A stretch of DNA of 64,000 bases from Pseudomonadota bacterium (GTDB lineage Bacteria; Pseudomonadota; Gammaproteobacteria; Burkholderiales; Burkholderiaceae_F): assembly GCA_029778535.1 (NCBI GenBank), contig JAKOQB010000144.1, forward strand, positions 1 to 64,000, given 5' to 3'. Within the stretch, counting starts at the first letter, position 1; each line of letters begins with the position of its first letter. Shown here piece by piece: positions 1 through 64,000 of this stretch. The position numbers were made by a program, and so were the translations under genes. The notes under the pieces are model-generated. The model saw nothing but the letters and a program-made list of their open reading frames with translations, was not told where the DNA came from and searched no databases.

Positions 1-764
1 CGCGCATCGAGGCCGGCCAGCCCACGGTCTGCTCCGAGACCTGCGTCGGCCGCATCCGCTACCTCGGTGTGCTGCTCTATGACGCCGACCGCATCGAGCA
101 GGCCGCGGCGGTGGAGAACGAGAAGAACCTGTACGACGCGCAGTTGTCGATCTTCCTCGACCCGAACGATCCCGAGGTGATCGCGCAGGCGCTGCGCGAC
201 GGCGTGCCGCAGGCGTGGCTCGACGCGGCGAAGAACTCGCCCGTGTACAAGATGGCGGTCGACTGGCGCGTCGCGCTGCCGCTGCACCCCGAGTACCGCA
301 CGCTGCCGATGGTCTGGTACATCCCGCCGCTGTCGCCGGTGCAGGCGCGCGTCGAGGCCGGCGCGATCGAATGGACCGGCGAGCTGCCGAACGTCAAGAG
401 CCTGCGCATTCCGCTCAAGTACCTCGCGAACCTGCTGACCGCCGGTGACGAGGCGCCGGTGGCGCGCGCGCTGGAGCGGATGCTGGCGATGCGCATCTTC
501 ATGCGCGGTCGCCATGTCGACGGGGTCGACCGTCCCGAAGTTCTGCAGCAGGCTGGGCTCAACCAGGCGCTGGTCGAGGACATGTACAGGATCATGGCGA
601 TCGCCAACTACGAGGATCGCTTCGTGATCCCGACCACGCACCGCGAATACGCGGAAGACGCGTTCGACCTGAAGGGCTCGTGCGGCTTCACGTTCGGCAA
701 CCAGGCCAAGCCGAGCCTGTTCGGTTCGAAGCGCAAGGTCATCCCGATCAAGGAGGCGGCATGA
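1..764 (+). CDS. narH: Respiratory nitrate reductase beta subunit NarH, C-terminal part (truncated at window start)
   Basis: Open frame from base 3: RIEAGQPTVCSETCVGRIRYLGVLLYDADRIE...; Cys motif and C-terminus typical of NarH; followed by narJ and narI. Confidence 0.95.
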   Translation, partial: RIEAGQPTVCSETCVGRIRYLGVLLYDADRIEQAAAVENEKNLYDAQLSIFLDPNDPEVIAQALRDGVPQAWLDAAKNSPVYKMAVDWRVALPLHPEYRTLPMVWYIPPLSPVQARVEAGAIEWTGELPNVKSLRIPLKYLANLLTAGDEAPVARALERMLAMRIFMRGRHVDGVDRPEVLQQAGLNQALVEDMYRIMAIANYEDRFVIPTTHREYAEDAFDLKGSCGFTFGNQAKPSLFGSKRKVIPIKEAA

Positions 765-1420
765 ACGTCGGTTATCGGGCGCTCGCCGAACTGCTCGACT
801 ATCCGTCCGAGCAGTTGCAGTCGAACCTCGGCGAGGTCGAGGCCGCGCTTTCGTCGCTGGGCGATTCGACGGCCCGCGCGGTCGCGCCGCTGCTCGCGCA
901 CCTGCGCGGCGGCGACCTGCTCGACCTGCAGGAGGCGTACATCGAGACCTTCGATCGCGGCCGCCGGACGTCGCTGAACCTGTTCGAGCACGTGCACGGC
1001 GATTCGCGCGACCGCGGGCAGGCGATGGTCGATCTGCTGACGATGTACCGAGCGGTCGGTCTCGAGCTCAGTACCGAGCAGCTGCCCGACTACCTGCCGG
1101 CGTTCCTCGAGTACGTGTCGCTGCTCGACGCGGCCGGCGCGCGCGAGCAACTGGCAGAGATCGCGCACATCCTGCAGTCGATCCGCGCCGCGCTCGCGCG
1201 GCGCGACAGCGCGTACACCGGCGCGTTCGATGCGCTGCTGGCGCTCGCCGGCGAGGTTGCGACGACCGAACCCGGCGATGTGGAGGACGACACCACGTTT
1301 GCCGCGATCGACGCCGCGTGGGTCGACGCGCCGGTCACGTTCCTCGGCGCCGAAGCGCCGTGCGGCACGCCGCGCCAGCCGGCCGAACAAGCGATCCAAA
1401 TCCATCGGAGAGCCGCATGA
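761..1420 (+). CDS. narJ: Nitrate reductase molybdenum cofactor assembly chaperone NarJ
   Basis: ATG at 761 overlaps narH stop; MNVGYRALAELLDYPSEQLQ... ETFDRGRRTSLNLFEHVHGDSRDRGQAM typical NarJ/TorD family. Confidence 0.95.
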   Translation: MNVGYRALAELLDYPSEQLQSNLGEVEAALSSLGDSTARAVAPLLAHLRGGDLLDLQEAYIETFDRGRRTSLNLFEHVHGDSRDRGQAMVDLLTMYRAVGLELSTEQLPDYLPAFLEYVSLLDAAGAREQLAEIAHILQSIRAALARRDSAYTGAFDALLALAGEVATTEPGDVEDDTTFAAIDAAWVDAPVTFLGAEAPCGTPRQPAEQAIQIHRRAA

Positions 1421-2103
1421 ATTCGCTCAATACCCTCCTGTTCGGTGTCTACCCGTACGTCTGCCTCGCCATCTTCTTCATCGGCAGCCTGATTCGCTTC
1501 GACCGCGAGCCGTATACGTGGCGCTCGGAGTCGAGCCAGATGCTGCGCACCGGGCAGCTGCGGCTGGGGTCGAACCTGTTCCACATCGGCATCCTCGGCA
1601 TCTTCTTCGGCCACCTGTTCGGCCTGCTGACGCCGATCCCGGTCTGGCACGCGATCGGCGTCGAGGCGCCGGCCAAGCAGATGCTGGCGATCGTCGCCGG
1701 CGGCATCTTCGGCTTCACGATGCTGATCGGAATCCTGATCCTGATGCACCGGCGCTTCACCGAGCCGCGCATCCGCGCCACCACGACGTCGATGGACTGG
1801 GTCGTGCTGTGGCTGCTCGCGATCCAGCTCGCGCTCGGCTTGTTCTCGCTGACGGTCTCGTGGCAGCACCGCGAAGGCGCGGAGATGATCAAGCTGATGA
1901 CCTGGGCGCAGCACATCGTCACGCTGCGGACCGACGCCGCCATTTACGTCGCCGACGTGGCGCCGGTGTTCAAGCTGCATTTGCTGCTCGGCATGACGAT
2001 CTTCCTGGTGTTCCCGTTCTCCCGCCTGGTGCACATCTGGAGCGGGTTCGGCGCGCTCGCCTACCTCGGCCGCGCCTACCAGGTCGTGCGGACGCGGCGA
2101 TGA
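1417..2103 (+). CDS. narI: Respiratory nitrate reductase gamma subunit NarI (cytochrome b)
   Basis: ATG at 1417 overlaps narJ stop; MNSLNTLLFGVYPYVCLAIFFIGSLIRFDREPYTWRSESSQML. Confidence 0.95.
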   Translation: MNSLNTLLFGVYPYVCLAIFFIGSLIRFDREPYTWRSESSQMLRTGQLRLGSNLFHIGILGIFFGHLFGLLTPIPVWHAIGVEAPAKQMLAIVAGGIFGFTMLIGILILMHRRFTEPRIRATTTSMDWVVLWLLAIQLALGLFSLTVSWQHREGAEMIKLMTWAQHIVTLRTDAAIYVADVAPVFKLHLLLGMTIFLVFPFSRLVHIWSGFGALAYLGRAYQVVRTRR

Positions 2104-2732
2104 CGGTCAACCTGCGTGCGATCCGCGGCCGACTGCTGGCGCGCGCCGGCGCGCTCGGCATCGCGGGCGAGTCGGAGGAGGCGATCATCGATGCGCTGCT
2201 CGAACGCGAGGTGAATGTCGAGCCGCCGACGGACGAAGAGTGCCGCGCGTTCCACGCGGCGCATCCGGACGCGTTTCGTGCCGGCGCACTGATCGAGGCC
2301 GATCACATCCTGTTCGCCGCGCGCGAGGATGCGCATCGGTCGGCGCTGCGCGACTTCGCGCAGCAGAAGCTCGCGCTGCTCCAGCACGGCGAGATCGACT
2401 TCGCCGATGCCGCGAAACAATGGTCGAACTGCCCGTCGGCCGCGGTCGGCGGCAATCTCGGGCAACTGACGCGCGAGCAGGTCGTGCCCGAGTTCTGGCA
2501 GGCGCTGGAAGAGTTCGGCGCCACCGGCATCGTGCCGCAGCCGGTCGAAACGCGCTTCGGCCTGCACATCGTGCGCGTGTCGCGCCGCGTGCCGGGCGAG
2601 CCGCTGCCGTACCAATTGGTCGCCGAGCGCATCGCCGCGCACCTGGCCGAGCACCGGCTGCGCGTCGCGCTGCGCGACTACGCGCATGCGCTGCTGCACG
2701 AAAGCCTCGAGGCGCAGTCGCACGCGCACTGA
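2100..2732 (+). CDS. Parvulin-type peptidylprolyl isomerase (PpiC/NifM-like)
   Basis: ADHILFAAREDA...LLQHGEIDFADAAKQWSNCPSAAVGGNLGQLTREQVVPEFWQAL, rotamase motif; overlaps narI stop. Confidence 0.85.
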   Translation: MTVNLRAIRGRLLARAGALGIAGESEEAIIDALLEREVNVEPPTDEECRAFHAAHPDAFRAGALIEADHILFAAREDAHRSALRDFAQQKLALLQHGEIDFADAAKQWSNCPSAAVGGNLGQLTREQVVPEFWQALEEFGATGIVPQPVETRFGLHIVRVSRRVPGEPLPYQLVAERIAAHLAEHRLRVALRDYAHALLHESLEAQSHAH

Positions 2733-2790
2733 ATCACGCCGGCGGGCGCGGCGGGCACGCTTCGTCTCGGACGATCGACGAGAGCGGCAA

Positions 2791-2822
2791 TAAAAAAAGG
2801 CGCCCCGCGCGGCGCGCGGGGC
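2791..2822 (-). terminator. Rho-independent terminator for minus-strand transcription
   Basis: GCCCCGCGC-GGC-GCGCGGGGC hairpin (2802-2822) followed on the minus strand by a 7-T tract. Confidence 0.7.
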
Positions 2823-2879
2823 GAAACACCAACATGTGAAAACCGAAAGACCTGCGCCGTCGATGCGCCGCGCCGACAC

Positions 2880-3038
2880 TCAGCGCTGAGGCACGGAAGG
2901 CGCCGCCTTCAAGGCGCTGTCGGCGCAAGGCTCCAACCCCCGCGTTGCCCCCTTGGCCGAGCCCGCCGACAGCGCCAGGACAAGCACTGCAATCGCAAAT
3001 AGCCAGCCGGCGCCGATGTTTCGCTTGTCGATCCTCAT
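2880..3038 (-). CDS. Small exported peptide candidate (52 aa, signal-peptide-like N-terminus)
   Basis: MRIDKRNIGAGWLFAIAVLVLALSAGSAKGA...; good upstream SD (caggaggtgctgATG); terminator immediately downstream. Confidence 0.5.
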   Translation of the reverse strand: MRIDKRNIGAGWLFAIAVLVLALSAGSAKGATRGLEPCADSALKAAPSVPQR

Positions 3039-3232
3039 CAGCACCTCCTGCAGGCCTCGATGCATGTCGCGATACCGCCTTCAGGCTATGCGATGCACAT
3101 CTCGTGCCAGCCTGCGAGAACCCTTGCAACTCAATGCTTTGGTGCGGGCCCAGGCCGCTCCCGCCCGCCAGATGTAAAGCGCGTCGACACTTACATTTCC
3201 GGTCCAGTCATCGGGAATCGGGACGGTCCGGC

Positions 3233-3246
3233 TTGATGAGGCTCAA
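3233..3246. promoter_or_regulatory. FNR/DNR-like box
   Basis: TTGATgaggCTCAA, 9 of 10 matches to TTGAT-N4-ATCAA; upstream of the nitronate monooxygenase-ubiUVT run. Confidence 0.5.
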
Positions 3247-3436
3247 GGAATCCCGGCGCATTGGCGTTCACACTCGCGCGACTATTTGTCCGGCCCGGCG
3301 CGCGACGCCGGTGGCCGGTGGTCGGGCGCGATCGCCGCGCCGGGGCTTGCTTGAACCGCAGCCCGCCTCAACCTTTCATGGTTCCGATGCCTGATCGCTC
3401 CTGCAAGACTGTGGCGCGTTTCGCGCAGGTGGCCGC

Positions 3437-4672
3437 ATGATCGCGACCGACCCGCCCGCCTTGAGCCTCGCCGGCCGCGAGCTTCTGCCGATCGTCCAGG
3501 GCGGCATGGGTGTCGGCGTGTCAGCGCACCGGCTCGCCGGCGCGGTAGCGGCGTGCAACGCGGTCGGCACGCTGTCGTCGGTCGACCTGCGCCGTCACCA
3601 TCCGGACCTGATGGCGCGCGCCCAGCACTTCGGCCCCGGCGCGAAGGAAGCGATCAATGCCGCGAACCTCGAGGCGCTCGAACGCGAGATCGGCGCCGCG
3701 CGCGAGATCGCGCAGGGGCGCGGCCTGCTCGCGGTCAACGTGATGCGCGCGGTGGCCGAATACGCGCCCTACATCCGCCGCGCGTGCGAGAACGGCATCG
3801 ACGCGGTCGTGGTCGGCGCCGGGCTGCCGCTCGACCTGCCGGAACTGTGCGCGGACTTTCCGCGCGTCGCGCTGGTGCCGATCCTGTCGGATGCGCGCGG
3901 CATCGCGCTGATCATGAAGAAATGGGAGCGCAAGGGACGGCTGCCCGACGCGATCGTGATCGAGCATCCCAGGCTCGCCGGCGGCCACCTCGGCGCGGCG
4001 AAGATCGAGGACCTCGCCGATCCGCGCTTCGACTTCGAGAACGTGATCCCCGAGGCGCGCGCGCTCTTGCGCGCGATGGGCGCGGAAGAACGCGTGCCGC
4101 TGATTCCCGCCGGCGGCATCAACACGCCGCAACGCGTGCGCGAGCTGTTCGCGCTCGGCGCCGCCGCGGTGCAGGTCGGCACCGCATTCGCCGTCACGCA
4201 GGAAGGCGACGCGGATCCGGAATTCAAGCGCGTGCTCGCGGAGGCGAAGCCGGAGGACATCGTCGAATTCGTCAGCGTCGCCGGCCTGCCGGCGCGCGCG
4301 GTGAAGACGCCGTGGCTGGAGCGGTATCTGAGCCTGGCATCGAAGCTGCAGGCCAAGGTCGCCGAGCGCGGCCGCGGCAAGTCGCGCTGCACGCTGGCGT
4401 TCGACTGCCTGGCGCAATGCGGGCTGCGCGACGGCATCGCCAAGTTCGGCCAGTTCTGCATCGACAATCAGCTCGCCGCCGCGCTGCGCGGCGACGTGAA
4501 GCACGGGCTGTTCTTCCGCGGCGCGGGCAAGCTGCCGTTCGGGTCGCAGATCCGCTCGGTGCGCGAGCTGATCGCTTTCCTGCTCGACAAGCCTCTGGCG
4601 GAGATCGCCGCGGCGGGCCAGAAGGTCAGCGACAAGGTCAGCGCGCTGCTGGCCGAACCCGTTGCCGCATGA
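3437..4672 (+). CDS. Nitronate monooxygenase / 2-nitropropane dioxygenase family flavoprotein
   Basis: LPIVQGGMGVGVSAHRLAGAVA...PLIPAGGINTPQRVRELFALGAAAVQVGTAFAVTQE. Confidence 0.85.
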   Translation: MIATDPPALSLAGRELLPIVQGGMGVGVSAHRLAGAVAACNAVGTLSSVDLRRHHPDLMARAQHFGPGAKEAINAANLEALEREIGAAREIAQGRGLLAVNVMRAVAEYAPYIRRACENGIDAVVVGAGLPLDLPELCADFPRVALVPILSDARGIALIMKKWERKGRLPDAIVIEHPRLAGGHLGAAKIEDLADPRFDFENVIPEARALLRAMGAEERVPLIPAGGINTPQRVRELFALGAAAVQVGTAFAVTQEGDADPEFKRVLAEAKPEDIVEFVSVAGLPARAVKTPWLERYLSLASKLQAKVAERGRGKSRCTLAFDCLAQCGLRDGIAKFGQFCIDNQLAAALRGDVKHGLFFRGAGKLPFGSQIRSVRELIAFLLDKPLAEIAAAGQKVSDKVSALLAEPVAA

Positions 4673-4730
4673 CCGCGCACAGCCGCTCCGAAGCGGTCAT
4701 CCCAAAGCGCGCAGCGCGGCGGGTAGCCGC

Positions 4731-5753
4731 ATGACCGCCGCCGCGCTGCGCAAGCCGGAACTGGTCTGCCCGGCAGGTTCGCTGCGCGCGCTGACGGTCG
4801 CGATCGATGCCGGCGCCGACGCGGTCTACATGGGGCTCAAAGACGCCACCAACGCGCGCAACTTCGCCGGGCTGAACTTCGACCTGTCCGCCACGCGCGA
4901 GGGCATCCGCTACGCGCACACACGCGGGCGCAAGGTGCTGATGGCGCTGAACACGTTCGCCGACGCGCGCGACCCTTCCCCCTGGATGCGCGCGGTCGAC
5001 GTCGCCGCGGACCTCGGCATCGACGCGCTGATCCTGGCCGACATCGCGGTGATGGCGTATGCGGCGCGCACGCACCCGGGCCTGCGGCTGCACCTGTCGG
5101 TGCAGGCGTCGGCGACCAACCACGAGGCGATCGAGTTCTACCGCGCGCACTACGGCGTCCAGCGCGCGGTGCTGCCGCGCGTGCTCACGCTGTCGCAGGT
5201 CGCGCACGTGATCCGCAACTCCAAGGTCGAGATCGAGGTGTTCGGCTTCGGCAGCCTGTGCGTGATGGTCGAGGGGCGCTGCATTCTCTCGTCGTACGCG
5301 ACCGGGCAATCACCGAACAACTTCGGCGCCTGTTCGCCCGCGGCGCACGTGCGCTGGATCGAGAACGCCGACCACAGCGTCGATGCACGCCTCAACGGCA
5401 TTCAGATCAACCATTTCGCCCCCGACGAGGCGCGCGCGTACCCGACCGTGTGCAAAGGGCGCTTCGAAGTCGACGGCGAGGTCGGCCACGCGATCGAGGA
5501 GCCGACGAGCCTGAACACGCTGCCGATCCTGCCCGAGCTGATGGCCGCCGGGGTGGCCGCGATCAAGATCGAAGGGCGCCAGCGCAGCCCCGCGTACGTC
5601 GAGCAGGTAACGCGCGTGTGGCGCGCGGCGATCGACGCCTGCTACGCGCAGCCGGCGCGCTTCTCGCCGCAGCCGGCGTGGACCGCAGCGCTCGGGCGGC
5701 TCGCCGAAGGCCAGCAGCACACGCTCGGAGCCTACAGCCGGCCATGGAAATAA
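4731..5753 (+). CDS. ubiU: Peptidase U32 family, O2-independent ubiquinone hydroxylation protein UbiU
   Basis: PELVCPAGSLRALTVAIDAGADAVYMGLKDATNARNFAGLNF...GSLCVMVEGRCILSSY with Fe-S cysteines; followed by ubiV and ubiT. Confidence 0.9.
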   Translation: MTAAALRKPELVCPAGSLRALTVAIDAGADAVYMGLKDATNARNFAGLNFDLSATREGIRYAHTRGRKVLMALNTFADARDPSPWMRAVDVAADLGIDALILADIAVMAYAARTHPGLRLHLSVQASATNHEAIEFYRAHYGVQRAVLPRVLTLSQVAHVIRNSKVEIEVFGFGSLCVMVEGRCILSSYATGQSPNNFGACSPAAHVRWIENADHSVDARLNGIQINHFAPDEARAYPTVCKGRFEVDGEVGHAIEEPTSLNTLPILPELMAAGVAAIKIEGRQRSPAYVEQVTRVWRAAIDACYAQPARFSPQPAWTAALGRLAEGQQHTLGAYSRPWK

Positions 5754-5760
5754 ACCGCTT

Positions 5761-5836
5761 CCATCGTCGCCCCGGCGAAGGCCGGGGCCTAATTGTCGGC
5801 ACCGCAAATTGGGTCCCGGCCTGCGCCGGGACGACG
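5761..5836. repeat. Dispersed intergenic palindromic repeat pair
   Basis: CGTCGCCCCGGCGAAGGCCGGGGCC ... GGGTCCCGGCCTGCGCCGGGACGACG. Confidence 0.75.
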
Positions 5837-5858
5837 CCTGCCCACGAGCTTTGCAGCG

Positions 5859-6770
5859 ATGTTTGATACCGCGCACTTCCGCATCAGCGTCGGCCCGCTG
5901 CTGTACTACTGGTCGCGCCGCGCGCTGACCGAGTTCTACGCGCGCGTGGCCGAATCGGCTGCGCACACGGTCTATCTGGGCGAGATCGTCTGCTCGCGCC
6001 GGCACGAGATGAAGGTCGACGACTGGATTTCGCTCGCGCGCGACCTCGCGTCCGCCGGCAAGGAAGTCGTGCTGAGCGGCCAGGCGCTGATCGAGTCCGA
6101 AGCCGAGCTGCGCGCGCTGCACCGCTTCACCGACAGCGGCGAATTCCTGGTCGAAGCCAACGACACCGCCGCCGCGCAGGCGATCGCCGGGCGGCCGTTC
6201 GTGATCGGCCCGCACGTCAACGTGTACAGCGCGCCGGCGCTCGACGAGTTCGCGCAGTTGGGCGCGATGCGCTGGGTGCCGCCGCTCGAGCTGCCGCTCG
6301 ACGCGATCGCGGCGGTGAATCCACCGACGCGCACGCCGCCGCTCGAGACCGAGGTGTTCGCGTTCGGCCGCATGCCGCTCGCGTTCTCCGCGCGCTGCTT
6401 CACCGCGCGCCACTACGGCCGCAACCGCGACGAGTGCGAGTTCCGCTGCCTCGATCACCCGGACGGACTGGTGCTGAAGACGCAGGAAGGCGAACCTTTC
6501 CTGACGCTGAACGGGCTGCAGACGCAGTCGGCGCGCGTGCAGTGCCTGATCCCGTGGCGCGACGCGCTGCTCGCAGCCAATGTGCGGCGCCTGCGGCTGT
6601 CGCCGATCGCGCAGCACTTCGAGCGGGTGATCGACGCGTTCGACCGCGCGTTCAATCGCGGCGCCGATGCGGAAGCCACGCTTGCCGAACTGATCGAGCT
6701 GGGACTGCCCGGCGCGCCGGCCGACGGCTATGCGCACCGCCATCCCGGATTCGAATGGAGCCACGTGTGA
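5859..6770 (+). CDS. ubiV: Peptidase U32 family protein UbiV
   Basis: FRISVGPLLYYWSRRALTEFYARVAESAAHTVYLGEIVCSRRHEMKVDDW...; downstream of ubiU. Confidence 0.9.
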   Translation: MFDTAHFRISVGPLLYYWSRRALTEFYARVAESAAHTVYLGEIVCSRRHEMKVDDWISLARDLASAGKEVVLSGQALIESEAELRALHRFTDSGEFLVEANDTAAAQAIAGRPFVIGPHVNVYSAPALDEFAQLGAMRWVPPLELPLDAIAAVNPPTRTPPLETEVFAFGRMPLAFSARCFTARHYGRNRDECEFRCLDHPDGLVLKTQEGEPFLTLNGLQTQSARVQCLIPWRDALLAANVRRLRLSPIAQHFERVIDAFDRAFNRGADAEATLAELIELGLPGAPADGYAHRHPGFEWSHV

Positions 6771-7213
6771 ACCCGACCTTGCCGCCGCTGCCCGCCCCGC
6801 CCGACGCGGTGCGCCGGCTGATCGAACGGCTGCCGATCGAGCCGCCGTCGTTCGTGCTGGCGCAGGTTCTCAATCGCGTGCTGTTGCGGCGGCTCGACGC
6901 CGATGCGCGCGCGGCGCTCGCGAACCGCTGCGTCGAGGTGCACATCAGCGACTTCGGCGTGCGCATGCGGCTTGCGCTCGGCGCGCGCGGCTTCGCGCTC
7001 GCGCCGCGCAGAGCGGAGGTCGCACTGCGGGTGAGCGCGACCGCCTCCGCGTTCTGGCGCATGGCCAGCGGCGAGGAGGACGCCGACACGCTGTTCTTCG
7101 AGCGCGCGCTCGTGATCGAAGGCGACACCGAATTCGGACTCCTGCTGAAGAACACCCTCGACGCGATCGGGCCTTTGGTGCCGGCGTTCCTGCGACAATC
7201 GTCGCGGAAATGA
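6767..7213 (+). CDS. ubiT: SCP2 sterol-binding domain accessory factor UbiT
   Basis: GTG start overlapping ubiV; LNRVLLRRLDADARAALANRCVEVHISDFGVRMRLAL; SCP2-like; ubiUVT synteny. Confidence 0.85.
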   Translation: MNPTLPPLPAPPDAVRRLIERLPIEPPSFVLAQVLNRVLLRRLDADARAALANRCVEVHISDFGVRMRLALGARGFALAPRRAEVALRVSATASAFWRMASGEEDADTLFFERALVIEGDTEFGLLLKNTLDAIGPLVPAFLRQSSRK

Positions 7214-8640
7214 CGCAAGGCGCATCGCAATCCCGTCCCGACTCCCACGCCGTTCGGGCTGAGGTATCGAAGCCCGAACCCGCGCATCCTGCCCCTTCGA
7301 TACCTCAGGGCAGGGTCGAATCCGCGCTCGTTGCCCCTTCGTTACCTCAGGGCGAACGGAAACGAGCAGCGGCGCTTCCGCTCGTCGAGGAGCGCTTTTT
7401 CCCCGCTGCAACGACTTCGCTGCGCTGGCTGCTCGCCGCGCCGCACCGGCTGTACTTCTTCTTCGGCATGCTCGGCCTGAGTACGGCGTCGCTGTGGTGG
7501 CTGGTACAGATCGCCGCGCGCACCACGGGGCATCCGCCCACGCTCGAACTGCCGCCGGCGTGGCTGCACGGCTGGCTGATGCTCAACGCTTTCCTGCCTT
7601 TCTTCATGTTCGGGTTCCTGTTCACCGCGGGACCGAAGTGGCTGAACGTGACTGCGCCGTCGGCGCGCGACGTGCTGAGGCCGGGCCTGCTCGCGCTCGC
7701 GGCGTTCGTGCTCGCGCTGATCGGCGCGCATGCGAGCCTGCAACTGGTCGCGATCGGCGCGTTGCTGCTCGCCGTCGCGTGGAGTTTGCTGCTCGCGCGC
7801 TTCTACCGGCTGATCCGCGCCAGCCGCGTCAGGGATCAGGTGCACGCGCGGCTGGTGCTCGCGGCGTTCACGCTCGGAACGCTCGCGCACCTCGTATTCG
7901 CGGCCGGCGCCGCGCAGCTCGATCAGCGCTGGATCCACTCGGCCGAGATGCTGACGATCTGGTTCTTCGTCGCGCCGGTGTTCGTCACGGTCGCGCACCG
8001 GCTGATCCCGTTCTTCACCGCCAACGTGGTGCCGCTGCTCGATGCGTGGCGGCCGCTGTGGCTGCTGTGGACGTTCCTCGTGATCGTGGCCGGGCACGGC
8101 GTGCTGCCGGTGATCGCGATCCTTGGATCGTCGCCGTTCTTCAGCGCGCTGCGCGTGGCGTTCGACGCCGCCGGCGCGGCGCTTCTGTTCTTCGTCGCCT
8201 GGCGCTGGGGCGTGGTGCAGAGCCTGCGCAACCGCTTGCTGGCGATGCTGCACCTCGGGTTTCTGTGGCTCGGCATCGCGCTGGCGCTGTACGCGTGGAA
8301 CGCGGCGATGCTGCTGGCCGGCCTGCCGCAGGGATCGCTCGGGCTCGCGCCGCTGCACGCGCTGACGATGGGCTTCTTCGCCTCCACGATGCTGGCGATG
8401 GTCGCGCGCGTGACCGCCGGCCACAGCGGCCGCGCGCTGGTCGCCGACGACTTCACGTGGCTGCTGTACTGGACGCTGCAGGCCGCAGTGCTGGCGCGCC
8501 TGGGCGTCGATGCGTTTCCGTCGCAGTCGGTGTGGCTGACGCCGGCCGCGATCGCGCTGTGGTGCGCGGCGCTGCTGCCGTGGGCCGTGCGCAGCGCGCT
8601 GATCTATCTGCGGCCGCGCCCCGACGGCCGGCCCGGCTGA
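7210..8640 (+). CDS. nnrS: NnrS family membrane heme-Cu protein (NO-related)
   Basis: APHRLYFFFGMLGLSTASLWWLVQ...FLPFFMFGFLFTAGPKWLNV...MTIWFFVAPVFVTVAHRLIPFF; multi-TM. Confidence 0.85.
   Translation: MTQGASQSRPDSHAVRAEVSKPEPAHPAPSIPQGRVESALVAPSLPQGERKRAAALPLVEERFFPAATTSLRWLLAAPHRLYFFFGMLGLSTASLWWLVQIAARTTGHPPTLELPPAWLHGWLMLNAFLPFFMFGFLFTAGPKWLNVTAPSARDVLRPGLLALAAFVLALIGAHASLQLVAIGALLLAVAWSLLLARFYRLIRASRVRDQVHARLVLAAFTLGTLAHLVFAAGAAQLDQRWIHSAEMLTIWFFVAPVFVTVAHRLIPFFTANVVPLLDAWRPLWLLWTFLVIVAGHGVLPVIAILGSSPFFSALRVAFDAAGAALLFFVAWRWGVVQSLRNRLLAMLHLGFLWLGIALALYAWNAAMLLAGLPQGSLGLAPLHALTMGFFASTMLAMVARVTAGHSGRALVADDFTWLLYWTLQAAVLARLGVDAFPSQSVWLTPAAIALWCAALLPWAVRSALIYLRPRPDGRPG
7245..7365. repeat. 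Dispersed palindromic repeat copies read as the nnrS N-terminus
   Basis: GCTGAGGTATCGAAG..., CCCCTTCGATACCTCAGGGCAGG, CCCCTTCGTTACCTCAGGGCGAACGG: three related copies within about 110 bp. Confidence 0.75.
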
Positions 8641-8648
8641 ACGCGCTG

Positions 8649-9026
8649 ATGTACGCGACGCTGAAGGCGATCCACGTCGGCTGCGTAATCGCGAGCGGCG
8701 CCGGCTTCTTCGCGCGCGGGCTGCTGATGCTGGCCGGCTCGCCGCTGCTGAAGGCGCGCTTCGCGCGCGTGGCACCGCACATCGTCGATACGCTGCTGCT
8801 CGCCTCCGCGATCACGATGGCGGTGCTCGCGCACCTGGTGCCGACGCAGCAGCCGTGGCTGATGACGAAGATCATCGGGCTGGTCGTCTACATCGTGCTC
8901 GGCGCGATCGCGCTGCGGTACGGGCGCACGCGCGGCCAACGTACGCTCGCGTTCGCCGCCGCGCTGGCGACCTTCGCGTACATCGTCAGCGTGGCGCTGA
9001 CACGCTCGCCGCTGCTCGGGTTGTAG
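8649..9026 (+). CDS. SirB2 family small membrane protein
   Basis: LKAIHVGCVIASGAGFFARGLLMLAGSPLLKARFARVAPHIVDTLLLASAITMAVL. Confidence 0.75.
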   Translation: MYATLKAIHVGCVIASGAGFFARGLLMLAGSPLLKARFARVAPHIVDTLLLASAITMAVLAHLVPTQQPWLMTKIIGLVVYIVLGAIALRYGRTRGQRTLAFAAALATFAYIVSVALTRSPLLGL

Positions 9027-9163
9027 CGCCCTCCGACTCGCCTGTTCATGGCAGGCCGCTTGCCGCACTCGCGGGACGCAAACGCGCCTTCCATCGCGCA
9101 TCCGGTCCGTAGATTGATGCGTGCCGCAATCCTTTTGGTCAACATGAATCGAGGAGTCTGCAG

Positions 9164-9600
9164 ATGGACAAGATCAGTCCCCTTTACACGACGAGCGCGA
9201 CCGCGACCGGCGGCCGCAACGGCCACACCGCCTCCGACGACGGCATCGTCAAGGCAGATCTGTCGCTGCCGAAGGAGATGGGCGGCTCCGGCCTGCCCGG
9301 CCGCGCCACCCCCAGCACCTGTTCGCCGCCGGCTACGCGGCCTGCTACGGCGGCGCGCTCGACTTCGTCGCCAAGCAGAAGAAGAAGGACGCCGGCAAGG
9401 CGAAGATCACCTGCGCGGTGTCGATCGGCCCGCGCGAAGGCGGTGGCTTCGGGCTGGCGGTGAAGATGCGCGTCGAGGACAGGAGCCTGCCGCAGAGCGA
9501 ACTGGCGGCGTTCGCGAAGGAAGCGCACGAGCAGATCTGCCCGTACTCGCACGCCACGCGTGGCAACGTCGACGTTCGGTTCGAGATCGTCGGCGCGTGA
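9164..9600 (+). pseudogene. ohr: Ohr/OsmC-family organic hydroperoxide resistance protein, frameshifted
   Basis: Frame 9164: MDKISPLYTTSATATGGRNGHTASDDG...PKEMGGSGLPG; continues in another frame as LFAAGYAACYGGALDFVAKQKKKDAGKAKITCAVSIGPREGGGFGLAVKM...CPYSHATRGNVDV. Confidence 0.85.
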
Positions 9601-9606
9601 GCCCGT

Positions 9607-11496
9607 TCACGCCGATTGCGGCGTAAACGCATCCGACAGGCACGACGACTCGTCGAGCCCGTGCGCCAGCAGCGCGGGTCGCGCGTGGTCGACCATCTGC
9701 ATCGAGCCGCACGCGTAGACGAGGTGGCCGGCGAGATCGGGAAAATCCGCCAGCAGCGCCTCGTGCACGAGCCCGGTGCGGCCGGTCCATTCGTCCTCGG
9801 GACCGGCGTCGGACAGCACCGGTACGAATTTGAAGTTTGCGTGCTCGCGCGCCCACTGCGCGGGCAGGTCCGCCAGGTACAGATCGCGCCGCTTGCGCAC
9901 GCCCCAGTACAGGTACAAGGGCGCGCGGATGTCGCGCGCGAACGCTTCCTCCAGCAGGCTCTTGACCGGCGCGAAGCCGGTGGCGCCGGCGACGAACACG
10001 ATCGGCCGCTCTCCGTCGCGCAGCACGGTCGCACCCAGCGGACCTTCGAAGCGCATGCGGTCGCCGACGCGCAGCTTGTCGAACACGTACGACGTGAAGC
10101 GGCCGTTCTGGATGCGGCGCACGTGCAGCACGACGAGATCGGTCGCTCCGCTCCGCTCGGTGAACGAATACGCGCGCCGCGCGCCGTCCTCGAGCAGGAT
10201 GTTCACGTACTGGCCGGCTTCGTACGCGATCGTCTTGCCCGGATCGAGCCGTAGCGCGACCAGCATCACGTCGGGCGCCAGGCGCTCCAGCCGCTCGACG
10301 CTGGCGTGATACACGGGCAGCGGCTCCTCGCGCGCGGCGGCACCCTCCTCCAGTTCGATCTCGACGTCGGTCAGCGCGCGCGCGCAGCACAGCAGCACGT
10401 CGCCGCGCGCGCGCTGCTCGGCACTGAGCGCACCCGGCTGGTAGACGCCGGGGTCGACCTCGCCGATCAGCACGTGCGCGCGGCACATGCCGCAGCCACC
10501 GGAGCGGCAGTCGAACGGCAGCGCGACGTTGCCGCGCAGTCCGGCGTCGAGCAGCGTCTCGCCCGAGCGCACCGGCACCGTCCGGTTGCCGGGGTGCACG
10601 GTGAGCTGCCACGCGCGCACCGCTCCGCGCTTGACCGGCGGCAGCCAGGGCGCGAGCGCGAACAGCAGCGTGACCGCGGCCACGCCGATCCACAGCGCAT
10701 CAGCATGGTCGCGCGTGATGAGCGGATAGACCGTCAGGTAGAACCAGTCGAGCTCGATCTTCTGCGGCCAGGTGAGAAAGTCGGCGGCGCCCTGCGACAG
10801 CGCCGGCTTGACGAACGACAGCACGAGCAGCATCGCCGCGAGCCCGATCGCGAGCCCGCGCGGCGGCAGCGTGCGCGCGCGCGGCACGCGCTGCGTGTGC
10901 ACCCACAGCGCCGCAAGCGTGACCAGCGGGATGCCGATGTGCAGGAACTGCAGCAGCGAAAAGAAGCGGTCGTTGATCGCCTCCGGCAGGATGAAGTTGC
11001 GCGCCATGCGGCCGCGGAAGATCGGCAGCGCGTCGAACCACTCCGAGGTCGTCACCACCGTGTACTGCGCCAGCCGGTCCCAGGGCAGCATGTAGCCGTT
11101 GACGCCGGCCACGTACACCAGCCACAGCACGATGATGCCGGTCAGCCACGAGAACGCGCGGAAGCCGCGGTAGCGGTCGAAGAAGAAGTGGCGCGCGAAG
11201 TGCAGCAGCATCGTCAACACCATCGCGTCGGACGCGTAGCGGTGCAGGCTGCGCATCACGCCGCCGGCCCACCACTGCGCGCGGGTGAGCCGCTCGACCG
11301 ACGCGAAGGTGGTGTCCACGCCGGTCTCGTAGAACGCGTAGACGTAGAAGCCGCTGGCGACCACGACCCAGAACATGAAATAGCTGATCGCGCCGAGGTG
11401 GTACAGCGGATTGAGCGCGTCGCCGAACACGCGGTTGAACAGGCGCTCGACCTGCAGAAAGACGCGTTGGCCGGCGGCGTGGAGGGTCTTGATCAC
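9607..11496 (-). CDS. Fusion: diheme cytochrome b (bc/b6f N-terminal type) - 2Fe-2S ferredoxin - FAD/NAD(P) oxidoreductase
   Basis: SLHRYASDAMVLTMLLHFARHFFF + FLHIGIPLVTLAALWVHTQR (heme b His); FDCRSGGCGMCRAHV...LLCCA; RAYSFTE; GATGFAPVKSL. Confidence 0.9.
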   Translation of the reverse strand: MIKTLHAAGQRVFLQVERLFNRVFGDALNPLYHLGAISYFMFWVVVASGFYVYAFYETGVDTTFASVERLTRAQWWAGGVMRSLHRYASDAMVLTMLLHFARHFFFDRYRGFRAFSWLTGIIVLWLVYVAGVNGYMLPWDRLAQYTVVTTSEWFDALPIFRGRMARNFILPEAINDRFFSLLQFLHIGIPLVTLAALWVHTQRVPRARTLPPRGLAIGLAAMLLVLSFVKPALSQGAADFLTWPQKIELDWFYLTVYPLITRDHADALWIGVAAVTLLFALAPWLPPVKRGAVRAWQLTVHPGNRTVPVRSGETLLDAGLRGNVALPFDCRSGGCGMCRAHVLIGEVDPGVYQPGALSAEQRARGDVLLCCARALTDVEIELEEGAAAREEPLPVYHASVERLERLAPDVMLVALRLDPGKTIAYEAGQYVNILLEDGARRAYSFTERSGATDLVVLHVRRIQNGRFTSYVFDKLRVGDRMRFEGPLGATVLRDGERPIVFVAGATGFAPVKSLLEEAFARDIRAPLYLYWGVRKRRDLYLADLPAQWAREHANFKFVPVLSDAGPEDEWTGRTGLVHEALLADFPDLAGHLVYACGSMQMVDHARPALLAHGLDESSCLSDAFTPQSA

Positions 11497-11645
11497 CGAA
11501 ACATGGATTGAGAGCGGACCAGCGCGCGACGCTACGTGCGCCGCAGCGTGCGCGGTTTAACTTGAATCATCGAACCGGCGGTCGGAGGCAATGCCCGCAG
11601 CCGATCTGTGGGCATCGCAGCATCCCTGCCGGACTTCCCGTTTGC

Positions 11646-11659
11646 TTAAGGCGCATCAA
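11646..11659. promoter_or_regulatory. Possible FNR/DNR-like site (weak)
   Basis: TTAAGgcgcATCAA, 8 of 10 to consensus, perfect right half-site; about 90 bp upstream of ATG 11751. Confidence 0.3.
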
Positions 11660-11750
11660 TTTCTTTCGGCGCCGCGCTGCGTAACTTCGCCGGCCACGGA
11701 GCCCCGCGACGGTCGCGGGCGCGATCTCCCGTCCACCACGGAGGCAATAC

Positions 11751-11921
11751 ATGGAAGAGGAAAAGGCGGCCGACAAGGAAGAGCGCGTCCCAGCGTTTCA
11801 GCTGATGCTCGACAACCCGTTCCTGCTGCTGTTTCTCGGTGTCGCGATGCCGACGGTGCTCTACATCGTCTGGGGCGTAATGGAGATCGTCGGCATCCCG
11901 ATCAGCCCGCTGGCCAAGTGA
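11751..11921 (+). CDS. 56-aa single-TM protein, first gene of the heme-copper operon
   Basis: Translated by eye: MEEEKAADKEERVPAFQLMLDNPFLLLFLGVAMPTVLYIVWGVMEIVGIPISPLAK*; SD ggagg upstream; not in the ORF track (below size cutoff). Confidence 0.7.
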   Translation: MEEEKAADKEERVPAFQLMLDNPFLLLFLGVAMPTVLYIVWGVMEIVGIPISPLAK

Positions 11922-11975
11922 CGCATCCGCCCGTGAGCCAGATGCGCAGCATCGCAGCGAACGGTTGCGGATGCG

Positions 11976-12075
11976 TCATCCCCGCGAAAGCGGGGATCCG
12001 GTCCGGCGTCGAACAGTCACTGGATTCCCGCTGGAGCCTGCCCCCGAGTGCCTTAATCGGGGGCGGGAATGACAC
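11976..12075. repeat. Dispersed palindromic repeat (CATTCCCGC/GCGGGAATGAC family)
   Basis: GTCATCCCCGCGAAAGCGGGGATCCGG ... ACTGGATTCCCGC ... GGGCGGGAATGACAC. Confidence 0.75.
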
Positions 12076-12108
12076 CCTTCCCCCAACCTTCTTCCGGAAC
12101 CCACAACG

Positions 12109-12648
12109 ATGAGCGCGATTCAACCGCCTGGACAACGCGTCTGGTGGAAGCAGCCGATCGACAAGGTCGAGATCATCTGGATCGGCATGGCCTTCACCTG
12201 GTGCCTGATCATGTTCTTCATGATGCCGTACTGGCACGTGTACGGTAAGCAGAACCTGTCGTCGGAGACCTACCGCGTCACGCCGGCGCTGTACCAGAAG
12301 GCCGCCGAGGAGATGGTGGCCAAGTTCACGGTGCGCACGGAGACCGACGAGAAGATCCCGGTGGTCAAGCCGCCCGCCGGCTCCGATGTCTACCTGATCG
12401 CGCGCCTGTGGGCGTGGTGGCCGATCCTCGAGCTCGAGCAGGGCAAGACCTATCGCCTGCACCTAACCTCGATGGACTACCAGCACGGCTTCTCGCTGCA
12501 GCCCGAGAACATCAACATCCAGGTGCTGCCGGGCTACGAACACGTGGTCACGATCGCGCCGAACCGCGCCGGCACCTACGCGATCCTGTGCAACGAGTTC
12601 TGCGGCATCGGACACCACAAGATGGTGTCGAAGCTGTACGTGAAATAA
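12109..12648 (+). CDS. Cytochrome c oxidase subunit II-like CuA protein (NorS-like)
   Basis: N-terminal TM; MDYQHGFSLQPENINIQVLPGYEHVVTIAPNRAGTYAILCNEFCGIGHHKM (CuA ligand motif). Confidence 0.85.
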   Translation: MSAIQPPGQRVWWKQPIDKVEIIWIGMAFTWCLIMFFMMPYWHVYGKQNLSSETYRVTPALYQKAAEEMVAKFTVRTETDEKIPVVKPPAGSDVYLIARLWAWWPILELEQGKTYRLHLTSMDYQHGFSLQPENINIQVLPGYEHVVTIAPNRAGTYAILCNEFCGIGHHKMVSKLYVK

Positions 12649-12660
12649 GGGGGAGAGGAA

Positions 12661-14358
12661 ATGGCAAGCAATGCTGCGCAGTTTCGGGTCTGCCCCCGCA
12701 CCGGGCTGCAGTTCCACAAGTCGGCCGAGAACCTGATCAAGGCCAACGCGGTCGCGGCGGTGGTCGCGCTGCTGGTCGGCGGCATCCTGGCGCTGCTGGT
12801 GGTGCTGACGCGCTGGCAGGCGGTGCACCTGATCGACGCCGAGAACTTCTACATGGTCCTGACCGCGCACGGTCTGGACATGCTGGCGTTCTGGATCATC
12901 TTCTTCGAGATCGCGATCCTGTACTTCTGCTCGTCGACGCTGCTGCGCTCGCGGCTGGCGACACCGAGGATCGGCTGGCTGGCGTTCATACTGATGCTGG
13001 TCGGCGCGATCATGAACAACGTCGCCGTGTTCAAGGGCGACTCGACCGTGATGTTCACGTCGTACGTGCCGCTGCCGGGCACGCCGATGTTCTACCTCGG
13101 GCTGATCCTGTTCGCGGTCGGCGCGCTGATCGGCTGCTTCATCTTCCTTGGCACGCTGGTGGTCGCGCGCGCCGAGAAGACCTACGAGGGATCGATCCCG
13201 CTGGTGACCTTCGGTGCGCTGACGGCCTGCATCATCGCGATCTTCACGATCGCCTCCGGCGCGATCATCCTGATCCCGACCTTCCTGTGGTCGGTCGGCT
13301 ACATCCACTACATCGACCCGCTGATGTACCGCACGATCTGGTGGGGCTTCGGCCACAGCTCGCAGCAGATCAACGTCAGCGCGCACGTCGCGGTCTGGTA
13401 CGCGATCGCGGCGATCGTGTTCGGCGCCAAGCCGATGAGCGAGCGCGTGTCGCGCGTCGCTTTCGGCCTGTACATCCTGTTCCTGCAGCTCGCCTCCGCG
13501 CACCACCTGCTGTCCGACCCGGGCCTGGGCACCGAGTGGAAGGTGTTCAACACCTCCTACGCGATGTACCTCGCGGTGCTGGCGTCGATGATCCACGGCC
13601 TGACGGTGCCGGGGGCGATCGAAGTGGCGCAGCGCGAGAAGGGCTTCACCAAGGGCCTGTTCGAATGGATCCGCAAGGCGCCGTGGGGCAACCCGGTGTT
13701 CAGCGGCATGTTCATTTCGCTGCTGGGCTTCGGCTTCCTCGGTGGCATCTCGGGCGTGATGATGGGCACCGAGCAGCTCAACATGCTGATCCACAACACG
13801 ATCTACGTGCCGGGGCACTTCCACGCCACCGTCGTGGTCGGCACCACGCTCGCGTTCATGTCGATCACCTACTTCCTGATCCCGACGCTGTTCAACCGCG
13901 AGATGATCCTGCCGGGCCTGGCGAAGTGGCAGCCGTACCTGTTCGGACTCGGCATGTCGGTGTTCTGCCTGGCGATGATGGGCGCCGGAACGCTCGGCGT
14001 GCCGCGCCGGCACTGGGACATCACGTTCGCGGGCGCGTCGCTGCCGTACGAATTCCCCGGCACCGCGTGGCTGATGATCGCGATCTTCGCCATCTCCGGC
14101 CTGGTCGCGATCGTCGGCGGCATCGCCTACATCGTGATCACCGTGGGGTCGCTGCTGTTCGGCCGCAGGCTCGACGCCGGCGCCTACACGACCCAAGGCA
14201 CGGTGCTGCGGATGCCGTCGATCGCATTGACGGGCCACGGCAGCGCCGGCTTCGCCGCCCCGGGCACGTTCGTGTTCGCGCTCGTCTTCCTCGGCGCGTT
14301 CGTGCTGTACTACTTCGTCAACTGGAAGTATCTGTCGACGGTGTGGGGGCTGAGCTGA
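12661..14358 (+). CDS. Heme-copper oxidoreductase subunit I, non-canonical (NorY/NOR-like, lacks active-site Tyr)
   Basis: LTAHGLDMLAFW; GFGHSSQQINVSAHVAVWY in place of GHPEVY; LASAHHLLSD; YVPGHFHATVVVGTT. Confidence 0.85.
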   Translation: MASNAAQFRVCPRTGLQFHKSAENLIKANAVAAVVALLVGGILALLVVLTRWQAVHLIDAENFYMVLTAHGLDMLAFWIIFFEIAILYFCSSTLLRSRLATPRIGWLAFILMLVGAIMNNVAVFKGDSTVMFTSYVPLPGTPMFYLGLILFAVGALIGCFIFLGTLVVARAEKTYEGSIPLVTFGALTACIIAIFTIASGAIILIPTFLWSVGYIHYIDPLMYRTIWWGFGHSSQQINVSAHVAVWYAIAAIVFGAKPMSERVSRVAFGLYILFLQLASAHHLLSDPGLGTEWKVFNTSYAMYLAVLASMIHGLTVPGAIEVAQREKGFTKGLFEWIRKAPWGNPVFSGMFISLLGFGFLGGISGVMMGTEQLNMLIHNTIYVPGHFHATVVVGTTLAFMSITYFLIPTLFNREMILPGLAKWQPYLFGLGMSVFCLAMMGAGTLGVPRRHWDITFAGASLPYEFPGTAWLMIAIFAISGLVAIVGGIAYIVITVGSLLFGRRLDAGAYTTQGTVLRMPSIALTGHGSAGFAAPGTFVFALVFLGAFVLYYFVNWKYLSTVWGLS

Positions 14359-14363
14359 GAGAA

Positions 14364-14443
14364 GGATCGAGGAGCGAGGATTGAGGATCGAGCGGCACGG
14401 TACCCACTCGATCCGACATCCTGGATCGTAGATCCCAGATCCT
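14364..14443. repeat. Heptanucleotide-period arrays, inverted orientation
   Basis: GGATCGA GGAGCGA GGATTGA GGATCGA (14364-14391) and GATCCGA CATCCTG GATCGTA GATCCCA GATCCT (14410-14443), abutting the cyoE ATG. Confidence 0.75.
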
Positions 14444-15340
14444 ATGAACGGGACCACAGTGGCTCAACCTCGGCCGCTCGCCACGGCGCGTGCGCTGTTC
14501 GGGCTGCTGAAGCTGCGCATCGGGCTGGTGATCGCGGTGACGGCGGTGGCCGGCGCCGCGATCCAGTCGGGGCCGTCGCTCTCCGGCGCCCGGCTCGCGC
14601 TGCTGTTCGTGACCGTGCTGATGTCGGCGGGCGCGGCCGGCGCGTTCAATCAGTACTACGAGACCGACGTCGACGCGCGCATGCAGCGCACGCGTAACCG
14701 GCCGTTCGTGTCGGGCCGCTTCCAGCGCGGGCCGGCCTGGCTCGCCGCGATCGCGGCGCTGGTCGGCATCGCGACCGCCGTAAGCTGGATGTGGCTGAAC
14801 AGCTCAGCAGCGCTTTACACGCTGGCCGGCGCGTTCACCTACGCGATCGTCTACACGGTGTGGCTGAAGCGGCGCACGTGGTGGAACATCGTGATCGGCG
14901 GCGCGGCCGGCAGCTTCGCCGTGCTCGCGGGCGCCGCCGCGGTGCAGCCGGATCTGTCTGCCGAGGCGTGGCTGCTGGCGATCGTTCTGTTCCTGTGGAC
15001 GCCGCCGCACTTCTGGAGCCTCGCGATGGTGTGCCGCGACGACTACGCGGCCGCCGGCGTGCCGATGCTGCCCGTGGTCAAGGGCGACCGCGTGACGGCG
15101 TACGCCATCCTCGGCCATGCGGTCGCGCTGGTGCTGCTGTCGCTGGTGCTGGCGTGGCTGCGGCCGGGGGCCATCTACCTGACCTGCGCCGCGCTCGGCG
15201 GAGCGTGGTTCGTGTACGCGGCGCTGCGGGTCGCGCGCAATCCGACGCGCGCGACCGCGATCCGCTGCTTCCTTGCCTCGCTGGCGCAGCTATCGCTGTT
15301 GTTGCTGGGAGCGATGGCCGATGCCGTGCTGCTGGGCTGA
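14444..15340 (+). CDS. cyoE: Protoheme IX farnesyltransferase (heme O synthase)
   Basis: LFGLLKLRIGLVIAVTAVAG...NQYYETDVDARMQRTRNRPFVSGR...LWTPPHFWSLAM. Confidence 0.95.
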   Translation: MNGTTVAQPRPLATARALFGLLKLRIGLVIAVTAVAGAAIQSGPSLSGARLALLFVTVLMSAGAAGAFNQYYETDVDARMQRTRNRPFVSGRFQRGPAWLAAIAALVGIATAVSWMWLNSSAALYTLAGAFTYAIVYTVWLKRRTWWNIVIGGAAGSFAVLAGAAAVQPDLSAEAWLLAIVLFLWTPPHFWSLAMVCRDDYAAAGVPMLPVVKGDRVTAYAILGHAVALVLLSLVLAWLRPGAIYLTCAALGGAWFVYAALRVARNPTRATAIRCFLASLAQLSLLLLGAMADAVLLG

Positions 15341-16151
15341 AGCGATCCGCAGCGCAGCGCGCGCGCTGGCCCTGATCGCCCTCGCCGCCCTGCCGGCGGC
15401 GCACGCCGAAGATCGCGATGGTGCCGCGCTGCGCGCGAGCCAGGCCGCGATCGGGCGCGATGCCGGGAACTGGACTTTCACCGATCGCCGCGGCCGCAGC
15501 GTTCAGTTCGCCGACTACCGCGGCAGGCCGCTGGTGGTCAGTTTCATCTACACCGGCTGCTTCCAGGTCTGCCCGGCGACCACGCAGTTCCTGAAGCGCG
15601 CGACCCAGGCGGCGCGCGACGCGCTCGGACGCGACAGCTTCCGCGTGGTGTCGATCGGCTTCAACCAGCCCTTCGACACGCCCGAGGCGCTGGCGGCGTT
15701 CGCGCGCCAGCAGGGGGTGGATCTGGACAACTGGGAGTTTCTCGCGCCGCGCGCGGACGACGTCGAGCCGCTGCTGCAGCGCTTCGGCATGTCGGTCACC
15801 GCCACGCCGTCCGGCTTCGATCACCTGATCCAGGCCACGATCGTCGACGGCGGCGGCCGCATCCACGCGCAGGTCTACGGCGACGCGTTCGAGCTGCCGC
15901 TGTTCATCGGTCCGCTGAAGGAGGCGCTCGCGGGCGAGGCCGCGCGCACGCTCACGATCGAGAACGTGTGGCGCAAGGTCAAGCTGTACTGCACCGTGTA
16001 CGACCCGGCCAGCGGCAAGTACAAATTCGACTACTCGCTGTTCGTCGAGATCTTCGCCGGCCTGACCACGCTGGGCGTGCTGGCGTGGTTCATCGGCCGC
16101 GAGTCGCGGCGCTACCTGCGGGCACGACGTACCACCTCCAGTACGTCTTGA
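15321..16151 (+). CDS. SCO1/SenC family protein with C-terminal TM extension
   Basis: RPLVVSFIYTGCFQVCPATTQFLKR (CxxxC), GFDHLIQATIVD; C-terminal TM FVEIFAGLTTLGVLAWFIGR. Confidence 0.9.
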   Translation: MPCCWAEAIRSAARALALIALAALPAAHAEDRDGAALRASQAAIGRDAGNWTFTDRRGRSVQFADYRGRPLVVSFIYTGCFQVCPATTQFLKRATQAARDALGRDSFRVVSIGFNQPFDTPEALAAFARQQGVDLDNWEFLAPRADDVEPLLQRFGMSVTATPSGFDHLIQATIVDGGGRIHAQVYGDAFELPLFIGPLKEALAGEAARTLTIENVWRKVKLYCTVYDPASGKYKFDYSLFVEIFAGLTTLGVLAWFIGRESRRYLRARRTTSSTS

Positions 16152-16211
16152 TGGCGGTCAAGGCGCGCCACCCTGCGCGCAACGCATGATCGCAGCCGGA
16201 CGCACACGACC

Positions 16212-17747
16212 ATGCACGTTCAGCTCGCCTTCGCACCGAACGTGGCGCCGCTTCCGGCGCCGCGGCGCGCCGCGCGCGCGATCGAACGCGTCGAGCATGC
16301 GCTCGACGTGCCGTTCGGAAGCGCGAATCCGCTGCGGCAGCTCGGCGCGCTGGCATTTCTGTCGTTCTGGGTCGCGCTCGGCAGCGGCGCGTACCTGTTC
16401 GTGGTGTTCGACACCTCTGCGCTCGGCGCGCACGCGTCGATCGATGCGCTCAAGGGCGAGCCGCTGCTGGGCGGACTCGTGCGCGGGCTGCACCGCTACA
16501 GCGCCGATGCGTTCGCGGCCGTGACGCTGCTGCACCTGGCGCGCGAGTGGGCGCACGGCCGCTATCACGGCTTCCGCTGGTTCTCGTGGCTGACCGGTGT
16601 GCCGCTCGTGCTCCTGCTGGTTGCCGATGGCATGGTCGGCTACTGGCTGCCGGCCGATACGCGCGCGCAGTTCGTCGCGACCACGATCGGCGAATGGGTC
16701 GGTTGGTTGCCGGGCTTCGGCGACAGGCTGATCCGCAACTTCGTCACCGCCGATGCGATCTCGGATCGGCTCTTTTCTCTGCTGATCTTCCTGCACATCG
16801 GCGTGGGCCTGCTGATCCTGCTCGGCCTGTGGGTGCACCTGCTGCGGCTGGTGCGGCCGCGGGTGAATCCGGTGCGCGCCGGCGGCGTCGCCTTCGCCGT
16901 GCTGCTGGTGGCACTCGCGCTCGTGGCGCCCGCGCTGTCGACCGCGCCGGCCGACTTCGCGCGCGCGCCGGCGAACGTGCCGGTCGACTGGTTCTACCTG
17001 GCGCCGCTCGCGCTCGCGCAGGGCGCATCGCCCGCGCTTTCGTGGCTCGCGGTCGCCGCTGTCGCGCTGCTGCTCGGCGTGCTGCCGTGGACGCGGCGCG
17101 AGACGCGCACGCCGGTCGTGGTCGATCCGTCCAACTGCACCGGCTGCGCGCGCTGCTTCGACGACTGCCCGTACGGTGCGGTCGTGATGACGCCGCGCAG
17201 CGACACGGCGCGGTTCAAATCGATCGCGCGCGTCGATCCGGCGCTGTGCGCGGCGTGCGGCATCTGCGTCGGCGCGTGTCCGCGCTCCGATCCGTTCCGC
17301 CGCGTGCCGACGCTCGCGACCGGCATCGACCTGCCGGCGCGTCCGATCGACGCGCTGCGCCGCCGGCTCGACGCGGCGTTCGTGCACCGGCCCGGCGCCG
17401 CCGTCGTGTTCGGCTGCGATCATGGCGCCGACGTGAACTTGCTCGGCGGCCGCGACGTGATCGCACTGTCGGCGCCGTGCCTTGGCCAGGTGCCGCCGTC
17501 GTTCGCCGACTACGCGTTGCGCAAGGGAGCGCGCGCGGTGCTGTTCGCCGGCTGCGCCGAGGACGCGTGCGCGTTCCGCTTCGGCGCCGCTTTCACGCAC
17601 GCGCGCCTGACTGGCGCGCGTGAACCGCACCTGCATCCGCGCGCGCGCGGTCCGCGCGTGCAGGAAATCGACGCCGCGCGCGGCGACGAGACGCGCGTTC
17701 AGGCAGCCCTCAACCAGCAACGGGAATCGATCGATGCCGTGGCCTAG
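16212..17747 (+). CDS. Fusion: diheme cytochrome b - 2x[4Fe-4S] ferredoxin - MvhD-like hydrogenase delta domain
   Basis: GLHRYSADAFAAVTLLHLAREW; FLHIGVGLLILLGLWVHLLRL; CTGCARCFDDCPYGAVVM; CAACGICVGACPRSDPF; FGCDHGAD...APCLGQVPPSFADYALRKGARAVLFAGCAEDACAFRFG. Confidence 0.88.
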   Translation: MHVQLAFAPNVAPLPAPRRAARAIERVEHALDVPFGSANPLRQLGALAFLSFWVALGSGAYLFVVFDTSALGAHASIDALKGEPLLGGLVRGLHRYSADAFAAVTLLHLAREWAHGRYHGFRWFSWLTGVPLVLLLVADGMVGYWLPADTRAQFVATTIGEWVGWLPGFGDRLIRNFVTADAISDRLFSLLIFLHIGVGLLILLGLWVHLLRLVRPRVNPVRAGGVAFAVLLVALALVAPALSTAPADFARAPANVPVDWFYLAPLALAQGASPALSWLAVAAVALLLGVLPWTRRETRTPVVVDPSNCTGCARCFDDCPYGAVVMTPRSDTARFKSIARVDPALCAACGICVGACPRSDPFRRVPTLATGIDLPARPIDALRRRLDAAFVHRPGAAVVFGCDHGADVNLLGGRDVIALSAPCLGQVPPSFADYALRKGARAVLFAGCAEDACAFRFGAAFTHARLTGAREPHLHPRARGPRVQEIDAARGDETRVQAALNQQRESIDAVA

Positions 17748-18243
17748 TCCGATCCGTTACGCCGCGCAGGCGCTGCTGTACGGCGCATTCGCCGCGTTCG
17801 TCGGCTACTTCTCGACCCATCCGACGTTCTCGCTGCTGGCGCCGAACGAAGGGCTGCTGCGGCTGTCGTTCATGGCGCCGGGCAAGCCGCGCTTCGAATG
17901 CCGGCAACGCACGCCGGAGGAGCTCGCCAGGCTGCCGCCGCAGATGCGCGCGCAGACCGAGTGTCCGCGCGAGCGCTCGGCCGTGCGCGTGCGCGTCGAG
18001 CTCGACGGCGTGGCGGTGATCGACAGGGCGTTTCCGCCGGCCGGGCTGGCGAAGGACGGTGCCGCGGCCGGCTACCGGCGGCTGCCGGTGCCCGCGGGCA
18101 CGCACGAGCTGAAGGTTCAGGTCAACGACGATGCGCGCGCGAAGGGCTACACGTTCGAGAAGAGCGAACGGGTCGCGATCGCGCCGGGCCAGATCGTGCT
18201 GATCGATTTCAATCCCGAGCGCGGAGGCGTGCTGATCCGATGA
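17734..18243 (+). CDS. Conserved-looking hypothetical membrane-anchored protein in the heme-copper operon
   Basis: MPWPSPIRYAAQALLYGAFAAFVGYFSTHPTFSLLAPNEGLLRLSFMAPGKPRFECRQRTPEEL...; overlaps preceding gene and meets 18240 start. Confidence 0.7.
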   Translation: MPWPSPIRYAAQALLYGAFAAFVGYFSTHPTFSLLAPNEGLLRLSFMAPGKPRFECRQRTPEELARLPPQMRAQTECPRERSAVRVRVELDGVAVIDRAFPPAGLAKDGAAAGYRRLPVPAGTHELKVQVNDDARAKGYTFEKSERVAIAPGQIVLIDFNPERGGVLIR

Positions 18244-19727
18244 AGCCTGTGACGGCGATCGAGGCGCGCGCGTGGCCCGTGGCGCGCGCGGCGGCCGTGC
18301 ACCGCTACGGCCTGGCCGTGCACGCCGGCGAGCGTCGGCGACTGGCGACGGCGTGGCTGCTGCTCGCGGTCGGCGCGCTGCTCGCGGCGGGCGTGTTCTC
18401 GGTGCTGCTGGTGGCGGCGCGCACGCCGGCGATCGGAGCCATGCTTCCCGGGGTCGACTTCTTCCGCGTCGCGCTGGTGGTGCACGTCGACCTGTCGGTG
18501 CTGGTGTGGTTCGCCAGTTGCGCGGGGCTCTTGTGGAGCATCGCCGGTACCGAGCGCTGGCTCGGCGCGGCGTGGATCGGCTGGGGGCTGGCGCTGCTGG
18601 GCAGCGTTGCGCTCGCCGCGGCGCCGTTCGTGCAGTACGCGCTTCCGGTGATGGCCAACTACGTGCCTGTGCTCGACGGCAGCGTGTTCATCGCCGGGCT
18701 GGTGATCGTCGGCTCGGGCTTCGGCCTGACCGCGCTGCGCGCGCTCGCGGTGCCGGCCAAGGTCGGCACCGCGCTCGCGCCGGAAGGCGCGCTGCGCTTC
18801 GGGTTGAACACCGCGGCGGTCGCGGCGGCGGTCGCGCTGCTCGCGCTGGCGTGGTCGGCGTTCGCGGTGCCGCGCGAGCTGCCGGCCAGGGCGTACTACG
18901 AGATGCTGTTCTGGGGACCCGGACACGTCGCGCAGTTCTGCTGGAGCCTGATCATGCTGGTCGCGTGGCTGTGGCTTGCATCGCTGACCGGCGCGCGCGT
19001 GCCGCTCAGCCCGCGCGTGATGGCGCTGCTGTTCGCGATCGGGCTGGCGTCGGTGTTCGCCACCCCGGTGATCTACCTCGCGTGGGACGTGACGTCGGTC
19101 GAGTTCCAGCGCCTGTTCACCTGGCAGATGCGTTTCGGCGGGGGGCTCGCGATCGTGCCGGTCACCGCGGCGATCGCGCTCGCGCTTTTCGCGTCGCGCT
19201 CGGTCTCGCTCGACGCGAAGGACAAGCCGCTGCGCGCGGCGCTGATCGCATCGGTGCTGCTGTTCGCCGCCGGCGGACTGATCGGCTTCCTGATCCGCGG
19301 CTCCGACGTGCGGATTCCGGCGCACTACCACGGCTCGATCGTCGGCGTCACGCTGGCGCTGATGGGGCTGATCTACGCGCTGTTGCCGCGGCTCGGGTTC
19401 GCGGCGCCCGCCTCGCGCGCGGCGGCGTGGCAGCCGTGGGTCTACGGCGGCGGCCAACTGCTGCACATCGTCGGGCTGGTGTGGTCGGGCGGCTACGGCG
19501 TTCAGCGCAAGGTTGCCGGCGCAGAGCAGGTGTTGCGTACGCCGGGCGAGATCGCCGGCATGGGTCTGATGGGGCTCGGCGGGCTGATCGCGGTGATCGG
19601 CGGGCTGCTGTTCGTGATCGTCGTGTTGCGCGCGCTCAAGCCCAATCCGGACGCCGCGACGCGAGCGTCTGCGCGCCGCGGAGAGGTTGACACGCGAGCG
19701 CGTTCGCGCCGCGGAGAGGCGGCGTGA
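18240..19727 (+). CDS. Heme-copper oxidase subunit I-like protein lacking His-His CuB ligands
   Basis: VVHVDLSVLVWF; MLFWGPGHVAQFCWSLIM; RIPAHYHGSIVGVTLALMGLIYALLPR; GGQLLHIVGLVWSGGYGVQRK; no HH motif after helix VI. Confidence 0.8.
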   Translation: MKPVTAIEARAWPVARAAAVHRYGLAVHAGERRRLATAWLLLAVGALLAAGVFSVLLVAARTPAIGAMLPGVDFFRVALVVHVDLSVLVWFASCAGLLWSIAGTERWLGAAWIGWGLALLGSVALAAAPFVQYALPVMANYVPVLDGSVFIAGLVIVGSGFGLTALRALAVPAKVGTALAPEGALRFGLNTAAVAAAVALLALAWSAFAVPRELPARAYYEMLFWGPGHVAQFCWSLIMLVAWLWLASLTGARVPLSPRVMALLFAIGLASVFATPVIYLAWDVTSVEFQRLFTWQMRFGGGLAIVPVTAAIALALFASRSVSLDAKDKPLRAALIASVLLFAAGGLIGFLIRGSDVRIPAHYHGSIVGVTLALMGLIYALLPRLGFAAPASRAAAWQPWVYGGGQLLHIVGLVWSGGYGVQRKVAGAEQVLRTPGEIAGMGLMGLGGLIAVIGGLLFVIVVLRALKPNPDAATRASARRGEVDTRARSRRGEAA

Positions 19728-20602
19728 TCCGCGCGCTGCTGTGGGCGGCGCTGGCGCTCGCGTTCGTCGTGCTCGCGGCGAGCAGCAGCCTGCGGCTGGC
19801 CGCCAACGGCCTTTCGTGCACGCCGTGGCCGGCCTGCTACGGCCAGCCCGCCACCGCCGAGGCGCAGAGCGACGCGACGACGACCGCCGCGTTGCGCGCC
19901 ATCCATCGCGTCGCCGCGACCGTGTTCGGGCTGCTGGCGCTGGCGCTTCCTGTCGCGGGCTGGCGGCGGTTCGCGCGCGGCGAGCGCGCGGCGACGCTGC
20001 TGCTGCTGGCGGTCACCGCCGGTCTGGCGTGGCTCGGCCGCCATACGCCCTCGCCGCTGCCGGCGGTCACGGTAGCCAACGTGCTCGGCGGGCTGACGCT
20101 GATCGGCCTGCTCGCGTGGCTGCTGGCGCCGGCGGCCGGGCGCGCGCGCATCGCGGTCGTCGGCGCGTTCACGCTCGCGCTCGCCGCGCAGACGGCCGGC
20201 GGCGCGCTGATCAGCGCGCGGCTGGCCGGCGCGGCGTGCGTGCCCGCGTGCGAGCGGGCATGGCAACCGGGCGCGCTAGCGCTGTGGAACCCGGCGCGCG
20301 CGGGCAGCGCGCAGGAACTGCTCGGCGATCCGAAGGCAGGTCAGCCGCTGGTCACCACGCACGCGTTCGCCGGCATCGCGCTGCTGCTCGCCGCGATCGG
20401 AATCGGCGCCGCGCACGGCGGATTGCGTGCGGCACGCCGGTTGTCGATGAACGCCGGTGCCGTGGTGGCGGCCGGCATGGCGCTGTACGTGTTCGACAGT
20501 CAGCTTTGGCTGGCGGTGCTGCATGCGGCGCTCGCTGGTGCGCTGGTCGCCGCGCTGGCGGCGCTCGCCGCCGGCGGCAAGGCTTCATTGGAGGGCGCCT
20601 GA
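19724..20602 (+). CDS. COX15/CtaA-like (heme A synthase family) membrane protein
   Basis: LRLAANGLSCTPWPACYGQP...AIHRVAATVFGLLALALP...LLWNPARAGSAQELLGDPKAGQPLVTTHAFAGIALLL. Confidence 0.75.
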   Translation: MIRALLWAALALAFVVLAASSSLRLAANGLSCTPWPACYGQPATAEAQSDATTTAALRAIHRVAATVFGLLALALPVAGWRRFARGERAATLLLLAVTAGLAWLGRHTPSPLPAVTVANVLGGLTLIGLLAWLLAPAAGRARIAVVGAFTLALAAQTAGGALISARLAGAACVPACERAWQPGALALWNPARAGSAQELLGDPKAGQPLVTTHAFAGIALLLAAIGIGAAHGGLRAARRLSMNAGAVVAAGMALYVFDSQLWLAVLHAALAGALVAALAALAAGGKASLEGA

Positions 20603-20838
20603 TGATCGTGATCGATGCGCGCGGACTCGAGCCACCGGCCCCGTTCGAGCGGGTGATGGAAGCGCTGTGCGCGCTGCAGCCGGATCAGCGCATCCTGCTG
20701 ATCCTCGAGCGCGAGCCGTTTCCGCTGTACCGCGTGCTCGAGCGCAACGGCTACGCGCACCGCACGCGGCAGTCCGACCGGGGGCACTTCGAAATCGAGA
20801 TCGGCGCGCCGGAGGTGTTCAAGAGCTACGGCGCATAG
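20602..20838 (+). CDS. DUF2249 domain protein
   Basis: MIVIDARGLEPPAPFERVMEALCALQPDQRILLILEREPFPLYRVLERNGYAHRTRQSDRGHFEIEI. Confidence 0.85.
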   Translation: MIVIDARGLEPPAPFERVMEALCALQPDQRILLILEREPFPLYRVLERNGYAHRTRQSDRGHFEIEIGAPEVFKSYGA

Positions 20839-21524
20839 TCGCGCAGCCGGCGCGCATCGGGAACGTGGATGTTGCGCCCGCGCACCTCGATCAGCCCGGC
20901 GGCCGACAGGTCGTGCAGGATGCGCGAGAAGTGTTCCTGGGTCAGATTCAGCCGCGACGCGATCACGCCCTTGGCGACCGGCAGCACCACCTCGACCGGC
21001 CCGCATTCGGCGCCTTCGTTCGCGATCGCGCAGTCGCGCAGCAGGAAGCCGATCACGCGCTCGGTGCCGGAGCGGGTTGAGAACGCCTCGACGTCGGCGA
21101 CCAACTGGTGCAGGCGCCGCGCCAGCCCGGCCAGCATGCCGCGCGCGAAGCCCGCGTCGCATTCGATCCGCTCGAACACCGCCTCCTTCGGGATGAACAG
21201 CAGCAGCGAATCCGACAGCGCCTGCGCGTTCACCACGTGCGGCGTGTCGAGAAACATCACCGCCTCGCCGAAGCTCTGCCCGGCGCCGAGGAACTCGATC
21301 ACCTTCTCCACCCCGGTGGACGACACGAACGACAGCTTGACCTGGCCGTGCACGATCAGGTGCATGCCGAGGCACGGATCGCCGCGGTGAAACAGCGTGT
21401 CGCCGCGCGCCAAGCGCAGCATGCGGGTGCGCTCGGCGATGCGCTCGCGCTGCGCGGGCTCGAGTTCACGGAACAGCGGCATCGCGGCGAGAAACGTCTC
21501 GGCACTGATCGGGGCCGTGGCCAT
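20826..21524 (-). CDS. dnr: Crp/Fnr family regulator, DNR-type
   Basis: cNMP-binding-like N-terminus, C-terminal HTH ASRLNLTQEHFSRILHDLSAAGLIEVRGRNIHV, lacks FNR N-terminal Cys cluster; beside nirS and NOR-like genes. Confidence 0.8.
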   Translation of the reverse strand: MATAPISAETFLAAMPLFRELEPAQRERIAERTRMLRLARGDTLFHRGDPCLGMHLIVHGQVKLSFVSSTGVEKVIEFLGAGQSFGEAVMFLDTPHVVNAQALSDSLLLFIPKEAVFERIECDAGFARGMLAGLARRLHQLVADVEAFSTRSGTERVIGFLLRDCAIANEGAECGPVEVVLPVAKGVIASRLNLTQEHFSRILHDLSAAGLIEVRGRNIHVPDARRLRDYAP

Positions 21525-21764
21525 CGGTACGGTTCAGAAAACGAAAACGGCGCAATCTTGTCCGCGCGCGCCGGCAAATTCTTGATTCCGGTCATACCCG
21601 CAGGGGTAACGGCGCACGCCTGCCTCGTTCGCGCAACGCCGGCACCACTTTGGGAGTATCCCGAACGTTTCGCGCACGGTCCGTCTGACGTTGTGCCATG
21701 TCAACCGGGCAGCGCGCGCGCGTGCGTAACCTGCGCCAGTTTCAGTCTACTCGCCCGCATCGCA

Positions 21765-23963
21765 ATGCCGTCGTACCTGCGCCATTTCACGGCCGCCGCG
21801 CTGGCGGCCGCGGTCGTCGCGTCGGCGCAGGCGCAGCTCGCCGCGACGCTGGAGCCGGTGCAGATCGTCGGCATCGCGCACCGCGCCGGCCGGCCGCTCG
21901 CCGACGTGCCGCCGACCGTCAGCGTGATCACGCGCGAAGACATCGAGCGCGACGTCGCGGTCAACCTGCGCGACCTGCTGCGCTACGAGCCGGGCGTGTC
22001 GATCGAGAATTCGCCGGCGCGCTTCGGGCTGGGCAACATCAGCATCCGCGGGCTCGACGGCAACCGCGTGCAGATGCTGGTCGACGGCATCCGGCTTCCG
22101 GAGGGCTATCGCGTCGGCAGCTTCTCCAACGCGCTGCGCAACCAGCTCGACCTCGGCCTGCTGCAGCGGGTCGAGATCCTGCGCGGGCCGGGCTCCGCGC
22201 TGTACGGCTCCGATGCGCTCGCCGGCGTGGTCGCGTTCTCCACCGTCGATCCGCGCGACCTGCTCGGCCGCGCGCGCACGGCCGTGGTCGGCGATCTCGG
22301 CTACGCGCAGGCCAACCGCGGCTGGCAGCGCGGTCTTGCGGCCGCGGCCGACTTCGGTTCGCTGCAGGGGCTGATCGGCTACCAGCGCATCGACGCGCAC
22401 GCGACGATCAACCGGGGCAGCAACGATGCGATCGGCAGCGCGCGCACCACGCCGAATCCGCAGCGCTCCGGCCGCGAGGACTGGCTCGCCAAGCTGGTGC
22501 TGCCGTTGCACCAGGGCAGCCGCGTGCGGCTCACGCTCGAGCGCCACGCCGACGGCGCCGACACCGACGTGCTGTCGCTCAATCCGCAGTCGAGCCGCAC
22601 GGTGAGTCTGACTGCGGCCGACGCGGCAGTGCGCGAGCGCGCCAGCGCCGACGCGGACCTGGCCGGCATCGCGGCGCTGGATCGGCTGCGGCTCGCCGCG
22701 TACACACAGCGCGCGGTAACGCGCGACGACACCAGCGAAGTGCGCGCGAACACGACCGCGGTGTGCCTGTCCGCGCCCGGCACCGTGCGCTGCCAGCGCG
22801 ACGTGCAGTTCCGCTTCGCGCAGAAGGAAGACGGCGCGAGCGTGATCGGCGAGTTCGAGCGCTTCGGCCGCTGGGTCGTTGGCGCGGAAGCCGCGCGCAT
22901 CGACACCGACGAGCGGCGCGACGGCCATCAGACCAATCTGAACACCGGCGCGGTGACGAACATCGTCGGCGGCGAACCGCTGCCGACGCGCGACTTTCCC
23001 GTGTCGACGACCGACCGGATCGGCGCCTTCGCGCAGAGCGAGATCGAAGTCGGGCGCTTTACGCTGGTGCCCGCGCTGCGCTACGACCGCTTCCGCGTCG
23101 AGCCACGGATCGATCCGGTCTTCGCCTCGACCAACCCGGGCCGCAGCGTGGCGGAACTGACCGACGCCGCGTGGTCGCCGAAGCTGGGCGCGCTCTTCCG
23201 CGTCGCCGCGGGCACCACGCTGTCGGCGCAATGGTCGACCGGCTTTCGCGCGCCGCCGGCGGCCGACATCAACATCGGGCTGTCGAACCTGCCCGCCGGC
23301 TACGCGGTCGTGCCCAATCCCGCGCTGCGCGCCGAGAGGAGCCGCGGCCTGGAGCTTGGCGTGCGCGGCCGATATGGCCGCTTCGAGTTCACGCTGACCG
23401 CGTTCGACACGCGCTACACGGATCTGATCGTGTCGCGCGCGCCGCTGCCCTGCCCGGCCGATCCCGCGTGCGTGCCCGGCGCCACCGGAACGTTCCGGTC
23501 GCAGAACATCGCGCGCGCGCGCATCTACGGCGCCGAGGCCACGGCTCTGGTGCGCCTGACGCGGCAATGGGCGCTGCAGGGGGCGGTGGCGACCGCGACC
23601 GGCAGCGACACCGCGCGCGACCGGCCGCTGAATTCGATCGATCCGGCGCGCGCTACGGTCGGGCTGCGTTTCGAGCGCGACGATTTCGGCGCCGCGCTGC
23701 ACGTCACGCACGCGCGCGCGAAGACCGACATCGACGCCGGCGCGGCGACGCTGTTCGCCACCCCGTCGTACACCGTAGCCGACCTGACCGCGTCGCTGCG
23801 GCTCGGCGCGCACGCGCGGCTGTCGCTGGGCGTCTTCAACCTCGCCGACCGCAAATACTGGTTGTGGTCGGACGTGCGGAACGTACCGAATCCGGGTGCG
23901 ACGATCGACCGCTACACGCAGCCGGGACGCAACGCGAGCGTGCTGCTGCGCGCGACCTTCTAG
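21765..23963 (+). CDS. TonB-dependent outer membrane receptor (heme/hemoglobin-transferrin-like)
   Basis: LEPVQIVGIAHRAGRPLADVPPTVSVITREDIERDVAVNLRDLLRYEPGVSIENSP...ISIRGLDGNRVQMLVDGIRLPEG...RVEILRGPGSALYGSDALAGVV; C-terminal ATF. Confidence 0.9.
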   Translation: MPSYLRHFTAAALAAAVVASAQAQLAATLEPVQIVGIAHRAGRPLADVPPTVSVITREDIERDVAVNLRDLLRYEPGVSIENSPARFGLGNISIRGLDGNRVQMLVDGIRLPEGYRVGSFSNALRNQLDLGLLQRVEILRGPGSALYGSDALAGVVAFSTVDPRDLLGRARTAVVGDLGYAQANRGWQRGLAAAADFGSLQGLIGYQRIDAHATINRGSNDAIGSARTTPNPQRSGREDWLAKLVLPLHQGSRVRLTLERHADGADTDVLSLNPQSSRTVSLTAADAAVRERASADADLAGIAALDRLRLAAYTQRAVTRDDTSEVRANTTAVCLSAPGTVRCQRDVQFRFAQKEDGASVIGEFERFGRWVVGAEAARIDTDERRDGHQTNLNTGAVTNIVGGEPLPTRDFPVSTTDRIGAFAQSEIEVGRFTLVPALRYDRFRVEPRIDPVFASTNPGRSVAELTDAAWSPKLGALFRVAAGTTLSAQWSTGFRAPPAADINIGLSNLPAGYAVVPNPALRAERSRGLELGVRGRYGRFEFTLTAFDTRYTDLIVSRAPLPCPADPACVPGATGTFRSQNIARARIYGAEATALVRLTRQWALQGAVATATGSDTARDRPLNSIDPARATVGLRFERDDFGAALHVTHARAKTDIDAGAATLFATPSYTVADLTASLRLGAHARLSLGVFNLADRKYWLWSDVRNVPNPGATIDRYTQPGRNASVLLRATF

Positions 23964-24000
23964 CGCAGGAATGCCGGGGATCAACACGCGGGAGGTCGAA

Positions 24001-24014
24001 TTGATCGAGATTAA
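24001..24014. promoter_or_regulatory. FNR/DNR box upstream of nirS
   Basis: TTGATcgagATTAA, 9 of 10 matches; centre about 80 bp before nirS ATG. Confidence 0.7.
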
Positions 24015-24086
24015 GGCTTTGCGGTGGGGACTGCCTACCGTGGCGCGACTGATTGGCCGCATCGATTCTCATTTGGGGAGGAATGA

Positions 24087-25814
<1,728 letters not shown>

Positions 25815-25831
25815 TCGAGGCAGGAGAGACG

Positions 25832-26143
25832 ATGAAAGTACGCACCCCACTGGCCCTGCTCGCGGCGGGCGCCCTGCTCGCCGCGCCGGCGGCGCGCGCC
25901 GACGAAGCGATGGCGAAGAAGTACAACTGCCTGGCGTGCCACGCGGCCGACAAGAAGCTGGTCGGCCCGGCCTACAAGGACGTGGCAAAGAAATACAAGG
26001 GGCAGGCCGACGCGGTGGCGAAACTCGCCGACAAGGTCAAGAAGGGCGGCTCGGGCGTCTGGGGGCCGGTGCCGATGCCGCCCAACGCCGCGGTGCCCGA
26101 CGCGGACGCGAAGAAGCTGGTGGAGTGGATCCTGGCGATGTAG
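25832..26143 (+). CDS. nirM: Periplasmic c-type cytochrome (c551/NirM-like)
   Basis: Signal peptide; KKYNCLACHAADKKLVGPAYKDVAKKY...VWGPVPMPPNAAVPDADAKKLVEWIL. Confidence 0.88.
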   Translation: MKVRTPLALLAAGALLAAPAARADEAMAKKYNCLACHAADKKLVGPAYKDVAKKYKGQADAVAKLADKVKKGGSGVWGPVPMPPNAAVPDADAKKLVEWILAM

Positions 26144-26154
26144 CGATCGCTGTC

Positions 26155-26874
26155 GTGCTCGCGCTCGCGGCGGCCGTCGCCGGCGCGGGCGAACTCGAAG
26201 CGCGCTCGTCGGACCAGCGCTGGATCCTGCGCGCGGACAACGCTGCGCGCGAACTGCTCGCGATCGACGGGGCGAGCGGAGAGATCGTCAGGCGTATCGC
26301 GGTCGCGGACCGCGGCGGCACGCAGTCGCGCGTGGCGCGCGTGCTCGACGCGCCGCCGCGCTCGAGCTTCGTCGCTCTGCTGGCGGACGTCGCCGAGGCG
26401 TGGGAGCTGCCGTACGGCGCGAACGCCGAACCGGTGTTCGAGGGCATGGTGCACGACTACCGGATGGGCGAAGGGCTGGCGGCGCGCGAGCCGCTGCCGG
26501 TGCGACGCATTGTCCTCGACGCCGTCGCCACGGACGCTCTGTTCGCGCCGCGCTACGAGTATTTCGTCGCCGCCGCGGGCGGCACGCTGCAGGTGGTGAA
26601 TCTGGACGTGCGCCGGCGCATCGAATCCGTCGCGACCGGCGGCGCGCCGCGCCCCGAGCTCGGCACGGTGTGGGACCGCCGCAAGCTGGCGTTTCTGATC
26701 CCGGACGCGGCGCAGGCGCGCCTGCTGGTGCTCGATGCGCGCGCTTGGCGCCTGGCGGCCGTCGTGCCGCTGCCCGCCGTTGCGCGCGCCGTTCGCATCG
26801 ACGCCGATCGCATCGACGTGACCACGGCCGCGGGTCGGGTGCGCCTGCCCGCCGCGCAACTGCGGGTCGAATAG
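26155..26874 (+). CDS. Short cytochrome d1/NirF-like beta-propeller protein (start uncertain)
   Basis: SSFVALLADVAEAWELPYGANAEPVFEGMVHDYRMGEGLA resembles NirF/cd1 propeller; about 240 aa only; directly after nirSM. Confidence 0.6.
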   Translation: MLALAAAVAGAGELEARSSDQRWILRADNAARELLAIDGASGEIVRRIAVADRGGTQSRVARVLDAPPRSSFVALLADVAEAWELPYGANAEPVFEGMVHDYRMGEGLAAREPLPVRRIVLDAVATDALFAPRYEYFVAAAGGTLQVVNLDVRRRIESVATGGAPRPELGTVWDRRKLAFLIPDAAQARLLVLDARAWRLAAVVPLPAVARAVRIDADRIDVTTAAGRVRLPAAQLRVE

Positions 26875-27042
26875 CAGCGTTGCCGAATCGCTCGTGCACG
26901 GGCGCGTCCGGCGGGCACCGGCCGCTTCCTGGCGGGACGCCGCCTGCGGCCGGGCGGGCCGGAGCTTCGGGCCGCCCGACGGATTTCGAATGCCAGTTGT
27001 TTTGCGCCCGATCGGCCGCCAGATAGGGGCTTGGAGGTAATC

Positions 27043-29402
<2,360 letters not shown>

Positions 29403-29406
<4 letters not shown>

Positions 29407-29834
29407 CGCGACTCCTGCAACTGCTTGCGGCGGCGTTCCTCGAAGACGAACTCCTCCAGCTCGGGATCGAGCGCGTCGCGCGCCGAGACGATGCCGACCG
29501 GCTTGCCGTTGTCGACCACCGGCAGGTGGCGGAAACCGCCCTCGTGCATCAGCAGCATCGCGTGGCCGAACGTCTTGCCCGGGGCGATCGTCTTCGGCTC
29601 GCGCGTCATCACGTCGCCGACCATCGTGGTCGCCGGCGCCAGCCCGCGTGCGAGCACGCGAAACAGCGCGTCGCGCTCGGTGAATATGCCGACCAGGCGC
29701 TCATCGTCGACCACGAGGATGGCGCCGACCTTCTTGTCGGCCATCGACTTCGCCGCCGCCAGGACGGTCGTCGTCGAAGTGGCGATCAGCAGCTTGCGCC
29801 GCTCCATGATGCTGTTGACAGGCTGGTTGAACAC
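29403..29834 (-). CDS. CBS-domain pair protein (start approximate)
   Basis: ADKKVGAILVVDDERLVGIFTERDALFRVLARGL...MTREPKTIAPGKTFGHAMLLMHEGGFRHLPVVDNGKPVGIVSARD. Confidence 0.85.
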
Positions 29835-30017
29835 TTCGATCCCGGACCGTGGCGCGCTTGCGCGCAAGTGTGGGATTGATAGCGATCCGCGCGCCCGAGG
29901 CGCTTGACGTAACGCAAGCTTCCGTCGAACGTGCGCTGCGCAATGCAATGCGGCCCGACCGGCGCGCCGATATCATCGCTGCCATCCACAGCAGCGTCCA
30001 ACAGCGGAGCATCGGCA

Positions 30018-30590
30018 GTGACACGCATCCTCGTCGACTTCAGCACCCCGGCGGCGGGCTTCGATCAGCCGCTCGAACTATGGCGCGCCTGTCACGGCCG
30101 CGTGCGGCGCATGATCGGGCTGCTGCAGCGGCTGGCCGAGCACGTGCGCACGACCGGCGCCGACGGCGATGCGCGGACGACCGCCACGTCGATCCTGCGC
30201 TACTTCGACGAAGCGGCGCCGCGCCATCACGACGACGAGGAGATCGACCTGTTCGTGCGGCTGCGCGAGCGCTCGGGCCAGCTCGATGCCGCGCACGCGA
30301 AGCAGGTGACCGACGCCATCGCCACGCTCGAATCCGATCATCACGACCTGTCGTCGCTGTGGCGGTCGCTGCGCGAGCCGCTGACACAGATCGAAGCCGG
30401 CACTGCGGCGCTGCTCGACGAGGCGACGATCGCGCTCTTCGTCAGTCGTTACCAGGCGCACATGGAGCTCGAGGAGACCGTGATCGAGCCCGCCCTCAAG
30501 CGATTGCTGAAGAAGAGCGATCTGGCCGCGATCGGCCAGACGATGGCCAAGCGGCGCGGCGTCGACTGGAGCGAACTGGCCGCGCGCTAG
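30018..30590 (+). CDS. Hemerythrin HHE-domain protein
   Basis: [22 protein letters not shown]...[16 protein letters not shown]...[15 protein letters not shown]...[16 protein letters not shown]. Confidence 0.85.
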
Positions 30591-32107
30591 CGCCGGCGCC
30601 CGCTGCCGAGCAGCGAGCCGAGCACGCCGCGCACCATCTCGCGCGCGACGGCGGAGCCGACAGTGCGCGCGGCGCTCTTGGCCATCGAATCGACCATCCC
30701 TTCGCGGCGGCCGCCGCGCGGGCCGGTCGAACCGAACAGGATGTCGGAGAGCCCGCCCAGGATTCCGCCGCCCTGCTGCGCCGGCGCTGCGGCGCCGCCC
30801 GTGGGCGCTGCACCCGGCAGCGGCTGTCCGGTTCCGGCGCGTGCCTTCAGCTTCTCGAACGCGCTCTCGCGATCGACCGCTTTTTCGTACTGGCCGGCGA
30901 CGATCGAGCTTTCGATCAGCCGCCTGCGCTCGTCGGGCGTGATCGGGCCGATCTGGCTCGCCGGCGGCAGCACGAATGCGCGTTCGGTGACGGTCGGCGA
31001 TCCCTTCGGGTCGAGGAACGAGATCAGCGCCTCGCCGACCGCGAGTTCCGTGATCGCGCTTCCGATGTCGAGCTTGGGGTTCGGCCGCATCGTGCCGGCG
31101 GCGGTCGCCACCGCCTTCTGGTCGCGCGGCGTGAACGCGCGCAGCGCGTGCTGCACGCGGTTGCCGAGCTGGCCCAGCACCTTGTCCGGAATGTCGAGCG
31201 GGTTCTGCGTGCAGAAATACACGCCGATCCCCTTGGAGCGGATCAGCCGCACCACCTGCTCGACCTTCTCGACCAGCGCCGTGGGCGCCTCGTCGAACAG
31301 CAGGTGCGCCTCGTCGAAGAAGAACACCAGCTTGGGTTTGTCGCGGTCGCCGACCTCGGGCAGCTTCTCGTACAGATCCGACAGCAGCCACAGCAGGAAG
31401 GTCGAGTAAAGCTTCGGCGACTGCAGCAGCTTGTCCGCGGCGAGCACGTTGATCACGCCGCCGCCGTCCACGGTCTGCATCAGGTCCTCGACATTCAGCA
31501 TCGGCTCGCCGAAGAACTTCTCGCCGCCCTGCTGCTCGATCTGCAGCAGGCCGCGCTGGATCGCGCCGATCGACGCCGCCGACACGTTGCCGTACTGGGT
31601 CTTGAACTGCTCGGCGTTATCGCCGACGAATGCAAGCAGCGCGCGCAGGTCCTTCAGGTCCAGTAGCAGCAGGCCGTTGTCGTCGGCGACCTTGAACACC
31701 AGCGCCAGCACGCCTTCCTGCGTCTCGTTCAGATTCAGAAGGCGCGCCAGCAGCAGCGGCCCCATGTCGGAGATCGTCGCGCGCACCGGATGACCCTGCT
31801 CGCCGAACACGTCCCACAGCGTGACCGGACAGCCTTCCCACTTCGGCGCCTCGATCTTCAGCATCTCGAGGCGCGCCTTGAGCTTGTCGGTGAGCGCGCC
31901 CGGCTTTGCGATGCCGGTCAGATCGCCCTTCACGTCGGCCATGAATACCGGCACGCCGATCCGGGAAAAGCTTTCCGCCAGCTTCTGCAGCGTGACGGTC
32001 TTGCCGGTGCCGGTCGCGCCGGTGATACAGCCGTGGCGATTGGCGAGCGCCGGCAGCAGCGCGAGTTCGGTGGTTCCGGCTCGGGCGATGATCAGGGGGT
32101 CGGCCAT
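30587..32107 (-). CDS. DUF853 / HerA-like ATPase
   Basis: [51 protein letters not shown]. Confidence 0.88.
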
Positions 32108-32116
32108 GGTTGCCTC

Positions 32117-32137
32117 GGATTGCGGATTGCGGATTGC
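32117..32137. repeat. Heptanucleotide array (GGATTGC)x3 upstream of the HerA-like gene
   Basis: CGGATTGCGGATTGCGGATTGCGCG. Confidence 0.8.
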
Positions 32138-32161
32138 GCGCAAGCGTAGCGCATGCGAGTC

Positions 32162-32182
32162 GGATCAAGGATCACGGATCAC
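32162..32182. repeat. Heptanucleotide array (GGATCAM)x3 upstream of yebC
   Basis: GGATCAA GGATCAC GGATCAC. Confidence 0.8.
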
Positions 32183-32235
32183 GATTGATAGAATTCGCGC
32201 CCGCTCGCAGTGCCTCCTCCGACTTGGGAAACACC

Positions 32236-32961
32236 ATGGCCGGCCATTCCAAATGGGCCAATATCCAGCATCGCAAGAACCGCCAGGACGCCAAGCGCGG
32301 ATCGCTGTGGACCAAGGTCATCCGTGAAGTGCAGATCGCGGCGCGCGACGGCGGCGGCGATCCGGCGATGAACGCCCGGTTGCGGCTCGCGCTCGACAAG
32401 GCACGGCTGGCCAACGTGCCGAAGGACAAGGTCAACGCCGCGATCGCGCGCGGCACCGGCAAGGGCGAAGGCCAGAACCTCGAGGAGATCCGCTACGAGG
32501 GTTACGGCATCGGCGGCGCCGCGATCATGATCGACTGCGTGACCGACAACCGCACGCGCACGGTGGCGGATGTCCGACACGCGCTGTCCAAGAACGGCGG
32601 CAACCTCGGCACCGACGGCTCGGTCGCGTTCAACTTCAGGCACTGCGGCCAGTTCGTCTTCGCGCCCGGCACCTCGGAAGACAGAGTCATGGAGGCCGCG
32701 CTCGACGCCGGCGCCGACGACGTGACCACCAACGAGGACGGTTCGATCGAAGTGATCTGCGCGCCGGCCGATTTCGGCGCCGTTCAGGAGGCACTCGCCA
32801 AGGCGGGACTGAAGCCCGAGGTCGCGGAGGTGACGATGAAGCCGCTCACCGAGACCCTGCTCACGGGCGAGGACGGCCAGCGGATGCAGAAGCTGCTCGA
32901 CGCGCTGGACGACCTGGACGACGTCCAGGCGGTGTATACGACGGCGGCGATTGAGGCGTGA
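32236..32961 (+). CDS. yebC: YebC/PmpR family transcriptional/translational regulator
   Basis: [56 protein letters not shown]. Confidence 0.95.
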
Positions 32962-32973
32962 TGTTCGTTGTCC

Positions 32974-33020
32974 GTGATCCGTGATCTGTGATCCGTGATC
33001 CGTGATCCGTGATCCGTGAG
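32974..33020. repeat. Heptanucleotide array (GTGATCC)x6-7
   Basis: GTGATCC GTGATCT GTGATCC x4 GTGAG; ORF start GTG at 33016 is the last unit. Confidence 0.9.
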
Positions 33021-33432
33021 GACTGCTGCGAGCACCGTCTTGAAGACGCACCGCGACCTTCTCGCCTGGCAGGAAGCGATGACGCTTGCCCGGATGATCT
33101 ACAAGGCAACGGAGCGCTTTCCGCGCGCCGAAGAATTCGGATTATCGCTGCAGCTACGGCGCGCCGTCGTTTCCGTCGCCAGTAACATTGCCGAGGGGGC
33201 GGCGCGGCAATCCAGTCGTGAATTTGCGCACTTTCTTAGCGTAAGTCTTGGATCATTGGCCGAACTTGATACGCAGATCGAGCTTGCGGCCTCACTCGAC
33301 TGGATTGATGAACCTGGAGCGCTGCAGGACCAACGCACAAAAGTGGCCCAGCTAATGACGAAACTTCGACAATCGATCTCGCGCCGGACAGGCCACGGAT
33401 CACGGGTCACCGATCACGGATCACGACCATGA
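33016..33432 (+). CDS. Four-helix-bundle protein, S23/23S rRNA intervening-sequence protein family
   Basis: THRDLLAWQEAMTLARMIYKATERFPRAEEFGLSLQLRRAVVSVASNIAEGAARQSSREFAHFLSVSLGSLAELDTQIELA. Confidence 0.88.
   Translation: MRTAASTVLKTHRDLLAWQEAMTLARMIYKATERFPRAEEFGLSLQLRRAVVSVASNIAEGAARQSSREFAHFLSVSLGSLAELDTQIELAASLDWIDEPGALQDQRTKVAQLMTKLRQSISRRTGHGSRVTDHGSRP
33397..33424. repeat. Heptanucleotide array (GGATCAC)x4, inverted relative to 32974-33020
   Basis: GGATCAC GGGTCAC CGATCAC GGATCAC; ends 4 bp before purD ATG. Confidence 0.85.
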
Positions 33433-34751
33433 AAGTCCTCGTCATCGGCTCCGGCGGCCGCGAGCATGCGCTGGCGTGGAAGATCGCGCAGTCGCCGCGC
33501 GTGCAGACGGTGTTCGTGGCGCCGGGCAACGGCGGCACCGCGCGCGACACCGGGCCGCACGCACGACTCGCCAATGTGGCGCTCACCGATATCAAGGCGC
33601 TGGCCGACTTCGCGCGCGAGCATGACGTTGCGCTGACGGTGGTCGGTCCCGAGGCGCCGCTGGCGGCGGGCGTCGTCGACACGTTCCGAGCGCGCGGGCT
33701 GCGCGTGTTCGGGCCGACGCAGGCGGCGGCGCAACTGGAAAGCTCGAAGGACTTCGCCAAGGCCTTCATGAAGCGCCACGGCATTCCGACCGCGGACTAC
33801 CGGACCTTCGCCGACGCGGCGGCGGCACATGCATATGTCGAGCGCAAGGGCGCGCCGATCGTGATCAAGGCCGACGGGCTCGCCGCGGGCAAGGGCGTGG
33901 TCGTCGCGGCCACGCCCGCCGAGGCGCACGCCGCGATCGACGCGATGCTGCTCGACCACCGCATGGGCGCGGCCGGTGCGCGCGTGGTGATCGAGGACTT
34001 CCTTGCCGGCGAGGAAGCGAGCTTCATCGTCATGTGCGACGGCCGCAACGTGCTGGCGCTGGCGAGCAGCCAGGACCACAAGCGCCTGCGCGACGGCGAC
34101 CAGGGCCCGAACACCGGCGGCATGGGCGCGTACTCGCCGGCGCCGGTGATCACGCCGACGCTGCACGCGCGCGTGATGCGAGAAATCATCGTGCCGACGA
34201 TCCAGGGCATGGCGGCCGACGGCATCGTCTACACGGGCTTCCTGTACGCGGGTCTGATGATCGACGACGCGGGCCATGCGCGCACGCTGGAATTCAACTG
34301 CCGGATGGGCGATCCGGAGACACAGCCGATCCTGCTGCGATTGAAGAGCGATCTGGTCGAACTGCTTGAACACGCGGTCGACGGCACGCTCGACCGCGTC
34401 GAGGCCGAATGGGACCGCCGCAGCGCGCTCGGCGTCGTGGTCGCCGCCGCCGGCTACCCCGACGCTGCGCGCAAGGGCGACGTGATCCACAGCCTGCCCG
34501 CCGATACCGAGGACTGCGTGACCTTTCACGCCGGCACCGCGCTCACCGCCGACGGCACGCTTGTCACCAGCGGCGGCCGCGTGCTGTGCGTGACCGCGCT
34601 CGGCGACAGCGTGCGCGCCGCGCAGCGACGTGCGTACGAGGCGGTCGTGCAGGTGAAGTTCGTCGGTGCGCAGTACCGCACCGACATCGGCCATCGCGCG
34701 ATCGGCCGCGGACAGGGCGCGCCGAACCCGACGCGCGGGAGTGCATCGTGA
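33429..34751 (+). CDS. purD: Phosphoribosylamine-glycine ligase
   Basis: MKVLVIGSGGREHALAWKIAQSPRVQTVFVAPGNGGTA...IKADGLAAGKGVVVA. Confidence 0.96.
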   Translation: MKVLVIGSGGREHALAWKIAQSPRVQTVFVAPGNGGTARDTGPHARLANVALTDIKALADFAREHDVALTVVGPEAPLAAGVVDTFRARGLRVFGPTQAAAQLESSKDFAKAFMKRHGIPTADYRTFADAAAAHAYVERKGAPIVIKADGLAAGKGVVVAATPAEAHAAIDAMLLDHRMGAAGARVVIEDFLAGEEASFIVMCDGRNVLALASSQDHKRLRDGDQGPNTGGMGAYSPAPVITPTLHARVMREIIVPTIQGMAADGIVYTGFLYAGLMIDDAGHARTLEFNCRMGDPETQPILLRLKSDLVELLEHAVDGTLDRVEAEWDRRSALGVVVAAAGYPDAARKGDVIHSLPADTEDCVTFHAGTALTADGTLVTSGGRVLCVTALGDSVRAAQRRAYEAVVQVKFVGAQYRTDIGHRAIGRGQGAPNPTRGSAS

Positions 34752-36739
34752 CCTACACCGTCGAGCAGCACATCCAGCTGAAGCGTGTTTCCGAAATCGC
34801 CGCGTCGCCCGACGGCACGTGGCTCGCCGTGGTCGTGCAGCGGCTCGACCGCGACGGCGCCAGGTACGTCAGTGATCTGTGGCGCGTGCCGACCGACGGC
34901 GGTGCGGCCGTGCAGCTGACGCGCGGCGACTGCAAGGACAGCGCGCCATGCTTTCGCCGCGACGGCTCGCTCGGCTTCCTGTCGAACCGGCAGCCGAACG
35001 AGATCAAGGCGGACGAGGAAGCGGAGAAGCGGATGCAGGTCTGGCTGCTGCCGGCGACGGGCGGCGAGCCGAAGCAGTTGACCGACGAGCCGCTCGGCGT
35101 CGAGGCCTTCCGCTTCGCGCGCAGCGCGGACCGGCTGGTGCTGTTCGCACCCGTCATCAGTGGCGTGCCGCACGAGCAGCAGCGCGAGGTCGCAACCCGG
35201 CGCGCCAAAGACGGCCCGAGCGCGCGGCGCTTCACGCGCCAGCCGGTGCGGCACTGGGATCACTGGCTGCACGAGAACCCGGATCTCGCCTGCACGCACG
35301 TGATCGCATACGACGCGTCGGGCGGCGAGCGCGTGGACCTCACGCCCGAGGCGCGGCGCGAATTCGCGATCGAGCCGGCGCTCGACGTGTCGGCCGACGG
35401 CAAGCGCGTCGTGGTGACGCGGCAGACGCCGGGCAAGGACCGCGAGCTCGACACCACGCTGCTGGTCATCGACCTCGAGACGAGGGCGCAGCGCGTGTAC
35501 GGCGAGGCGGACCACGTCAACTTCGAGGCACCGCTGTTCTCCCCCGACGGCAACCGCATCGCCACCGCGCGCAGCACGCGCAGCCCCAAGCTCGCGGTGC
35601 GGCCGGTGGCGACGATCATCGACGTCGCCGGCGGCGAGATGCGGCAACTCGCCGCACACTGGGATCGCTGGCCCAGCATCGCGCGCTGGAGCCACGACGG
35701 CAAGCAGCTCGTCGCCACCGCCGACGACGAGGGCCACACGCCCGTGTTCACGATCGACGCCGCCAACGGCACTGTCGAGCGCATCACCGCGTGGGCGGCG
35801 GGCGGCGCGCACTCGAACCTCGACGTGCTGCCGGACGGTCGCATCGTCGGCATTCGCTCGACGCTACTCGACGCGCCCGAGTGCTTCGTCGTCGAACCGA
35901 AGCCGGTCGCAATGCCGAAGCCGCTGGCGCGCCTTTCCGGCTTCACGCCGGCCGCCGAGTGGGCCGAGGTCGAAAGCTTCACGACGCGCTCGACCGACGG
36001 CACGCCGATCCAGTCGTTCCTCGTCAAGCCGAAGGACGTGGCGGGCAGGCTGCCGCTCGCGCTGTGGATCCACGGCGGCCCTATCGGCATGGACGTCGAC
36101 GGCTGGCACTGGCGCTGGAACCCGCTGCTCGCGGTGGCAGCGGGCTACGCGGTCGCGCTGCCGAACCCGCGCGGATCGACCGGCTTCGGACAGGACTTCG
36201 TGCAGGGCATCTGGGGCAACGTGTGGGGCGACCAGTGCTACCGGGACCTGATGGCGGTCACCGATGCGCTGGTGGCGCGGCCCGACATCGACCCCGCGCG
36301 CACGATGGCGATGGGCGGATCGTTCGGCGGCTACATGACGAACTGGATCGGCACGCAGACCGATCGCTTCAAGTGCCTCGTCACGCACGCCAGCATCGTG
36401 ACGATGGCGCAGTTCACCGGCACCACCGATCATCCGGCGTGGTGGTATCTGGAGATGGGCGGCGAGAATCCGTACGAGGACATGGCGCAGTTCGACCGTT
36501 TCGCGCCGATCCGCCACATCCGCAACTGGAAGACGCCGGTCTTGATCATCCACGGCGAACTCGACTACCGCTGCCCGGTCAACGAAGGGCTGAACCTGTT
36601 CGAAGCGCTGCAGTACCACGGGGTGCAGAGCGAACTGCTGCTGTTCCCGGACGAGAACCACTGGATCCTGAAGCCGAAGAACATCGTCGCGTGGTACGAC
36701 GCGGTGCTCGGGTTCATCGGCCGGCACCTGAAGACATGA
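34748..36739 (+). CDS. S9 family (prolyl oligopeptidase-like) peptidase
   Basis: [18 protein letters not shown]...[19 protein letters not shown]...[31 protein letters not shown]...[17 protein letters not shown]. Confidence 0.9.
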
Positions 36740-37737
36740 GCGAATTCGTCGACTCGCAATCGGCGCGCGAATACCTGCTCGGACTGCAGGAGCGCATCGT
36801 CGCGAAGTTCGTGCAGCTCGACGGCCGACCGTTCGTGCGCGACGTGTGGGAGAAGCCGCGCGGCACGCCGCTCGACGGCGGCGGGCTGACCCGCATGTGC
36901 GAGAACGGCAACCTGCTCGAGCGCGGCGGCGTCGGCTTCTCGCACGTCAAGGGCGCGCAGTTGCCGCCGTCGGCCTCCGCCGGCCGCCCCGAACTGGCCG
37001 GCCGCGGCTTCGAGGCGATGGGCGTGTCGCTCGTGTTCCACCCGCGCAACCCGTATGTGCCCACCGTGCACATGAATGTGCGGTTCTTCGTCGCGCGCGC
37101 GCCGAATAACACCCCCTCTCCCCTGGGAGAGGGGGCGGGCGGCGAGGGTGAGCCCGACCTTGCGGCGAACCGCCGGACATCGGAGCGAAGCAAAGATGTC
37201 TGGTGGTTCGGCGGCGGCATGGACCTGACGCCGTACTACGGCTTCGAGGAAGACGCGCGCCACTTCCACGCCACGTGCAAGTCGGCGCTGCAGCCGTTCG
37301 GCGCCGACCTGTATCCGCGCTTCAAGAAGTGGTGCGACGAATACTTCTTTCTCAAGCACCGGAACGAACCGCGCGGTGTCGGCGGCATCTTCTTCGACGA
37401 CTTCAACGCGCTCGGATTCGAGCGCAGCTTCGAGATGCTGCGCGCGGTCGGCGACGCCTTCCTCGAGGCATACGTGCCGATCGTCGAGCGACGCTGGAAC
37501 CATCCGTTCGGCGAGCGCGAGCGCGATTTCCAGGCCTACCGGCGCGGCCGCTACGTCGAATTCAACCTGGTGTACGACCGCGGCACGCTGTTCGGGCTGC
37601 AGTCGGGCGGGCGCACCGAATCGATCCTGATGTCGCTGCCGCCGGTGGTGAAGTGGCGCTACGACTGGCACCCCGCGCCCGGCACGCCGGAGGCGCGGTT
37701 GTACAGCGACTTCCTTCGCCCGCGGGACTGGGCTTGA
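36736..37737 (+). CDS. hemF: Oxygen-dependent coproporphyrinogen III oxidase, with in-frame repeat insertion
   Basis: [38 protein letters not shown]...[24 protein letters not shown]...[33 protein letters not shown]. Confidence 0.93.
37102..37196. repeat. Palindromic repeat element inside hemF
   Basis: CCCTCTCCCCTGGGAGAGGG at 37114-37133 followed by GGCGGGCGGCGAGGGTGAG; encodes [31 protein letters not shown]. Confidence 0.75.
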
Positions 37738-38387
37738 TGCCGGCACCGATCGGCCTGCTCGGCGGCAGCTTCGATCCGATTCACGTCGGGCACCTGCAGC
37801 TCGCGCGCGACGCGTTGCGCCAGCTCGCGCTTGCCGAGGTGCGCTTCGTGCCGGCCGGGCAGCCGTGGCAGAAGCACGTCGCGACCGATGCCGCGCATCG
37901 GGTGCGCATGGTCGAGCTGGCGATTCGCGGCGAACCGGGCTTCGCGCTCGACCGGCACGAGATCGAGCGCGGCGGCCCGACCTACACGATCGACACGCTG
38001 CGCGCGCTGCGCGCCGCGCGCGGTGCCGACGTGCCGCTGGTGCTGATCATCGGCAGCGACCAGATGCAGCGGCTCGACACCTGGCACGAATGGCAGCGCC
38101 TGCTCGAGTTCGCACACCTCGCGGTCGCGCGCCGCAACGACGCGGTGCTGACGCTCAGCTGGCCGCTGCAGGAGTACTACAACTCGCACTGGGCGCGCGC
38201 GGACGCGATCACGCAGCGGCCGGCCGGCGCGGTCGTCGAGATCGACATGACGCCGGTCGACGCGTCGGCCACCGAGATCCGCGCGCTGCTCGCCGCGCCG
38301 CAGTCGCCCGCGCGCGACGCGCGGCTGGCCGCGATCGTTCCGGCCGCGGTGCTCGACTATATTCACGCGCATTCCCTTTACCGCTGA
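37737..38387 (+). CDS. nadD: Nicotinate-nucleotide adenylyltransferase
   Basis: IGLLGGSFDPIHVGHLQLARDALRQLALAEVRFVPAGQPWQK. Confidence 0.94.
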   Translation: MPAPIGLLGGSFDPIHVGHLQLARDALRQLALAEVRFVPAGQPWQKHVATDAAHRVRMVELAIRGEPGFALDRHEIERGGPTYTIDTLRALRAARGADVPLVLIIGSDQMQRLDTWHEWQRLLEFAHLAVARRNDAVLTLSWPLQEYYNSHWARADAITQRPAGAVVEIDMTPVDASATEIRALLAAPQSPARDARLAAIVPAAVLDYIHAHSLYR

Positions 38388-38391
38388 AAGC

Positions 38392-38766
38392 ATGGACATC
38401 CGCAAGCTGCAGCGCCTCGTCGTCGACGCGCTGGAGGACGTGAAGGCGCAGGACATCGTCGTGCTCAACACCAGCAAGCTGTCGGATCTGTTCGACCGCG
38501 TGATCGTCGCCAGCGGCACCTCGAACCGGCAGACGCGCGCGCTGGCGGCCAACGTGGTGGAGAAGGTCAAGGCCGCCGGCGGGCAGGTGATCAGCGTCGA
38601 AGGGACCGACGCCGGCGAATGGGTGCTGGTCGATCTCGGCGACGTGGTCGTGCACCTGATGCAGCCCGCCATCCGCAAGTACTACGGGCTGGAGGAAATC
38701 TGGGGCGGCAAGCCGGTCCGGATGAAGCTCGCGGCCGAATCGCGCCGCTCGGCGGCGCCGGCGTGA
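38392..38766 (+). CDS. rsfS: Ribosome silencing factor RsfS
   Basis: LVVDALEDVKAQDIVVLNTSKLSDLFDRVIVASGTSNRQTRALA...EWVLVDLGDVVVHLMQPAIRKYYGLEEIW. Confidence 0.94.
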   Translation: MDIRKLQRLVVDALEDVKAQDIVVLNTSKLSDLFDRVIVASGTSNRQTRALAANVVEKVKAAGGQVISVEGTDAGEWVLVDLGDVVVHLMQPAIRKYYGLEEIWGGKPVRMKLAAESRRSAAPA

Positions 38767-38824
38767 ACCGTCCGAGCCCGCGCGCATTAGACCGACGGCG
38801 GTATCCCGCCGGGTCGCTTTGACG

Positions 38825-39292
38825 GTGAGAATCACCGTGGTGGCCGTCGGCCAGCGCCAGCCGCGCTGGGCCGAAGAGGCGATCGACGATTTCCTCCAGC
38901 GGTTTCCATCCGGGTTCACCGTGACGATCAGGGAAGTCAGAGCCGAGACGCGCAGTGGCCAGCCGCTCGAGCGCATCCTCGCCGCGGAAGCCGAGCGGCT
39001 GCGCGTGGCGATTCCGCCCGGCGCCGTCTTGGTCGCGCTCGACGAGCGCGGCCAGGACTGGACCACGGCCCGCTTCGCCGAGCAGCTCGGCAAGTGGCGC
39101 GACGCGTCCGAGCCGGTGACGTTCCTGATCGGCGGGCCCGACGGGCTCGCCCCCGAAATCAAGCGCGCGGCGCGCGTGCTGCTGCGGCTGTCGAGCCTGA
39201 CGCTGCCGCACGCGCTGGCGCGCGTGCTGCTCATCGAGCAGCTCTACCGCGCCTGGTCGCTGCTGGCCGGGCACCCCTACCATCGCGCATGA
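38825..39292 (+). CDS. rlmH: 23S rRNA (pseudouridine1915-N3)-methyltransferase RlmH
   Basis: MRITVVAVGQRQPRWAEEAIDDFLQRFP...FLIGGPDGLAPEIKRAA...LSSLTLPHALARVLLIEQLYRAWSLLAGHPYHRA. Confidence 0.94.
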   Translation: MRITVVAVGQRQPRWAEEAIDDFLQRFPSGFTVTIREVRAETRSGQPLERILAAEAERLRVAIPPGAVLVALDERGQDWTTARFAEQLGKWRDASEPVTFLIGGPDGLAPEIKRAARVLLRLSSLTLPHALARVLLIEQLYRAWSLLAGHPYHRA

Positions 39293-39909
39293 CTGATCTC
39301 TACCTCGCCTCCCGCAGCTCGCGCCGGCGTGACCTGCTGAAGCAGATCGGCGTGCGGTTCGAGCCGCTGCTGCTGCGGCTGGCGCAGCCGCGCGGCCCGG
39401 ACATCGACGAGGTCCAGCACGCCGACGAATCGGCCGCCGCGTACGTCGAGCGCATTGCGCACGCGAAGGCCGAACTCGGGCTGCGCGTGCTCACGATGCG
39501 CTCGATGCTGCTGAAGCCCGTGCTCGCGGCCGACACGATCGTGATCGTCGACGACGCCGTGCTCGGCAAGCCCGCCAACCCGACCGAGGCGGCCGCGTCG
39601 CTGCGCCGGCTGGCCGGCCGCGAGCACGAGGTGCGCACCGCCGTGGCGCTCGCCTTCGGCGGCATGACCACCCCGCGCGTGAGCGTCGTCACGTCGGCCA
39701 CGCGCGTGCGGATGCGCGAGATCAGCGACGCCGAGATCACCCGCTACTGCGCCACCGCCGAGCCGTACGACAAGGCCGGCGGCTACGCGATCCAGGGCAT
39801 GGCCGCGATCTTCATCGAGCGCATCGAGGGCAGCTACTCCGGCGTGATGGGCCTGCCGCTCGCCGAGACCGCGGAACTGCTGAAGCAGGCCGGCATGCCG
39901 GTGCTCTGA
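39289..39909 (+). CDS. maf: Maf-like nucleotide pyrophosphatase
   Basis: LYLASRSSRRRDLLKQIGVRFEPL...VLAADTIVIVDDAVLGKP...EPYDKAGGYAIQGMAAIFIERIEGSYSGVMGLPLAET. Confidence 0.92.
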   Translation: MTDLYLASRSSRRRDLLKQIGVRFEPLLLRLAQPRGPDIDEVQHADESAAAYVERIAHAKAELGLRVLTMRSMLLKPVLAADTIVIVDDAVLGKPANPTEAAASLRRLAGREHEVRTAVALAFGGMTTPRVSVVTSATRVRMREISDAEITRYCATAEPYDKAGGYAIQGMAAIFIERIEGSYSGVMGLPLAETAELLKQAGMPVL

Positions 39910-39992
39910 CTGCGGCCGCGGTCGGTTAGTATCGTTGCAGTTCATTTCGCGGCCGACGCCGGGCCGCCCCAAGGCGGTCGCGCCACCTTCTC

Positions 39993-40039
39993 CGGACAAG
40001 GTGCACGTGCGACGCGCAGCGTCGCGTACACCTTGTCCG
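39993..40039. promoter_or_regulatory. Strong 5'-leader hairpin just upstream of rng
   Basis: CGGACAAGGTG...GCGACGC-gca-GCGTCGC...CACCTTGTCCG; 11-bp and 7-bp perfect stems with 3-nt loop; 10 nt before the ATG. Confidence 0.6.
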
Positions 40040-40049
40040 AACGATCGTC

Positions 40050-41507
<1,458 letters not shown>

Positions 41508-41539
41508 CTCGGGCACAGATCGCCGTCGCCGGGCCGTGC

Positions 41540-41607
41540 CATGCCCGCGAACGCGGGCATCCAGACGATGCGAGACCCACTGGATTCCCGCTTGCGCGGG
41601 AATGACA
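41540..41607. repeat. Dispersed palindromic repeat (GCGGGAATGAC family)
   Basis: ATGCCCGCGAACGCGGGCATCCAG ... CTGGATTCCCGCTTGCGCGGGAATGACAC. Confidence 0.8.
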
Positions 41608-41615
41608 CGTCCAGC

Positions 41616-42203
41616 TCAGCTCTTCGGCACCCTTCCGAGCAGATAGAACTCGTCGTTCGGCCGCATGCCGATCATGTTGGCCATGCGGTTCGACAGCGCG
41701 AAGAACGCGGCCACCGCGCCGATGTCCCAGATGTCCTCGTCGCTGAAGCCGTGCGCGCGCAGGCTTTCGAAGTCCGCGTCGTCGATCGCGTATGCCTCGT
41801 TGGCGACCTTGAGCGCGAAGTCGAGCATCGCCTTCTGCCTCGGCGTGATGTCGGCCTTGCGGTAGTTGATCGCGACCTGGTCGGCCAGCCGCGGATTCTT
41901 CGCGCGGATGCGCAGAATCGCGCCGTGCGCGACCACGCAGTAATGGCACTGGTTGGCGCCGCTGGTGGCCACCACGATCATCTCGCGCTCGGCCTTGGTC
42001 AGGCCGCTGTCCTTTTCCATCAGCGCGTCGTGATAGGCGAAGAACGCGCGGAACTCGTCCGGCCGGTGCGCCAGCGTCAGGAACACGTTGGGCACGAAGC
42101 CCGACTTCTCCTGCACCGCGAGGATGCGGGCCCGGATGTCCTCCGGCAGGTCCTTCAGTTCCGGCACCGGATAACGGCTGATTCGTTGAGGGGCTGCAGT
42201 CAT
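41616..42203 (-). CDS. AhpD/carboxymuconolactone decarboxylase-like peroxidase-related enzyme
   Basis: SGLTKAEREMIVVATSGANQCHYCVVAHGAILR; CxxC-H signature. Confidence 0.9.
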   Translation of the reverse strand: MTAAPQRISRYPVPELKDLPEDIRARILAVQEKSGFVPNVFLTLAHRPDEFRAFFAYHDALMEKDSGLTKAEREMIVVATSGANQCHYCVVAHGAILRIRAKNPRLADQVAINYRKADITPRQKAMLDFALKVANEAYAIDDADFESLRAHGFSDEDIWDIGAVAAFFALSNRMANMIGMRPNDEFYLLGRVPKS

Positions 42204-43978
42204 GTCGTGACCTCCGCGGGAGCTGCAAACTGGATGCGGTACAGATTCGAATACAGGCCGCCGCGCGCGAGCAGTTGCGCGTGCGTGCCGATCTCGACCA
42301 GGCGCCCGGCCTCGAGCACCGCGATGCGGTCGGCGCGCTCGATGGTCGACAGCCGGTGCGCGACGACGATCGTGGTTCGCCCGCGCAGCAGCCGCTCGAG
42401 CGAGGCCTGGATGAAGCGCTCGGATTCCGAGTCGAGCGCCGACGTAGCCTCGTCGAGCAGCAGGATCGGCGCGTTCTTCAGCAGCGCGCGCGCGATCGAA
42501 AGGCGCTGGCGCTGGCCGCCGGACAGCTTGACCGCGCCTTCGCCGACGCGGGTGTCGAGCCCGTGCGGCAGCGAGTCGATCAGCGGCAGCAGGTACGCGG
42601 CCTCCGCCGCCGCGCGGATCTGGGCCGCAGACGCTTCGCGCGCCGCGCCGTAGGCGATGTTGGCCGCGATCGTGTCGTCGAACAGCACCACGTCCTGCGA
42701 CACCAGCGCGATCTGCCGGCGCAAACTCGCGAGCGTCAACTCGCGCACGTCGATGCCGTCAATCAGGATCCTGCCCGCGGTCGGATCGATGAAGCGCGGG
42801 ATCAGGTTGATCACCGTGGTCTTGCCGGCGCCGCTGGCGCCGACCAGCGCGACCATCTCGCCCGGCCGCACCGCGAGCGAAAAATCGGTGAGCGCCGGGT
42901 GCGCGGTGCCGGGATACTGGTGCGTGACCGCGCGCAGTTCGATGGCGCCGCCCGCGCGCTCGAGCGTGCGCGTGCCGGTGTCGGCCTCCTGCGCCGAGTC
43001 GGCCTGCGCGAACACGCTTTCGGCCGCGGCCAGCATGCGCGCCAGCGGACCATTGAGCCCCGCCAGGTGCCGCAGCGGCTGCAGCAGCAGCAGCGCCGCG
43101 GTCAGGAACGTCATGAAGTCGCCGGCGGAGAAATTCGCCGCGCGCGCCTGCCACAGCGCGGTGCCGATCACCAGCGCCAGCCCGATCGCGGCGATGATCT
43201 GCGTCAGCGGCGACGCCGCCGACCACGCGACCTGCATCTTCATCGCGAAGCGGCGCAGCTTGTTGTTGATCGCGCCGAAGCGCTCGGTCTCGTAGCCGAA
43301 GCCGCCGTAGACCTTGATCACGCGGCTGCCCTCGTGCGCCTCCTGCACCGCGCGCGTCATCTCGCCCAGCATCTGCTGGTTCTGCAGGTTCAGCCGCCGC
43401 AGCCGCGCGCTGAACGCGCGCAGCACCAGCGCCACCAGCGGCGCGACGATCAGGATCACCGCGGTCAGCTGCCAGTTGTAGTAGACGAGCACCGCCAGCA
43501 ATGCGAGCACTGTCAGCGAATCGCGCACCGCGGTGGTCATCACCTCGGCGGTGAGGGCGAGCGCGTTGCTCGCCTCGTTGATGAACTTGGAGATCACGAT
43601 GCCCGACGGCGTGTTCTCCACCGTCGTCTGCGGCCAGTGCAGCAGCCGCTCGAACATCGTCGCGCGCAGGTCGAGCAGCACGAACTGCGACACGTGGTTC
43701 AGCAGGTAGCTGCTGGCGAAGGTCGACAGGCCGCGCACGATGAACACGCCGACGAACGCGGCCGGGATCCAGATCCCGGCCCGGTCGTTGCGCTGGTAGA
43801 AGCCCTGGTCGAGCAGCAGCCCGGTGAGCTTCGGGATCGACGCCTCGGTGGCCGCGGTGATCAGCATCGCCGCCACCGCGATCGCCAGCCACGCCCTGTG
43901 CGTCAGCACCAGCCGCAGCATGCGGCGGAAGGCGGGATCGGCGTAGAACGCGGGGCGTCGCAGGGAGGGATCGTTCAT
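42200..43978 (-). CDS. msbA: Lipid A export ABC transporter, permease/ATP-binding
   Basis: MVALVGASGAGKTTVINLIPRFIDPTAGRILIDG...VKLSGGQRQRLSIARALLKNAPILLLDEATSALDSESE. Confidence 0.92.
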   Translation of the reverse strand: MNDPSLRRPAFYADPAFRRMLRLVLTHRAWLAIAVAAMLITAATEASIPKLTGLLLDQGFYQRNDRAGIWIPAAFVGVFIVRGLSTFASSYLLNHVSQFVLLDLRATMFERLLHWPQTTVENTPSGIVISKFINEASNALALTAEVMTTAVRDSLTVLALLAVLVYYNWQLTAVILIVAPLVALVLRAFSARLRRLNLQNQQMLGEMTRAVQEAHEGSRVIKVYGGFGYETERFGAINNKLRRFAMKMQVAWSAASPLTQIIAAIGLALVIGTALWQARAANFSAGDFMTFLTAALLLLQPLRHLAGLNGPLARMLAAAESVFAQADSAQEADTGTRTLERAGGAIELRAVTHQYPGTAHPALTDFSLAVRPGEMVALVGASGAGKTTVINLIPRFIDPTAGRILIDGIDVRELTLASLRRQIALVSQDVVLFDDTIAANIAYGAAREASAAQIRAAAEAAYLLPLIDSLPHGLDTRVGEGAVKLSGGQRQRLSIARALLKNAPILLLDEATSALDSESERFIQASLERLLRGRTTIVVAHRLSTIERADRIAVLEAGRLVEIGTHAQLLARGGLYSNLYRIQFAAPAEVTT

Positions 43979-44055
43979 TGCGATGTGCGGCCTAGAATCG
44001 CGCCGCGATGCGGCGCGGTCAGGCCGCGCGTAGTGTAGGCGATCAACTCCCACCG

Positions 44056-44982
44056 ATGCCGTCCCTGATCGTCCGCCTGCCCAATCACCTCGGTGACGCG
44101 TGCATGACGCTGCCGGCGCTGCGCCTGCTGGCCGGCCACGGCTACGAACTGGCGCTTGCCGGACGCGGCTGGGCGCCGGCGCTGTTCGCGGCCTATCCGT
44201 GGCCGGTGGTCGCGCTCGCCGCCCAGCGCGGCGAGCGGCTGCGCGCGCTGCACGGGTGGCGCACCGCGCATGCCGACGGGCGCGGACTGCTGTTCACGAA
44301 TTCGTTCTCCACCGCGCTCGAGTTCCGGCTCGCCGGGCTGCGGCCGATCGGCTACGCGGCCGATGCGCGCCGGCTGCTGCTGGCGCGCGCGGTCGCGCGG
44401 CCGCGCATCGACGCCGGCGTGCACATGGTCGAGTACTACTACCGTCTCGCCGCGCAACTGGTGCCAAACGCGCCGCCGTTGCCGCGCGAACTGGAGCTGC
44501 GCGTCACCGACGCGGCCCGGCAACGCGCGCGCGCACTGCTGCACGACGCCGGCGTCAGCGGCGATTACGTCGTGCTGTGTCCGGTCGCGGTCGGCCTGCA
44601 CCGTGGCAGGGTCAAGGCGTGGGGCGGCTTTGGCGCGCTGTGTGACGCGCTGCGCGCGCGCGGGATGAACGCCGTCGTCTGCCCCGGCCCCGGCGAGCGC
44701 GACGCGGTGTTCAAGGCCACCCCTAACGCGACGCTGCTCGCCGAAACCGATGTCGGCACCTTTGCCGCGCTGCTGGCGGGCAGCCGGCTGGTCGTCGCCA
44801 ACGACAGCGGTTCGGGCCATCTCGCCGCCGCGGTCGGCGTACGACTGGTCAGCGTGTTCGGCGTCACCGATCCGGCCGCGACGCGGCCGTGGGGCGCGCG
44901 CGTGACGCTGGTCGGATCGGCGAAGGGCTGGCCGGATTACGCCGTGGTCGAGGCCGCCGTGGCACGCGCGCTGTCCGCCTGA
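44056..44982 (+). CDS. Glycosyltransferase family 9 (heptosyltransferase, WaaF-like)
   Basis: LIVRLPNHLGDACMTLPALRLLAGHGYELALAGRGWAPALF...AGSRLVVANDSGSGHLAAAVGVRLVSVFGVTDPAATRPWG. Confidence 0.88.
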   Translation: MPSLIVRLPNHLGDACMTLPALRLLAGHGYELALAGRGWAPALFAAYPWPVVALAAQRGERLRALHGWRTAHADGRGLLFTNSFSTALEFRLAGLRPIGYAADARRLLLARAVARPRIDAGVHMVEYYYRLAAQLVPNAPPLPRELELRVTDAARQRARALLHDAGVSGDYVVLCPVAVGLHRGRVKAWGGFGALCDALRARGMNAVVCPGPGERDAVFKATPNATLLAETDVGTFAALLAGSRLVVANDSGSGHLAAAVGVRLVSVFGVTDPAATRPWGARVTLVGSAKGWPDYAVVEAAVARALSA

Positions 44983-46220
44983 TCGGCGCGATCGCTCTCG
45001 CGCGCCAGCAGGCAGCCGAGCAGCAGCGCGATCATGTGGCCTTCGTTGAAGCTCTCAAAATGGGAGTTGGCGAGACTCGTCGTGCACCACATCGCGAGGA
45101 TTGCCAGCGCGGCCGCGCGATATGGCTGCGGTGCGCGCTGGCGCGCGGCGGCGAAGAGGAACCAGGCGAATGCGAGCGTGCCGAGCACGCCGGCCCGCAC
45201 TTGGATCCACAGGTACTGGTTGTGCGGATCGGTGCCCTGGCGCCGCCGCCAGTCGGTGTATTCGCGCGTGACGCGCGCGTTGTACGCCGGCGCGAAGCCG
45301 CCGCTGCCGTAGCCGAGCAGCGGGCGTTCGGCAATCAGCCGCGCGGTCTCGCGCCACAGCAGCAGGCGAAAGCCGACCGAGCCGCCGTCTTCCGACCTCG
45401 ACGTGTGCGTGGCTTCCTTCCAGCCCAGCTCGAATCGCTCCCTCGCCATCGGCGCCAGCAGCACGGTCGCGGCGAACGCGGCCGGAATCGCGACCAGTGC
45501 CACGCGACGCGCGCGGCCTTGCAGCAGCAGCAGCGCCGCCACGGCACCCATCACCACGAGTCCGATCTGCGCGCTGCGGCCGGCGGTCACGAGGAACAGG
45601 CTCGCGACCAGCACGACGGCGGCACTGACGAGCGCGATGCGCAGCCGCCGAGCGAGTCCGTCTTCGTACAGCGCCGCGACCACTGCGAGGAAGGCGGCAA
45701 CTGCAAACGCGAGTCCCTGCGTGACGCCGTTGCGCAGCACGGTGCCGGCAGGATGGATCGGAAACACGCGGTAATCGAGCGCCCAGGTGATCCAGGCTGC
45801 GAGCGCGCCGACGAGCGTCGCCGCGACCAGCGTCAGCACGAGCCGCAACTTCCACGCGCGGCTGTCGAACACGGCGAGCGCGACGATCAGCGCGAGCAGT
45901 GTGCGCCAGCTCCAGAAGTGCGCGAACCGCTCCGACCACGACGCCGCACTCCACAGCATCGACAGCGCCATCACCGCGAAGAACAGCAGGGCCGCGCGCG
46001 GCAGCGGTTCGCGCAGCACCGAGCGCAGCCGCACGCGCGCGGTCGGCAGCAACGCAAACGCCAGCAGCAACAGCGCCGCACCCCAGTTCGCTGCGATCGG
46101 GCTCGCGAACGCGCCGACCAATGCGATCAGCGCGCAAGTGCGGGCGGCGGTACGAAGGAACTCCTCCCGCGACGGCGCAGCGTCAGCCGCGGTCACCGCG
46201 CGGGTCATGCACGCCACCAT
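44937..46220 (-). CDS. O-antigen ligase/polymerase (Wzy/WaaL-like)
   Basis: Multi-TM; ERPLLGYGSGGFAPAYNARVTREYTDWRRRQGTDPHNQYLWIQVRAGVLG. Confidence 0.85.
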   Translation of the reverse strand: MVACMTRAVTAADAAPSREEFLRTAARTCALIALVGAFASPIAANWGAALLLLAFALLPTARVRLRSVLREPLPRAALLFFAVMALSMLWSAASWSERFAHFWSWRTLLALIVALAVFDSRAWKLRLVLTLVAATLVGALAAWITWALDYRVFPIHPAGTVLRNGVTQGLAFAVAAFLAVVAALYEDGLARRLRIALVSAAVVLVASLFLVTAGRSAQIGLVVMGAVAALLLLQGRARRVALVAIPAAFAATVLLAPMARERFELGWKEATHTSRSEDGGSVGFRLLLWRETARLIAERPLLGYGSGGFAPAYNARVTREYTDWRRRQGTDPHNQYLWIQVRAGVLGTLAFAWFLFAAARQRAPQPYRAAALAILAMWCTTSLANSHFESFNEGHMIALLLGCLLARESDRADQADSARATAASTTA

Positions 46221-46262
46221 CGGATAGCATTCGCGGGATCCGGATGCAACTGAAGAGCCACC

Positions 46263-47138
46263 GTGCCTGAACAGCGCGCAAGTCTACCGGCGGTGAGCGT
46301 CGTCACGCCGACCAGGGACCGGCCGGCGCTGCTGCCGCGCGCGCTGCGCTCGCTGCTCGCGCAGCGGCGCACCGACTGGGAATGGATCGTGATCGACGAC
46401 GGCTCGGCCGCCGGCGCGACCGCCGCGATCGAAGGCGCCGATACGCGCATCCGCATGCACCGCAATCCGACTTCGCAGGGGGCGGCCGCGGCGCGCAACC
46501 GCGGCATTGCGCTCGCAGCGGCGCCGCTGGTCGCGTTCCTCGACGACGACGACGAGTACGAGGCCGCGTATCTCGAAGCGGTCGTGTCCGCCTTCGAGCA
46601 GCAGCCGGCGGCGTCGTTCTGCATGACCGGCGTCACGCGCGTGTTTGCGGATGGCACCACGCGCGCCGAGCCATTCGACGCGGATGCCACGGATAATGAC
46701 TTCCTGCGCCGCGCGTCGGCGTCGCGCGGGCTGGCGCTGCGCACCGCGACGCTGCGGCGGCTCGACGGCTTCGACGAATCGCTCGGCGTGTCGGAGGACA
46801 TCGATCTCTTGATGCGCGCGGTCGCCGCCGGCGCGCGGCCGCTGTTCGTGCGCGAGCCGCTGGTGCGGATCCACGAACACGCCGGGGCGAGCCTGAGCCG
46901 CACGTCGAGGGCAGCGATCCACGTTGCGGCGTCCGAATCGCTGTGGCAGCGCCATCAGGCGATCTTGCGCACGCACCGCGCGCTGTGGCGCCACTATGGC
47001 GGCGTGCACGCGGCCAATCTGTATCGCGCCGGCCGGAGCCAGGAGGCGCGCGCGATGCTGCGCAAACTGGTCTCGCACGTCGATGCGGTGCCGCGCGCGC
47101 TCGAAATCCTGTTCCGTTTCGAATGCCGGTCGCGCTGA
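46263..47138 (+). CDS. Glycosyltransferase family 2
   Basis: AVSVVTPTRDRPALLPRALRSLLAQRRTDWEWIVIDDGSAAG...ARNRGIALAAAPLVAFLDDDDEYE. Confidence 0.88.
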   Translation: MPEQRASLPAVSVVTPTRDRPALLPRALRSLLAQRRTDWEWIVIDDGSAAGATAAIEGADTRIRMHRNPTSQGAAAARNRGIALAAAPLVAFLDDDDEYEAAYLEAVVSAFEQQPAASFCMTGVTRVFADGTTRAEPFDADATDNDFLRRASASRGLALRTATLRRLDGFDESLGVSEDIDLLMRAVAAGARPLFVREPLVRIHEHAGASLSRTSRAAIHVAASESLWQRHQAILRTHRALWRHYGGVHAANLYRAGRSQEARAMLRKLVSHVDAVPRALEILFRFECRSR

Positions 47139-47917
47139 TGGACCGGGCGCCGCGCCTGTCGGTGGCGATCATCACCCGCAACGAGGCGCACAACATCGCC
47201 GACTGCCTCGCCAGCGTCGCGTTCGCGGACGAGGTCGTGGTCGTCGACAGCGGCAGCACCGACGCGACGGTTGCGCTCGCGCGCGCGCGCGGCGCGCGCG
47301 TGATTGAAACCGACTGGCCCGGATTCGGCGTGCAGAAGAACCGCGCGGTCGAAGCGTGCCGCGGCGACTGGGTCCTGTCGCTCGACGCCGACGAGCGCGT
47401 CAGCCCCGAACTGCGCGCGGAGATCGAGCGCGCGCTCGCCGCGCCGGGCTTCGACGTGTACGAAATGCCGCGCCGCTCGTACTACGTCGGCCGCTTCATG
47501 CGGCATGGCGGCTGGTGGCCGGATCACTGCGCGCGGCTGTTCCGGCGCGGTACCGCGCGCTTCTCCGATGCGCGCGTGCACGAGCGGCTCGTCACCGAGG
47601 GTTCGATCGGGCGCCTGTCCGCGCCGCTGGTCCACTACAGTTTCCGCACGATGGAAGCGGTGCTCGACAAGGTCAACCACTACTCGTCGGCGTCGGCGCA
47701 GACGCTCGCCGAACGCGGCGCGGCGCCCGGACTCGCAACTGCGATCGTGCACGGCATCGCGGCGTTCCTGCGCACGTATGTCTTCAAGCTCGGCTTCCTC
47801 GACGGCAGGCACGGCTTCATGCTCGCGGTCAGCAATGCCGAAGGCTCGTACTACCGCTACGTGAAGGCGATGCTGCTCGCGGAAAAGCGCCGCCGCGGCG
47901 ACAGCGACGGATGCTGA
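47138..47917 (+). CDS. Glycosyltransferase family 2, WaaE/KdtX-like LPS core transferase
   Basis: LSVAIITRNEAHNIADCLASVAFADEVVVVDSGSTDATVALARARGARVIETDWPGFGVQKNRAVEACRGDWVLSLDADER. Confidence 0.9.
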   Translation: MDRAPRLSVAIITRNEAHNIADCLASVAFADEVVVVDSGSTDATVALARARGARVIETDWPGFGVQKNRAVEACRGDWVLSLDADERVSPELRAEIERALAAPGFDVYEMPRRSYYVGRFMRHGGWWPDHCARLFRRGTARFSDARVHERLVTEGSIGRLSAPLVHYSFRTMEAVLDKVNHYSSASAQTLAERGAAPGLATAIVHGIAAFLRTYVFKLGFLDGRHGFMLAVSNAEGSYYRYVKAMLLAEKRRRGDSDGC

Positions 47918-48810
47918 TCTCGGTCATCGTCGCCACCTACAACCGCCCCGATGCGCTGCGCGCAGTGCTCGCCGGTTTCTGCCAGCAGACCGACCGCGAG
48001 TTCGAACTGCTGGTCGCCGACGACGGCTCGCGCGACGACACGCGCGCGCTGGTCGAATCGATCGCGGCGAACGCGCCGATCCCGATCGCGCACGTGTGGC
48101 ACGAGGACACCGGCTTCCGGCTGGCGGCGATCCGCAACCGAGCGGCCGCGCAGGCGCGCGGCGAGTACCTGATCTTCGTCGACGGCGACTGCGTGCCGCT
48201 GCCCGACTTCGTCGCCCGGCACCGCGCGCTCGCCGAACCGGGCTGGATGGTGGCGGGCAACCGGCTGCTGCTTTCGGAAGGCTTCACGCGCCGCGTGCTC
48301 GCGGAGCGGGTGCCGATCCACCGCTGGACGCTCGCGCAATGGCTCGCCGCGCGCGGGCGCGGCGACATCAACCGCGTGCTGCCGCTGCTGCGGCTGCCGC
48401 TCGGCCCGCTGCGCAGGATCGGCGGCACGCGCTGGCCGCGCGTGCGAGGTTGCAACATGGCGGTGTGGCGTAGCGATCTGGCCGCCGTCAACGGTTTCGA
48501 CGAAAGCTTCCGGGGCTGGGGCTACGAGGATTCCGACTTCGCGGTGCGGCTGGTCAACGCCGGCGTCGGGCTGAAGAAGGGCGCGTTCGCCACCGGGCTC
48601 CTGCACCTGTGGCACCGCGAGAACGATCGCGCGCGCGAAGGCGCGAACTGGGAGCGGCTGCAGCAACGGATCCGCTCGCGCGACACGCGCGCCGAGACCG
48701 GGCTGAATCGCTACGTGCCCGGCAGCGTCGTTCCCGAGGAAGCGGGAACCCAGCTGGATTCCCGCTTGCGCGGGAATGACACATCAGCACATGGCGCGGA
48801 TCAGCCGTAA
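47911..48810 (+). CDS. Glycosyltransferase family 2 with galactosyltransferase-like C-terminal region; repeat-encoded C-terminus
   Basis: LISVIVATYNRPDALRAVLAGFCQQTDREFELLVADDGSRDDT...RGCNMAVWRSDLAAVNGFDESFRGWGYEDSDFAVRL. Confidence 0.88.
   Translation: MLISVIVATYNRPDALRAVLAGFCQQTDREFELLVADDGSRDDTRALVESIAANAPIPIAHVWHEDTGFRLAAIRNRAAAQARGEYLIFVDGDCVPLPDFVARHRALAEPGWMVAGNRLLLSEGFTRRVLAERVPIHRWTLAQWLAARGRGDINRVLPLLRLPLGPLRRIGGTRWPRVRGCNMAVWRSDLAAVNGFDESFRGWGYEDSDFAVRLVNAGVGLKKGAFATGLLHLWHRENDRAREGANWERLQQRIRSRDTRAETGLNRYVPGSVVPEEAGTQLDSRLRGNDTSAHGADQP
48729..48783. repeat. Dispersed palindromic repeat read as C-terminus of the upstream GT
   Basis: CGTTCCCGAGGAAGCGGGAACCCAGCTGGATTCCCGCTTGCGCGGGAATGACAC. 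Confidence 0.8.
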
Positions 48811-51800
48811 CTGAAACCCACGCCGCGCACGCGCGGCTGCGCGCGCAGCTCCTCGAGCAGGCGCTCGTCGCCGCGCACGCGCCAGGCGTCCGGCAGGCGC
48901 AGATCGGCGCAGCCGCCGCGGTTGGCGACGTGCAGCACCACGCGGCAGCCGCCGTTGCCCTCGCCGTTGCCGTTGGCCACGCGATACGGCACCAGCGCGT
49001 CCTTCAGTTTCGCCACGCTCGCGACACCATCGACCTCGATCCGCAGCGCGGCCTGCGCGCGCGCGCGCGCCTCCGCCAGATCGATGATCTCGTCGGCCAG
49101 CACCGACAGCCGCTCGCCGTCGCCGGCGCGCACGCGCCCGGTGACGAATACCAGCGTGTCCTCCTTCAGCAGCGCGCGCTTGCGGTCGAACAGTTCGGCG
49201 AACACGGTGATCTCGATCGCCGCGGTGGCGTCGTCGAGCACGATCACGCCGATGCGGCCGCGCCGCGTGTTCTGCGCGCGTGCCGACACGATGATGCCGG
49301 CGATGCGGATCGGATCGCTGCGCATGCCCGGCCCACCCGCCGCCGGTCGCACGTCGGCGAGCTTCAGCGACGCGAGCCGGCGCGCCTCGGCCTCGTATTC
49401 CTTGAACAGATGGCCGCTGAAGTAATAGCCGAGCGCGAGCTTCTCGTTGGCGAGCCGCTCGCGCTCGCTCCACGGCGCCGCCGCCACGTACTCGACCGCG
49501 GCCGCCTCCATCGCGCCGCCGAACAGGCTCGCCTGCCCGGCGCTCGCATCCGCGCGGTCGGCCGCCTCCATCGCGCGGCCCACGCTGGCCAGCAGTTTCG
49601 CGCGATCAGCATCGAGCGCGTCGAACGCGCCGGCGCGCACCAGCGCCTCGATCACGCGCCGGTTGACGATGCGGCGATCGACCCGCGCGCAGAAGTCGAA
49701 CAGACTCGTGAACCGCCCGCTTGCGCGCACCGCGAGCAGATGTTCGATCGCGCCCTGCCCCGTGCCCTTGATCGCGCCCAGCCCGTAGCGGATCGTCTTC
49801 GCATCGACCGGCTCGAAACGGTATGTGCCGCGGTTCACGTCCGGCGCTTCGATCGTGAGGCCGAGCGCGCGGCTGTCCTCGACCAGCACCTTTACGCTGT
49901 CGGTTTCCCCCATCAGCGCGGACAGGTTGGCCGCCATGAACGCGGCCGGATGGTGCGCCTTGAAGTACGCGGTCTGGTAGGCGACCAGCGCGTACGCGGC
50001 CGCATGGCTCTTGTTGAACCCGTAGCCCGCGAACTTCTCCATCTGGTCGAACAAGAGCTGCGCCTTGTTCTCCGGCATGCCGCGCTCGACCGCGCCCTTG
50101 AGAAAGATCTCGCGCTGCTGGGCCATCTCCTCGGGCTTCTTCTTGCCCATCGCCCGCCGCAGCAGGTCGGCGCCGCCCAACGTGTAGCCGCCGATGACCT
50201 GCGCGATGGTCATCACGTGCTCCTGATACGTCATGACGCCATAGGTCGGACCGAGGATCGGCTCCAGCCGCGGGTCGAGATACTCGATCCTCTTGCCGTG
50301 CTTGCGATCGCAGAACTCGGGGATCAGGTCCATCGGCCCCGGGCGATACAGCGCGTTCAGCGCGATCAGGTCCTCGAGCACGGAGGGTTTCGCCCGCTTG
50401 AGCATGCCGCGCATGCCCTGCGAGTCGAACTGGAACACCGCGGTCGTGTCGGCGCGGCGGAACACCTCGTAGGTCTTCGCGTCGTCGAGCGGCAGGTCGT
50501 CGAGCGTCAGCGTCGACATTGGATCAAGCTGCTTTACATAGCGCAGCGCGAGATCGAGGATCGTCAGCGTGGTCAGGCCCAGGAAGTCGAACTTGACCAG
50601 CCCGATCGCCTCGACGTCGTCCTTGTCGAACTGGCTCACCACCGCGTCCGGTGCGCCTTGCGCGCAGTACAGCGGGCAGAAGTCGGTCAGCTTGCCGGGC
50701 GCGATCAGCACGCCGCCCGCGTGCATGCCGACGTTGCGCGTCAGCCCTTCGAGCGGCTTCGACAGCTCGACCAGTTCCGCGTATTCCTCGTCGGCCTTCA
50801 CCGCCTCGGCGAACGCGGGCTCCTCGGCAAGCGCGCGCTCGAGGGTCCACGGGTCGGCCGGGTTGTGCGGGATCAGCTTCGACAGCGTGTCGCACTTGGT
50901 GTACGGCAGGTCGAGCACGCGGCCGACATCGCGCACCACGGCCTTGGCGCCGAGCGTGCCGAAGGTGGCGATCTGGCTCACCGCGGCCGCGCCGTACTTG
51001 CGCTTCACGTAATCGATCACGCGGTCGCGGTTGTCCTGGCAGAAGTCGATGTCGAAGTCCGGCATCGACACGCGCTCGGGATTGAGGAACCGCTCGAACA
51101 GAAGCTCGTAGCGCAGCGGATCGAGGTCGGTGATGTTCAGCGAATACGCGGCGAGCGAGCCCGCGCCCGAGCCGCGCCCGGGGCCGACCGGGATCCCGTT
51201 TTCCTTCGCCCAGTTGATGAAGTCGGCGACGATCAGGAAATAGCCGGAGAAGCCCATCTTCGCGATCGTCGCCAGCTCCCATTCGAGCCGCCCGACATAC
51301 GCCGGCCGCTGGCGGTCGCGCTCGGCGGCGTCGGGAAAGAGTTTCAGCAGCCGCCTCTCGAGGCCCTCGAGCGCGAGGTTGCGGCAATGCTCGTCGAGCG
51401 TGACGCCGGGCGGCGTCGGAAAGTCCGGCAGCCGCGGCTTGCCGAGCACGAGTTGCAGGTTGCAGCGGCGCGCGATCTCGATCGTGTTCGCGAGCGCGGC
51501 CGGAACGTCGCGGAACAGTTCCGCCATCTCCGCCGCGCTCTTGAAGTACTGCTGCGCGGTGAAGCGGCGCGGCCGGCGCGGATCGGCGAGCGTGTAGCCC
51601 TCGGCGATGCAAACGCGCGCCTCGTGCGCGCGGAACTCGGACGCATCGACGAACTGCACCGGGTGTGTGGCGACCACCGGCAACGCGAGTTCGAGCGCAA
51701 GTGCGAGCGACGCGCTCGTGCACGCGTCGTCGCCGTTGCGCCCCGCGCGCTGCAGCTCGAGGTAGAAGCGGTTCGGAAACGCCGCCGCGAGCCGCTGCGC

Positions 51801-52262
51801 GGCGGCGCGCGCGGCGGCGCGATTGCCCGCCAGCAGCTGCGCGCCGACCTCGCCGTCGGCCGCGCCCGACAGCGCGATCAGCCCGCGCGTCGCCGCGCCG
51901 TCGAGCCAGTCGCTGCGCACCTCGGCGCGGTTGCGGTGTTGGTTCTCCAGGTACGCGCGCGACAGCAGCTCGCACAGATTCAGATAGCCGGCCTGGTCCT
52001 GCACGAGCACCAGCAGCCGATGCGGATGATCGCGATCGCCATCGTTCGTGACCGCGAGATCGCAACCGAGGATCGGCTTCACCCCCTTGGCGCGCGCCGT
52101 CTTGTAGAAGCGCACCGCGCCGAACAGGTTGCCGCCGTCGGTCAGCGCCAGTGCGCCCTGCCCGTCGGCGACCGCGGCCTGCACCGCGTCTTCGATCCGC
52201 ACCAGGCCATCGACGACCGAAAATTCCGAGTGCAGTCGAAGGTGAACGAACGGCGCAGGCAT
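48801..52262 (-). CDS. dnaE: DNA polymerase III alpha subunit
   Basis: FVHLRLHSEFSVVDGLVRIEDAVQAA...GPGRGSGAGSLAAYSLNITDLDPLRYELLFERFLNPERVSMPDFDIDFCQDNRDRVIDYV. Confidence 0.97.
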   Translation of the reverse strand: MPAPFVHLRLHSEFSVVDGLVRIEDAVQAAVADGQGALALTDGGNLFGAVRFYKTARAKGVKPILGCDLAVTNDGDRDHPHRLLVLVQDQAGYLNLCELLSRAYLENQHRNRAEVRSDWLDGAATRGLIALSGAADGEVGAQLLAGNRAAARAAAQRLAAAFPNRFYLELQRAGRNGDDACTSASLALALELALPVVATHPVQFVDASEFRAHEARVCIAEGYTLADPRRPRRFTAQQYFKSAAEMAELFRDVPAALANTIEIARRCNLQLVLGKPRLPDFPTPPGVTLDEHCRNLALEGLERRLLKLFPDAAERDRQRPAYVGRLEWELATIAKMGFSGYFLIVADFINWAKENGIPVGPGRGSGAGSLAAYSLNITDLDPLRYELLFERFLNPERVSMPDFDIDFCQDNRDRVIDYVKRKYGAAAVSQIATFGTLGAKAVVRDVGRVLDLPYTKCDTLSKLIPHNPADPWTLERALAEEPAFAEAVKADEEYAELVELSKPLEGLTRNVGMHAGGVLIAPGKLTDFCPLYCAQGAPDAVVSQFDKDDVEAIGLVKFDFLGLTTLTILDLALRYVKQLDPMSTLTLDDLPLDDAKTYEVFRRADTTAVFQFDSQGMRGMLKRAKPSVLEDLIALNALYRPGPMDLIPEFCDRKHGKRIEYLDPRLEPILGPTYGVMTYQEHVMTIAQVIGGYTLGGADLLRRAMGKKKPEEMAQQREIFLKGAVERGMPENKAQLLFDQMEKFAGYGFNKSHAAAYALVAYQTAYFKAHHPAAFMAANLSALMGETDSVKVLVEDSRALGLTIEAPDVNRGTYRFEPVDAKTIRYGLGAIKGTGQGAIEHLLAVRASGRFTSLFDFCARVDRRIVNRRVIEALVRAGAFDALDADRAKLLASVGRAMEAADRADASAGQASLFGGAMEAAAVEYVAAAPWSERERLANEKLALGYYFSGHLFKEYEAEARRLASLKLADVRPAAGGPGMRSDPIRIAGIIVSARAQNTRRGRIGVIVLDDATAAIEITVFAELFDRKRALLKEDTLVFVTGRVRAGDGERLSVLADEIIDLAEARARAQAALRIEVDGVASVAKLKDALVPYRVANGNGEGNGGCRVVLHVANRGGCADLRLPDAWRVRGDERLLEELRAQPRVRGVGFSYG

Positions 52263-52383
52263 GCGAGCGATTCTAGCGATCCGCCCTGCGTCGAATTGTG
52301 CTAGGCGATTCGTCGCACTTGCATTCGCCGCGCGCGGCAGCTACGTTGCCGGCTGAGCGATTCGATCAGCAAGAGGAACCTCG

Positions 52384-52881
52384 ATGCCGCGCGCGATGGG
52401 CCCGACGATCTGCGCCGCCCTGCTGGCTTTTTTCGTCGCCGGCAACGCAAGCGCGGACGCGATCTACAAGGTCCGGCTGAAGGACGGTTCGATCGCATTC
52501 ACCGACCGGCCGCCGCCGGGCGCGACGATTCTCGAAAAGCGCGAAGTCGAACCGTCGCCGCAGTCGGCGCCGTCCGCGCCGGCGGCGGAGTCGCGCCGGC
52601 GCGAAGCCGCCGCGGTCGACGAACGCCTGCGCCGGCGCGCGGCGGAAGCAGAACAGCTGGATGCCGCGGTCGCCGCCGCCGAGCGCGCGCTCGCCAAGGC
52701 GAAAGTCGATCTGGAAAAGGGACGCGAGGCGCGCGAGGGCGATTTCATGGGCACCGCGCGCAAGGGCCTGGTGCGGCATTCGCCCGCCTTTGAGGAGCGC
52801 GTGCGCGCGCTCGAGCAAGCCGTGGCCGACGCGCAGGCGCGCCTCGCCCGCGCGATCGAAGCGCGCGATGCGCCGCGCTAG
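52384..52881 (+). CDS. DUF4124 domain exported protein
   Basis: Signal peptide; DAIYKVRLKDGSIAFTDRPPPGATILEKREV; coiled-coil-like C-terminal region. Confidence 0.75.
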   Translation: MPRAMGPTICAALLAFFVAGNASADAIYKVRLKDGSIAFTDRPPPGATILEKREVEPSPQSAPSAPAAESRRREAAAVDERLRRRAAEAEQLDAAVAAAERALAKAKVDLEKGREAREGDFMGTARKGLVRHSPAFEERVRALEQAVADAQARLARAIEARDAPR

Positions 52882-53013
52882 CCGCGATCGCGTCTGAGCG
52901 GCGTCGCGCCGCACGCGGCCTGCAGCGCGCCGCCGAGGCGTTTGCCGCGCAGCGACTGCGCGCAGGTTCGGTAAGCTAGCCGCATCGATCGACACGCTGG
53001 CGACCAGACCACA

Positions 53014-55575
53014 ATGGAACAACCCGGCACGCGGTTCTGCCTCGAGATCCGACCTTCGCTGCCGCCGCGCCTGGCGCGGCTCGCCGACCTGGCAGGCGAC
53101 CTCTACTACAGCTGGGATCTGTCGGCGCGCGGTCTGTTTGCCCGCCTCGATCCGGGACTGTGGGAAAGCTGCGGACACAGCCCGAAGGCGTTCCTGAACC
53201 AGGTCGATCAACGGCGTCTGGAGGCGGCGGCCGAGGATCCCGGCTATCTGTCCCACTACAACCGCGTGCTATCGTCCTACGACACGTATCTGGCGCGACC
53301 GGCGCGGCGCGCGAACGGCGACTGGCTGGGCGAAGGCGAGCTGGTCGCCTATTTCTGCGCCGAGTTCGGCTTTCACGAAAGCCTGCCTATCTATTCGGGG
53401 GGCCTCGGCATCCTCGCCGGCGACCACTGCAAGGCGGCGGCCGATAGCGGCCTGCCCTTCGTCGGCGTCGGCCTGCTGTACCGGCAGGGCTACTTCACGC
53501 AGGAGATCGACCTCGACGGCAATCAGCGCGCGACCTACCACGACGCCGACTTCGACGATCTGCCGGTGGCGCCGGCACGCGCGGCCGACGGCCAGGAACT
53601 GCACATCCCGGTCGAAGTCGGCGAACGCACGGTGCAGGTCAAGGTCTGGCTGGCGCAGGTCGGGCGGGTCAAGCTCGTGCTGCTCGACACCGACCTGCCG
53701 GGCAACAGCGAGCACGACCGCTTCATCGCGCACCGGCTGTACGGCGGCGATCGCGGCACGCGGATCGAGCAGGAAATCGTGCTCGGCATGGGCGGCGTGC
53801 GCGCGCTGGCGGCGCTGAATCTGCGGCCGACCGTGTGGCACATCAACGAGGGACATGCCGCGTTCCTCGTGCTCGAACGCGCGCGCGAATGCATGAAGGG
53901 CGGCCTCGATTTCGCCGCCGCGCTCGAGGCGGTCGCCGCCAGCACGGTCTTCACCACGCACACGGCCGTGCCCGCCGGCCACGACCACTTCTCCGAGGAG
54001 ATGATCCGCCGCTACTTCGACGGCTACTGCCGCGCGCAGGGCATCGACATCCAGGCGTTGCTGGCGCTCGGCCGCACGCCGGCCAGCCACGACTTCAACA
54101 TGACCGCGCTCGCGCTGCGCGGCTCGCGTCACCGCAATGGCGTCAGCCGCATCCACGGGCGCGTCAGCGCGCAGATGCTGCGCGAGCTGTGGCCGCAGGT
54201 GCCGCCGTCGGAGAACCCGATCGCGTACGTGACCAACGGCGTGCACGCGCCGACCTTTCTCGCGCCGGAGTGGATCGACATCTTCGAGCGCTTTCTCGGT
54301 CCCGACTGGACGCAGCGCCTGTCGGACGCCGAGATCTGGCAGCGCGTACACGACATTCCCGACCACATCTTCTGGAGCGCACGCCAGTACCTGAAGGCGC
54401 AGATGCTGCAACTGGTCGCCTACCGGATCCGGCATCAGGTGCGGCGCGCGCACGGCAGCGAGGCGCACGCGGATCGGCTGCTCAAGCGCGCCGATCCGAA
54501 CGATCCCAACGTGCTGACGATCGGCTTCGCGCGCCGCTTCGCCACCTACAAGCGCGCCACGCTGATGTTCGAGCAGCTCGACCTGCTCGACGAGCTGGTC
54601 AACGATCCGCAGCGGCCGCTGCTGTTCATCTTCGCCGGCAAGGCACACCCGGCCGACACGCCCGGGCAGGACCTGATGCGGCGCATTGCCGAGATCGCCC
54701 GCATGCCGCGCTTCGAGGGCAAGATCCTGCTGGTCGAAGGCTACGACCTGCGGCTGGCGCGGCGGCTCACCTCGGGAGTGGACGTGTGGCTGAACCATCC
54801 GACCTATCCGCTCGAGGCGTGCGGCACCTCGGGCATGAAGGCGGCGATGAACGGGGTGCTGAACCTGTCGATCCGCGACGGCTGGTGGGACGAGGGCTTC
54901 GCCCCCGGCAACGGCTGGGCGATCACGCCGATCCCCGAGGACCAGAGCCAGGACGCGCGCAACCGCGGCGAGGTGCGCTCGATCTACGAGATCCTGCAGG
55001 ACCAGGTGATTCCGCTCTATTACGACCGCGGCCCGATGGGCCATTCGCCGGGCTGGGTCACGATGGGCAAGGAGGCGATCGCCACGCTGATGCCGCGCTT
55101 CAACACCGAGCGCATGCTGACCGAGTACGTGACGCGCTTCTACCGGCCGGCGGCCGAGCTGGGCCGGCGCGTCGCCGCCGAAGGCCACGCGCGCGCGCGC
55201 GAGCTGGCGCGCTGGAAGGAGCACATCTACGCGCGCTGGCCGGGGGTCAAGTTGCGCCGGGTCGAGGAACTGCCGCGTCGGCTCGCCTACGGCGAAGGAA
55301 TGCACCTGGCGGTCGACGTGGCGCTGAACGGCTTGAAGGCCGACGACATGGTGGTCGAAGCGCTGCTGGCCGACGACTCGCACGCGTCGGCGCCGAACGA
55401 GGCCAAGTCGCTGCTGCTGTCACCCACCGGACGCGCGGACACCTCGGGCATGCAGCGCTACGAATTGAACTTCGTGCCGGAGCGCTGCGGCCGGTTCGAA
55501 TACCGTATCCGCGCGTTTCCGCGCCATCCGCTGCTCGCGCACCGGCTCGAACTGGGGCTGATGCTGTGGGTCTGA
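53014..55575 (+). CDS. glgP: Alpha-glucan (glycogen) phosphorylase, GT35 with DUF3417 N-terminus
   Basis: LADLAGDLYYSWDLSARGLFARLDPGLWESCGHSPKAFLNQV...LNHPTYPLEACGTSGMKAAMNGVLNLSIRDGWWDEGF. Confidence 0.93.
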   Translation: MEQPGTRFCLEIRPSLPPRLARLADLAGDLYYSWDLSARGLFARLDPGLWESCGHSPKAFLNQVDQRRLEAAAEDPGYLSHYNRVLSSYDTYLARPARRANGDWLGEGELVAYFCAEFGFHESLPIYSGGLGILAGDHCKAAADSGLPFVGVGLLYRQGYFTQEIDLDGNQRATYHDADFDDLPVAPARAADGQELHIPVEVGERTVQVKVWLAQVGRVKLVLLDTDLPGNSEHDRFIAHRLYGGDRGTRIEQEIVLGMGGVRALAALNLRPTVWHINEGHAAFLVLERARECMKGGLDFAAALEAVAASTVFTTHTAVPAGHDHFSEEMIRRYFDGYCRAQGIDIQALLALGRTPASHDFNMTALALRGSRHRNGVSRIHGRVSAQMLRELWPQVPPSENPIAYVTNGVHAPTFLAPEWIDIFERFLGPDWTQRLSDAEIWQRVHDIPDHIFWSARQYLKAQMLQLVAYRIRHQVRRAHGSEAHADRLLKRADPNDPNVLTIGFARRFATYKRATLMFEQLDLLDELVNDPQRPLLFIFAGKAHPADTPGQDLMRRIAEIARMPRFEGKILLVEGYDLRLARRLTSGVDVWLNHPTYPLEACGTSGMKAAMNGVLNLSIRDGWWDEGFAPGNGWAITPIPEDQSQDARNRGEVRSIYEILQDQVIPLYYDRGPMGHSPGWVTMGKEAIATLMPRFNTERMLTEYVTRFYRPAAELGRRVAAEGHARARELARWKEHIYARWPGVKLRRVEELPRRLAYGEGMHLAVDVALNGLKADDMVVEALLADDSHASAPNEAKSLLLSPTGRADTSGMQRYELNFVPERCGRFEYRIRAFPRHPLLAHRLELGLMLWV

Positions 55576-57021
55576 TCAGGCCGAGATCTGCGCGTACAGC
55601 CGCGCGTACTCGAAGGCCGCGCGGTCCCAGCTGAAGTCGCGCGCCATGCCGGCGCGCTGCAGCCGCTGCCACTGCGCGGGCGTCCGATACAGCGCCAGCG
55701 CGCGCGCGATCGCGCTGCGCAGTCCCGCCGCGTCGATCGGACGCACGTGCAATCCGCTCGCGCTGCCGTCCGCGAGCGTCGCGTCGCTGCAGTCGACGAC
55801 CGAATCGAGCAGCCCGCCGGTGGCGCCGACGATCGGCACCGTGCCGTAGCGCTGGCTGTACATCTGATTGAGACCGCACGGTTCGAAGCGCGACGGCATC
55901 AGAAAGAGGTCGGCGCCGGCCTCGGTCAGGTGCGCGAGCGATTCGTCGAAGCCGATGTGAACGCCGATCGCATGCGGGTGACTCTTCGCCAGCGCGCGGA
56001 ATTCCGCTTCCATCACCGGCTCGCCGGTGCCGACCACGACCAGCTGCGCCGGCGCGGCGATCAGCTCCTGCGCCACCGCGACGATCAGATCGACGCCCTT
56101 CTGATCGGTCAGCCGGCTGACCACCGCGAAGAGCGGCGTCGCATCGTCTTCGCGCAGGCCGAAGCGGCGCTGCAGCGCGCGCTTGTTGGCCTTCTTGTTC
56201 GACAGCGAATCCGCGTCGAACGGCGCGGCGAGCGCCGGGTCGCGCTTCGGGTCCCACAGCGTCGTGTCGATGCCGTTCAGGATGCCGTGCAGCGCAGCGC
56301 GGCGCGCGAACAGCAGCCCTTCGAGCCCCATGCCGAGCGGTGCGGTCTGGATCTCGCGCGCGTACGACGGGCTGCCGGTCGTGATCGCGTCGGCGTATTG
56401 CAGGCCCGCCTTCACGAACGACAGCTTGCCGTGAAACTCGACACCGTCGACCGACCAGGCGGCGGGCGGCAGTCCGAGCCGCGCGGTCCAGCTCGCGTCG
56501 AACAATCCCTGGAACGCGAGGTTGTGCACCGTGAACAGTACCGGCGCCGCGGGCCGCGGCGAGAAGCGCACGTACGCTGCGCCGAGCCCCGCGTGCCAGT
56601 CGTTCAGATGCAGCACGTCGGCGCGCCAGCCGACGCCACCTTCAGTCGCGAGCCAGGCGGCAACCCGTCCGAGCTGCGCGAAGCGCAGCGCGTTGTCGGG
56701 CCAGTCCTTGCCGCCATCCTGATACGGCCCGCCGGCGCGGTCGAAAAGCGGCGGACAGTCGATCACGTACAGCGGCACGCCGTCGGGGAGTTCGGCGCCG
56801 AGCAGATCGGCCGCCGGCACTTCCGCCAGCGGCTCGATGCGCGCGAGAAAGCGGCGCTCGCGCAGCGCGGCCAGCACCGGCGGATAACCGGGCAGCAGCA
56901 CGCGCACGTCGAGGTTCAGCCGCCGCAGCGCAGCCGGCAGCGCGCCTGCCACGTCGGCCAGTCCACCGGTCTTGACCAGCGGCACGCATTCGGATGCCGC
57001 AAACAGCACGCGCAATGTCAT
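55576..57021 (-). CDS. glgA: Glycogen synthase
   Basis: LRVLFAASECVPLVKTGGLADVAGALPAALRRL...VVSRLTDQKGVDLIVAVAQEL...FLMPSRFEPCGLNQMYSQRYGTVPIV. Confidence 0.95.
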   Translation of the reverse strand: MTLRVLFAASECVPLVKTGGLADVAGALPAALRRLNLDVRVLLPGYPPVLAALRERRFLARIEPLAEVPAADLLGAELPDGVPLYVIDCPPLFDRAGGPYQDGGKDWPDNALRFAQLGRVAAWLATEGGVGWRADVLHLNDWHAGLGAAYVRFSPRPAAPVLFTVHNLAFQGLFDASWTARLGLPPAAWSVDGVEFHGKLSFVKAGLQYADAITTGSPSYAREIQTAPLGMGLEGLLFARRAALHGILNGIDTTLWDPKRDPALAAPFDADSLSNKKANKRALQRRFGLREDDATPLFAVVSRLTDQKGVDLIVAVAQELIAAPAQLVVVGTGEPVMEAEFRALAKSHPHAIGVHIGFDESLAHLTEAGADLFLMPSRFEPCGLNQMYSQRYGTVPIVGATGGLLDSVVDCSDATLADGSASGLHVRPIDAAGLRSAIARALALYRTPAQWQRLQRAGMARDFSWDRAAFEYARLYAQISA

Positions 57022-57129
57022 TTCGCAAGCTCGATTCGAACGAATGCCGCCAGACTACCTGCAAAGGCGGGTCGCCGAGTTGCGGTAGGCTCTCCGCGAA
57101 CGGACCCGCGCTGAATCGAGGGGACCCCG

Positions 57130-58449
57130 ATGACCGACGCCGAATGCCTGCACCTCGGCTACTGCCCTTATAAGAACGACCCCGCCGGCCCGCCGGGGTC
57201 CAACCTCGCGCACGAGGCGATGGCGATCGTGCTCGCGGGCGGACGCGGCCAGCGGCTCGGGCCGCTGTCGGAGTGGCGCGCCAAGCCGGCGCTGCCGTTC
57301 GCCGGCAAGTTCCGCATCATCGACTTCACGCTGTCGAACTGCGTGAACTCCGGCATCCGCCGCATCGGCATCTGCACGCAGTACAAGGCGCAGAGCCTGA
57401 TCCGCCACGTGCAGCGCGGCTGGTCGATCTTCGACGGCCGCTTCAACGAATTCGTCGAGCTGCTGCCGGCGCAGCAGCGCGTGACCACGCACTGGTACGC
57501 GGGCACCGCCGACGCCGTCTACCAGAACATCGACATCCTGCGCACGCAGGAGCCGCGCTTCGTGCTGGTGCTGGCCGGCGATCACGTCTACAAGATGGAC
57601 TACTCGAAGATGCTGGGCGAGCATGTGGCGCGCAACGCCGACATGACGATCGCGTGCCTCGAGCTGCCGGTGGAAGAAGCGCGCCCCTTCGGCGTGATGC
57701 AGGTCGACGCTGAAGGGCGCATCATCGGCTTCCAGGAGAAGCCCGCGCACCCGCGGCCGCTGCCCGACCGGCCCGACACGGCGCTGGTCAGCATGGGCGT
57801 GTACTGCTTCAACACGCCGTTCCTGTACGAACAACTGATCCGCGATGCGGGGCAGCGCACTTCGTCGCACGACTTCGGCAAGGACGTCATTCCGCACGCG
57901 ATCGAACGCGGTTACCGCGTGTACTCGCACCGTTTCACGACGAGCTGCGTCAACATGGTCGGTGACCGCCCGTACTGGCGCGACGTCGGCACGATCGACG
58001 CGTACTGGGAGGCCAACCTCGACCTGGTGCACGTCACGCCCGAGCTGAATCTGTACGACGCGGCGTGGCCGATCTGGACCCACCAGGAACAGTTGCCGCC
58101 GGCCAAATTCGTGTTCGACGATGATGACCGGCGCGGCATCGCGATCGACTCGATCGTCTCCGGCGGCTGCATCATCAGCGGCTCGGCGGTGAAGCGCTCG
58201 CTGCTGTTCTCCAACGTGGTCGTGCACAGCTATTGCACGATCGAGGACTCCGTGCTGCTGCCCGACGTCGACGTGGCGCGCCATGTGGTACTGAAGCGCG
58301 CGGTGGTGGAGAAAGGCTGCCGCCTGCCGGCCGGGCTGCAGGTCGGCGTCGATCGTGAGGCCGACCGGCGCCGCTTTCTCGTCACCGATCACGGCGTCAC
58401 GCTGATCACGCCGCAGATGCTCGGGCAGGAGATTCACCAGGTTCCATGA
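57130..58449 (+). CDS. glgC: Glucose-1-phosphate adenylyltransferase
   Basis: AIVLAGGRGQRLGPLSEWRAKPALPFAGKFRIIDFTLSNCVNSGIRRIGICTQYKAQSLIRHVQRGW. Confidence 0.96.
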   Translation: MTDAECLHLGYCPYKNDPAGPPGSNLAHEAMAIVLAGGRGQRLGPLSEWRAKPALPFAGKFRIIDFTLSNCVNSGIRRIGICTQYKAQSLIRHVQRGWSIFDGRFNEFVELLPAQQRVTTHWYAGTADAVYQNIDILRTQEPRFVLVLAGDHVYKMDYSKMLGEHVARNADMTIACLELPVEEARPFGVMQVDAEGRIIGFQEKPAHPRPLPDRPDTALVSMGVYCFNTPFLYEQLIRDAGQRTSSHDFGKDVIPHAIERGYRVYSHRFTTSCVNMVGDRPYWRDVGTIDAYWEANLDLVHVTPELNLYDAAWPIWTHQEQLPPAKFVFDDDDRRGIAIDSIVSGGCIISGSAVKRSLLFSNVVVHSYCTIEDSVLLPDVDVARHVVLKRAVVEKGCRLPAGLQVGVDREADRRRFLVTDHGVTLITPQMLGQEIHQVP

Positions 58450-60158
58450 GCGCGCGCCAAGAAGGCATCGATCTCGTGCTGGTGTGGCACATGCACCAGC
58501 CCGAGTATCGCGTCGGCGCCGAGCGCACGCCGCGCATGCCGTGGGTCTATCTGCATGCGCTGAAGGACTACTCGGACATGGCCGCGCACTTGGAAGCGCA
58601 GCCGCGCGCGCGCGCGGTGGTCAACTTCGTGCCGATCCTGCTCGAGCAGCTCGACGACTACGTGCAGCAGTTCGCCGCGGGCACCCTGCGCGATCCGCTG
58701 CTGCAGCTGCTCGGCCGCAGCGACGCGGTGCCGTTCACGGCCGAGGAGCGGGCGCTGGTGCTGAACCAGTGCTTCCACGCCAATCACACGCACATGGTCG
58801 CGCCGTTCGCCCCGTATCGGCGCTTGCGCGATCTCGCGCAAGCGGCCGAGACGCACGACGCGGCCGGGTATCTGTCCGACCGCTTCCTGTACGACCTGCT
58901 GACCTGGTACCACCTGTCGTGGACCGGCGAGTTCGTGCGCCGCGAAGCGGCGCTGGTGAAGGAGCTGATGACGTTCGGCAGCGGCTTCACTTTCACGCAA
59001 CGGCAGGCGCTGCTCGAACTGATCGGCCGCGTGATCACGCGGGTGGCGGCGGCTTTCCGGCGGCTGGAGGAGTCGGGCCGCGTCGAGCTGTCGACGACGC
59101 CGTACTTTCACCCGCTCGGACCGCTGCTGGTCGACTTCGGCTGCGCGCGCCAGGCGCGGCCCGACCTGCCGCTGCCGCAGTCGCCGCGCTATCCGGGCGG
59201 TGCCGAGCGGCTCGACTGGCACATCGCCGCCGCGCTGGCGGAACACGCGCGCCGCTTCGGCCGTGCGCCGACGGGACTGTGGCCCGCCGAGGGCGCGGTC
59301 AGCGACGGACTGCTGCAGGCGGCCGGCCGCGCGCGCCTCGCCTGGATCGCATCGGGACAGCAGGTGCTGCGCAACAGCCTGCGCCGCGCCGGACGCGACC
59401 TCGGCGTGGAGAAGGACTGCCTGTATCGCCCGTACCGCGTGCGGCCGCTGGCCGACACACTGTGCTTCTTCCGCGACGATCGCCTGTCCGACCTGATCGG
59501 GTTCGTCTATCGCAACTGGGACGGCGGGCACGCGGCGGACCACTTCGTGCAGGAACTGGAGCAGATCGCCGCCCATGGCTGCCCGGACGGCCGCAGGCCG
59601 GTCGTCAGCGTGATCCTCGACGGCGAGAACGCATGGGAGTACTACCCTTACAACGGCTACTACTTCCTGTCCGCGCTGTACGAGAAGCTCGGCGATCACC
59701 CGCGCATCCGGATGCGCACCTATCGGGACTGGATCGCCGAACACCAGCCGAACTTGCCGGCGGACGTCGATTCGCTGCCGGCGCTGGTCGCGGGCAGCTG
59801 GGTCTACGGCGACCTGACGACGTGGATCGGCGCGCCGGACAAGAACGCCGCCTGGGACCTGCTCGTCGCCGCCAAGCAGGCGTATGACACGGCCGTCGCG
59901 AGCGGACGGCTGACACCCGGCGAGGTCGCGGCCGCAGGGCGACAGCTCGGCGTGTGCGAAAGCTCCGACTGGTTCTGGTGGTTCGGCGACGACAACCCCG
60001 CGCAGGCGGTCGCCGGGTTCGATCGCCTGTATCGCGACAACCTGGCGCAGCTTTACGCGCTGCTGCACCTGCCGGTGCCGGAGAACCTCGCGCGGCCGCT
60101 GAGCCGCGGCGGCGGCGCGCAAGAAGGCACGGGCGCAATGCGCCGGGCGGGTTCATGA
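58446..60158 (+). CDS. Glycoside hydrolase family 57 protein
   Basis: DLVLVWHMHQPEYRV...PTGLWPAEGAVSDGLLQAAGRARLAWIASG...VSVILDGENAWEYYPYNGYYFLSALY. Confidence 0.9.
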   Translation: MSARQEGIDLVLVWHMHQPEYRVGAERTPRMPWVYLHALKDYSDMAAHLEAQPRARAVVNFVPILLEQLDDYVQQFAAGTLRDPLLQLLGRSDAVPFTAEERALVLNQCFHANHTHMVAPFAPYRRLRDLAQAAETHDAAGYLSDRFLYDLLTWYHLSWTGEFVRREAALVKELMTFGSGFTFTQRQALLELIGRVITRVAAAFRRLEESGRVELSTTPYFHPLGPLLVDFGCARQARPDLPLPQSPRYPGGAERLDWHIAAALAEHARRFGRAPTGLWPAEGAVSDGLLQAAGRARLAWIASGQQVLRNSLRRAGRDLGVEKDCLYRPYRVRPLADTLCFFRDDRLSDLIGFVYRNWDGGHAADHFVQELEQIAAHGCPDGRRPVVSVILDGENAWEYYPYNGYYFLSALYEKLGDHPRIRMRTYRDWIAEHQPNLPADVDSLPALVAGSWVYGDLTTWIGAPDKNAAWDLLVAAKQAYDTAVASGRLTPGEVAAAGRQLGVCESSDWFWWFGDDNPAQAVAGFDRLYRDNLAQLYALLHLPVPENLARPLSRGGGAQEGTGAMRRAGS

Positions 60159-62179
60159 CCACCCCCCGGCTCGCGCTGCTGTTCGGCGTCCACGCGCATC
60201 AGCCGGCCGGCAATTTTCCCGCGGTGATCGAGCAGGCGCATCGCGACTGCTATGCGCCGTTTCTGCACACGCTGGCCGACTATCCGCAGTTTCACTGCGC
60301 CGCGCACTTCAGCGGGCCGTTGCTCGACCAGTTGGCGGCACAGTTTCCGGACGACGTCGCGCTGCTGCGCGCGATGGCGGCGCGCGGACAGATCGAGATG
60401 TTCGGCGCCGGCGACACCGAGCCGGTGCTGGCCGCAATCCCGCACCGCGACCGCATCGGCCAGCTCGAACGCATGGCACGACGCCTCGAACGCGATTTCG
60501 GCGCGCGGCCGCGCGGCGCGTGGCTGACCGAGCGCGTGTGGGAGCCAACCGTGGTGCCGGCGCTTGCGGACAGCGGCGTCCGCTACGCGCTGGTCGACGA
60601 CTATCACTTCCTGTGCACCGGCAAGCGCGCCGGCGAGCTCGACGGCCACTACACCACCGAGGAAGACGGGCGGCGACTCGATCTGTACGCGATCTCCGAG
60701 GAGCTGCGCTACCGGATCCCGTTCGCGCCGGCACGCGAGGCGGTGCAGTACCTCGAATCGCTGGCGCGCCCCGACGGGCTGCCGGCCGCGGTGTACTTCG
60801 ACGACATCGAAAAATTCGGCGTCTGGCCGGAGACGAACGAATGGGTCTACGGGCGGCGCTGGCTGCGCGATTTCATCGAGGCGGTGCTCGTCTCGCCGGT
60901 GCTGCGCACGCTGAGCTTCGCCGAGTACCACGCGCAGGCGCGCACGCGCGGGGTGGTGTATCTGCCGACCACCAGCTACATCGAAATGAACGAGTGGTCG
61001 CTGCCGGCCGCCGCAGCGGCCGAATACGGCGCGCTGCTCGCGCAGGAAAAGGAGGCCGGCCGCTTCGCGCGCCGCAAGGGCTACCTGCGCGGCGGCATCT
61101 GGCGCAACTTCTTCTCGCGCTATCCGGAAGCGAACTGGATGCACAAGCGCATGCTCGACCTGTCGGCGCGGCTGCAGCGCGCCTGCGCTGCCGCCGCCGA
61201 CGCCGAGGCGTTGCGCGAGCTGCTGTACTTCGCGCAGGCGAACGACGCGTACTGGCACGGCCTGTTCGGCGGCCTGTACCTGCCGCACCTGCGCCGCAGC
61301 GTGTGGCGCCATCTGCTCGAGCTCGAAGCGCGCCTCGATGCGCTGGCGCCGCGCGCGGCGCGCGAATGCATCGACCTCGACCACGACGGCGTCGACGAAC
61401 TGTTCCTGCGCAACCGCGCCGCGCAGGCGGTGCTGCGGCTCGACGGCAGCGCGGCGGTGCGCGAGCTCGACGCGTACGCGCTGGCACAGAATTTCGGCGA
61501 CACGCTGCGCCGCCACCTCGAGCACTACCATGACAAGGCGCGCCGCGGCGGCGACAGCCGGCATACCGGCGAAGGCATCGCGTCAGCGCACGACCGCGTG
61601 AGCTTTCGCCATCCGATCGACCCGCGCGACCTCGAGCCCGACGCCGCAGCGCGCGACATCTTCGTCGACGCGTGGATCGAAGGCGAAGGCGGCGCGACGG
61701 CGATCGCCGGCTACATCCTCGACCCGGGAACGGGCGACGGCGAAGCGGTCTTCCGCTGCGCGCAGCCTGCCATCGTCAAGCGCGTGCGGCTGCAAGAAGA
61801 AACGCTGGCGCTGCGCTACGAAGTCACGGCCGAGCGGCCCGGCGCGCTGCGAACGACGCTCGACTTCGCGCTGCCGAGCTGCGACGGCTTCGCCGGCCGC
61901 TACGTGGACGCGGCCGGCGCGATCCGCGGCGGCTTCGGCCAGCCGCTTGAACTGACCACCACGAACCTCACGCTCGACGACCGCTTCATGCAGGGGGCGC
62001 TCGTCGTTTCGTGCGCGCCGGCGGCGCGGGTGAGCGCGCGCCCGTACCACACGGTGTCGCAATCCGAGCAGGGGTTCGAGCGCGTGATGCAGTCGGCCAC
62101 GCTGACGCTCGAGTGGCCGCTGCCGGCGGGCGAATCGGTGGTCGAAGTGCGCGTACAGATCCGGCCCGACGCGCGCTGA
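60155..62179 (+). CDS. GH57 alpha-amylase / 4-alpha-glucanotransferase with DUF1925/DUF1926-like C-terminus
   Basis: LALLFGVHAHQPAGNFPAVIEQAHRDCYAPFLHTLADYP...GAWLTERVWEPTVVPALADSGVRYALVDDYHFL...YFDDIEKFGVWPETNEWVY. Confidence 0.9.
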   Translation: MTTPRLALLFGVHAHQPAGNFPAVIEQAHRDCYAPFLHTLADYPQFHCAAHFSGPLLDQLAAQFPDDVALLRAMAARGQIEMFGAGDTEPVLAAIPHRDRIGQLERMARRLERDFGARPRGAWLTERVWEPTVVPALADSGVRYALVDDYHFLCTGKRAGELDGHYTTEEDGRRLDLYAISEELRYRIPFAPAREAVQYLESLARPDGLPAAVYFDDIEKFGVWPETNEWVYGRRWLRDFIEAVLVSPVLRTLSFAEYHAQARTRGVVYLPTTSYIEMNEWSLPAAAAAEYGALLAQEKEAGRFARRKGYLRGGIWRNFFSRYPEANWMHKRMLDLSARLQRACAAAADAEALRELLYFAQANDAYWHGLFGGLYLPHLRRSVWRHLLELEARLDALAPRAARECIDLDHDGVDELFLRNRAAQAVLRLDGSAAVRELDAYALAQNFGDTLRRHLEHYHDKARRGGDSRHTGEGIASAHDRVSFRHPIDPRDLEPDAAARDIFVDAWIEGEGGATAIAGYILDPGTGDGEAVFRCAQPAIVKRVRLQEETLALRYEVTAERPGALRTTLDFALPSCDGFAGRYVDAAGAIRGGFGQPLELTTTNLTLDDRFMQGALVVSCAPAARVSARPYHTVSQSEQGFERVMQSATLTLEWPLPAGESVVEVRVQIRPDAR

Positions 62180-62311
62180 CGGCGTCCCCCGTTTGCGCCG
62201 CGACGTCCGCGAAGTTGACAGGGGTCACGGAATCGGACGCCGCGTTCTTCATAGTCGGCGCACAAGACGCCGGGCCTTGTGCCAAGGCGCGTCCGATTGA
62301 AGGAGGACGAT

Positions 62312-63442
62312 ATGAAAATCACTCTGTCCGTCATCAAGGCCGACATCGGCTCGATCGGCGGCCATATCGCGCCGTCGCAGCACCTGCTGGAAGCGGTCCG
62401 CGCGCACATCGCCGAGCGCGGTCGCGGGTTGACGCTCGACCACTTCATCTCGCACACCGGCGACGACATCGCGATCCTGATGACGCACGCGCAAGGCGTC
62501 GGATCCGAGCGCGTGCACAAGCTCGCGTGGGATGCGTTCCTGACGGGGACCGGGGTGGCGCGCACGCAGGGGCTGTACGGCGCCGGGCAGGATCTGCTGA
62601 AGGATGCGTTCTCGGGCAACGTCAAGGGCATGGGCCCGGCGGTCGCCGAGATGGAGTTCGACGAGCGTCCGAACGAGCCGTTCCTGTTCTTCGCTGCCGA
62701 CAAGACCGATCCGGGCGCGTTCAACCTGCCGCTGTACCTCGCGTTCGCCGATCCGATGACGACACCCGGTCTGATCCTGTCGCCGAAGATGTCGCTCGGC
62801 TTCCGCTTCGTGATCATGGATGTCAACGAGACGTCCGGCGACCGCGTGATCGAACTGGTCGCGCCCGAGAACCTGTACGACATCGCCACGCTGCTGCGCG
62901 ATCCGGAGCGGTATGTCGTCGAATCGGTGTGGTCGCGCGCCACCGGCGAGCAGGCGGCAGTGGTCGCGACCTCGCGCCTGCACAACATCGCCGGCAAGTA
63001 CACCGGCAAGGACGACCCGGTGCTGCTCGTGCGCACGCAGATGAATTTCCCCGCCACCGGCGAGGTGCTCGCGCCGTATGCGACCGCGCATTTCGTCGCC
63101 GGCGGCATGCGCGGCTCGCACAACATGCCGCTGATGCCGGTCGCGCAGAACACCGGCACCAGCTACTTCGACGGCCCGCCGCTGGTCAGTTGCGCAGCGT
63201 TCGCGCTGCACGAGGGCAAGCTGACCGAGCCGCTCGATGCGTTTGCGCACCCGTTCTGGGACGCAGTGCGCGGCCGCGCCGCCGACAAATCGCTCGAGAT
63301 GCGTCGCCAGGGCTTCTTCGGCGCGGCGATGCTGCCGATGAGCGAGCTGGAATACACCGGCATCGCCGAGAAGCTGGGCAAGCTGGAGCAGCGCTTCCGC
63401 ATGCGCAGTGAGCGCGCGAACGAGCCGGCGACCGCGCTGTAG
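62312..63442 (+). CDS. Archaeal-type bifunctional fructose-1,6-bisphosphate aldolase/phosphatase
   Basis: MKITLSVIKADIGSIGGHIAPSQHLLEAVRAHIAERGRGLTLDHFISHTGDDIAILMTHAQG...GAGQDLLKDAFSGNVKGMGPAVAEMEF; SD aggaggac. Confidence 0.93.
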   Translation: MKITLSVIKADIGSIGGHIAPSQHLLEAVRAHIAERGRGLTLDHFISHTGDDIAILMTHAQGVGSERVHKLAWDAFLTGTGVARTQGLYGAGQDLLKDAFSGNVKGMGPAVAEMEFDERPNEPFLFFAADKTDPGAFNLPLYLAFADPMTTPGLILSPKMSLGFRFVIMDVNETSGDRVIELVAPENLYDIATLLRDPERYVVESVWSRATGEQAAVVATSRLHNIAGKYTGKDDPVLLVRTQMNFPATGEVLAPYATAHFVAGGMRGSHNMPLMPVAQNTGTSYFDGPPLVSCAAFALHEGKLTEPLDAFAHPFWDAVRGRAADKSLEMRRQGFFGAAMLPMSELEYTGIAEKLGKLEQRFRMRSERANEPATAL

Positions 63443-63509
63443 CGCGCCGCGACCGGAGCGAGGCTGCGGTCGCGGCGCGGCGCGTAGAGATGCGCTGACC
63501 GCAGTCATC

Positions 63510-64000
63510 TCAATCGGCTGCGCCGGACTGCGCGCCGGGGGTAGCCGCCCTGATCCGCAGCAGGATCCGGGTGGGGTATTTGACTGTGCTGCCCGAGGCG
63601 ATCGTGCCGACGAGACCGCCGATCTCGGCGCCCTTGATCGCGCTTCCGGCTGCAAGCAGCACCGCAAACGCCGGCCCCATCACCGGCGCCGCGGCGACTC
63701 CGAGCGCCACGCCTGCGCTTGTGCCGACCTTGGCACCCGTCGCGCTGCCCTTGCGCGAGTCCTCGCGCACCGCGGGGCCGAGGCCCGACGGCGTCGTACT
63801 CGACGCGGTCGTTTCGCCCGACGGCGTGGTGCACTTGATCTGCAGCGGCGATTTCGAGGACAGCACGGTGACGGCCCCCGGCGCCGCGAAACGCCAGCGT
63901 CCGGCAGAGTTGCTCGCTTCGCATTGGAGCGGACCGCCCCAGGCCGGGTCGTCCGCTTCGACGAGGACGTCGATGACCTGCGTCTGCGGTCCGCGAGTGG
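63510..64000 (-). CDS. Hypothetical protein with Gly/Ala-rich (glycine-zipper-like) segment, truncated at window end
   Basis: Frame open to the window edge; KGSATGAKVGTSAGVALGVAAAPVMGPAFAVLLAAGSAIKGAEIGGLVGTIASGSTVKYPTRILLRI. Confidence 0.5.
   Translation of the reverse strand, partial: TRGPQTQVIDVLVEADDPAWGGPLQCEASNSAGRWRFAAPGAVTVLSSKSPLQIKCTTPSGETTASSTTPSGLGPAVREDSRKGSATGAKVGTSAGVALGVAAAPVMGPAFAVLLAAGSAIKGAEIGGLVGTIASGSTVKYPTRILLRIRAATPGAQSGAAD

Follow-up and report, generated by a model that had tools for sequence, protein, structure and literature searches.

The operon analysed here carries, beside a canonical heme-copper subunit I, a second protein of the same kind, P0001, which belongs to an old, separate clade in many Pseudomonadota and in which the ligands of the hemes are kept while both histidines of the helix VII pair that would bind CuB are gone. 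The explanation that we prefer, and to which we give about an even chance, is that P0001 is a copper-free, probably two-heme pseudo-subunit I that acts for a-type heme-copper enzymes, in making heme A, in delivering it or in supplying electrons. The hallmark of heme-copper proteins is a set of three metal-binding histidines, and a widespread clade that retains the heme ligands and lacks the metal pair would amount to a pseudoenzyme branch within the superfamily. A survey that takes each PF00115 gene for an oxidase or NO reductase would count this clade wrongly, and if P0001 works with CtaA it would bear on how, in bacteria, heme A synthase is reduced and heme A is brought to the enzyme.

The operon lies in a stretch of DNA of 64,000 nucleotides (the window) and its genes encode, in order, CoxII with a CuA site, COX1, CtaB, SCO, a cytochrome b-4Fe4S protein, a small protein, P0001, a CtaA homologue and a DUF2249 protein (Table 1). 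The P0001 gene overlaps its neighbour by 4 nt on each side, the small-protein gene ending in an ATGA overlap with it. The CuA-type subunit II directly precedes the canonical COX1 and, as a sequence-only reading of the window had remarked, no subunit II follows P0001. In the cytochrome b-4Fe4S protein H94, H108, H195, H209 and the Cys residues are conserved, as are C56, C77, R79-E80-R81, D108 and D132 in the small protein; the gene product that we take to be CtaB was named by recognition of its sequence. The cytochrome b-FNR fusion is divergent in the window, and many loci have a homologue of it downstream of the P0001 homologue. Besides the two counts given in Table 1, the neighbours kept among 80 loci, many of which are interrupted by contig ends, are cytochrome b-Fd (65), SCO (64), cytochrome b-FNR (63), eNOR COX1 (60) and CoxII (56). 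Culturable carriers with eNOR synteny include Parapusillimonas granuli LMG 24012 (L082) and Pollutimonas bauzanensis (L060). The surrounding region (1-26874) is denitrification-like, with a Crp/Fnr-like regulator, a cytochrome d1-domain protein (24087-25814) and, to judge by eye from the ORF translations, an NnrS-like protein and genes for subunits of nitrate reductase.

Table 1. Genes of the operon and its divergent neighbour, in window coordinates
Feature	Position	Strand	Remarks
Cytochrome b - 2Fe2S - FAD/NAD reductase fusion (cytochrome b-FNR)	9607..11496	-	divergent
Subunit II, CuA motif (CNEFCGIGHHKM)	12109..12648	+	PF00116; partner of canonical COX1, directly upstream of COX1
Canonical heme-copper subunit I, HH + GHSSQQ; eNOR-type NO reductase	12661..14358	+	profile match and Gln signature
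CtaB-like protein (heme O synthase)	14444..15340	+	homologue in 52 of 80 loci
SCO1/SenC copper chaperone	15273..16151	+	PF02630
Cytochrome b fused to two 4Fe-4S clusters and FlpD-like domain	16212..17747	+	
Small membrane-anchored protein, matches no known family	17734..18243	+	conserved in 68 of 80 loci
CuB-less COX1-like protein P0001	18240..19727	+	495 aa; PF00115
CtaA/COX15 homologue	19724..20602	+	PF02628; 4-nt overlap with P0001
DUF2249 protein, last gene of the run	20602..20838	+	

The canonical COX1 of the operon has, when aligned with ba3 oxidase, a Gln at the place of ba3 Tyr237, and Gln in place of the active-site Tyr is the mark of eNOR (PMC8756737). Relatives yielded 58 partner COX1 proteins, and these keep both HH and this Gln. 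An sNOR identity was ruled out, since GHSSQQ carries Gln at the diagnostic site. Because CtaA and CtaB are present in eNOR operons, we infer that eNOR uses a-type heme.

P0001 itself is a heme-copper subunit I by its predicted fold. Membership of the superfamily at this level is indicated both by a match to the Pfam COX1 model PF00115 (43.6 bits; cut-off 34.8) and by an AlphaFold2 model, built from 76 aligned sequences (pLDDT 91.5), which has the heme-copper COX1 fold. Using Foldseek, the nearest structure to the model was the ba3 oxidase of Thermus thermophilus, followed by cbb3, aa3, bo3 and NOR structures (E 6e-7, TM about 0.6-0.66). A search of the NCBIfam models with P0001 gave no match, nor did the PDB chain sequences when searched with the single P0001 sequence and then with the family profile, and a plasmid search found no homologues.

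We aligned P0001 with 80 relatives taken from one-per-species genomes, giving 81 sequences. The helix II His (H82), the helix VI His (H229) and the helix X HYH (H362 and H364) that had been quoted from the sequence were all found and are invariant, in 78 of the 78 sequences covering the position for H82 and in 81 of 81 for each of the others. H409 is present in 80 of 81, E221 and Q232 are invariant, Y279 is near-invariant, and so invariably kept is the heme-propionate pair R423-K424, which aligns with eNOR R449-R450. The place of the HH pair was set by aligning the family profile with the profile of the operon's own canonical COX1 (eNOR), which over helices VI-VII gave an ungapped alignment of 69 residues with a score of 39.9, against -20.8 for the next best offset and a mean of -57.6 for the others; its anchors, common to the family and eNOR, are GH..Q in helix VI and P(L/M)S.RV ahead of helix VII. 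An hhalign comparison of the two confirmed their kinship but drifted around helix VII, and the placement was therefore not taken from it. In the anchored alignment eNOR H281-H282 falls on I278-Y279 of P0001, so that no helix VII His-His is left, as the sequence-only reading had claimed. Position 278 is A, I, L, V or F across the 81 sequences (mostly A or I), position 279 is Tyr in 80 of them, and F233, the site of the cross-linked Tyr of oxidases and the Gln of eNOR, is Phe in 78. The HH pair is absent from all 81 sequences and from more distant paralogues, and the alignment argues, family-wide, that the heme ligands are kept and the canonical CuB triad is lost. Heme-copper oxidoreductases have a His sextet, consisting of two low-spin heme ligands, one proximal ligand and three non-heme metal ligands (PMC3413370), of which P0001 has four, both helix VII His being missing.

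The combination of invariant heme-side His and family-wide HH loss is far from an effect of chance or of a frameshift. An error of sequence was ruled out, as the ORF of P0001 is intact with no internal stop and the same loss occurs in some 80 relatives, whose genomes are mostly draft MAGs, and the ungapped helix VI-VII alignment excludes a pair merely shifted nearby. Contamination of the assembly from which the window comes stands at 7.6%, and a second, fragmentary copy is present in it. A second family member lies on a short contig (G000 C50:389-1756, L006) and keeps H289, and another short contig of the assembly holds a second CtaA-like fragment (G000 C80:5-904, L139); the two pieces perhaps come from another eNOR-type operon of a contaminating relative.

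We also considered whether the family uses an unusual metal site, formed by H229 with H282, D283 or H289, which is very unlikely despite the frequency of these residues, His being present at 282 in 41 of 81 sequences (Tyr in 27, Trp in 6), Asp at 283 in 62 and His at 289 in 75. In the alignment position 282 follows the second His of HH by 3 residues and position 289 follows it by 10, and in the AlphaFold2 model helix VII ends before either is reached; an aromatic residue (Tyr, Trp or Phe) occupies 282 in 37 members, and P0001 itself has W282 and F289. A novel metal site had been among the earlier suggestions and fares poorly, since the H282 and H289 of many relatives are not universal and are missing in P0001. 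H282-D283 as a substitute for HH ('AHD' for 'AHH') was dropped, as the anchored alignment sets 282 three residues past the second His. Among the 81 aligned sequences we found no alternative set of His that would complete a metal site in every member, and the claim of HH loss stands.

A quickly searched tree of 60 sequences, in which branches are long, places 26 family members and eight distant paralogues in one 100* clade with a long stem, apart from eNOR and the aa3 oxidases. Within the limits of such a tree, it rules out P0001 as a local duplicate of the operon's eNOR. No HH was seen in the motif rows of the distant paralogues (L119, L120, L121, L122, L124 and L125 among them) and thus its loss is probably ancestral to the clade, whose distribution was sampled within Pseudomonadota. 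Several distant paralogues lie in ORFs of about 540-980 aa, and that of L121 has C-terminal TPR repeats. Another, at L098 7453-8937, belongs to a SCO-CoxII-CoxA run, where it overlaps the aa3-like CoxA gene at its end and is placed like a further subunit. In the literature covered we found no description of the P0001 family; an earlier mention, for instance in a survey of new NOR families, is possible.

What P0001 might do can be considered from the residues that it keeps. With both helix VII His gone (I/A278, Y279) the usual CuB cannot form, and without it the usual O2 or NO reduction is not expected. Ligands would remain for a low-spin heme (H82 and H364) and for the former active-site heme (H362), together with helix VI H229, which may directly ligate the second heme and make it six-coordinate. 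Judging from the invariant ligands P0001 is probably a two-heme cytochrome, and their retention with R423-K424, and the removal of CuB, would fit a membrane protein whose task is electron transfer or the holding of heme. Since heme A synthesis is the recurring partner, we favour a part in the production or delivery of a-type heme. P0001 would then act beside a CtaA-family partner and mature a-type hemes, which would go to the eNOR of its own operon and, where other bacteria carry the gene, to aa3 oxidases; heme A synthase may receive electrons by way of the two hemes of P0001 or, as a second option, P0001 may hold hemes and hand them to the true subunit I. We infer the heme content, the partner and the direction of electron or heme flow, and it is genome association that points to a-type heme maturation. 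The non-catalytic assembly or electron-transfer role put forward in the sequence-only reading is upheld as a candidate by the operon context and the adjacency of CtaA and CtaB. In yeast, a 2Fe-2S ferredoxin together with its reductase supplies the electrons for heme A synthase (Cox15; PMC7140478), to which the cytochrome b-2Fe2S-FAD/NAD fusion would be a striking parallel.

The evidence for a link with heme A synthesis comes from gene neighbourhoods. Among 274 Gammaproteobacteria genomes the P0001 family is present in 29, and in five of these (G008, G157, G268, G211 and G232, three of which also have eNOR elsewhere in the genome) the family gene has a canonical CtaA no more than 1 kb away, where 0.04 would be expected by chance if the genomes are taken as unrelated and shared ancestry is ignored. 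In the phylum sample the family gene adjoins canonical CtaA in six further cases (G280, G309, G316, G397, G327 and G303), and CtaB adjoins it in L063, L084, L088, L094, L096 and L135; at L090, L092 and L093 neither CtaA, CtaB nor eNOR adjoins it. Since the pairs of CtaA and family gene may be divergent or, in either order, tandem, their association was probably re-formed on several occasions, although some of the genomes are related and, as several share a family code, not all are independent. G280 and G309 each have a single other COX1, which is a strong match, looks like an aa3 type and in the neighbourhood scan matches the aa3 CoxA of the window genome. Across the Gammaproteobacteria, canonical CtaA occurs in 26 of 29 family carriers versus 150 of 245 other genomes (p=0.002), being common overall (176 of 274).

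Co-occurrence with eNOR is stronger than that with CtaA, and an eNOR-specific role is therefore possible. eNOR was found in 23 of the 274 genomes and together with the family in 18, that is in 18 of 29 carriers versus 5 of 245 others (Fisher p 1e-16). The main rival to our explanation is that P0001 is an electron-transfer subunit of the eNOR complex, in which CuA and the catalytic subunit would be fed through its two hemes by quinol or by the cytochrome b-ferredoxin proteins. This seems to us unlikely, if worth serious attention: synteny with eNOR is strong and the cytochrome b-Fd, small-protein and cytochrome b-FNR genes travel with the family gene, but 11 of the 29 carriers have no detectable eNOR, and in eNOR-less genomes the family gene pairs with CtaA or CtaB. 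Moreover, five of the 23 eNOR genomes lack the family gene, several of them with the rest of the operon kept, and in G111 and G214, which have no family gene, a canonical CtaA stands in the eNOR operon behind the small protein. Also in favour of a subunit are stand-alone CoxII-like genes near family members without an eNOR COX1 (L127 13032-13613, L128 5565-6212 and L131 6822-7388), whose products have about 40% identity to eNOR subunit II.

The preferred role in heme A synthesis or delivery has to be read beside the state of the operon's own CtaA homologue. In CtaA Glu57 is catalytic and the invariant His are heme ligands (PMC7140478), and here Arg replaces this Glu and Asn one of the four invariant His, on the substrate-heme side (pattern R|HNHH), with the other three kept. 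A pattern lacking this Glu and having this Asn was found in 47 of 70 CtaA-family sequences of the examined neighbourhoods, a set that includes duplicate window copies, mostly at eNOR loci: 34 have Arg (one truncated sequence included), eight Thr and five other residues. The canonical E|HHHH is seen in 21 complete sequences of the 70, plus two cut short. A role as heme A synthase in eNOR operons is therefore doubtful, and the homologue is possibly a new CtaA-derived protein. By sequence, the operon holds two proteins of the heme a world, each keeping heme ligands without the known catalytic parts. Conceivably, though we regard this as a long shot, the CuB-less COX1 and the Glu-less CtaA together form an unrecognised heme-handling machine for the NO reductase under low oxygen and, in a stronger form of the idea, NO or O2 chemistry of the CuB-less heme itself would supply the reaction.

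P0001 could also be a catalytic or sensory protein in its own right, with a copper-free heme that binds NO or O2 in a pocket of H229, Y279, Q232 and E221. The invariance of E221, H229 and Q232, and the near-invariance of Y279, imply strong selection on the distal side, and the putative NO dismutases show that altered metal ligands may go with other roles (PMC3413370). Nonetheless we consider such a function improbable, as those proteins lose only a single His and presumably keep a metal, whereas P0001 is without both helix VII His, and some genomes that have the family gene contain just one further COX1 and none of the NOR type.

Compared with known systems, the preferred role would set P0001 beside CtaA/Cox15 and assembly factors such as Surf1, which the title of a reference cited in PMC7140478 describes as a heme-binding protein in oxidase biogenesis. 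The likeness is one of genome neighbourhood; the folds are unrelated, and it is gene association that would suggest a common function. The putative NO dismutase of M. oxyfera is, like P0001, a heme-copper protein with altered non-heme metal ligands, but belongs to the qNORs and loses only one His, to Asn, together with a change of Glu to Gln (PMC3413370), whereas in P0001 two His have become A/I and Tyr; by structure match and the quick tree P0001 is nearer eNOR and ba3 than the qNOR outgroup. The B-type ba3 oxidase is the top structural match of the model, but the cross-linked Tyr and CuB triad of the A- and B-type O2 reductases are replaced in P0001 by Phe233 and the absence of HH, and sequence searches of the PDB match nothing. 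With eNOR it shares the operon, the fold, a profile-profile match (hhalign, E 1e-24), a Gln three residues past the helix VI His and the alignment of H82, H229, H362 and H364 with eNOR H70, H232, H386 and H388. It differs in lacking HH, in having Phe at the diagnostic site, with Gln only at +3, in having no adjoining subunit II of its own and in its separate 100* clade in the quick tree.
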